Made by a program: the position numbers and the translations under genes. A model generated the notes under the pieces. That model was not told the DNA's origin and ran no database searches. It was given only the letters and a program-made list of their open reading frames with translations. Shown one piece after another: positions 1-34,036 of a stretch of DNA of 34,036 bases. The stretch's first letter is position 1. Every line of letters begins with the position of its first letter. This DNA comes from Cyclobacteriaceae bacterium. Its GTDB lineage: Bacteria > Bacteroidota > Bacteroidia > Cytophagales > Cyclobacteriaceae. The stretch covers positions 1-34,036 of the forward strand of contig JALONI010000025.1 of the NCBI GenBank assembly GCA_025455015.1, in the 5' to 3' direction.

Positions 1-282
1 CCACGCAAAAGCCTGATGCATTTTTGCGCCCAAGTCGTCTCCCGTCTGCACCTGTTTTTGAAAGACCGTGTTTGGCCACGCATCGTTCTCGTCAATGGCG
101 TGTGAATAGAAGAGTGCTTTGTCGCAGGCCAGCGGCAGGGCCACAGCGCGCGTGTGCGCAGCCAGGCGGATGTAGTAGTCCAGCGCCCGTTCGTTGCCCA
201 CCGTGGCCGCCAGCCGCGTCTTTACTTTTCCCCACTCGGGGTTGCGGTAAAAAATCAGCAAGAGCGTGTCGCTATTTTTCAC
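1..282 (-). CDS. TIGR04282-type glycosyltransferase-like protein (DUF2064), partial
   Basis: This is the N-terminal 94 codons of a protein that continues past the left edge. The start has the signature of the TIGR04282/DUF2064 family: a hydrophobic strand LLIFYRNPEWGKVKTRLA at residues 7-24, in which PxxGKVKTRLA is the family nucleotide-binding-like loop, followed by an ALDYYIRLA helix. The family is a GT-A-fold nucleotidyl/glycosyltransferase-like group. Databases name it after arsenosugar biosynthesis, but the biochemical role of most members is not proven. The start is a GTG that overlaps the stop of the upstream rhodanese gene as GTGA, so translation is probably coupled. It is the last visible gene of a five-gene minus-strand operon. 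No arsenic genes are visible here, so the arsenosugar role is only a name-based inference. Confidence 0.8.
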   Translation of the reverse strand, partial: MKNSDTLLLIFYRNPEWGKVKTRLAATVGNERALDYYIRLAAHTRAVALPLACDKALFYSHAIDENDAWPNTVFQKQVQTGDDLGAKMHQAFAW

Positions 283-797
283 TTGTACACACGGATGCCC
301 CGGGTAAGCCAGCGGCCCCAATTTTGGTTATAGGTATGTACGCTGTCAGTAGGATGATTGGATGCGTTGACCACTTCGCGGCCTTCGTTTTTCCATTGAA
401 AAATTCCTCCGTACAAATTGAAGACGTTTTTGTAGCCTTTCTTTTGCAGGCGCTCGCCAATCCGTTCGCTGCGGTAGCCCACACTGCAATACACTACAAT
501 GGTGGCTTGCCGCGGTAGGGCCTCCAACTCGGCCGGTTGGTAATGATCGTAATCCAAAAAGCGGGCCCCCGGCAGGTGGCTGACGCGGTACTCCGCGCGC
601 GAACGCGTATCGAGTACGATCAGCGAAGGGTCGTTGGCTTGCCGCTCGGCCAGTTGCGCAGGCGTGAGCGTTTTTACCGTATGGCGATAAAGCGATTTGA
701 GTTTCTGGTCATAGGCCGGTTGGGCCAGCACCATGTTCGAAACAAACCAGATACCTAAGCCAATTGCTTTTTTGAATGCCATACGCTTTCCCACCAT
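279..797 (-). CDS. Exported rhodanese-like sulfurtransferase-domain protein
   Basis: This is a 172-residue protein with an N-terminal signal peptide (hydrophobic stretch about residues 11-24, ending at LAQ) and one rhodanese domain. Visible motifs are LDTRSRAEY at 62-70 and the active-site loop YCSVGYRS at 103-110 with catalytic Cys104; the GGIFQWKN segment near 130-137 is also typical. It should therefore be able to carry a persulfide on Cys104, acting outside the cytoplasm. ATG at 797 overlaps the 3' end of the upstream GT-C gene by 43 bases. An alternative ATG at 782 (MAFKK) leaves a shorter but still plausible signal peptide and a smaller overlap. It lies inside a glycosyltransferase operon, an unusual context that does not reveal its substrate. 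Confidence 0.88.
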   Translation of the reverse strand: MVGKRMAFKKAIGLGIWFVSNMVLAQPAYDQKLKSLYRHTVKTLTPAQLAERQANDPSLIVLDTRSRAEYRVSHLPGARFLDYDHYQPAELEALPRQATIVVYCSVGYRSERIGERLQKKGYKNVFNLYGGIFQWKNEGREVVNASNHPTDSVHTYNQNWGRWLTRGIRVYK

Positions 798-2068
798 CCG
801 TACAAAAATACAACTGTATAGCCACCCATGACAACGGCCATGGATTCAACATACCCGTGAACGGTATAGCCTGTATACGTCAACATCACCACGCCCGACC
901 ACACCATCGGAAAACGCCATCGCGACAAGCAAGCCAACGCTACCAACGGGGTCAGATACCACGGATGCACCGTGGTGGCAAACACAAAAAACAAGACATA
1001 AATGATCACCCAGACGGAAGCCGGATTAGCGGGCATTCGTAATTTTCTTACAAACACTTCAAAAAACGAGTACGCGACAATCAACCCTGCACTCACCACC
1101 GCCAACTTCCAGCCAATGGATTGTACCGTGTTGTACCCCCACCGCCAAGTGCCATACTCGCGCAGCAGGTAATAAATGCTGGCGTTAAACTCAAACTTTT
1201 GAAAATACAACCCCAAACTGTTGCCAAACCCCGCCATCAAATCAGCCTCGTGCATGGGCCAGGCCATTAGCCCGAGCAACACCAACACGGCCAGCAGAAG
1301 GGGCACTCCTTTCCGCCAGCCCCAGGTTAATCCCAGCAGGGGAAAAAACATCAGCGGAAGCAACTTGACGCCCACAGCCCCGGCCAGCCCGAGCACCATC
1401 CAGCCGGCCTGCTGGCGGGCCCATCCCCACAAAAACAGCGTTACAAAGAAAATCAAAAAGGCTTCCAGGTGTCCGTTGCCCGTCAGCTCCAGCAACACCA
1501 ACGGATTGAGCGCGTACCAGAGCACCCGTTGGGCGGGCAGTTGGTAGGCTGGCAATAAGCGCATCAACAACGCCACGGTGCCAACTTCCGCCAACACCAC
1601 CCACAACCGCAGCATCAGGATGCTACCGCTCACCGAATCACTGGCATAGGCGATCCACCAGAACACGCCTTGCGCCACGGGCGGATAGACCGTGAAGTAA
1701 TGCGGACTGTTGAGCCGATCAAATAACGCGGCATCCAATCCCGGCAGGTTCCACTGTACCACCTCGGCCGGCACGGCTTCCAGCGGATGGTGGCCCGCCA
1801 GCCACAACCGGCCATCCCAAATAAAGCGATACACATCGTCTGATAAGTGGGGAACCGAAAAAAACAACATCACCCGCGCCACGGCAGCCACCCCCAGCCA
1901 AAAGAACACCGCCTGGCTTTTTTCCGTCTGGCACACCCAGGCGTAGACGGCAAACAAAAACGCCACGGAAAACAGAAGCCACCACGTATCAGTACGGGCC
2001 ACCTGGCCTGCCACGCCAACCGCCAACACAAAGGCGCAGGCTGCGGCCACGCGCAGCGGCCTACGCAC
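755..2068 (-). CDS. GT-C fold polytopic mannosyltransferase-like protein (GT87/MptA-like)
   Basis: This is a 437-residue integral membrane protein with about ten or more hydrophobic segments spread along its length. The loop after the second membrane segment carries SDDVYRFIWDGRLW (76-89), the acidic motif typical of polyprenol-phosphate-sugar-dependent GT-C enzymes of the GT87/MptA type (usual form SDDxYRYLWDGR). Such enzymes take a sugar from a lipid-phosphate donor and add it to a glycan on the outer face of the inner membrane. The start is GTG at 2068, overlapping the TAG stop of the upstream GT2 gene by 8 bases. The upstream DPM-like gene at 3562-4257 could make its lipid-linked donor, which is an inference from the operon. 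The acceptor is unknown. Confidence 0.82.
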   Translation of the reverse strand: MRRPLRVAAACAFVLAVGVAGQVARTDTWWLLFSVAFLFAVYAWVCQTEKSQAVFFWLGVAAVARVMLFFSVPHLSDDVYRFIWDGRLWLAGHHPLEAVPAEVVQWNLPGLDAALFDRLNSPHYFTVYPPVAQGVFWWIAYASDSVSGSILMLRLWVVLAEVGTVALLMRLLPAYQLPAQRVLWYALNPLVLLELTGNGHLEAFLIFFVTLFLWGWARQQAGWMVLGLAGAVGVKLLPLMFFPLLGLTWGWRKGVPLLLAVLVLLGLMAWPMHEADLMAGFGNSLGLYFQKFEFNASIYYLLREYGTWRWGYNTVQSIGWKLAVVSAGLIVAYSFFEVFVRKLRMPANPASVWVIIYVLFFVFATTVHPWYLTPLVALACLSRWRFPMVWSGVVMLTYTGYTVHGYVESMAVVMGGYTVVFLYGWWESVWHSKKQLA

Positions 2069-3518
2069 GGGTGGCGTGTTTAAACGAAAGCCAAGCCACG
2101 GTGCCGAAGCCCAGCGTCAGCAACACGTGAAAAAACAACAGCCCATACTCCTGAAGCCAAAAAGCGCACACACACCCCGCCAAAAAGTATACCGTCAACA
2201 CCCACTCGAGCCATGCTCCGGGCGCCCTGCGCCACGAGGCGTAGGCGTTGCCCCGCCACGAATCGTGCGCGTTGACTACGTTGAATTTGGGCGTTCGCAC
2301 AAAAGGCGTTTTGCGCCCCAGCCACCCTTCCACCACGGCCAGCGCATTGTGCCACGACAGCCCCATGGACACGATCAAAAAACCCGGAAAAAGCCTGACA
2401 AATCTGCGGGTGGGAACCGGGTAAAACCGCTGCGTGGCCGTCCAGTAAAACCAGGCGATGGAAAAAAAACCAAACAGAAAAAAAACACCGACCCATAAAA
2501 TTTTCTTGAGTTGGGGATTGTGCGCCTGCACAAACAACACCGGTACGCTGAGCACGGCCGCCACCAGCAACGCCACAAACACCGAGCTGTTGAACAAATG
2601 AAAAAAGGCATGCAACTTGTTTGACCACGGCAGCGAGGAGGCAAGCACCGGGCGCACCAGCTTTCGCGCGGTTTCTGCACCTCCCTTGTTCCACCGGTAT
2701 TGTTGTGACTTGATGGCGGGCATAATGATGGGCAACTCGCCCGGCACACCTACCTCTTCGGCAAAGTAAAACTGCCAGCCCTTTAGCTGGGCGCGATAGC
2801 TCAAGTCCAGGTCTTCGGTGAGGGTGTCCGCCTGCCATCCTCCGGCCTCTTCTATGGCTTGCTTGCGCCAGATGCCGCACGTGCCGTTGAAGTTGATGAA
2901 ACTGCCGGCCGCCCACCGCCCCCGCTGCTCCACGGAAAAATGCGCGTCCAGGCCAAAAGCCTGTAGTTGAGTGAGCCAAGAATACTCGCGGTTCAAATGT
3001 TCCCACCGGGTTTGCACCACGCCTATGCGGGCATGGGCGAAATACGGAAGTGTACGCTGCAGGAAGTCGGGAGGAGGAACAAAGTCGGCATCAAAAATAG
3101 CGATGAACTCACCCCGTGCGCACCGGAAGCCGTAGTCAAGCGCACCCGCCTTGAAGCCCTCGCGTGCCTGGCGGTGCAGGCATTTAATGTCCAGGTTTTT
3201 GTGGCGCAGCGACTCGATGGTGCGCGCGATGATGTCGGTCGTTTCATCGGTTGAGTCATCCAGGATCTGGATTTCCAGTTTATCGGCCGGGTAGTCAAAC
3301 GCGGCCACCGCCCGGATCAACCGCTCCACCACGTATTTTTCATTGTAGATCGGCAATTGCACGGTCACCTCCGGCAGGTGCTGCCACGGGCTGGGGGGCG
3401 GTTTGAACTCGCCCACCGAAGCCTTGCGGTAAAGCCACGTCAGGTGAAGTTGCCCCAGACTGAACAGGAACAGAAAGAGCAACGCCAGCCCGTATACCAT
3501 CACTAACGCCCACACCAT
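2061..3518 (-). CDS. Cellulose-synthase-like family 2 glycosyltransferase
   Basis: This is a 485-residue processive-type GT2. It has one N-terminal membrane helix (about 3-24), a cytoplasmic GT-A domain and about four C-terminal membrane helices. The catalytic signatures are complete: DDST at 87-90, DADF at 143-146, TEDLD at 234-238 and QQYRW at 272-276 (the QxxRW motif of processive beta-glycosyltransferases). The closest known architecture is the CslA/beta-mannan or glucan synthase-like group of bacterial 'cellulose synthase family' proteins. No BcsB, BcsC or PilZ partner is visible, so the polymer cannot be named. ATG at 3518; the gene ends inside the start of the GT-C gene. It is the second gene of the operon. 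Confidence 0.88.
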   Translation of the reverse strand: MVWALVMVYGLALLFLFLFSLGQLHLTWLYRKASVGEFKPPPSPWQHLPEVTVQLPIYNEKYVVERLIRAVAAFDYPADKLEIQILDDSTDETTDIIARTIESLRHKNLDIKCLHRQAREGFKAGALDYGFRCARGEFIAIFDADFVPPPDFLQRTLPYFAHARIGVVQTRWEHLNREYSWLTQLQAFGLDAHFSVEQRGRWAAGSFINFNGTCGIWRKQAIEEAGGWQADTLTEDLDLSYRAQLKGWQFYFAEEVGVPGELPIIMPAIKSQQYRWNKGGAETARKLVRPVLASSLPWSNKLHAFFHLFNSSVFVALLVAAVLSVPVLFVQAHNPQLKKILWVGVFFLFGFFSIAWFYWTATQRFYPVPTRRFVRLFPGFLIVSMGLSWHNALAVVEGWLGRKTPFVRTPKFNVVNAHDSWRGNAYASWRRAPGAWLEWVLTVYFLAGCVCAFWLQEYGLLFFHVLLTLGFGTVAWLSFKHATRA

Positions 3519-3561
3519 GCGGCAAAGGTAAGGTAGCCCCGGGTTGGTTTCATGTTTCGCG

Positions 3562-4257
3562 CTACCGGTATTTGAAAAGGGTGGTCATGATCTTGTAGCC
3601 GGCCAGCACCGTTCCTTTGACGGTGCCCGATATTTTTGAAAACCCAATGCGTTTGCGATACCGCACGGGTACTTCCACACAACGCCTGCCTTGCTTGGCT
3701 GCCTTCACCTGCATCTCCACGGTCCATCCATAGGTTTTGTCCTGCATGTCCAAGGCAAGCAATACCTCGTACCGAATGGCGCGAAACGGCCCCAAGTCTG
3801 TGAAGCGCACACCGTATAACAGGCGCATCAACCGGGTGGCCAGCCAGTTGCCAAAAATCTGTTGGGGTGTCATGGAGCCGTTTTCCTTTTGGCCCAACGC
3901 GCGCGAGCCAATGACTAAATCAGCCGTGCCTTCGATGATCGGTTGTACCAGGCGGGGCAACTCTTCCGGATAATCCGAATGGTCGGCATCCAAAAATACT
4001 ACGATATCAGGCGGTGTGGCGGATTGGCGCAGGTAGTCAATGCCCTTGAGGCAGGCACGGCCATACCCCGGTACGGGTTCGCGCAGCACGGTGGCCCCGG
4101 CCTGCCGGGCGATGCGCTCGGTGTCATCGGTGGAGGCGTTGTTGATCACAATCACTTCGCGCACCCGGCCGGGTGGCAGCTCGCGGATCACTTCGCCCAC
4201 ACCATTTTCTTCATTGAAGGCGGGTATCAGTACATCGATCTTACGCGGTGTGTGCAT
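3562..4257 (-). CDS. GT2 family polyprenyl-phosphate sugar transferase-like protein (DPM1/DPG-like)
   Basis: This is a 231-residue single-domain GT2 with PAFNEE (12-17), NNASTDDT (39-46) and DADHSD (90-95), the pattern of dolichyl-/polyprenyl-phosphate mannose or glucose synthases. It has no C-terminal membrane anchor, as in short DPM1-type enzymes. The expected reaction is transfer of a nucleotide-activated hexose to a polyprenyl phosphate on the cytoplasmic face. This would supply the donor that the GT-C enzyme two genes downstream needs, a functional link inferred from family chemistry. It is the first gene of the minus-strand operon; a 43-base gap separates it from the next gene. It is divergent from the histidine kinase across 96 bases. 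Confidence 0.88.
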   Translation of the reverse strand: MHTPRKIDVLIPAFNEENGVGEVIRELPPGRVREVIVINNASTDDTERIARQAGATVLREPVPGYGRACLKGIDYLRQSATPPDIVVFLDADHSDYPEELPRLVQPIIEGTADLVIGSRALGQKENGSMTPQQIFGNWLATRLMRLLYGVRFTDLGPFRAIRYEVLLALDMQDKTYGWTVEMQVKAAKQGRRCVEVPVRYRKRIGFSKISGTVKGTVLAGYKIMTTLFKYR

Positions 4258-4353
4258 GCGAGGTTAAATATGCGACAAAACCTCAGAGATTAATAATTTG
4301 ATAACAACCGCTTATCCCAAACGTCCGCTGCGCGACCTATCATTGCTTATCTG

Positions 4354-6201
4354 ATGATCCACATACCGTTTCAACTGCACTCCATCCGAAGCCGCATGCT
4401 GTCGGGGTTTCTTTTCCTGACGGGATTGCTGGTTGCGCTGGCGGTCTTTTCGGTGGTGATGCTGGACCGCACCCGCAAGATCAGCGACATTCATGCAGAG
4501 ATCAGCCAACTGCAAGTGTACACCCTCAACCTGATCAAAACCGACAACGACTTTTTTGATGTGGGCACGGCTCATGAAGCCTATTTCCAAACCCACCAAA
4601 GTCCCTTTTTGCAAAGGCGCGACAGCCTGGTGAAGAAAATCGACTACGCGTTTCGGTTGGTGACGTCCCAAACCCTGGCCGAAGACTATCCGGTAGACGA
4701 CAACCTCACCGCCATTGACAGCACCTTCCGGCTTTACAACGATGAATTTGGCCAACTGGAGCAGTTGCTTTTCTTGCGCGGCTTCCGCGACTATGGCCTG
4801 GAGGGAAGCATGCGTACACACGCCCATGCCTTAGAAAATGGCACGCTGGGCCTGGACATGGTCACGCTTCTCTCGCTTCGCAGAAACGAAAAAGACTTCT
4901 TCTTGCGCCACGACACACTCTACATCCGTCAATTCAATACGCTGGCCAACCGCGCGCGCAAACAACTCCTCGCTGACTCCGCCCGTTTTGCCCAAGGTCT
5001 GTACGAACTCACCCAATACCAGCTCCGCTTCAACCAACTGGCGGGCATCAATCAACAAATCGGGCTCAGCAGCTTAACCGGCATGCGGGCCACGCTCAAC
5101 CACCTGACCGGGCAACTGAGCCAGCGCTACATTGCCTTGGCGGACGAATCGCTCCAGCTTTCCACTGCGGCCATTTTGAACATCCGCGTGTTTTACCTGG
5201 TGCTGATGGTGGGGGCGGTGGTGTTCACGGTGCTTTCCGGCTTTTGGATTTCCAAGCGGCTTTCGTCCCCCATTGCGCGCCTGTCCAAGCTGATTCACAA
5301 AGCCCTGCGCCACAAGCGAAAGCAACGCATCAACCTGGAGTTGCCTCACGCGGCCACGGAAATCAACGACCTGGTTCGCTCGTTCAATCAACTGATGGAG
5401 CAAACCAATCGGCAGGTGAGCGAGATTGAGGAGAAATCAAAGCTGTTGAAAAAACGGAACAAAGACCTGAAAAAACTCAACCACGAACTCGACAGTTTTC
5501 TGTACAGCACCGCCCACGACCTGCGGTCGCCCTTGAGTTCGCTCATGGGGTTGTTGCAACTGGCCGAGCGCGACAACAAACAACCCGAGATGGCGATCTA
5601 TTTTGGCATGATGCGAACGAGCATCCAGCGGCAGGAAGATTTCATCCAACAAATTGTCAGCTACTCGAAAAACAACAAGCTGACGTTGCAGATTGAAAAA
5701 ATTGCGTTGGAGGCTTTGCTGCGCGATGTATTGGAATCGCACAAGTACATGCCCGAGGCCGAGCGCATCCTGGTATGGGTAGACATCCGCGAGGAGACAC
5801 CCCTGTTCTCGGACAAAAACAGACTGGTCACGCTTTTTAACAACCTCATATCAAATGCCATCCGCTATGCCGATGGCCAAAAAGAAAAACAGTGGATACG
5901 CATCACCGGAAGGGTAACGGCCGAAGAAGCATTCATTGAATTTGCCGACAACGGCATTGGCATTGAACCCGACCACTTGCATCGTATTTTTGACATGTTT
6001 TACCGCGCCAACCTCTCTTCCAAAGGATCCGGGCTGGGGCTTTTCATCTTCCGCGAAACGATCCAGAAACTGAAAGGACATGTGAGCGTAGAATCGCGGC
6101 CCAAAGAAGGCACCAAGTTTACCCTGCGCCTGCCCAACCACGTGGCCACCGAGCACCCTCAGCTTCCCTTGGAATCGCTAACGATGAAAGTGGCCGGCTA
6201 G
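4354..6201 (+). CDS. Orphan membrane sensor histidine kinase
   Basis: This is a 615-residue protein with a membrane helix at about 15-37, a largely helical extracytoplasmic sensor region to about 275, and a second membrane helix at about 277-298. A HAMP linker (SKRLSSPIARLSKLI) and a Lys/Glu-rich coiled coil follow, then the HisKA domain with phospho-acceptor His388 in TAHDLRSP. The ATPase domain has an N box near 496-502 (NNLISNA), a G1 box DNGIGI at 532-537 and a G2 box GSGLGLF at 558-564. All catalytic elements are present. No response regulator lies next to it, so its partner is elsewhere. Its stop is 6 bases from the convergent 4Fe-4S gene. A near-consensus -7 box (TATCATTG, 4338-4345) lies only 8 bases before the ATG, so the leader would be extremely short or absent. 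Confidence 0.93.
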   Translation: MIHIPFQLHSIRSRMLSGFLFLTGLLVALAVFSVVMLDRTRKISDIHAEISQLQVYTLNLIKTDNDFFDVGTAHEAYFQTHQSPFLQRRDSLVKKIDYAFRLVTSQTLAEDYPVDDNLTAIDSTFRLYNDEFGQLEQLLFLRGFRDYGLEGSMRTHAHALENGTLGLDMVTLLSLRRNEKDFFLRHDTLYIRQFNTLANRARKQLLADSARFAQGLYELTQYQLRFNQLAGINQQIGLSSLTGMRATLNHLTGQLSQRYIALADESLQLSTAAILNIRVFYLVLMVGAVVFTVLSGFWISKRLSSPIARLSKLIHKALRHKRKQRINLELPHAATEINDLVRSFNQLMEQTNRQVSEIEEKSKLLKKRNKDLKKLNHELDSFLYSTAHDLRSPLSSLMGLLQLAERDNKQPEMAIYFGMMRTSIQRQEDFIQQIVSYSKNNKLTLQIEKIALEALLRDVLESHKYMPEAERILVWVDIREETPLFSDKNRLVTLFNNLISNAIRYADGQKEKQWIRITGRVTAEEAFIEFADNGIGIEPDHLHRIFDMFYRANLSSKGSGLGLFIFRETIQKLKGHVSVESRPKEGTKFTLRLPNHVATEHPQLPLESLTMKVAG

Positions 6202-6207
6202 CCGCGG

Positions 6208-7986
6208 TTAGTCCGCTAGCTTGACGCCATTGTTTCCGATCAAAACGGGCTGGCCAAAACGCCCGTCTTCGTCTTTTACTTCCAGGTTCAACACACCCCG
6301 CGGGCATACCGATGAGCAGATGCCGCAGCCCACGCACGAGCTGCGCACAATGTTCTGCCCGCGCTGGGCATACCACCGCACATCAATACCCATTTCGCAA
6401 TAGGTGGAACAGTTGCCGCACGAGATGCACTGGCCCCCGTTGGTGGTGATGCGAAACCGCGACTTAAAACGCTGCACCAGCCCGAGGTAGGCCGCCAACG
6501 GACAGCCAAAGCGGCACCACACGCGGTTGCCCATGAGCGGATAAAAACCCGTGCCCACCACGCCCGCAAAGCCTGCCCCGATAAACGCCCCATACCACTC
6601 GCGCACCTGGTAGCTGTTGAAAAAGAAAACATACGATGACCCTGTGAAGTACGTGTACAGCACCCCGCCCGTCATCACCACGGCAAACACCAGCACGGCA
6701 TGAATCAACCACCGCTCCACGTGCCAGGCTTTCACCGACTTATTTGAAAGTTGCCGGTATGGATCGCCCAGCGTTTCGGCCAGACCGCCACAGCCGCACA
6801 CCCAACTGCAATACCAGCGCTTGCCAAAAAAATAGACCAACACGGGCACCCCTATGATGATCAGCGCAATGCCCCACCCCAACATGAACAGACCCAACGT
6901 GCCGTTGTCGACCATTTGGTTAAGGCGGTAATCAAAAAAGAAGCTGTAATCCAGCGGCCAGATGTTTTTGAAATCAAAATACGGCTGGTTCAGCCGCACC
7001 AAAATCTCCGGAATGAGAAACGCGAAGGCAGTTTGAAAAAACATGACCGATGCCGTACGCAGCAGTTGGTACCGGCTGTGGCGGTAGTGCAACATCAGGC
7101 GCACGCCCATCACCAGCACGCACAGCGTGTACAAAAATCCATACAGAAAAAATCGCCCGGCCTCGTTGCCACTCAGCGCACGGCTGAGGGGATCGACCAG
7201 CGCCACCCAGGCCGTCATGTACTCCGGAAAAAAGTAGAGGAACACATAAAACGCAATGAGCCACGTGCCCACCCCAATACCCAGCCATTTCACGCTCTTG
7301 AGCGGATGAAAAAAAATGCCGTTGTTCTTGATGCCCGGCAGCTCCTTTGCCTTCGGCAGAATGTACATGAACGCACCTGCAATGCAGAAACAAAACGTCA
7401 AAAACAGAAACAAGCCCGCGCGCTGCGTAGAGGGCCCCACCAACGAAGCCTTGGCCAGCGCATAGCTCAACTCTTTGACGGCATATCGGTCAAACCCAAG
7501 CGCGCTCACAATGGCAAATTGAGAAAGATTGTCAGCCACCTGCCCCAGTTGCGCGGCCATCTCCTCGCGCGAGGCAAAGCTGCGGCCGTCCAGCCAGCCG
7601 GCATAGTCTTTAAACACCTTGCGCTTAAAAGCCACGACTGACTCGCTGCCCTCAAACGCAGAGTCCACGGACGTGAGCGTAAAGGTGGTTCCTTGTTGGG
7701 TCAGCGTGGCAATGTCTTCCGGGGTGATGCCGTACAACAACCCCTGGGCTTTGTTTGCCTTTTCAAAAGTGCTGTGTAGCGCGCTCACAAACGAAAAGCT
7801 GGAGCCGTGCGCCACGTGCAGCAACCCTTCGCTGTGTTGCTGCAGGAGGTCCGCTTTCGCGGGATCGGCCACGTGCTGCCGAATGACATCCGCGGTGAGG
7901 GTATAACGACCCCCGAAAAACAATGCATTAAACAACGCGAAGCCGATGAGAAAGATGACGATGCCTGCCGTTTTGATGGTTTTCAT
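6208..7986 (-). CDS. Polytopic membrane 4Fe-4S electron-transfer protein (NapH/NosR/CcoG-like)
   Basis: This is a 592-residue protein. A first membrane helix (5-25) is followed by an extracytoplasmic domain of about 180 residues, then about six or seven membrane helices. Two juxtamembrane cysteine motifs follow, YCSWVCGCGG (near 390-400) and WCRFGCP (490-496), as in the NapH/NosR/PceC superfamily. At the C-terminus is a cytoplasmic two-cluster ferredoxin domain with Cys520/523/526/530 and Cys551/554/557/561. The family passes electrons between soluble donors and membrane or extracytoplasmic acceptors. The second juxtamembrane set (CxxxCP) is typical; the first has an extra Cys. It starts 14 bases after the FAD oxidoreductase gene, so the two are almost certainly one operon: a flavoprotein feeding a membrane Fe-S conduit (inference). 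The acceptor is unknown. Confidence 0.88.
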   Translation of the reverse strand: MKTIKTAGIVIFLIGFALFNALFFGGRYTLTADVIRQHVADPAKADLLQQHSEGLLHVAHGSSFSFVSALHSTFEKANKAQGLLYGITPEDIATLTQQGTTFTLTSVDSAFEGSESVVAFKRKVFKDYAGWLDGRSFASREEMAAQLGQVADNLSQFAIVSALGFDRYAVKELSYALAKASLVGPSTQRAGLFLFLTFCFCIAGAFMYILPKAKELPGIKNNGIFFHPLKSVKWLGIGVGTWLIAFYVFLYFFPEYMTAWVALVDPLSRALSGNEAGRFFLYGFLYTLCVLVMGVRLMLHYRHSRYQLLRTASVMFFQTAFAFLIPEILVRLNQPYFDFKNIWPLDYSFFFDYRLNQMVDNGTLGLFMLGWGIALIIIGVPVLVYFFGKRWYCSWVCGCGGLAETLGDPYRQLSNKSVKAWHVERWLIHAVLVFAVVMTGGVLYTYFTGSSYVFFFNSYQVREWYGAFIGAGFAGVVGTGFYPLMGNRVWCRFGCPLAAYLGLVQRFKSRFRITTNGGQCISCGNCSTYCEMGIDVRWYAQRGQNIVRSSCVGCGICSSVCPRGVLNLEVKDEDGRFGQPVLIGNNGVKLAD

Positions 7987-8000
7987 GTTCTGCTTCGGGG

Positions 8001-9293
8001 TTAGTGCCGCTGCGCCATGGCACGCACGCGAAATTGGTCTGCGATCTCGTGCTCATGCCGCTGAAAAAACTCCGGATCAAAGTTTGCCTCGGGCAAGTGA
8101 TCCATCACAAAATCAACCGTTTTGCCTGCGCGTAGCCATTGGTCAAACTGCGCATGCCGCATGCGTATGCCAAAGGTGTTGATGCCTTTGAACACGCGCG
8201 CGGTTTTGTCCCACACCACGTGCACGCATTTTTCTCCTTCAGGATGCTCCCAGTAAAAGTCTTCTTCGTTGGTGTTGAGCTGGGCGCCTACGTTGCCATA
8301 GGTCTGGTACTCGATGTCAAAAAACTTGGCCGAGTTAAACCACGGGCCGGGCTCGTAGCGCGTACGTTCCCCGCAAAGGGTTTGCGCCACCACTTCGCCC
8401 ATCATGCGGCCGGTGTACCACACTTGCTCAATGTTCTTGCGGCCCGGCAGCGCGTAGGTGCGCTCCACGCAGTCACCAATCGCGTACACGCCAGGCACGT
8501 TGGTTTGCAAATAATCGTCCACCAACACCCCGCGTTTTAAGGCCACGCGAGAGCCCTTCAAAAAATCGATGTTGGGAGATACGCCCACCGCGAGCGCTAC
8601 AAATTGACAGGGCAATACTTCGCCCCGGCTGGTACGCACGGCCTCCACCCGCCCCGTGGGCCCGGCCAGCAGCTCGCTCAGCTCCGTTTGCAGTTGCAGC
8701 TTCACGTGGTGTGCCTGAAGGTGGCGCGCGATCAGCTCCGCCTCCGGGCGCGGCAGCACGTTGCTCCAAAAAGCAGATTCACGCACCAAAAACGTTACCG
8801 CGATGCCGCGCGAGCGGAGCATTTCCGCCACTTCCACGCCAATCAATCCACCACCAACTACCACGGCCTGGGCAATGCCGCGGGTGTTTTCCTCCATCAA
8901 TTGCAAGTCGGGATAGCTGTACAAGCCTTGAACACCCGGCAGTTCCTGGCCGGGCCAGCCAAACTTATTAGGCCGCGATCCGGAGGCGATGATCAGGTGG
9001 TCATACGCCATGGCGCGGCCCGAGCGAAGCCGCAGTTCATGTTGGTCGGTGTTCACTTGCTCCACATGGTCGCGCAAAAGTTCGATCCGGTTTTTCTTCC
9101 AAAAGCCATCTTCATACGGCTTGGTGTGCTCGTAGCACATATGCCCCATGTAAATGTACATGAGGGCGGTGCGCGAAAAGAAATGATCGGTTTCGGATGA
9201 GATGACGGTAATGCGGTGATTGCTTCGCTTGCGCAGATGACGGGCGGCCGTAATGCCCGAAATGCCGTTGCCAATGATGACGATGTGTTGCAT
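8001..9293 (-). CDS. NAD(P)/FAD-dependent oxidoreductase (pyridine nucleotide-disulfide reductase family)
   Basis: This is a 430-residue protein with an FAD-binding GNGISG at 8-13, ASGSRPN at 103-109, an NAD(P)-binding VVGGGLIG at 145-152 and a C-terminal FAD motif AIGDC at 271-275. This is the NirB/ferredoxin-reductase/AIF-like layout. The last 130 residues are unusual: they are rich in aromatic and acidic residues (for example EEDFYWEH) and unlike the short dimerisation domain of rubredoxin reductases. It probably oxidises NAD(P)H and hands electrons to the 4Fe-4S membrane protein encoded 14 bases downstream. ATG at 9293. A weak -7-like TACCTTCC lies about 10 bases upstream. The 138 bases between this gene and the next one upstream hold no other feature. 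Confidence 0.9.
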   Translation of the reverse strand: MQHIVIIGNGISGITAARHLRKRSNHRITVISSETDHFFSRTALMYIYMGHMCYEHTKPYEDGFWKKNRIELLRDHVEQVNTDQHELRLRSGRAMAYDHLIIASGSRPNKFGWPGQELPGVQGLYSYPDLQLMEENTRGIAQAVVVGGGLIGVEVAEMLRSRGIAVTFLVRESAFWSNVLPRPEAELIARHLQAHHVKLQLQTELSELLAGPTGRVEAVRTSRGEVLPCQFVALAVGVSPNIDFLKGSRVALKRGVLVDDYLQTNVPGVYAIGDCVERTYALPGRKNIEQVWYTGRMMGEVVAQTLCGERTRYEPGPWFNSAKFFDIEYQTYGNVGAQLNTNEEDFYWEHPEGEKCVHVVWDKTARVFKGINTFGIRMRHAQFDQWLRAGKTVDFVMDHLPEANFDPEFFQRHEHEIADQFRVRAMAQRH

Positions 9294-9431
9294 GCGTTAG
9301 GAAGGTACGGAAAAATAGCGTCACGCGGATTGCGCGATTGTCAGCAAGCAGACAAACCCGCATGCCGGTGAAGGCAACGAGCTTGAGTCGCCCCTCAGGA
9401 TTGATGTGCACGCGGTACTATGCCTGCTCGC

Positions 9432-10028
9432 TTATTTCCGCCACTGGTTGGCGCGGATGTTCTGAGCGGCCAGGGTCACGGTTTCAGCCACTCGCCTGCT
9501 GCGTGTTTCTTCGCGCTTGGCGCTGATAATCCACTGATAGATTCCCTTTTTTACCCCCGGAGGAAACGCCTCAAAAAATCGGCTGGCCTGGCGGTTGCGC
9601 GCCAAGGCCGCCTGTAGGTCGTCTGGCATCACCAACTCCTCGATGGCATCCAGCACCGTCCAGGACCCGTCTTTTCGGGCCGCTTCTATTTTTGCCCGAC
9701 CCGCAGGCTGCATCAACCCTTCGCGCACCAGTTTCCGGATCCGGGTCTTGTTGAGTTTGCTCCAAACGCTTTTCGGTTTGCGTTCGGCAAAAAACAGCCG
9801 GAAGCTTCTGTCGTCACGTTTGTTGGGCTTGCTGTCAATCCACCCAAAGCATAAGGCCTCCTCCACTGCTTCATCGTACGTGAGGCTTGGTACACCGCTG
9901 TCTTTCTTGTAGATCACCAGCCAGATGTTTTTCTTTTTGGCATGGTGCGTGGCCAACCACTTCCTCCACGCACTGCGGCTGGGAGCGTAAAACTCTTCAA
10001 GGGGCGCGGAAGGAGATGGTTTCTTCAT
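9432..10028 (-). CDS. YdeI/OmpD-associated family protein
   Basis: This is a 198-residue soluble protein of the YdeI/OmpD-associated family. The family signatures are an N-terminal SRSAWRKWLATHH, ALCFGWIDSKPNK, and a basic middle segment (FFAERKPKSVWSKLNK) followed by GLMQPAGRAKIEAA. The C-terminal helix bundle with FEAFPPGVKKGIYQWIISAK matches the usual bacteriocin-protection YdeI domain. The biochemical role of the family is not established. The ATG at 10028 (MKKPS) is chosen over an upstream in-frame non-ATG codon at 10052 because it begins at the usual family position. It is divergent from the ornithine aminotransferase; the space between holds a palindromic repeat. Confidence 0.85.
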   Translation of the reverse strand: MKKPSPSAPLEEFYAPSRSAWRKWLATHHAKKKNIWLVIYKKDSGVPSLTYDEAVEEALCFGWIDSKPNKRDDRSFRLFFAERKPKSVWSKLNKTRIRKLVREGLMQPAGRAKIEAARKDGSWTVLDAIEELVMPDDLQAALARNRQASRFFEAFPPGVKKGIYQWIISAKREETRSRRVAETVTLAAQNIRANQWRK

Positions 10029-10075
10029 GTACGAAGCGACAGCAAGATACACGAATAACCACCACTCATGGGCCG

Positions 10076-10229
10076 CATTTCAAATTGACGAGGCTGCATT
10101 ACCTCACCCCGGCCCAACACTTGCAAAAGTGATAGTCTTTGCCCCCCTCTTCATTGGAGAGGGGAACGATACGCACCGAAAAACTACAGTGCTTGAATGG
10201 GGTGAGGTTAATCGCGCCAATTTGAAATG
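10076..10229. repeat. Long imperfect palindromic repeat element (MITE/REP-like)
   Basis: The outer arms are near-complementary: 10076-10110 and 10199-10229 share CATTTCAAATTG at the tips and ATTACCTCACCCC / ATTAACCTCACCCC inside. The centre is a perfect 7-base stem (CCCCTCT at 10144-10150, AGAGGGG at 10158-10164) with a 7-base loop, and the sequence between stem and arms is also partly complementary. The whole 154-base unit could fold as one hairpin. Similar palindromes with a CCTCACCCC edge and a CCCCTCT...AGAGGGG core are familiar as dispersed repeats in Bacteroidota genomes (recollection, not searched). It is not coding, although an open frame runs through it into the aminotransferase. Confidence 0.75.
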
Positions 10230-10272
10230 CCACCCTACCCATCAGTCGGGTTCGCGGTCGGGGCAAATTCGC

Positions 10273-10280
10273 TATCTTTG
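10273..10280 (+). promoter_or_regulatory. Bacteroidota-type -7 box for ornithine aminotransferase
   Basis: TATCTTTG exactly fits the TAnnTTTG -7 consensus of Bacteroidota sigma-70 promoters and lies 16 bases before the chosen ATG at 10297. The upstream GTTCG at 10250-10254 is a poor -33 match. The box lies outside the palindromic repeat, which ends at 10229. Its position supports the downstream start rather than the longer open frame. Confidence 0.55.
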
Positions 10281-10296
10281 TCCAAAGTGTAAGGCT

Positions 10297-11529
10297 ATGA
10301 CCGAAGTGATTCAATCCAGTGCGCAAGCCATCAAACTCGAAGAACAATACGGAGCTCATAACTACCACCCCCTGCCCGTGGTGCTGAGCAAGGGCGAAGG
10401 CGTGTACCTGTGGGACGTGGAGGGCAAACGCTACTACGATTTCCTGTCGGCCTACAGTGCCGTCAACCAAGGGCACTGCCATCCGCGCATCATTCGCGCC
10501 CTCACCGAACAGGCCAAAGAGCTCACGCTTACTTCGCGCGCGTTCTATAACGACAAGCTGGGCCTGGCTGAAAAATACGTGTGCGAAACATTTGGCTATC
10601 AAAAAGCCCTGTTTATGAACAGCGGTGCCGAAGCCAACGAAACGGCCATCAAACTGGCGCGCAAGTGGGGCTATGTGAAAAAAAATATACCCGACAACCA
10701 GGCGGTGATCGTGGCCGTTACCAAAAATTTCCACGGCCGCACCACCACGATTATTTCGGCCTCCACCGATCCTTCTTCGCGCAAGGGCTTTGGCCCCTTT
10801 ATGCCGGGTTTTGAAATCGTGCCCTATGATGATGTGGCCGCTTTGGAGAAAGCCTTGGCAAACCCCCACGTATGCGGTTTGTGGATTGAACCCATTCAAG
10901 GCGAAGCGGGCGTGTACGTGCCCCAAGCCGGCTACCTCAAGCAGGCCGAAAAACTGTGCCGCCAACACAACGTGCTGCTGTTGATGGACGAAATACAAAC
11001 CGGTATTGCGCGCACGGGCAAGATGTTGGCCAGCGATCATGAAGATGTGCGGGCCGATATCCTGATCTTAGGCAAAGCGCTGTCGGGTGGTGTGTTACCG
11101 ATTTCAGTCGCGCTAGCCGATGACGAGGTGATGCTCGTAATCAAACCCGGTGAGCATGGCTCCACCTTTGGCGGCAATCCATTGGCCGCAGCCGTGGTGA
11201 TGGAGGCCCTGCACGTGGTGAAAGACGAACGCCTGGCCGACAATGCCGAACGACTTGGAAGGATTTTCCGCGAGCGAATGAACGCCTTTATCCCCAAAAC
11301 CAAGTGGATAAAACTGGTCCGCGGAAAGGGCCTGCTCAACGCCATCGTGATCAATGACACGCCCGACAGCGAAACGGCCTGGAACCTGTGCCTGACATTT
11401 GCCCAACACGGATTGTTAGCCAAGCCCACCCACGGCAACATCATCCGGCTGGCGCCCCCATTGGTGATCAACGAAGAACAGTTGCACGAGTGTTGTGATA
11501 TCATTGAGCGCAGCGTGAGGGAACTGTGA
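10297..11529 (+). CDS. rocD: Ornithine--oxo-acid aminotransferase
   Basis: This is a 410-residue class-III PLP aminotransferase. The start region EEQYGAHNYHPLPVVLSKG and DFLSAYSAVNQGHCHP are hallmarks of ornithine delta-aminotransferases. PLP Lys260 lies in LGKALSGG, preceded by LLLMDEIQTG, which carries the cofactor-binding Asp. It converts ornithine and 2-oxoglutarate to glutamate semialdehyde and glutamate, linking arginine/ornithine and proline metabolism in the cytoplasm. The open frame extends 90 codons upstream, but that part is a palindromic repeat and a promoter. ATG 10297 matches the family start and follows a TAnnTTTG box. It is convergent with the HAD phosphatase gene across 22 bases. 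Confidence 0.95.
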   Translation: MTEVIQSSAQAIKLEEQYGAHNYHPLPVVLSKGEGVYLWDVEGKRYYDFLSAYSAVNQGHCHPRIIRALTEQAKELTLTSRAFYNDKLGLAEKYVCETFGYQKALFMNSGAEANETAIKLARKWGYVKKNIPDNQAVIVAVTKNFHGRTTTIISASTDPSSRKGFGPFMPGFEIVPYDDVAALEKALANPHVCGLWIEPIQGEAGVYVPQAGYLKQAEKLCRQHNVLLLMDEIQTGIARTGKMLASDHEDVRADILILGKALSGGVLPISVALADDEVMLVIKPGEHGSTFGGNPLAAAVVMEALHVVKDERLADNAERLGRIFRERMNAFIPKTKWIKLVRGKGLLNAIVINDTPDSETAWNLCLTFAQHGLLAKPTHGNIIRLAPPLVINEEQLHECCDIIERSVREL

Positions 11530-11551
11530 CGGGTGCGATTGACACAACCCC

Positions 11552-12190
11552 TCAGCCCAGCAAACTCATTTCGGCCAAGGCGTGTCGCAGTTGCTCGGGC
11601 GACTGAAAGTGGATGGCATGTAAGCCCACGGCCCGTCCGCCTGTCACATTGGCCATGTTGTCATCGATAAACACCGCTTGCGCGGGATTGACCCCGTACC
11701 GGTCAAATAAGATGCGGTAAAATTCGGGAAACGGCTTGCGCGTCTTTTCTACCCCCGATACCACCATGCCATCAAACCACTGCAAGAAGTGAAAACGCTG
11801 CTGTGCCCACGGGAAGGTTTCTTCCGACCAGTTCGTGAGCGCATAAAACCGGAACCGGCCCGTGGCGCGCAACTCGCGAAACACCTCCACCGTGCCGGGT
11901 ATGTCCCCTTGAATGGTTTCTTGCCAGCGTCCATACCAGGCGCGGATGGCGCCTTCCTGCTCGGGAAACCGACTCACTAACTCTTCCGTGGCCTCGGCAA
12001 ACGATCGGCCCGCGTCTTGCTTTTCATTCCACTCAGGCGTGCAAACATTCTCCAGAAACCACGTGATCTCTTCTTCGGTCGAAAAAATTTTGCGGTACAA
12101 GTAGCGTGGGTTCCAATCCACCAGCACAGCCCCCAAATCAAATATGATCGTATCGATATGGCCTTTCGCCAGCTCGTCTTCTTTTGTCAT
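11552..12190 (-). CDS. HAD superfamily hydrolase (subfamily IA, YihX/epoxide-hydrolase-N-like)
   Basis: This is a 212-residue HAD protein. Motif I is FDLGAVLVDWNPR (about 18-30), motif II LTNWS, motif III the Lys of EKTRKPFPEFY, and motif IV FIDDNMANV. The helical cap lies between motifs I and II. The usual second Asp of DxDxT is replaced by Gly (DLG), which is normal for the YihX-like phosphatase and haloacid/epoxide-hydrolase-N branch. Phosphatase activity on small sugar or nucleotide phosphates is a family-based guess. ATG at 12190. Its whole 5' flank back to the mazG stop is a CAAAT-containing tandem repeat, so mazG and this gene may share a transcript (108-base gap). Confidence 0.88.
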   Translation of the reverse strand: MTKEDELAKGHIDTIIFDLGAVLVDWNPRYLYRKIFSTEEEITWFLENVCTPEWNEKQDAGRSFAEATEELVSRFPEQEGAIRAWYGRWQETIQGDIPGTVEVFRELRATGRFRFYALTNWSEETFPWAQQRFHFLQWFDGMVVSGVEKTRKPFPEFYRILFDRYGVNPAQAVFIDDNMANVTGGRAVGLHAIHFQSPEQLRHALAEMSLLG

Positions 12191-12194
12191 TCGT

Positions 12195-12306
12195 GTTCAA
12201 ATCATTTTCAAATTATTCCATCCTCAAATTTTCAAATCACTCCGTCCTCAAATCAACTCGTCTTCAAATCATTTTCAAATCGTCTCATCTTCAAATTCTC
12301 AAATCA
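12195..12306. repeat. AT-rich nested direct repeat (CAAAT / ATTTG array)
   Basis: Nine CAAAT words start at 12198, 12209, 12225, 12233, 12249, 12265, 12276, 12292 and 12300. The spacing 11-16-8 occurs twice because two 45-base units (12195-12239 and 12262-12306) are direct copies with about seven differences, separated by 22 bases that carry the ninth CAAAT. On the minus strand, in the direction of mazG and the HAD gene, the word reads ATTTG. The array starts at the mazG stop codon (12299-12301) and ends 4 bases before the HAD start codon. Confidence 0.85.
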
Positions 12307-13111
12307 ACTTCGCCTTCTCCCAATACACATCCATTTCCGCCAGCGTCATCTCGCCCAGCTTTTTACCGTCCTTGGCCGACTCGCTCTCGAGGTATTGAAA
12401 CCGCTTGATAAACTTCTTGTTGGTGCGCTCCAGCGCTTCTTCCGGATCGATGCCCACAAACCGCGCATAGTTCACCAGCGAAAACAGCAGATCGCCAAAC
12501 TCCGCCATCGCCTTTTGTTTATCGATGGGCTCGGCAGCCGACTGAAACTCATTTTTGAATTCGCGCATTTCCTCTTCTACTTTCTCCCACACTTGCTCTT
12601 TTTTCTCCCAGTCAAACCCCACCCCGCGCGCCTTGTCCTGGATGCGGATGGCCTTCACCAACGCGGGCAGTGAGGCGGGCACCCCTTCCAGCACCGATTT
12701 GTTGCCCGTGCGCAGCTTTATTTTCTCCCAGTTTTCCTTCACTGTTTTTTCATCTGTGGCCACCACCTCGCCATACACATGGGGGTGGCGCTCCACCAGT
12801 TTGTCGCAAATGGCGTGGAGCACATCGGCAATATCAAACCATTTTTGCTCCTGTGCGATGCGGGCATAAAACACATTGTGCAGCATCAAATCGCCCAACT
12901 CCTTTTTAACCTCGGTTGGGTTGTTCTCCAGAATAGCATCTGCCAGCTCATAGGTCTCCTCAATGGTCAGGTGGCGCAACGTCTCCCAGGTTTGCTTTTT
13001 GTCCCACGGGCAGTTTTCGCGCAACTCGTCCATCACGGTGAGCAAGCGATCAAAGGCTTGCAATTTGGCTTGCCGGTGGGGGTCGGACTGCGACAGCGGT
13101 TTTTTACTCAT
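12299..13111 (-). CDS. mazG: Nucleoside triphosphate pyrophosphohydrolase MazG
   Basis: This is a 270-residue protein of the full-length MazG type with two tandem MazG domains. The first carries CPWDKKQT (34-41), EETYE (51-55) and ELGD (71-74). The second carries KVEEEMREFKNEF followed by EFGDLLFSLVN, the ExxE...ExxD metal-binding pattern. It hydrolyses (d)NTPs to the monophosphate and pyrophosphate, cleaning the nucleotide pool, and lowers ppGpp in some species. The start ATG is only 4 bases after a TAGTTTTG box (13116-13123, minus strand) that fits TAnnTTTG. If that box is used, the mRNA would be nearly leaderless. The stop codon lies within the CAAAT repeat array. Confidence 0.95.
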   Translation of the reverse strand: MSKKPLSQSDPHRQAKLQAFDRLLTVMDELRENCPWDKKQTWETLRHLTIEETYELADAILENNPTEVKKELGDLMLHNVFYARIAQEQKWFDIADVLHAICDKLVERHPHVYGEVVATDEKTVKENWEKIKLRTGNKSVLEGVPASLPALVKAIRIQDKARGVGFDWEKKEQVWEKVEEEMREFKNEFQSAAEPIDKQKAMAEFGDLLFSLVNYARFVGIDPEEALERTNKKFIKRFQYLESESAKDGKKLGEMTLAEMDVYWEKAKLI

Positions 13112-13143
13112 GTTGCAAAACTACTTGATTTTCCACGTGCGAT

Positions 13144-13776
13144 TCATCCCGCCAAGGCTTCCGCCTGCAGCGCAGCACTGGCGCGATACCGCTCGTGGCC
13201 GGTTTCGGCCAGCAGGGTGCTCAACAGGTTGGCTACGTGTGCCGTGCCGATGCGGGCAGCCCATTCAAAGGGTCCGTACGGATAGTTGGTGCCCAACTTC
13301 ATGGCCAGGTCAATATCTGCCCGCGTGGCGGTGTGGCTCTCCCACGCAAAATAGGCCTCGTTGATGATCAGGCTGACAACCCGGGGGGTCACCAATCCGG
13401 TCTGGTCTGCCACAGGTTGAAATTCCGTGCCGAGCGCAGCACACACGTGGCGCAGCTTATCGCCATCGGATGCCTCCGGCACGCCCACCTCAAACAAGGC
13501 CCGCTCCAAAAACGTGGGCCATCCGCAAAACCCATAGGCCAAGCGATGTGTCAGTCGGCTGGCCACGGAGCCTTGCAGGGCCTCCAAAAAAACAACCGCC
13601 TCCGGCCACTGATGGTAAATCGAGAGGCCGGTTGTATGCATGCCAAAATCAATGATTACGTCTCCCGGGCTCTCCAGCTCGGAGCGGCTATCCAGCCGTT
13701 TCCAGCTATGCACACCCTCAAACTTTTGCTGGCAGCCCAAGAGCTGTGCCAGCGTGCCAATCACAACAATATTCAT
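13144..13776 (-). CDS. Shortened 3-hydroxyacyl-CoA dehydrogenase-like protein
   Basis: This is a 210-residue protein. The C-terminal half matches the 3HCDH C-terminal domain: VTPRVVSLIINEAYFAWE, then DIDLAMKLGTNYPYGPFEWA. The N-terminal half is much shorter than a normal Rossmann domain and has GTLAQLL where GxGxxG is expected; the FCGWPTFLERALFEV segment resembles the linker before the C-terminal domain. NAD binding therefore looks lost or strongly altered, while the CoA-substrate/dimer half is kept. ATG 13776 is preferred to the TTG two codons upstream. A -7-like TACCTTGC (13787-13794, minus strand) precedes it. It is divergent from the MBL-fold gene. Confidence 0.75.
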   Translation of the reverse strand: MNIVVIGTLAQLLGCQQKFEGVHSWKRLDSRSELESPGDVIIDFGMHTTGLSIYHQWPEAVVFLEALQGSVASRLTHRLAYGFCGWPTFLERALFEVGVPEASDGDKLRHVCAALGTEFQPVADQTGLVTPRVVSLIINEAYFAWESHTATRADIDLAMKLGTNYPYGPFEWAARIGTAHVANLLSTLLAETGHERYRASAALQAEALAG

Positions 13777-13822
13777 AAACAAAGAAGCAAGGTATCCAAT
13801 AAAATCGGATGGTGCCCGTCTT

Positions 13823-13847
13823 GAAGGTAGGCTTTTGGGCTACCTTC
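13823..13847. promoter_or_regulatory. Operator-like inverted repeat in a divergent promoter region
   Basis: A perfect 8-base inverted repeat, GAAGGTAG (13823-13830) and CTACCTTC (13840-13847), has a 9-base spacer. It lies between two divergent genes, so it cannot be a terminator for either. The right arm overlaps TACCTTCG (13841-13848), a -7-like box for the downstream MBL gene, with a TTG at 13821-13823 about 20 bases upstream as a -33 candidate. A regulator binding here would block that promoter. Its identity is unknown. Confidence 0.45.
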
Positions 13848-13868
13848 GGCCGCGTTTAGTTTGTGTTT

Positions 13869-14978
13869 ATGAAACGAGTCAAAAAAATCATGGTGTACGT
13901 CTTTGTGTTTCTGGTACTGGCCGTTCTGGGCGTCTATGTTTTTGTTCAATCGCCCGTGTTTGGTGCCAATCCGTCAGGTAGTCGCCTGGAGCGCATCCAA
14001 CAGTCGCCCCGCTACCGCGAAGGCAGTTTCCAAAATGCCGAACCCACCGAGGTGATGCTGCCGGAAGCCTCGTATGCGAAAATGATGCGCGATTTCTTTT
14101 TCAACAAACCGAACGATGTGGAGCCGCCCGCACCGTTGCCATCGGTGAAAACCGATTTGAGATCGTTGGATGCCGCTACGCCTACCCTCGTTTGGTTTGG
14201 CCATTCTTCGTACCTGATCAAGTCAAAAGATGTTTCCATTTTAGTTGATCCGGTTTTTAGCGGCAATGCCGCGCCCATTGCTTTTTTTGGAAAGGCCTTT
14301 GCCGGCAGCAACACATACCAGGCGGAAGACATGCCCGACATTGACGTGCTGCTGCTCACGCATGATCACTACGACCACTTGGATTATCCCACCATCAAAA
14401 AACTGCACCCGCGCGTGAAGACGATTGTCACTTCATTGGGTGTGGGCGCGCACTTGGAGCGGTGGGGGGTGGCCCCCGAAAAAATCATTGAGTTGGACTG
14501 GTGGGAACACGTGACGCTGCCAGACAGCCTTGTTTTCACCGCTACGCCTGCGCGTCATTTTTCGGGCCGCAGTTTTCTGCGTGGCAAAACCGCCTGGTCT
14601 TCGTTTGTGTTGGCATTGCACGGCCACAAGCTTTTTTTGGGTGGCGATTCGGGCTACGATGGCCAGTTCAAGATCATTGGCGAGAAAATGGGGCCGTTTG
14701 ATCTGGCGCTATTGGAGGCAGGACAATACGGAGCCAACTGGCCTTACATTCACATGACACCCGAGCAGACGGTGGCGGCCGCGCAAGACTTGAAGGCCAA
14801 GGTGTTGATGCCCGTGCATTGGGGCAAGTTTGCGCTTTCCATGCATGCGTGGAACGAACCGATTGAGCGCGTGTGGGCGCAGGCGGAGAAAGACTCGGTT
14901 AGGCTGACAACACCGAAAATAGGGGAGGCTGTTCTGCTAAATCAAGTCTATCCGCGCCAGCGTTGGTGGAATTTTTAG
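13869..14978 (+). CDS. Membrane-anchored metallo-beta-lactamase-fold hydrolase (UlaG/NAPE-PLD-like)
   Basis: This is a 369-residue protein with an N-terminal membrane anchor or signal (about 8-26) and an MBL-fold domain from about residue 105. The metal site is THDHYDHLD at 164-172 (His165, His167, Asp169, His170). GDSGYDGQF supplies the bridging Asp and PVHWGKF the C-terminal His. The WFGHSSYLI start and ARHFSGR segment match the COG2220 group (UlaG and NAPE-phospholipase-D-like hydrolases). The substrate is unknown; a phosphodiester or lactone bond at the cell envelope is plausible. ATG 13869 is used because the upstream in-frame GTG at 13863 adds only two residues. No strong terminator follows; two short hairpin repeats lie downstream. 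Confidence 0.9.
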   Translation: MKRVKKIMVYVFVFLVLAVLGVYVFVQSPVFGANPSGSRLERIQQSPRYREGSFQNAEPTEVMLPEASYAKMMRDFFFNKPNDVEPPAPLPSVKTDLRSLDAATPTLVWFGHSSYLIKSKDVSILVDPVFSGNAAPIAFFGKAFAGSNTYQAEDMPDIDVLLLTHDHYDHLDYPTIKKLHPRVKTIVTSLGVGAHLERWGVAPEKIIELDWWEHVTLPDSLVFTATPARHFSGRSFLRGKTAWSSFVLALHGHKLFLGGDSGYDGQFKIIGEKMGPFDLALLEAGQYGANWPYIHMTPEQTVAAAQDLKAKVLMPVHWGKFALSMHAWNEPIERVWAQAEKDSVRLTTPKIGEAVLLNQVYPRQRWWNF

Positions 14979-15061
14979 TCTCGTGATATTTTATCTCCGC
15001 GCGGTTAGGATAAGGAGCGGGCTATCTGTCATTCGCTCCATTGCCGTTGATCACGTTAAAC

Positions 15062-15126
15062 CCATGCCGTTAGGCATGGCATATCGGTAAATACAATCAC
15101 CAATGGGTACTGAGTGCCGTAGGCAC
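15062..15126. repeat. Twin GCCGT(T)AGGC hairpins, REP-like
   Basis: Two perfect small hairpins lie 34 bases apart: CCATGCC-GTTA-GGCATGG (15062-15079) and GTGCC-GTA-GGCAC (15114-15126). Both share the GCCGTxAGGC core. The first is followed by GCATATCGGTA and the second by GAAATATG. Short palindromes of this kind recur in many Bacteroidota intergenic regions (recollection, not searched). They sit between the convergent MBL and SRPBCC genes. They lack a U-tract, so they are not ordinary terminators. The rest of 14979-15145 shows nothing else recognisable. Confidence 0.6.
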
Positions 15127-15145
15127 GAAATATGACAAAGCCGGA

Positions 15146-15541
15146 TCATTGCTGGCCAGAATCCCCATGATAAAACTCCTCCAGCGAAGCGAAGTACGTA
15201 TGTATCCAACCCTCCACGATGTCGTCATAATCGGCATCGGGAATATTCGTGTGGCGTAGCTCCACCGAAGTGCCGTTCTCGTGGTCGTGCAACTTGAGCG
15301 TGACGATGGAGGCCTCTGGCTGGTCGCCAAAATACCACTGCTGCACAATTCTTTTGTCCGGCTCAAACTCCAGGTTTTTGCCCACAATGCTCCCCTCCCA
15401 TAGCGAGAACTCGCTGCCCGGCTCGGTAGACATCTCCGCCTCCTCGCCCGTCCACAGTTGAAGGGTGGCGGGGTTGGTCAGTGCCCGGTACACATCGGCA
15501 GGCGGGGCCGGGATGACAAAATATTTTTTGAAGTCTTTCAT
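15146..15541 (-). CDS. SRPBCC (START/AHSA1-like) domain protein
   Basis: This is a 131-residue soluble protein. It begins KYFVIPAPPADVYRALTNP, followed by LQLWTGEEAEM, GSEFSLWEGSIVGKNLEFEPDKRIVQQW and a C-terminal helix EGWIHTYFASLEEFY. This is the complete pattern of an AHSA1/SRPBCC hydrophobic-pocket domain. Members bind lipids or other small ligands or act as co-chaperones; no specific ligand can be inferred. ATG 15541 (MKDFKK) is chosen over an upstream in-frame start at 15574 because the family begins here. It is followed downstream by the twin hairpin repeat and preceded by another repeat. Confidence 0.85.
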   Translation of the reverse strand: MKDFKKYFVIPAPPADVYRALTNPATLQLWTGEEAEMSTEPGSEFSLWEGSIVGKNLEFEPDKRIVQQWYFGDQPEASIVTLKLHDHENGTSVELRHTNIPDADYDDIVEGWIHTYFASLEEFYHGDSGQQ

Positions 15542-15561
15542 ACGTGCGTGGGGGTGGGCTT

Positions 15562-15628
15562 GCCACCAGGGCACAAAGACACAAATTTTTTTGGCTATTC
15601 TGCGCTATCGCTGCCACAAGGGCACAAA
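15562..15628. repeat. Two copies of a GCCACnAGGGCACAAA repeat
   Basis: GCCACCAGGGCACAAA begins at 15562 (extended by GACACAAA to 15585) and GCCACAAGGGCACAAA spans 15613-15628. The copies are direct, 51 bases apart, and differ at one base over 16. The sequence lies between the SRPBCC and murF-alr genes. Sequences of the GCCACAAGGCACAAAGACAC type are common intergenic repeats in several bacterial phyla (recollection, not searched). No gene is visible in this gap. Confidence 0.55.
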
Positions 15629-15679
15629 AACGATTGATGGATTTCGGATTATCGTGACCCGGTGTTTTGGCGGCCTCGT

Positions 15680-18148
15680 TTACAAACTCTCCGTAAAAAA
15701 TTCGCGCTTCACCCGCTCACTCGTGCTGGTGAGCAGTTCGTACGGGATGGTGCCAATGGCCCGTGCCACCTCCTGTATCGGGTGGCCGTTGCCAAAAATG
15801 ATAACGTCATCGCCTTCGCGCGCATCAATGCCCGTGATGTCGATCATGGTCATATCCATGCATACGTTACCGATTACCGGTGCCAGTTTGCCGTTCACCC
15901 ACACCTTTCCGGTTCCGTTGCTGAACGCGCGGCTGAAGCCATCCGCATAGCCAATGGCAATGGTGGCTACGGTGCGATCGCCCACGGCCGTGCCCTTGCG
16001 CCCGTACCCAACGGTAGTGCCGCGGGCCACGTTCTTAATCTGCGATATGGTTGTCTTCAGGGTGGCCACGGGCGTCAGCCCGGGCACCGGTTCAGCGGTG
16101 GGGCTCACGCCATACAGCCCAATGCCCAGCCGCACCATGTCAAACTGAAATTCGGGCAGCCGCAGAATGCCCGCGCTGTTCAGCAAATGCCGCATCGGGC
16201 GGATGTTCAACGCAGCCGTGATTTTTTCATAGCCGCGCAAAAAAACCGCGGCCTGCGCGCGCGAGTAGTCATCGTGTTGGGGCTCATCGGCCCCGGCCAG
16301 GTGTGAAAACACCGATGCCACCCGCACGTGAGGATGGGCGCGCAACAACGCAATGGCGTGGTCCCATTCATCTTCCGCCAAACCAAGGCGATTCATGCCC
16401 GTTTCCAATTCCAGATGGATGTCGATCTCCTTTTCGCCCGCCAGCGCAAGCACCAATCCCTCCAAAAAAGAAAGGCTGTAGACGCTGGGCTCCAGCCGGT
16501 GGGCCAGCAGCAAGGGCACATGGTGAACGGACGGGTTCATGACCAGGATGGGCAATTGAATAAACTTGCTCCGCAGCTCGGCCCCTTCGCTCGGGTAAGC
16601 CACGCCCAGGTAGTCCACCCGGTGGTAGGCCAACATGCCCGCCACTTCCTCGCTGCCGCTGCCGTAGGCAAAGGCTTTCACCATCACCATGGTTTTGACG
16701 CCCGGCCGCAGGCGGTTGCGAAAAAAATTCAGGTTATCAATCATCGCTTTGATGTCGATCTCCATCACGGCATTGTAATGTTTGCGCTGCAGCCGCTGCA
16801 CAATGCGCTCCAGGCGAAACGCCCGTGCCCCTTTGATCAAGATGGCTTCATCGTGAAAATCGTCAGGCGAGAAGGAGTCAAGGAAATCCTCCGCGGAGGG
16901 AAACACGCGCACCGCGAACGGCAGCGTCTCCATCAACGCCCGGTGCGCCACCATCAGGGGGCCGATGGCAAACACGCGATGAAGCGTATGCCTTTTCAAT
17001 AGCTCCACCACCTTGGTCACGATGGCTTCGGAAGTCAGCCCGGTTTGGAAAACATCCGACAGGACAACGGTCTTTCGGGGCCGCAGCTCGCCCGACAAAA
17101 ACTCCAGGCTCACGCGCAAACCCTCCAGGTCAATGTTGTAGGTGTCATCCACCACGCGGCAGTTGTGGATGCCTTCCAGGCGTTGCAACCGCATGGGCAC
17201 TTGTTTGATCTGATCCAACAAAAGCGGCAGGCGCGCGGGCGGCATGCCTCGGCTGAGCAACATGACTACGCTGTGCAAAATGTTTTCGCGCGTGGCGCTG
17301 TCGCGGGCAGCCAATGTGAAGGTGCATGTTTGGGTGGCGGTCGATAAGGTGACTTGATCTCCGTGCTCGGCCAGTTGCCATACCGCATGGCGCGCGGTTC
17401 CCCAACTGACCCGGTTTTTGTTCGGATAGGTTTCCCGCATCAATGCATCGATCAGCGGATGATCGGCACAATACACAACGGTGTGACAGCGCGCAAAAAG
17501 AAGCAGTTTCTCGCGCACTTTTTCTTCGCGGCTGGCGAACCCTTCGTCATGCGCGCTGCCAATGTTGGTGAAGATGCCTTGCGTGGGCGCGATCATGTGC
17601 TCCAACCGGGCCATCTCGCCCGGCTGCGAGATGCCTGCCTCAAAAATGCACGTGGGCGAATCGGTGCGGCCGTGAAGTGCCCAAACGGACAGCGCCACGC
17701 CAATCTGCGAGTTGTAGCTGCCCGGGTTCTTGACCACCGGATTGGGCCCGTCCGCCAGAAATTGCGACAGCAACTCTTTGACAATCGTCTTGCCGTTGCT
17801 GCCCGTAATGGCAATGACATCCTGCGTACGGGCATGTTCGCGTGCATGCAACGCCAGGTCTTGCAGCGTGCGCAGCGATGACTCGGCCAGAAAAAAATTC
17901 GCATCCGCGTAAGCGCCCACCTCTATGGCCGCTTCCACCACAAACTGCCGGATGCCGGCCCGGTAGGCATCGGCAATAAAGGCATGCCCGTGTTGGCGCG
18001 GGCCGGGCAGGGCGATGAACAAGGCCTCGGCCGAGGCAAATGCCTTGCGCGTATCGGTGATCAGAAAATGGATGGCGCTCCCGTGGGCTTGTTGTAAAAC
18101 AGAACCGGCCGTGAGCGAAGCAAGGTCAGAAAACGTCATGGGCAACAT
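15680..18148 (-). CDS. murF-alr: Bifunctional UDP-MurNAc-tripeptide:D-Ala-D-Ala ligase / alanine racemase
   Basis: This is an 822-residue fusion found in Bacteroidota. The N-terminal MurF half (to about 450) has the ATP loop ITGSNGKT at 114-121, NPGSYNSQIGV and FTNIGSAHDEGF. It adds D-Ala-D-Ala to the peptidoglycan precursor. The C-terminal Alr half starts at about 452 (AVMEIDIKAMIDNL) with PLP Lys491 in VKAFAYGSG, ETGMNRLG, and a C-terminal VNGKLAPVIGNVCMDMTMID that carries the racemase signature. One protein can thus make D-Ala and use its dipeptide. ATG 18148 overlaps the csaA stop as TGATG; ATG 18139 is an alternative. The racemase loop has Phe where VKADAYG is usual, which is common in these fusions. 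Confidence 0.96.
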   Translation of the reverse strand: MLPMTFSDLASLTAGSVLQQAHGSAIHFLITDTRKAFASAEALFIALPGPRQHGHAFIADAYRAGIRQFVVEAAIEVGAYADANFFLAESSLRTLQDLALHAREHARTQDVIAITGSNGKTIVKELLSQFLADGPNPVVKNPGSYNSQIGVALSVWALHGRTDSPTCIFEAGISQPGEMARLEHMIAPTQGIFTNIGSAHDEGFASREEKVREKLLLFARCHTVVYCADHPLIDALMRETYPNKNRVSWGTARHAVWQLAEHGDQVTLSTATQTCTFTLAARDSATRENILHSVVMLLSRGMPPARLPLLLDQIKQVPMRLQRLEGIHNCRVVDDTYNIDLEGLRVSLEFLSGELRPRKTVVLSDVFQTGLTSEAIVTKVVELLKRHTLHRVFAIGPLMVAHRALMETLPFAVRVFPSAEDFLDSFSPDDFHDEAILIKGARAFRLERIVQRLQRKHYNAVMEIDIKAMIDNLNFFRNRLRPGVKTMVMVKAFAYGSGSEEVAGMLAYHRVDYLGVAYPSEGAELRSKFIQLPILVMNPSVHHVPLLLAHRLEPSVYSLSFLEGLVLALAGEKEIDIHLELETGMNRLGLAEDEWDHAIALLRAHPHVRVASVFSHLAGADEPQHDDYSRAQAAVFLRGYEKITAALNIRPMRHLLNSAGILRLPEFQFDMVRLGIGLYGVSPTAEPVPGLTPVATLKTTISQIKNVARGTTVGYGRKGTAVGDRTVATIAIGYADGFSRAFSNGTGKVWVNGKLAPVIGNVCMDMTMIDITGIDAREGDDVIIFGNGHPIQEVARAIGTIPYELLTSTSERVKREFFTESL

Positions 18149-18477
18149 CAATGGAGGCGCTGGCCGTTGGGCACGGGCTTGTCCGGCACGCAAAGTACAA
18201 CATCGCCCTGCTCATCCTGAAAGCCGGTCACCAATACTTCGGATAGAAACGGACCGATTTGCTTGGGCGGAAAGTTGACCACACATACCACCTGTTTGCC
18301 CACCACCGTTTCCGGGCGGTAATGCCCGGCAATCTGTGCGCTGGACTTTTTGATGCCCTCCGCGCCCAAGTCGATCCACAGTTTAATAGCGGGTTTGCGG
18401 GCTTCGGCAAACATTTCGGCCTTCACCACCGTTCCAGTCCTGATTTCAACTCGTTCAAAGTCGCTCCACTCTATCAT
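18148..18477 (-). CDS. csaA: tRNA-binding chaperone-like protein CsaA
   Basis: This is a 109-residue single OB-fold tRNA-binding domain: [29 protein letters not shown] is the family start (only residues 1-12 are diagnostic), then [35 protein letters not shown] and the closing [16 protein letters not shown]. CsaA binds tRNA and has chaperone/secretion activity in Bacillus; its function in Bacteroidota is untested. ATG 18477 is chosen over an upstream in-frame GTG at 18486 because it matches the family start. It is translationally coupled to murF-alr (TGATG) and divergent from the small secreted protein across 51 bases. Confidence 0.92.
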
Positions 18478-18490
18478 GGCAGGCACTTGG

Positions 18491-18517
18491 TTGGTTCGCT
18501 TTTTTTCCCTTCATTTG
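18491..18517 (+). promoter_or_regulatory. Candidate promoter of the small secreted protein
   Basis: A TTGG at 18491-18494 and a TTCATTTG at 18510-18517 resemble the -33 and -7 (TAnnTTTG) elements at the right spacing (19 bases apart). This would put the transcription start just before the ATG at 18529. The single mismatch in the invariant A of the -7 box lowers confidence. Confidence 0.35.
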
Positions 18518-18528
18518 CTATCCCCGTT

Positions 18529-18888
18529 ATGAACACACGTCAAGCTAGTTATGCATTTTTTGCAAGTTTCGCACTGCTCATGGCTGGAAACGTTGCCTGG
18601 GCACAGGAAGAGAACACCGAACTGCCGCTGCCTGCGCACCCCACGGAAGAGCGGGTAGAACGCATCGAGCCTCCGGTCGAAGACGGGTTTCCCGTACAGG
18701 AACTGGATGGTAAATCCGTCCGCAACACAGCCCCTGCCAAAGAGGAAAAGAAAGACTCCGAACGGGCAGGTACTAAAAAACTGGGCGATAAAGCAACTGC
18801 CCGAAAAAATGATGACGATGCGCTCTCGTTCAACTTCCTGTACTACCTGATCCAAAAATTCAAGGTCAGCGACCTGATCGAGAATTAG
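18529..18888 (+). CDS. Small secreted hypothetical protein
   Basis: This is a 119-residue protein with a clear signal peptide (hydrophobic residues about 8-24, cleavage after AWAQ). The mature region is charged and probably disordered: Pro/Glu-rich (PLPAHPTEERVERIEPPVE), then Lys/Glu-rich. The C-terminus is more ordered and hydrophobic (SFNFLYYLIQKFKVSDLIEN) and might pack against a membrane or partner. No known family was recognised. ATG 18529 is chosen because it begins the signal peptide; the open frame upstream has no plausible start. It sits alone between csaA and the TonB receptor. Confidence 0.7.
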   Translation: MNTRQASYAFFASFALLMAGNVAWAQEENTELPLPAHPTEERVERIEPPVEDGFPVQELDGKSVRNTAPAKEEKKDSERAGTKKLGDKATARKNDDDALSFNFLYYLIQKFKVSDLIEN

Positions 18889-18934
18889 CACGCGCCTATT
18901 TCTTCTCTTCTTCTCCGCCTTTCGTTCAAAAAAG

Positions 18935-18955
18935 TAACTTTGCAACCTTGTTGCA
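18935..18955 (+). promoter_or_regulatory. TonB receptor promoter with overlapping TGCAACnnnGTTGCA operator
   Basis: TAACTTTG (18935-18942) fits the TAnnTTTG -7 box exactly. Its last two bases begin a perfect inverted repeat, TGCAAC (18941-18946), CTT, GTTGCA (18950-18955). The same composite occurs before the lipoprotein gene at 21375-21395. A dimeric repressor bound here would cover the -7 box and the transcription start. The 15-base dyad has the size of Fur-family (for example Zur) boxes, but the regulator is not in this window. Confidence 0.65.
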
Positions 18956-18959
18956 TGTT

Positions 18960-21356
18960 TTGAAGGCGGTATTCACTTTTTTTTTGCTAGGATATGCGGT
19001 TGCGCTGGTTGCCCAAACCAACTGTGGTTTTCGCTTGCGCGGACGCGTGCTCAACGAATCGCAAGAACCCCTGGCCGGAGCCACCGTGGTGTTGACCGAA
19101 CCGTCCAAAGGCGAAAGCACCAACCAGGAAGGAGCCTTTGAATTTCGGAACGTGTGTGCCGGGCGCTACACCGTGGAGGTGCGGTTTGTAGGCTACCAGG
19201 CCCAGCAGCAGGTGGTATCCGTTCCGCAATCGGACGATGTCGTTTTCGCCCTGGTGGTTGACGCAACGCAATTAAACGAAGTAGTGGTCACCGACAGGCG
19301 GGCCGAAAACCCCGTGAGTACCGCCACGGTAATCACCGCCAAACAACTGGAGGCGGCACCGGGCAAGAGCCTGGGCGAGGTATTGCAAACCGTGTCGGGC
19401 GTCAACAGCATCCAAAGCGGGCCGGCCATCTTCAAACCGGTCATCCATGGCGTGCACAGCCAGCGCGTACTGATCCTAAACAACGGCATCCGGCAGGAAG
19501 GGCAACAGTGGGGCGCAGAGCACGCACCCGAAATCGACCCCTTTACCGCCCACACCATTACGGTGATCAAAGATGCCGGGGCGATCAAATACGGTACTGA
19601 TGCCCTGGGGGGCGTCATCATCATCACGCCCGCAGAGCTGCCGGAGGAGCCCGGATTGGGCGGTCAGGTGAATATGATCGCGAACTCCAACAACCGGGGG
19701 CTCACGTTTTCGGGCATGCTGGAGGGCGGCTTGGCCAAGCCGGGGTGGGGTTGGCGTGTGCAGGGCACGGGCAAGTACGCGGGCGACTCACGCGCCCCTG
19801 ACTATGTGCTCTCCAACACGGGCTTTCGCGAACAGAATTTTTCGGCCGCCTTGGGGTATCACCGGAAAAACAAGGGCGTGGAGGTGTACTACAGCCAATT
19901 CAACACCGAAATCGGAATCCTAAAAGGATCATCTACCTCCAATGGCAACGACTTGGTGGCGGCCATTGAAAACGAACCTCCCCGGCTGACGGCTCCGTTT
20001 ACGTATGCCATTGGGCAACCACGCCAAGAGGTGAGGCACGACTTGATCAAACTCAATGGCCACCTCAGCCAAGGAGCGCATACCTGGCAGGTACAGTATG
20101 GATTCCAATACAACGAACGCCAAGAGTTTGACATCCGCAGGGGCAGCCTGCGCCAACGGCCGCAATTGGCCTTTGATCTGTTCACCCACACCCTGGACGT
20201 AGACTGGGAAACCGCGCACGAGAATCGGATCCGCTGCCGCGGTATCAACGGCATGTTTCAGGACAATAACAAAATAGACGGCACCTCCACCATCCCTTTT
20301 ATTCCCAATTTCAGGCATTACTCGGTGGGTGCCTTTTGGATCGAGCAGTTTCGGGGCCCGCGTTGGGATACCGAAATCGGTGTGCGTTATGACTATCGCC
20401 TCTACGATGCTTCAGGCTTCACCCTTCTCAATCGGCCCTATGAGTCGCAGGTGCAGTTTCACAACATGAGCGGCACGCTGGGTGCCACACGCAAGCTGAG
20501 CCCCGGGCATAAGCTCATCAACACGCTGGCCACCGCCTGGCGGCCGCCCAACGTGGCCGAGTTGTACAGCGCAGGAACTCACCAAAGCGTGGCCACCATC
20601 GAGTATGGGCTGCTGCTCACCCCGGATGGCACTGCGGTCAGGGACTACCGAGACAGTAACGTGCGGCCGGAGCAGGCCGTTAAGTGGGTCAGCACATATC
20701 AATGGACGGCCCGCGCGTTTTCGCTCGAGGTGTCGGCTTACGCCAACTACATCGCCAATTATATTTACTTGCGCCCCCGCGGTGTGAACAGCACCATCCG
20801 CGGGTTTTTTCCCCTGTCGGTCTACACCCAAACCGATGCTTCGTTTTTGGGAGCCGACCTGAAAACAACCTGGCAGTGGAATCGTGAACTTTCCAGCGAA
20901 GCAAAAGCCTCGTGGCTGCGCGCCACCGATGAACGCGAAAACGACTTCCTGATCTTTATCCCATCCAACCGCGTGGAGTTATCCATGCGGTACGAACCCC
21001 ACCGTACCCTTGGCACTGCGCGTCTTTTTGCGGAAGCGCGTGGCCGCTACGTAGCCCGTCAGCAGCGCGCGCCACGCGTGGTGCGGATGCCTGACATCAT
21101 CGACAACGCCCTGATGGGCCGAGACATCATTGAAGAAGACCCGCGCAACTTTGATTTTGTGGCACCGCCCCCTGCTTACGTGTGGCTGGGCTGTTCGGTA
21201 GGTGCGGAAATACCGGCCGGAAAAACGCGCATGACCGTGCGGCTGGCCGCGGAGAACTTGCTCAACACTTCGTATCGCGAATACACCAACCGCATGCGCT
21301 ACTATGCCGATGAAGTGGGTCGGAATATCAACCTGGCGCTCAAGTGGGCGTTTTGA
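18960..21356 (+). CDS. TonB-dependent outer-membrane receptor
   Basis: This is a protein of about 798 residues. A signal peptide (to about residue 19, ending VAQ) is followed by a carboxypeptidase-D-like beta-sandwich (25-100; LRGRVLNESQEPLAGATVVL) and a plug domain (about 105-225) with VVTDRRAENP and GAIKYGTDALGGVI. A 22-strand-type barrel ends in LALKWAF with terminal Phe. The plug segment QQWGAEHAPEIDPF is typical of a Bacteroidota receptor group often found beside the lipoprotein type encoded downstream. It takes up a ligand across the outer membrane with TonB energy; metal uptake is suggested only by the operator. No in-frame ATG exists near the start. TTG 18960 is preferred because it gives a clean signal peptide; TTG 18948 lies inside the operator. 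A run of nine T lies in the signal region. Confidence 0.9.
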   Translation: MKAVFTFFLLGYAVALVAQTNCGFRLRGRVLNESQEPLAGATVVLTEPSKGESTNQEGAFEFRNVCAGRYTVEVRFVGYQAQQQVVSVPQSDDVVFALVVDATQLNEVVVTDRRAENPVSTATVITAKQLEAAPGKSLGEVLQTVSGVNSIQSGPAIFKPVIHGVHSQRVLILNNGIRQEGQQWGAEHAPEIDPFTAHTITVIKDAGAIKYGTDALGGVIIITPAELPEEPGLGGQVNMIANSNNRGLTFSGMLEGGLAKPGWGWRVQGTGKYAGDSRAPDYVLSNTGFREQNFSAALGYHRKNKGVEVYYSQFNTEIGILKGSSTSNGNDLVAAIENEPPRLTAPFTYAIGQPRQEVRHDLIKLNGHLSQGAHTWQVQYGFQYNERQEFDIRRGSLRQRPQLAFDLFTHTLDVDWETAHENRIRCRGINGMFQDNNKIDGTSTIPFIPNFRHYSVGAFWIEQFRGPRWDTEIGVRYDYRLYDASGFTLLNRPYESQVQFHNMSGTLGATRKLSPGHKLINTLATAWRPPNVAELYSAGTHQSVATIEYGLLLTPDGTAVRDYRDSNVRPEQAVKWVSTYQWTARAFSLEVSAYANYIANYIYLRPRGVNSTIRGFFPLSVYTQTDASFLGADLKTTWQWNRELSSEAKASWLRATDERENDFLIFIPSNRVELSMRYEPHRTLGTARLFAEARGRYVARQQRAPRVVRMPDIIDNALMGRDIIEEDPRNFDFVAPPPAYVWLGCSVGAEIPAGKTRMTVRLAAENLLNTSYREYTNRMRYYADEVGRNINLALKWAF

Positions 21357-21395
21357 GTTGTCAGCAGCCTTTCCTAAATTTGCAACTATGTTGCA
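21352..21395 (+). promoter_or_regulatory. Lipoprotein promoter with the same TGCAACnnnGTTGCA operator
   Basis: A TTTG at 21352-21355 (overlapping the receptor's stop) and TAAATTTG at 21375-21382 form a good -33/-7 pair. The -7 box runs into TGCAAC (21381-21386), TAT, GTTGCA (21390-21395), the same dyad as before the TonB receptor. Transcription would start near 21388, giving a leader of about 20 bases before the ATG at 21410. The lipoprotein therefore probably has its own promoter, controlled together with the receptor. Confidence 0.65.
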
Positions 21396-21409
21396 TTAAA
21401 AACCCATTT

Positions 21410-22054
21410 ATGAAGCTTTTCAATCGTTTTTTGTCTGTCTTTTGTGTTGGCGCACTGGTTGTTTTTTCGGCTTGCGAAGACGATGATCCCACCCCTGAAA
21501 ACGTTCCCGAGGTGATTACGCGGGCAGAGTTAACGTTTACCGCCATCGATAATTCCAGCGCCCCGGCCGTTGTGGTCACCGCCACGGATGCCGATGGCAT
21601 CGGCTCTGCGGAGGAATTGGAGGCCGATGGCCCCATTAACTTGCGCGCCAATGTAACGTACGCCCTCTCGATAAAACTTTACAACGACCTCTTTGACGCA
21701 GGTGAGGAAGGATATGATGTGACCGAAGAGGTTGACGAAGAAGACGAAGAACATTGGTTCTTCTTTGGATTTACCTCCGGGGTGTTTTCCAACCCTACCG
21801 GCAACGGCAACATCATCAGCGCCAGCTTCCCCAACAATGGCACCGTTCGCTATGCGGATGAAGATGACGATGGCCGCCCGCTGGGCTTGCTTACCAACTG
21901 GACCACCATCAACGACAATTCAGGGTCGGGCAAGATCTTCCGCGTCATCTTGAAGCACTTTGATGAGGTGGAAAAAACCGATGATTCGACATCAGACGAT
22001 GGCGAGACCGACATTGACGTGACGTTTGTGATCAATGTGACACAGCCTTCGTAA
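21410..22054 (+). CDS. Surface-type lipoprotein ('type 1 periplasmic-binding fold superfamily' group)
   Basis: This is a 214-residue lipoprotein with a signal peptide and lipobox VFSAC (Cys22), followed by acidic EDDD. Acidic residues right after the lipid-modified Cys are the surface-export signal of Bacteroidota. The body matches a group of small lipoproteins named in databases as type 1 periplasmic-binding fold superfamily: ITRAELTFTAI, an acidic YDVTEEVDEEDEEHWFFF segment, ADEDDDGRPLGL, ILKHF and a closing GETDIDVTFVINVTQ. The acidic EEVDEEDEEH stretch with one His could bind metal (inference). The function is unproven. The ATG 53 bases after the receptor's stop is preceded by its own promoter/operator, and a strong terminator follows. 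Confidence 0.82.
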   Translation: MKLFNRFLSVFCVGALVVFSACEDDDPTPENVPEVITRAELTFTAIDNSSAPAVVVTATDADGIGSAEELEADGPINLRANVTYALSIKLYNDLFDAGEEGYDVTEEVDEEDEEHWFFFGFTSGVFSNPTGNGNIISASFPNNGTVRYADEDDDGRPLGLLTNWTTINDNSGSGKIFRVILKHFDEVEKTDDSTSDDGETDIDVTFVINVTQPS

Positions 22055-22078
22055 CGAAACGGCTCGTTTGGCTATGCG

Positions 22079-22110
22079 AAATCCCCGCCCCGTGCGGGGA
22101 TTTTTGTTTT
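22079..22110 (+). terminator. Intrinsic terminator after the receptor/lipoprotein pair
   Basis: A perfect 10-base stem, AAATCCCCGC (22079-22088) and GCGGGGATTT (22094-22103), has a 5-base loop and a following T-rich tract. It closes the transcript of the lipoprotein gene (stop at 22054) and separates it from the next plus-strand run. Confidence 0.92.
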
Positions 22111-22149
22111 ACGGCCCCGCCATTTTAGCTAACTTGCCCAATCAAGGCT

Positions 22150-22530
22150 ATGGAGAAAATCACCGATTCTATTTTCAAGTTTTTGCGGCTGGACACCCTG
22201 GTCAACAACCTGTCGGGCTACCTCGAAGCGCGGATGGAGCTGCTCAAGATCGAAATCCGCGAAGATGTGGCCAACCTGCTGGCCAAGGGCCTTATTTACG
22301 GGGCCATGGGTTTGTTCGCCTTTTTGTTCCTGATCTTCTTCAGTGTGGGGCTGGCCCACTACCTCAACCAGTTTTTTGCGGCTTCCTATGGAGGCTATTT
22401 TGCAGTGGCAGGGCTCTATGGCCTTGCGTTGCTGGTATTTCTTGTGTTTCGCCACACCATCGGGCTGCAAATCGAACGACATTTCAACACGTTAATCAAA
22501 CAGAAAAAGAAAAAACCAGACAACGGATAA
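22150..22530 (+). CDS. Phage-holin-family (DUF1469/YqjE-like) membrane protein
   Basis: This is a 126-residue protein with an amphipathic N-terminal region containing YLEARMELLKIEIREDVANL, the signature of the DUF1469 'putative Actinobacterial holin-X / phage_holin_3_6' family. Two membrane helices follow (about 45-75 and 82-102), then a Lys-rich tail. Despite the name, this family is a normal chromosomal envelope protein in Bacteroidota and is not evidence of a prophage. The role is unknown. One base separates its stop from the next gene, so the two are coupled. Confidence 0.82.
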   Translation: MEKITDSIFKFLRLDTLVNNLSGYLEARMELLKIEIREDVANLLAKGLIYGAMGLFAFLFLIFFSVGLAHYLNQFFAASYGGYFAVAGLYGLALLVFLVFRHTIGLQIERHFNTLIKQKKKKPDNG

Positions 22531-22531
22531 C

Positions 22532-22909
22532 ATGGAGCTGCTGGAAGTACAAGACCCTGAAAAAAAGCGGTTGATCGAATCTTCGGAACGCCACAAGCGT
22601 GAACTGGAGCGCGAAGTAAAGGCCATTTCGGAACGCACCGAGACCATCGCAAAAAATGCGTTGATCATTGGCGGTGTGCTGGCGCTGACGTATCTGCTCA
22701 TCAGCCAGGCCGGCCGCGACAAGCCGCGCAAAAGGAAAGAGCGTGCGCTTGGCCAAGAGGAGGAAACCGAAGATTTTGGCCCCGCCACGCCTTCGTTGCT
22801 TTCGCAGATCGGCAGCCGCGTGGTGGACCAGGCCACGTTGATCTTGTTGGACGTGGCCAAGCAAAAACTCACCGAATTTTTACATAGCCGCAAACATGAA
22901 AATTCTTGA
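22532..22909 (+). CDS. Membrane-anchored coiled-coil hypothetical protein
   Basis: This is a 125-residue protein with a long charged helix or coiled coil (about 8-42, EKKRLIESSERHKREL and following), one membrane helix (about 43-59), a basic then acidic linker, and an amphipathic C-terminal helix (SQIGSRVVDQATLILLDVAKQ). No enzymatic motif is visible. Pairing with a holin-like DUF1469 gene is common in this phylum and suggests the two act together at the inner membrane (inference). It overlaps the start of the GGGP synthase gene by 14 bases. Confidence 0.72.
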   Translation: MELLEVQDPEKKRLIESSERHKRELEREVKAISERTETIAKNALIIGGVLALTYLLISQAGRDKPRKRKERALGQEEETEDFGPATPSLLSQIGSRVVDQATLILLDVAKQKLTEFLHSRKHENS

Positions 22910-23660
22910 ATCGCTGAAAGCCCAACAGCGGCAACGGAAAAAGTCCATTGCGGTGCTGATTGACCCCGACAAAGCCGAAGACCTCGGGCGCCTGCGCACC
23001 TTGGTGCGGCTGGCCAGCGAAAACTGCATTGATTTCTTTTTTGTCGGGGGCAGTTTGGTCACCACCACCAACCTGAGCGAAGTGATCCAAACCATCAAGG
23101 AAAACAGTGCGTTGCCTGTCGTGCTCTTTCCGGGCAGTTCCTTGCAAATAGACCCGCAAGCGGACGGCATTTTGTTTCTGTCTCTGATCTCGGGCCGCAA
23201 CCCCGATTTATTGATTGGGCAACACGTGATTGCCGCGCCCATTTTGCGCAACAACCCCATTGAGGTATTGCCCACAGGCTACATGCTCATCAACTCCGGG
23301 CGCACCACGTCTGTGGCCTACATCAGCAACACCACGCCCATTCCGGAGGACAAGTATTCCCTGGCGGCCTGCACGGCCATGGCAGGCGAAATGTTAGGGC
23401 TTCAACTGGTTTACTTAGATGCCGGCAGCGGGGCCGAGCGCGAAATCAATGCGCGGATGATTGCGGCCGTGCGCAAGTCGGTTCACGTGCCGCTCATTGT
23501 GGGTGGAGGCATCAATACCGCGCAGAAGGCTGCCAACGCCCTGGAGGCCGGGGCCGATATGATCGTGATCGGTAATGCCGCAGAAAAAGATCCGAATTTG
23601 CTGATCGAAATCAGCGACCGGGTGTATGACTGGAACGCGGCAGCGGAGCAAAAAAGTTAA
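22896..23660 (+). CDS. Geranylgeranylglyceryl/heptaprenylglyceryl phosphate synthase
   Basis: This is a 254-residue (beta/alpha)8 enzyme of the PcrB/GGGPS family, group II. Motifs are LIDPDK (21-26), FFVGGSLVT, PVVLFPGSS, YLDAGSGAE, and the phosphate-binding VGGGINTAQKA and ADMIVIGNAAEK. It joins a polyprenyl diphosphate to sn-glycerol-1-phosphate, the first step of ether-lipid formation in archaea; the product and function in Bacteroidota remain poorly understood. The ATG lies within the end of the upstream gene, and the stop overlaps the next start as TAATG, so three or four genes here are translationally coupled. Confidence 0.93.
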   Translation: MKILESLKAQQRQRKKSIAVLIDPDKAEDLGRLRTLVRLASENCIDFFFVGGSLVTTTNLSEVIQTIKENSALPVVLFPGSSLQIDPQADGILFLSLISGRNPDLLIGQHVIAAPILRNNPIEVLPTGYMLINSGRTTSVAYISNTTPIPEDKYSLAACTAMAGEMLGLQLVYLDAGSGAEREINARMIAAVRKSVHVPLIVGGGINTAQKAANALEAGADMIVIGNAAEKDPNLLIEISDRVYDWNAAAEQKS

Positions 23661-23989
23661 TGGGACGACTCATGAAAATCCGCATTGCACATGTGTTGGC
23701 CCTCACCGGTTTCATGTGGGTGTCGGCCTTCCTGGCCACGGCACAAACGGTTTATTCCGCTGCGCACGGCAAAAAATACCACACGGCTGACTGCCGCCTG
23801 TCGGGCGATGCCGAGGGGATGACGCGGGCCGCAGCACGCAAAGCCGGCAAGTCCGCCTGCAACATCTGCCAGCCCAACCGCCTGGGCAACGCCAAGTTGA
23901 GCCCGTGCAGCGGCCAGACAGCCGATGGCACGCGCTGCAAGCGCCTGACGGCCAACCGAAACAAGAAGTGTTTCCAACATCAAGGATAA
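23660..23989 (+). CDS. Small secreted cysteine-rich protein with two Zn-binding-like modules
   Basis: This is a 109-residue protein with a signal peptide (to about residue 29, ending TAQ). Module one resembles the KYHxxxCR...ACxxCxP motif seen at the ends of many nucleases and in Ada-like metal sites (here GKKYHTADCRLSG ... ACNICQP). Module two (CSGQTADGTRCKRLT...KCFQHQ) resembles short Cys/His zinc ribbons such as DUF5763-like peptides. Each module has 3 Cys and 1 His, enough for one metal. A role outside the cytoplasm in metal or nucleic-acid binding is only a guess. It begins with TAATG overlap on the GGGP synthase gene; an internal Met5 is an alternative start. Confidence 0.75.
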   Translation: MGRLMKIRIAHVLALTGFMWVSAFLATAQTVYSAAHGKKYHTADCRLSGDAEGMTRAAARKAGKSACNICQPNRLGNAKLSPCSGQTADGTRCKRLTANRNKKCFQHQG

Positions 23990-23994
23990 CCCCC

Positions 23995-24867
23995 ATGGAA
24001 GCTGCCAAACTGCATCCCGAAGGCCCCGCCTTTTCACGCGTGATCGCGGGCGTGTGGCGCTGGCACAACGTGTCGGTGGATGTCATGGAACGGCTGATTA
24101 ACACCGCCCTGGAGCATGGCATCACCACGTTTGACCATGCCGACATCTACGGCAACTACGGCAATGAAGAGCTGTTTGGACGGGTGGTGAAGCGCACCCC
24201 TGCCCTGCTCGGGCACATGCAATTGGTGAGCAAGTGCGGCATCAAACTGCTGTCTGACCGAAAGCCCGCGCACCGCATCAAACACTATGACACCACCAAG
24301 GAACACATCATCGCCTCGGCCGAAAACTCGCTGAACGTGCTGGGCGCAGGCCAGTTGGATTTGTTGCTCCTGCACCGACCCGACCCCTTGATGGATGTGG
24401 ACGAAGTGGCGGAAGCCTTTAGCCTGCTCAAGCAACATGGCAAGGTGTTGCATTTTGGCGTTTCCAACTTTACCTCTGCCCAGTTTGATCTGCTGCAGCG
24501 CGCCTGGTCATTTCCGCTGGTCACCAACCAAATCGAGCTGTCGCTCACGCATCACCATCCGTTTTTTGACGGCACGGTGGACCATTTGTATCAACACCGC
24601 GTATCACCCATGGCGTGGTCGCCTTTGGGTGGTGGTAAGATGAACCTGGACGAGCGGGTCTTTTTCAACCTGGCGGCTAAATACAATGCCACCTACAGCC
24701 AGTTGGCGCTGGCGTGGCTGCTGGCGCACCCCGCACGCGTGTTTCCCATCATCGGTACCACGCAACCCGAACGCATTGGGGAGGCGGCCAAGTCGCTCAG
24801 TGTAACCCTTGACCGCCAAGATTGGTTTGAAATGTTGAAAATGGTGCGCGGCAACGATGTGGCGTGA
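23995..24867 (+). CDS. Aldo/keto reductase (YdhF-like)
   Basis: This is a 290-residue TIM-barrel oxidoreductase. The catalytic tetrad is visible as FDHADIYGNYGNEE (Asp and Tyr), VSKCGI (Lys) and LLLHRPDP (His). VSNFTSAQ, the WSPLGGG loop and a C-terminal PIIGTTQPERIGE complete the NADPH site. It is expected to reduce aldehydes or ketones with NADPH in the cytoplasm. ATG 23995 is chosen because it begins at the family start (MEAAKLHP) 5 bases after the preceding stop; the open frame extends upstream through another gene. The last 20 bases of this gene are copied into the tandem duplication that created the second Uma2 gene. Confidence 0.92.
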   Translation: MEAAKLHPEGPAFSRVIAGVWRWHNVSVDVMERLINTALEHGITTFDHADIYGNYGNEELFGRVVKRTPALLGHMQLVSKCGIKLLSDRKPAHRIKHYDTTKEHIIASAENSLNVLGAGQLDLLLLHRPDPLMDVDEVAEAFSLLKQHGKVLHFGVSNFTSAQFDLLQRAWSFPLVTNQIELSLTHHHPFFDGTVDHLYQHRVSPMAWSPLGGGKMNLDERVFFNLAAKYNATYSQLALAWLLAHPARVFPIIGTTQPERIGEAAKSLSVTLDRQDWFEMLKMVRGNDVA

Positions 24868-25004
24868 TTTTGCTACCTTGAGCTGATATGACCACAAAAA
24901 TCATTGCTTCGCCCCCGCGCACCGCCATGGAGGTATTTGAGATGCTCCCGGAGGGCACGCTGGCTGAAGTAATTGAAGGCCAATTTTTTATGTCGCCAGC
25001 ACCC
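24848..25004 (+). repeat. Tandem duplication, conserved left segment, copy 1
   Basis: This 157-base segment covers the last codons of the aldo/keto reductase, the spacer with a -7-like TACCTTGA, and the first 39 codons of the first Uma2 gene. It matches 25534-25691 with about ten substitutions and one indel (roughly 93% identity), including a run of more than 60 identical bases inside the coding region. Confidence 0.9.
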
Positions 25005-25427
25005 AATACAAATCATTTCAAAGTAGCCAAACGAATTTCCCGCGCATTGGATGGGCTGGTCGAAGACACACAACTCGGCCATGTTTTTTATGCACCTTTT
25101 GATGTATATCTCGATCCCGACACCAGCGCAGTCCAGCCCGATATCTTCGTGATCCGGAACGGCAACCCGGGCACGCTGGAGCCGAAAGGTAATTTTCATG
25201 GCGTTCCGGATTTTATCGTAGAAGTGCTCTCGGCCAGCAATCGGGCACATGATTTAATCACCAAGAAGAATCTTTATGAGAAATACCGAGTGGGTGAATA
25301 TTGGATCGTAGATCCGGAAAGCAAGGAAGTTGTTGGCTATGAACTGGAAAACGGGAAATTCAAAAGAGTATCCGCTTCCGCGGGAAAAATCACCTCCCGG
25401 TTGTTCCAAGTAGATATCTCGTTCTAG
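24888..25427 (+). CDS. Uma2-family (DUF820) PD-(D/E)XK protein, copy 1
   Basis: This is a 179-residue protein of the Uma2 family, a restriction-endonuclease-fold group. It shows EVIEGQFFMSPAP at the start, FDVYLDPDTSAVQPDIFVI (the PDDEXK Asp), GVPDFIVEVLSASN (the E-x-L motif) and the family closing YRVGEYWIVDPESKEV. Nuclease activity is predicted from the fold, but the cellular role of Uma2 proteins is unknown. Residues 1-39 are almost identical to the paralogue at 25575, while the remainder is only moderately similar. The body looks lower in GC and different in codon use from its neighbours, which hints at acquisition. Confidence 0.85.
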   Translation: MTTKIIASPPRTAMEVFEMLPEGTLAEVIEGQFFMSPAPNTNHFKVAKRISRALDGLVEDTQLGHVFYAPFDVYLDPDTSAVQPDIFVIRNGNPGTLEPKGNFHGVPDFIVEVLSASNRAHDLITKKNLYEKYRVGEYWIVDPESKEVVGYELENGKFKRVSASAGKITSRLFQVDISF

Positions 25428-25533
25428 ACAGTCTGTTGGCCTTAGAAATTTTCCGTTCCTTACTGGTGCGCCACAAACCTCGGTGAACGTGGAGTAACCC
25501 CGGCAGAATTGGTTTGATCTATAGAAAATAGCT

Positions 25534-25691
25534 GCGGCAACGATGTGCCTTGATTTTGCTACCTTGAAGCTGATATGACCACGAAAATTATTGATTCGCC
25601 ACCGCGCACCGCCATGGAGGTATTTGAGATGCTCCCGGAGGGCACGCTGGCTGAAGTAATTGAAGGTCAATTTTTTATATCACCGGCACCC
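25534..25691 (+). repeat. Tandem duplication, conserved left segment, copy 2
   Basis: This segment matches 24848-25004. It still carries a relic of the aldo/keto reductase 3' end (GCGGCAACGATGTG), now untranslated, which fixes the direction: the unit was copied from the left. A second stretch shared downstream of each gene (25442-25480 and 26120-26158, both with TGCGCnACAAACC) shows that the original unit was about 0.68 kb. Confidence 0.9.
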
Positions 25692-26105
25692 TCCTTTCAA
25701 CACCAAGACACGTTATTGGAGATTGCCAGTCAACTACGGACACTGATCAGAGCTCATGGCCACCGAGTAATCGTGGCCCCTTTTGACGTGTACTTGGACA
25801 AGAACGAGAATGTAGTCCAACCCGATATCTGCGTTATATTGAAATCGAATCGGGGGATATTAGGGCAATCATTTAAGGGCATTCCCGATCTGATCGTGGA
25901 GATATCATCTCATTCCAATAGTGAGCCTGACTTGACATTGAAAAGAAAACTGTACCAAAAAGTGGGCGTACAGGAGTATTGGATCGTTAATCCGGAAACC
26001 AAGGAAGTGATTGGATATCAGCAGAAAGAAGGCGTCTTTGGGAAAAAAACCTCTTCCATCGCAACCATTCAATCTTTCCTTTTAGACGTCATCATTACAT
26101 TTTGA
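25575..26105 (+). CDS. Uma2-family (DUF820) PD-(D/E)XK protein, copy 2
   Basis: This is a 176-residue paralogue of the preceding gene. It shares MTTKII and the next 33 residues almost exactly, then diverges. It keeps APFDVYLDKNENVVQPDICVI, GIPDLIVEISS and QEYWIVNPETKEV, so the predicted nuclease core is intact. The start ATG and the -7-like TACCTTGA box are part of the copied segment, so both genes may be expressed in the same way. Its middle region (SFQHQDTLLEIASQLRTLI) is unrelated at DNA level to copy 1, which suggests recombination or fast divergence after duplication. Confidence 0.85.
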   Translation: MTTKIIDSPPRTAMEVFEMLPEGTLAEVIEGQFFISPAPSFQHQDTLLEIASQLRTLIRAHGHRVIVAPFDVYLDKNENVVQPDICVILKSNRGILGQSFKGIPDLIVEISSHSNSEPDLTLKRKLYQKVGVQEYWIVNPETKEVIGYQQKEGVFGKKTSSIATIQSFLLDVIITF

Positions 26106-26195
26106 TCGACCGCGGGACGTTAAAAATTCTCCTTTTTCTTCATGGGTGCGCAACAAACCCAGCACCATTTTTGTATTCTTTATTTAACCTCCTCC

Positions 26196-29042
26196 ATGGC
26201 CAAAGCCGCATCCCACGCCTCCCTCGACCTGACGGGACACGAATACATTGAAGTAATAGGCGCCCGCGAACACAACCTGAAAAATGTGTCGGTGAGCTTT
26301 CCGCGCAACAAACTCGTGGTCATCACGGGCATCAGCGGCAGCGGAAAATCATCCCTGGCCTTTGACACCATTTATGCCGAAGGTCAAAGGCGTTACATGG
26401 AGAGCTTCTCAGCCTATGCCCGCAGCTTTATTGGAAACCTGGAGCGCCCCGATGTGGACAAAATCAATGGGCTGAGCCCGGTGATCTCCATCGAGCAGAA
26501 AACCACCTCGCGCAACCCGCGCTCCACCGTGGGCACGGTTACGGAGATTTACGACTTCATGCGCCTGCTGTATGCCCGGGCGGGCGAAGCGTTCTCCTAC
26601 CTGAGTGGCGAAAAGATGGTGCGGCAGTCGGAAGACCAGATTCTGGATGCCATCGTCAAAAATTTCGCTGGCAAAAAACTGACCTTGCTGGCCCCGGTGG
26701 TCAAAGGCCGCAAAGGGCACTACCGCGAACTGTTTGTACAAATTCGAAAACAGGGTTTTACCAAAGTGCGGGTAGATGGCCACGTGGTGGACATCACCGC
26801 CAAAATGCAGGTAGACCGTTTCAAGATACACGATATCGAAATCGTCATTGACCGCATTGTGCCCGATGCCAAAGACCGTGTGCGCATCAGCCAATCGGTG
26901 CAGCGCGCCATGAAAGAGGGCAAAGGCGTGATCATGGCGTTGGAAGAAACAGGCCGCGTACACCACTTCTCCAAGTTCTTGATGGACCCCACCACGGGGC
27001 TGTCGTACGATGAGCCCGCCCCCAACTTGTTCTCATTCAACTCACCCTATGGGGCGTGCCCCGTATGCCATGGGCTGGGTCAGATTGAAGAGATCACCGA
27101 AGAGTCCGTCATCCCCGACAAAAAGCTGAGCATCAGCCGGGGCGGCATCTTACCCTTGGGCGAATACCGCGACATCTGGATTTTCAAAAAAATAGAAGCT
27201 ATTCTCAAACGCCACAAACTTACGCTGAGCACGCCCATCAAAGACATCCCCAAAGAGGTAATCAAGGTGTTGCTTCATGGCGATGACGTGCCGGTGGCCG
27301 TGGCCTCGGTGAAATACCCCGGCACCGAGTGGAATACCAAATTTGAAGGGATCATCAGCTTTCTTCAAAAAATGAAAGAAGATGGCTCGGAAAACATCAA
27401 GAAATGGGTAGAAGATTTTACGTTGACAAAAACATGCCCCGAGTGCGATGGCGCGCGATTGAAAAAAGAAGCCTTGCATTTTAAGCTGGCGGGCAAAAAC
27501 ATTGCGGAACTGGCCGAGTACAACATAGTGGAACTGGCCAAGTGGTTTGAGGGCGTGGAGAAAAAACTAAACGACAAACAGCGCGTCATTGCCACGGAGG
27601 TGCTCAAAGAAATCCGCAAACGCATCGGCTTTTTGCTGGATGTGGGGTTGGACTACCTGCACCTGAACCGGCCCATCCGCACATTGAGCGGGGGCGAATC
27701 GCAACGCATCCGCCTGGCCACCCAAATCGGCACCCAACTGGTGGGCGTGTTGTACATTTTGGATGAACCGAGCATCGGGCTGCATGCGCGTGACAACGCC
27801 AAACTCATCAAAGCCCTCAAAGACTTGCGCGACCTCGGCAACACCGTGGTGGTGGTGGAGCACGACAAAGAAATGATGTTGGAGTGCGACTACATCATCG
27901 ACATAGGGCCCGGTGCCGGACGCCACGGAGGCACGGTGGTAGCCGAAGGCGATCCCAAAACATTTTTGAAACGCAACTCCACCACCGCGCAGTACCTCAG
28001 CGGTAAAATCGGCATCGACACAAAACGCGAGCGCAGAAAAGGCAGCGGTGAGTGGCTGACGCTGACAGGCGCCACCGGCAACAATTTGAAAAACGTGGAC
28101 TTGGAACTGCCGCTGGGCACGTTCACGTGCATCACGGGCGTTTCGGGCAGCGGCAAGTCTACCTTGATTCACGAAACGCTGTTCCCGATCTTAAACCAGC
28201 ATTTTTTTAACTCGCGTACCGAGCCGCTGGCGTACAAAAAAATCGATGGCCTCAAGCGCATCGACAAAGTCATTGAGGTGGATCAATCGCCCATTGGGCG
28301 CACGCCCCGCTCCAACCCCGCCACCTACACGGGTGTGTTCACGGACATTCGCGATCTGTTCGCCCAAATGCCCGAAGCAAAAATACGAGGGTACAAAAAC
28401 GGTCGCTTCTCGTTCAACGTAAAAGGAGGACGCTGCGAAACGTGCGAAGGCGCTGGCCTTCGCCTGATCGAGATGGAGTTTTTACCCGATGTGTATGTGC
28501 CGTGCGAAACGTGCAAAGGCAAACGCTACAACCGCGAAACACTGGAGGTGCGCTTCAAAGGCAAATCGATTTCGGATGTGCTGGACATGACCGTGGAAGA
28601 GGCCGTCACTTTTTTCGAAAACCAACCTAAAATCCTGCGCAAGATCCAAACGCTGAACGAAGTGGGGCTGGGCTATATCTCGTTGGGGCAACACGCCACC
28701 ACCCTCTCCGGGGGTGAGGCCCAGCGGGTAAAGTTGGCCACGGAACTCTCCAAGCGCGACACGGGCAAGACGTTGTACATCCTGGATGAGCCCACCACGG
28801 GCCTCCATTTTCAAGACATTGCCCATTTATTGGATGTGTTGCAAAAGCTGGTGGACAAAGGCAACACGGTGCTGGTGATTGAGCACAACATGGACGTGAT
28901 CAAATCGGCTGACCATGTCATCGACTTGGGGCCCGAGGGCGGTGCCGGGGGCGGCCGCATCATTGCCAAGGGCACACCGGAACAGATTGTAGGTAACCCG
29001 GCCAGCTACACCGGAAGATTTTTGAAGATGGAGTTGGCGTAA
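26196..29042 (+). CDS. uvrA: Excinuclease ABC subunit A
   Basis: This is a 948-residue protein with two ABC ATPase modules. Walker A loops are GISGSGKS (N-terminal) and GVSGSGKS (near 645). Signature motifs are [12 protein letters not shown] and [12 protein letters not shown], and Walker B regions are [12 protein letters not shown] and [12 protein letters not shown]. Zinc modules are visible as [17 protein letters not shown] and [16 protein letters not shown]. It finds helix-distorting DNA lesions as a UvrA2 dimer and loads UvrB. ATG 26196 (MAKAASHAS) is chosen over an upstream in-frame start at 26142 because it follows the AT-rich promoter-like stretch and fits the family length. No uvrB lies nearby. 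Confidence 0.97.
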
Positions 29043-29173
29043 GCAGAGGCGATGGCGTGCGTGTCGAACGGCACGCGATCCAACCTCCGTTCGAGCAAGG
29101 GCTGTGGCTGGTTTTCCGAATCGCGGGGCGAAAATAATCGCGCCTCGGTGTTCATTCCCTTTACGGCTTTCCA

Positions 29174-29181
29174 TATCTTGC
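29174..29181 (+). promoter_or_regulatory. Candidate -7 box for the partner-switching operon
   Basis: TATCTTGC is close to TAnnTTTG and lies 31 bases before the ATG at 29213. No good -33 element is visible. The remaining intergenic sequence 29043-29173 shows only a weak 6-base dyad (GCGTGC/GCACGC) shortly after the uvrA stop, without a T-tract. Confidence 0.35.
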
Positions 29182-29212
29182 ACGGTTAATCTGTTGATCG
29201 GCACGCACGCCC

Positions 29213-31276
29213 ATGCTTAAGACCAAAGCGCTCATCCGCCTCGCCTTTTTGGGCGCTGCCATTTCCTGGCTGATCATGGTCTTTGCCGATGTAACCGTTC
29301 TCTTCAGCGATCTCAAAGGACTTGACCCGGACGTGCCCGCCTGGTTGCCGCGCGTCATGCTGGATGCCTTCATCCTCTGCCTGTTTTACTATTACAAATT
29401 GCGCATTGAGCGCGATGAGAGCCTGAACTTCACCGACCTGCTTTGGAAAGTCTTTGCCACGGGCTTGATCGTTACCGTCATTTCGTTGGCCATCCGCTTT
29501 CTCGGGTTTCTGCTGGGCAACACGCCTTTGCCTGCCAATGTGCTGTATCAGGATTTCGTTTACCAGATTGATCTCTCGCTTTTCTTGAGCTTTTTGCTGG
29601 CCGCGTTCACCTCGTGGAAGCGGCTCATCCTCTACCAGAAGTCAAAATGGCTGATCCGCCTGTGGCGTGTGTTTGAAATCAGTTTGTTGGTGGTACTGCT
29701 GTACGATAGCATCTTGGTGGCATTCAGCGAAGGCGTAATGACGTTCACCTACATCGTCATCGGGGTGATGGTCTTGATCCTGTCGGCCAACATGAAGTGG
29801 GTGGCTTACCTCAACTTCCGCCAAAAATGGACCAGCCTGTTGTTGCTATTGCTGTGCTTTTTTTACCTCGGTTATTTTTTGCTCACCATGTCGGCCGAAG
29901 CCGAGCAGATAGCGGAGAAATCCAGCGTGTTCATGAGTTTTTACGGGCACGTTTTCAACCTGGTGCTGTGCATTTTTGTGCTGGTGTACGCCTCGTTTTC
30001 GTTTTTGGTGATCCTCTTTAACCTGCCCACCTCTTCGGTATTTGAGCAAAAACTGGAAGAGGTGATAAACTACCAACGCATCAGCCAGAGCATCCAAACG
30101 GAGCAAAACGAAGAAAGCGTATACCGCATTCTGCTCGAAAGCTCGGTGAGTTCCGTTTTTGCCGATGCCGCCTGGCTGGAAATTCGCGGAGAGGGCAGCG
30201 AAGCCAAGACGTACACATACCAGATCACCGAAAAAGAATCGGAAGACATCCGAAAACACCTACAGCAAAATCAAGTGCGCGGTGTGCTGGAGCAAAGCAG
30301 CGACCGTACACGCCATTTGTCCAAGCACCTGGAGGGGCTCAAAGGCGCGCGCTTCCGTTCCATCATGTCGTTTCCGGTCATTGTCAAAGGCGAAACCATT
30401 GGCACGCTCACCTTGCTCAAGGAACTGCCCGAGGCCTTCACCAAAGAAATGACGCGCATCGTGAGCACCTTTGCCAACCAGGCCGGTATCTCCATCGAGA
30501 ATTTCCGCCTCATGGGCGAGGCGTTTCAAAATGAACGCTACAAAGAAGAACTGAAGATCGCCAAAACGGTGCAGCGCAGCTTGCTGCCCCAGCGGCTGGA
30601 ACAGGATGTGGACTTTGAGGTGGCTGCGTTTTCCGAATCGGCCGATGAGGTTGGAGGCGACTACTACGATACGTTGCGAATCAATGATCACCAGGTGGGT
30701 ATCATCATCGCTGACGTGTCGGGCAAGGGCACCACCGCGGCCTTTCACATGTCGCAGATGAAGGGCATCTTCCACAGCTTGGGCCAGCAAGCGCTGGACC
30801 CGAGCGAGTTCATGATACGTGCCAACCAGGCGCTGGTGTACTGCCTGGAGCGCGGGTCGTTTATCTCGGCCACGTACTTTGCACTCAACACCCAAACCAA
30901 AAAAATACACTATGCACGCGCAGGGCACTGCCCGGTATTGTATTACCGCAGCGCCACGGGCGAACTCGCGTACCTCAAAGACAAAGGCACTGCCCTGGGC
31001 ATGATTCGCAGCCGCGACTACTGCCATTTTGTGGAGACCAACGAAATTACCTACGCCCCGGGTGATGTGATGGTGCTGTACACCGATGGCATCACAGAAG
31101 CCAAAGGCGCCAAAGGCGATGAGTTTGGCGAAGAACGGCTGGTGGAGGCCGTGCGCGGGCACGTACACCTGCCGCCCAAAGAAATCGAGCAGCACATCAT
31201 CCGCCAACTGTATAATTTCTCCGGATCGGAAGACATCAATGATGACTATACCCTGATGGTGATCAAGTTCCGATGA
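29213..31276 (+). CDS. Membrane PP2C/SpoIIE-type serine phosphatase with GAF domain
   Basis: This is a 687-residue protein. About eight membrane helices occupy residues 5-280, followed by a GAF-like domain (about 295-430, ending FANQAGISIEN), a linker helix KEELKIAKTVQRSLLPQ typical of RsbU-type enzymes, and the SpoIIE/PP2C phosphatase domain. Metal-binding residues are visible in VGGDYYD (480-486), ADVSGKG (Asp501), YTDGITEA (Asp625) and NDDYTL (Asp677/678). It should dephosphorylate the STAS protein encoded 40 bases downstream in response to a membrane or GAF-sensed signal. This is the input arm of a partner switch. Confidence 0.93.
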   Translation: MLKTKALIRLAFLGAAISWLIMVFADVTVLFSDLKGLDPDVPAWLPRVMLDAFILCLFYYYKLRIERDESLNFTDLLWKVFATGLIVTVISLAIRFLGFLLGNTPLPANVLYQDFVYQIDLSLFLSFLLAAFTSWKRLILYQKSKWLIRLWRVFEISLLVVLLYDSILVAFSEGVMTFTYIVIGVMVLILSANMKWVAYLNFRQKWTSLLLLLLCFFYLGYFLLTMSAEAEQIAEKSSVFMSFYGHVFNLVLCIFVLVYASFSFLVILFNLPTSSVFEQKLEEVINYQRISQSIQTEQNEESVYRILLESSVSSVFADAAWLEIRGEGSEAKTYTYQITEKESEDIRKHLQQNQVRGVLEQSSDRTRHLSKHLEGLKGARFRSIMSFPVIVKGETIGTLTLLKELPEAFTKEMTRIVSTFANQAGISIENFRLMGEAFQNERYKEELKIAKTVQRSLLPQRLEQDVDFEVAAFSESADEVGGDYYDTLRINDHQVGIIIADVSGKGTTAAFHMSQMKGIFHSLGQQALDPSEFMIRANQALVYCLERGSFISATYFALNTQTKKIHYARAGHCPVLYYRSATGELAYLKDKGTALGMIRSRDYCHFVETNEITYAPGDVMVLYTDGITEAKGAKGDEFGEERLVEAVRGHVHLPPKEIEQHIIRQLYNFSGSEDINDDYTLMVIKFR

Positions 31277-31316
31277 CGAACCAAACTGAACGAATAACCG
31301 TATAACCAAGATACCC

Positions 31317-31667
31317 ATGGTGCAAATCAGACGATTACAGGAAGAAGGGGCCGACATTATCGCCATCATCGGTGAAATTGATGCCAGCAGCTCCATTGAA
31401 CTGGACTTGACCATCGCCAAAAGCGTGGGCGAAGGCTTCCACAAAATCCTGGTGGACTGCACCGCATTGGAGTACATCTCCTCGGCCGGGTTGGGGGTGT
31501 TTATGAGTTACATCGAGGAATTTAAAGACAAACACATACACATGGTGTTGTTTGGGTTGAAGGAAAAAGTAGCCAATACGTTCAGCATTTTGGGCCTGGC
31601 CGATTTGCTGCACATCCGCTCGACCAAACCGGAAGCCAAACAGTTGTTGAATGAGCTATCAGTTTAG
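31317..31667 (+). CDS. STAS-domain anti-sigma-factor antagonist (RsbV/SpoIIAA-like)
   Basis: This is a 116-residue single STAS domain: IIAIIGEIDASSS, then KILVDCTALEYISSAGLGVF and a closing LLHIRSTKPEA. In RsbV/SpoIIAA the phosphorylated serine lies in DSSGLG or DSTGLG; here YISSAGLG places Ser56 at the equivalent position. It is the expected substrate of both the PP2C phosphatase upstream and the kinase downstream. The following kinase gene overlaps its end by 17 bases, so the two are made in a fixed ratio. Confidence 0.92.
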   Translation: MVQIRRLQEEGADIIAIIGEIDASSSIELDLTIAKSVGEGFHKILVDCTALEYISSAGLGVFMSYIEEFKDKHIHMVLFGLKEKVANTFSILGLADLLHIRSTKPEAKQLLNELSV

Positions 31668-32070
31668 CATCGGCTGCAGCCTGAGCAACCTCAAGGGCAT
31701 ACGCGAGTTCGTGCGGACATCGCTGCGGGCTCACCATGTGCCCGAGGTGGAGATGAGCGCGGTGGTGCTGGCCCTGGATGAGATGTGCTCCAACCTGATG
31801 ATTCACGCCCACCACTGCAACCCCGACCACCAACTGGGGCTGCGCATTGACGTGCCTGCCGAAAATACCCTTATCTTTGAAATCATTGACGAAGGTAGCC
31901 AGTTTGACATCAACGCCTTTGCCACGCCCGAGCTGGGCAATTTGATCCACGAAAAACGAAAAGGAGGCTTGGGCATCCGGCTGGTGAAAGCCATCATGGA
32001 TAACGTAGAGTACTTGCAGCGCGATGGTAAAAATGTGTGTCGTTTAACCAAAACAATACATGCTTCGTAA
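31651..32070 (+). CDS. RsbW-like anti-sigma factor / serine-protein kinase
   Basis: This is a 139-residue GHKL ATPase of the HATPase_c_2 (RsbW/SpoIIAB) type. The N box is ALDEMCSNLMIHAHH, the G1 region is IIDEGSQFDINAF and the G2 region is KGGLGIRLVKAIMD. It is expected to phosphorylate the STAS protein and, when that is phosphorylated, to bind another target. In Gram-positives the target is a sigma-B type factor. No sigma factor is encoded here, so the output is unknown. The start lies inside the STAS gene. Confidence 0.9.
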   Translation: MSYQFSIGCSLSNLKGIREFVRTSLRAHHVPEVEMSAVVLALDEMCSNLMIHAHHCNPDHQLGLRIDVPAENTLIFEIIDEGSQFDINAFATPELGNLIHEKRKGGLGIRLVKAIMDNVEYLQRDGKNVCRLTKTIHAS

Positions 32071-32211
32071 CCTATTTCTCATCGCTTGCTTCGCGGCCGC
32101 TCAGGCAGCCTGGGGGCCGGTGGGCATATTGAACTGGCGCCCATGTTCGAAGTGGGCGATCCGGTTTTGAGATCAAGCTGGGGAATCCGGTATCGGTTTT
32201 TGAAAAACTGA
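32060..32211 (+). pseudogene. Probable relic of a small secreted or outer-membrane protein gene
   Basis: ATG 32060 opens a signal-peptide-like frame (MLRNLFLIACFAAAQAAWG) that stops at 32168-32170. From about 32115 a second frame of the same strand reads GGHIELAPMFEVGDP and ends in SSWGIRYRFLKN with a stop at 32209-32211; this looks like the last strands of an outer-membrane protein. The two frames would join if the run of five G after 32108 had one more G. It is either a frameshifted small gene of about 50 codons or the fused ends of a deleted larger gene. Confidence is low because the region is short. Confidence 0.35.
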
Positions 32212-32267
32212 TCGCCCGCAAGACAGCCCCCTGGCCAAACGCTTTCCGCCCAATCCAACAATCCTGT

Positions 32268-32275
32268 TATTTTTG
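32268..32275 (+). promoter_or_regulatory. -7 box for the peptidylprolyl isomerase gene
   Basis: TATTTTTG fits TAnnTTTG exactly. Transcription would start near 32280, immediately before a terminator-like hairpin at 32283-32306. No good -33 match is present at the expected distance. Confidence 0.45.
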
Positions 32276-32282
32276 TAGGTTC

Positions 32283-32306
32283 AAAGCCCCGAAAATGGGC
32301 TTTTTT
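32283..32306 (+). terminator. Terminator-like hairpin in the leader of the isomerase gene
   Basis: A perfect 7-base stem, AAAGCCC (32283-32289) and GGGCTTT (32297-32303), has a 7-base loop and is followed by more T. It ends 7 bases before the start codon at 32314. It may simply terminate the partner-switching operon that ends at 32070. It also lies downstream of the exact -7 box at 32268, so it could act as an attenuator or as an mRNA 5' hairpin. Confidence 0.7.
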
Positions 32307-32313
32307 GCTGATT

Positions 32314-34036
32314 ATGAGAGCTTTTGTTTTTTTCGTCTCCTGTTTGGCCGCCTCGGTAGCGGTAGCCCAGAAACCGGCCCTGCTCTTTAGCGTGGGCGCC
32401 ACCGAGGTGCCGGCCGATGAGTTCGTGCACATCTACCAAAAAAACCACGCCAACCAGCCCGAGGCCTTTACCGAGCCCAAGGTCAATGAGTATCTGAACC
32501 TGTACATCAACTTTAAGTTGAAAGTAACAGAGGCGCGCGCACGAGGCTTGGACACCACCGCCAAGTTTCGCAACGAATTCAAAACCTACCGCGAAGACCT
32601 GCGAAAACCCTTTACGGCCACGCCCGATGCGCTGGACAAAGCCACGCGCGAAACCTACGAGCGCTTGCGCGAAGAAGTAAAAGCCGCCCACATCCTCTTC
32701 CGCCTGCCCGACAGCCCCGGTGCGGCCGATACCCTTGCGGCCTGGAATAAATGCCAAGCCGCCCAAGCGCGACTTCAGGCAGGCGAAGACTTTTACAAAC
32801 TTGCCAGCGAATTGAGCGAAGACCCCTCTGCCAAGTACAACCGGGGCGATCTGGGTTTTTTTACCGCCATGCAGATGGTGTATCCGTTTGAAAAGGCCGC
32901 CTATGACCTGCCGCCCGGGCAGGTAAGCAAGCCCGTGCGCACGCGCTTTGGGTATCACCTCATCAAGGTGGAAAGCCGCCAGCCCGCACGTGGCGAAGTG
33001 GAAGTATCGCACATCCTGCTGCGCAAAACCGGCACGGACGACAAGGCCCTGCGCGACAAGATTTTCATGATTGACGAACAGCTTCGAAAGGGCCGCCCGT
33101 GGGAGGAAGTCTGCAAAGAGTTTTCGGAAGACGTAAACACCAAAGACGCGGGCGGAAAGCTACGGCCCTTTGGCGTGGGCGCGCTGGCCTCGGTACCCGA
33201 GTTTGAAACCATGGCTTTTGCGCTGCGCGAACCGGGGCAACGATCCGATCCGTTTTCGTCCAACATCGGGTGGCATATTGTGCGGCTGGAGAAAAAGATA
33301 CCCTTGCCGCCCTATGCCGAACTGGAAGCCTCGCTCAAGAAGCGCGTGGCCCGCGATGAGCGATTGCAGGCTTCGCGCAAGTGGGTTGATGCCCAACGCA
33401 AAAAAACATTCCTCTTTTCGGAGGAGCCAGCCGTCAAGGAAAAGGTGCTGGCCTTGGCCGACACGCTGTTGGTGAAGGGCCAATGGACGTACCGGGGCGC
33501 GAGCTCGCTCTTGAGCGAGCGGCTCTTCACCGTCAGTGGTCAACCGCGCCTGGTGAAAAACTTCGTGGCGTTTGTGCTGAGCGAGCAGAAGCAGACACCC
33601 CAGAGCCCTGCCTTGTACATGGCCCAGTTGTATGAGACGTTTGTGGAAGGCACATTGGCCACAGCCGAAGAAGAAAAACTGGTGAAAGAAAAACCCGAGT
33701 TTCGCCACTTGCTGACGGAATACCGGGAGGGCATTCTTTTGTTTGAGATCATGGAACAAGAAGTGTGGAACAAAGCCTCGGAAGACAGCGCAGGCCTGGC
33801 GCAGTTTTACGCATCCAACAGGGAAAAATACCGCGCGGGCGAACGCACAGAGGCACGCATTTTTAGCCACGGCAGCGTGGCCGAACTGGACGTGGTGGAA
33901 GCGAAAATACGAACGGGGGACACCCTGACCGTGGCGGACACCCAAAAACTAAAATCAGCCCAGCCGTGGCGCAAGTTTGAGCCAGGCGAAAACGAATGGG
34001 TGGATATGGCCGGTGGCCAACCCGGCCCGCACCGCT
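32314..34036 (+). CDS. SurA-like periplasmic peptidylprolyl isomerase, partial
   Basis: The first 574 codons are visible; the gene runs off the right edge. It has a signal peptide (hydrophobic residues about 3-18, ending VAQ), an N-terminal chaperone-like helical domain, then two parvulin domains. The first is from about residue 125 (AAHILFRLP ... GDLGFF ... RTRFGYHLIKV); the second follows at about 230 (EVSHILLRKT ... GGKLRPFG ... NIGWHIVRLE). A helical region after the second parvulin contains another parvulin-like start (YREGILLFEIMEQEVW). This is the long (700-800 residue) SurA/PpiC-type isomerase common in Bacteroidota, which helps outer-membrane proteins fold in the periplasm. ATG 32314 follows a terminator-like hairpin. 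Confidence 0.93.
   Translation, partial: MRAFVFFVSCLAASVAVAQKPALLFSVGATEVPADEFVHIYQKNHANQPEAFTEPKVNEYLNLYINFKLKVTEARARGLDTTAKFRNEFKTYREDLRKPFTATPDALDKATRETYERLREEVKAAHILFRLPDSPGAADTLAAWNKCQAAQARLQAGEDFYKLASELSEDPSAKYNRGDLGFFTAMQMVYPFEKAAYDLPPGQVSKPVRTRFGYHLIKVESRQPARGEVEVSHILLRKTGTDDKALRDKIFMIDEQLRKGRPWEEVCKEFSEDVNTKDAGGKLRPFGVGALASVPEFETMAFALREPGQRSDPFSSNIGWHIVRLEKKIPLPPYAELEASLKKRVARDERLQASRKWVDAQRKKTFLFSEEPAVKEKVLALADTLLVKGQWTYRGASSLLSERLFTVSGQPRLVKNFVAFVLSEQKQTPQSPALYMAQLYETFVEGTLATAEEEKLVKEKPEFRHLLTEYREGILLFEIMEQEVWNKASEDSAGLAQFYASNREKYRAGERTEARIFSHGSVAELDVVEAKIRTGDTLTVADTQKLKSAQPWRKFEPGENEWVDMAGGQPGPHR

Follow-up and report, generated by a model that had tools for sequence, protein, structure and literature searches.

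The inverted repeats that precede a TonB-dependent receptor gene and the adjoining lipoprotein gene in this Cyclobacteriaceae genome are, judged from their sequence and setting, most probably Zur operators that control both genes and other loci as a zinc-scavenging regulon; we put the probability of this reading at roughly 0.87. Within the window, meaning the whole 34,036-nt stretch of DNA analysed, the 15-bp box TGCAACNNNGTTGCA occurs in exact form at 18941-18955 and 21381-21395 and at no other place. The first-pass annotation had claimed that the composite TAAnTTTGCAAC-N3-GTTGCA stands twice in the window, once before the TonB receptor and once before the lipoprotein. A window scan recovered exactly these two exact copies (TAANTTTGCAACNNNGTTGCA, 18935-18955 and 21375-21395), and neither the composite nor the 15-bp box occurred in 100 dinucleotide-preserving shuffles (mean 0.00). 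Its coordinates were correct, with small corrections to gene starts: the listed receptor start, TTG 18948, falls within the box, and the likely start is TTG 18960 (MKAVFTFFLLGYAVALVAQ, signal-peptide-like), four bases from the box; the lipoprotein probably starts at ATG 21410, and our script placed the L002 box within an ORF, having taken GTG 21344 as the start. The features, in order, are as follows.

18935-18942, forward strand: Bacteroidota-type -7 box TAACTTTG of the receptor gene, assigned by consensus, part of the exact composite
18941-18955, forward strand: predicted Zur-type operator TGCAACCTTGTTGCA, its first two bases shared with the -7 box, also found at relatives of the receptor gene
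18960-21356, forward strand: TonB-dependent receptor of the heme/ZnuD-like group with a CarboxypepD_reg-like N-terminal domain (Pfam PF13715, PF07715, PF00593)
21375-21382, forward strand: -7 box TAAATTTG of the lipoprotein gene, in the exact composite pattern
21381-21395, forward strand: predicted Zur-type operator TGCAACTATGTTGCA, a box that 37 of 78 relatives also have upstream of the lipoprotein
21410-22054, forward strand: lipoprotein of 214 residues with a signal, lipobox Cys22 and an acidic EEVDEEDEEH segment, predicted to form a beta-sandwich

The -7 consensus of Bacteroidota promoters is TAnnTTTG, and transcription starts a few bases past this element. If that spacing applies here, the box would lie on the transcription start site in both promoters; the lipoprotein promoter also has a TTTTG located 19 bases upstream of its -7 box. 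The overlap of dyad and -7 box, noted from the window at the outset, recurs among relatives of the receptor, where TAnnTTTG ends in the box in the same arrangement at 11 of 26 boxes in the sense orientation vs 0 of 26 in the antisense, and is thus directional. The fusion is not seen at zur genes, where TA occupies -6/-5 in 3/17 sense and 3/17 antisense cases.

The 3.42-Mb genome holds the box in exact form four times (none for the reversed control), and all four copies stand before genes, so that they do not show the random placement named beforehand as counting against a regulon. Outside the window, one copy stands before a ZigA-like COG0523 operon and the other before an ABC-2 transporter. 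The suspected small, genome-wide regulon can indeed be drawn up: the four exact copies and a single one-mismatch copy precede the ZigA-like operon, two TonB receptors, the lipoprotein and the ABC-2 transporter, and the proposed search for COG0523 genes near the motif found its gene in that operon. Located on contig C82, it encodes a COG0523 GTPase scoring 564.6 bits against the NCBIfam ZigA model (cut-off 600) and a His-rich lipoprotein with 14 His in 133 residues. The one-mismatch copy counted as a likely site, at C130:7800, adjoins a cobalamin riboswitch and a BtuB-like receptor. Of the 18 one-mismatch copies of the looser box form (22 copies at up to one mismatch vs 14 for the control), twelve were placed or scanned, and the one at C130:7800 is alone in being counted as a regulon member. 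The copy at C37:62002 lies inside an ORF, as do nine of ten further copies (L010, L170-L178), L170 being intergenic. At up to two mismatches there is no excess in the genome (99 copies vs 101 for the control), which means that weaker copies are not callable from sequence alone.

The same loss of signal, with 3 copies seen vs 3.05 expected in the window at up to two mismatches, is what speaks for two palindromes having landed near promoters by chance. We regard that explanation as having a negligible probability, as exact copies have zero chance expectation and turn up again beside related genes across many genomes. It is contradicted by a gene-first test, in which 80 public loci (750,542 bases) were picked by the lipoprotein gene, boxes ignored: these contain 77 exact TGCAAYNNNRTTGCA boxes, compared with none for the reversed box and 0-1 for each of 20 permuted palindromes. 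In an upstream window of -350 to +60, with two of the 80 loci left out for short upstream sequence, the box stands before the lipoprotein at up to one mismatch in 37/78 loci (reversed control, 0/78), 28 of these boxes being exact, nine having one mismatch and none two. The other 41 have no box at up to one mismatch directly before the lipoprotein, and some of them have one before zur or the receptor. The receptor is preceded by the box in 24/71 loci (control, 0/71). A Zur-like gene lies directly before the receptor in 13/71 and is itself preceded by the box in 12 of those 13; when all Zur-like genes of the 80 loci are taken together, 14/22 have the box upstream (control, 0/22).

Two Fur-family genes are present in this genome, L019 and L018. 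The Fur-family sensor such as Zur that the first-pass annotation proposed from the size of the dyad gains support from the zinc-type gene list, from the cysteine and E. coli Zur match of L019, and from the box at its receptor-linked relatives. L019 possesses a Zur-type Cys in its sensing region, which L018 lacks; this residue, Cys79, aligns with a zinc-ligand Cys in both E. coli Zur and mycobacterial FurB. Cys79 is kept in 20 of the 22 receptor-locus relatives of L019, and His92, His94 and two CxxC pairs (C97, C100, C133 and C136) in all 22. A profile of the L019 group retrieved E. coli Zur as its top solved-structure match (1.9e-12). The receptor-locus regulators share 34-48% identity with L019. 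A tree places 18 of the 22 within the smallest clade holding the stand-alone copies (support 0.69) and none with L018.

The exact box was found in 155 of 227 genomes of the order with an L019-type regulator vs 9 of 65 without; this test covers the L019-type gene only, the control pattern was found in 28/292 genomes, and the Fisher p of 2e-15 overstates independence because the genomes are related. Among the regulator-bearing genomes, 72/227 have no exact box, and the looser form accounts for part of these only. That L018 binds the box instead, with a regulon responding to iron or peroxide rather than zinc, is improbable given this co-occurrence, although only the L019 type was mapped; moreover, an L019-type gene is present in 22 of the 80 lipoprotein loci and an ORF with L018 as best match in none, and the box partners, a ZigA-like COG0523 protein and a His-rich lipoprotein, are of zinc type. 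What keeps L018 in view is that this Fur/PerR-like protein, whose gene adjoins purA, is the stronger match to PF01475 (99.5 bits vs 49.8 for L019 in the genome search; L019 scores 53.8 in a separate Pfam scan), that heme-group TonB receptors are often iron-regulated, the best NCBIfam models for the receptor being hemoglobin/heme types, and that the gene for L019 lacks the box. No copy at up to two mismatches occurs in the 2.9 kb surrounding it, and only 1/27 stand-alone zur genes of the L019 type has a one-mismatch box upstream; the direct link between regulator gene and box thus rests on the receptor-linked copies.

A second alternative keeps an L019-type regulator on the box and changes the signal to another metal, e.g. 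nickel, manganese or cobalt. The NCBIfam PerR model is slightly ahead of the Zur model for L019 (36.6 vs 34.1 bits, both far under their cut-offs), and the riboswitch and BtuB-like receptor beside the C130 box hint at cobalt or B12. The low score against the curated Zur model NF008646 (34.1 bits vs 167) speaks against L019 being that equivalog, and does not argue against zinc sensing. We consider another metal about as improbable as binding by L018, given the alignment of the sensing-region Cys with zinc ligands of Zur and FurB, a ZigA-like gene at 6/60 motif-first loci and, with a His-rich partner, in this genome, and the same palindrome before znuABC-zur in Desulfovibrio (PMC545781). Full-length ZigA-like loci carry a copy with one or two mismatches before the operon in 8/8 cases, seven of these from genomes without an exact box; at about 35 of the 60 motif-first loci, BLAST labelled no neighbour as zinc-type.

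Returning to zinc, we infer that L019, encoded at C127:1015-1425, is a zinc-sensing Fur-family repressor (Zur) whose zinc-loaded dimer binds TGCAAC-N3-GTTGCA. In the receptor and lipoprotein promoters, this sequence takes in the last bases of the -7 box and, probably, the transcription start, so that a bound dimer would exclude RNA polymerase. As zinc drops, Zur would leave the operator and the outer-membrane TonB receptor and its partner lipoprotein would be made, a pair that may serve in zinc uptake; the ZigA-like metallochaperone with the His-rich lipoprotein, the ABC-2 transporter and the second TonB receptor would be produced from the loci with the same operator.

ZnuD is a zinc TonB receptor under Zur control. 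The receptor described here resembles it as a TonB receptor of the heme-like group with putative Zur control, and differs in its extra CarboxypepD_reg domain, its lipoprotein partner and its score of 73.9 bits against the ZnuD model NF038289 (cut-off 950); TIGR01786 scores 133.7 bits, also far under its cut-off. We suggest a likeness to ZnuD in role alone. Receptor-lipoprotein pairs of Bacteroidota include SusC/SusD and HmuR/HmuY, with which the present pair shares a TonB receptor with an adjoining lipoprotein. Unlike those lipoproteins, this one has no Pfam or NCBIfam family match and no solved-structure match by profile search; its AlphaFold2 model (mean pLDDT 87.7) found nothing below E 1e-3 in a Foldseek search (best 5.5e-3, antibodies, TM about 0.3), and neither family models nor fold place it with SusD or HmuY. 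The only two histidines of the protein, H115 and H183, are invariant across 49 aligned relatives, which fits, and does not prove, the metal-capture role suggested for it.

No PF00950 (ABC-3, ZnuB) match was found in this genome; such a match is present in 35/60 genomes of the family (30 of them with E < 1e-20), so the family as a whole does not share the absence. A box at up to one mismatch is lacking from the four ABC-3 loci scanned, as it is from two loci around the two ZIP matches, both in one frame at C53. For DUF3526 permeases, which are not known to act on zinc, 27/30 loci are without a copy at up to one mismatch in 1.5-kb flanks, a span that may miss the promoter, and 3/30 have one one-mismatch copy each. 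A profile of the CFFCGG protein family found nothing useful among solved structures (best E 0.68), and a DUF3299 label for this protein was dropped, as Pfam did not confirm it. A fuller picture, tentative and rather doubtful, would be a surface zinc-capture machine of Bacteroidota, in which the TonB receptor works with a new lipoprotein family whose zinc is bound by the pair of invariant histidines together with an acidic helix, encoded in a conserved Zur-receptor-lipoprotein cassette under an ancestral Zur box; where ZnuABC is lacking, as in this lineage, an ABC-2/DUF3526 or MacB-like transporter and the CFFCGG periplasmic protein might substitute at the inner membrane.

The box itself is not new. 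A ZUR box, ATGCAACNNNGTTGCAT, was predicted in 2004 for Desulfovibrio vulgaris and D. desulfuricans, and in the available part of that study its 15-bp core palindrome is identical to the box here, it stands before znuABC-zur at two sites in all, and a Fur-family gene lies in the operon it regulates (PMC545781). The present boxes come from another phylum and stand before different genes, namely those for TonB receptors, a lipoprotein, a ZigA-like protein and an ABC-2 transporter. In Caulobacter, the zinc repressor was studied alongside TonB-dependent outer-membrane proteins, and the motif given in the accessible text of that work, GTTA-N5-TAAC, reported as conserved in many proteobacteria, differs from TGCAAC-N3-GTTGCA (PMC4176598). 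No Zur box for Bacteroidota, and no relevant paper on MerC with Zur, was found in the available portions of the literature searched; the terms 'bacteroid', 'flavobacter' and 'cytophag' are absent from the main text of a 2018 review of Zur regulons, and no description of the lipoprotein family turned up in our search. These results supply Bacteroidota with a candidate zinc regulon whose box is defined, so that likely zinc-starvation genes can be annotated by sequence, and with an example of an operator fused to the promoter element typical of this phylum. Through the box, several gene families that are unnamed or misnamed become candidates for a link to zinc, namely the lipoprotein, the CFFCGG protein, MerC-type membrane proteins and DUF3526 transporters.

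A pattern scan of the window places the composite TAANTTTGCAACNNNGTTGCA exactly at 18935-18955 and 21375-21395, before the TonB receptor and the lipoprotein respectively, with the core box TGCAAC-N3-GTTGCA exact at 18941-18955 and 21381-21395; neither occurs in any of 100 window shuffles. At both sites the last two bases of TAnnTTTG, the promoter consensus of this phylum, are also the first two of the operator. The first-pass annotation had described the composite before both genes and an inverted repeat starting inside the last bases of the promoter box, and was accurate on both points. The genome-wide search that it proposed found four exact copies of the core in 3,419,346 bases (154 contigs) and none of the reversed control pattern; three of the four are fused to a promoter box. 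These sites and a one-mismatch copy are associated with the following features:

Site 1, 18960-21356: TonB receptor with CarboxypepD_reg, Plug and barrel domains
Site 2, 21410-22054: lipoprotein of no Pfam or NCBIfam family
Site 3, contig C82, position 3347 (locus L016): exact box fused to the preceding TATATTTG, as in the window
Site 4, contig C130, position 5176 (locus L017): exact box 48 bases 5' of an ABC-2-type ATPase gene, with no fused TAnnTTTG box
Contig C130, position 7800: one-mismatch copy 5' of a second TonB receptor (772 residues), unfused

The only other one-mismatch copy, at C37:62002, sits within an ORF. Site 3 is followed by genes for a CFFCGG protein, a His-rich lipoprotein (133 residues, 14 of them His) and a GTPase of the CobW/COG0523 type, whose ZigA-model score of 564.6 bits lies below the cut-off of 600. 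At site 4, two DUF3526 permeases come after the ATPase, and the opposite side carries a cobalamin riboswitch (93.5 bits) with a receptor named BtuB-like from its role and the riboswitch. This single intergenic region (L017:5176-5444), between the ABC-2 transporter and the BtuB-like receptor, holds both the Zur-type box and the riboswitch, and joint zinc/B12 control is possible there. Genes beside the receptor at C130:7800 encode another CFFCGG protein and a transporter resembling MacB/FtsX. The CFFCGG family (L016:3451-3897 and L017:10212-10652), which has no name in Pfam or NCBIfam, recurs beside ZigA-like and MacB/FtsX-like genes, and its eponymous stretch is invariant in 11 aligned sequences. 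Upstream of the window's receptor (18148-18888), gene order is the same as in L104:1694-2487, comprising a small secreted protein and a minus-strand gene for a tRNA-binding protein that we take to be CsaA-like.

The strongest evidence comes from loci fetched from public genomes by lipoprotein alignment with boxes ignored, since this selection did not favor the box. The best 80 of 506 confirmed relatives were used, mainly from Cytophagales, Flavobacteriales and Saprospiraceae, as the records are labeled. Between -350 and +60 of the lipoprotein (n = 78, leaving out two loci with short upstream sequence), the exact palindrome is present in 21 loci, and its looser form, TGCAAYNNNRTTGCA, is exact in 28, with one mismatch in nine and with two in none; the reversed control appears in 0/78 with 0 or 1 mismatch and in seven with two. 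In 24/71 loci an exact or one-mismatch box precedes the receptor (control 0/71), and a gene resembling L019, the Zur-like protein of the window's genome, lies directly 5' of the receptor in 13/71, preceded by a box in 12 of these 13. Across all 750,542 bases there are 77 exact boxes, in 50 of the 80 loci and with 55 between script-called ORFs, whereas the reversed control has no match and none of 20 permuted palindromes has more than one. The first-pass finding was right as an observation and very likely right as an interpretation, with the window boxes as operators of a putative Zur regulon. ABC-2/DUF3526-type genes like those of C130 repeatedly accompany the receptor-lipoprotein pair, in six of the 80 loci (L182, L183, L197, L199, L201, L220). 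The lipoprotein is also encoded in L243 and L249 (records labeled Gemmatimonadaceae and Gemmatimonas), following a receptor in L249, and in neither is it preceded by an exact or one-mismatch box.

A PF01475 search detects two Fur-family genes in the genome. L018 adjoins purA (named by sequence), and its nearest solved structures are Fur and PerR; L019 (137 aa, contig C127) has the zinc regulator FurB as its closest solved-structure relative, and a profile of 17 L019-group sequences has E. coli Zur (4mtd) as top match (1.9e-12). Below NCBIfam cut-offs, L019 scores 36.6 bits with the PerR model and 34.1 with the Zur model; as NCBIfam thus gives it no name, the name Zur is based on its context and its metal site. 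Cys79 of L019 aligns with the Cys that E. coli Zur and FurB have in the sensing region, is kept in 20 of the 22 L019-type proteins from lipoprotein loci (34-48% identical to L019), and is absent from L018. Two things link L019 to the box, as predicted: their co-occurrence and this residue, the sole Zur-type Cys among the genome's Fur-family proteins. Of those 22 L019-type genes, 14 have an exact or one-mismatch box upstream (control 0), against 1/27 stand-alone genes of the order, L019 included (30 loci, three with no labeled ORF), suggesting autoregulation mainly in receptor-linked members. In a FastTree phylogeny rooted on L018, the smallest clade with all 27 stand-alone proteins, modestly supported at 0.69, also takes in 18 of the 22 proteins from receptor loci; this shared clade argues for a single L019-type group. 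A shorter, more diverged Fur-family protein (L071:2614-2985, L097:2069-2449), 35-37% identical to L019, is encoded divergently from box-bearing genes, lacks the sensing-region Cys in L071, and is possibly a second regulator type.

Across the order, the exact box is present in 164/292 genomes (reversed control 28/292) and an L019-type protein in 227/292 (E < 1e-20, with nine genomes of weaker matches scored as absent). The box occurs in 155/227 genomes with the protein vs 9/65 without (Fisher 2e-15, kinship ignored). Within the window's genus, the two genomes with the regulator have 4 and 2 boxes and the three without it have 1, 0 and 0, a contrast weaker than it looks as the single G060 box and the inspected one of two G147 boxes lie within ORFs. 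Among the matches listed, 60 loci were taken around exact sites, an uneven sample, and in 25 of them the nearest or second-nearest gene is a reference gene: receptor (9), second-type receptor (1), lipoprotein without receptor (3), ZigA-like (6, one about 0.3 kb from its box), a remoter CobW gene (1), FtsX/MacB (3), ABC-2 (1) and Zur-like alone (1). Others of the 60 encode small membrane proteins, of which the four checked begin near exact boxes and are Pfam MerC (PF03203; L058:2599-2976, L060:1866-2459, L075:2630-2980, preceding a ZigA-like gene, and L097:2462-2929); they are candidates for zinc import instead of mercury handling. The remainder carry genes for flavoproteins, for M43 peptidases or for further lipoproteins, or genes left unnamed; some boxes lie within ORFs, and several over-long ORF starts cover the box. 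Thioredoxin-reductase-like flavoproteins begin near exact boxes at L065:1512-2420 (Pyr_redox_2), L057:2569-3477 and L055:1500-2489 (both by N-terminus likeness). Exact boxes also precede genes for M43 peptidases that have GEVED and fn3 domains, at L068:2886-5001 (domains checked) and at L072, L076, L081 and L084 (by N-terminus likeness), with a presumably GldN-like gene opposite in L068 and L076.

The looser form was sampled in 30 genomes, of which 24 lack an exact box. ZigA-like matches occur in 13/30 and are full-length in eight, one of these eight having an internal stop. At all eight full-length loci, seven of which belong to genomes that lack an exact box, the operon is preceded by a copy with one or two mismatches (e.g. 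TGCAACAATATTGCA); two of the eight have a further two-mismatch copy elsewhere.

Among the receptor boxes, TAnnTTTG runs into the box in 11/26 on the sense strand and 0/26 on the antisense; for lipoprotein boxes the counts are 8/46 and 2/46. TA at -6/-5 is similarly skewed, at 12 vs 1 and 17 vs 5 respectively, and zur boxes show no sense-strand bias for the -7 fusion. The fusion is thus common to many, though not all, receptor and lipoprotein promoters.

The lipoprotein has ten positions invariant among 49 relatives: C22, E34, Y84, E107, H115, D152, G159, L181, H183 and D201. H115 and H183 are the window protein's sole histidines; conservation at H115, D201 and nearby was partly selected for, as the search peptides contained the EExEHxF and GxTD stretches, and that of H183 is free of this selection. 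AlphaFold2 predicts a beta-sandwich (mean pLDDT 87.7, pTM 0.81; 69.1 in an initial run with 6 sequences), for which Foldseek returns no solved structure under E 1e-3, the best being antibodies (5.5e-3, TM about 0.3). The protein may function in zinc capture.

The box itself is not new, since in PMC545781 ATGCAACNNNGTTGCAT is predicted to be a ZUR site upstream of znuABC-zur in two Desulfovibrio species. Its use and target set in Bacteroidota were not found in the literature searched, which includes PMC6103462, PMC9976891, PMC11960050, PMC4176598, PMC545781 and PMC6613475, with regulon databases such as RegPrecise outside the scope. Overall, the box signal is unusually clean across several Bacteroidota orders, and carries several unnamed gene families as passengers.
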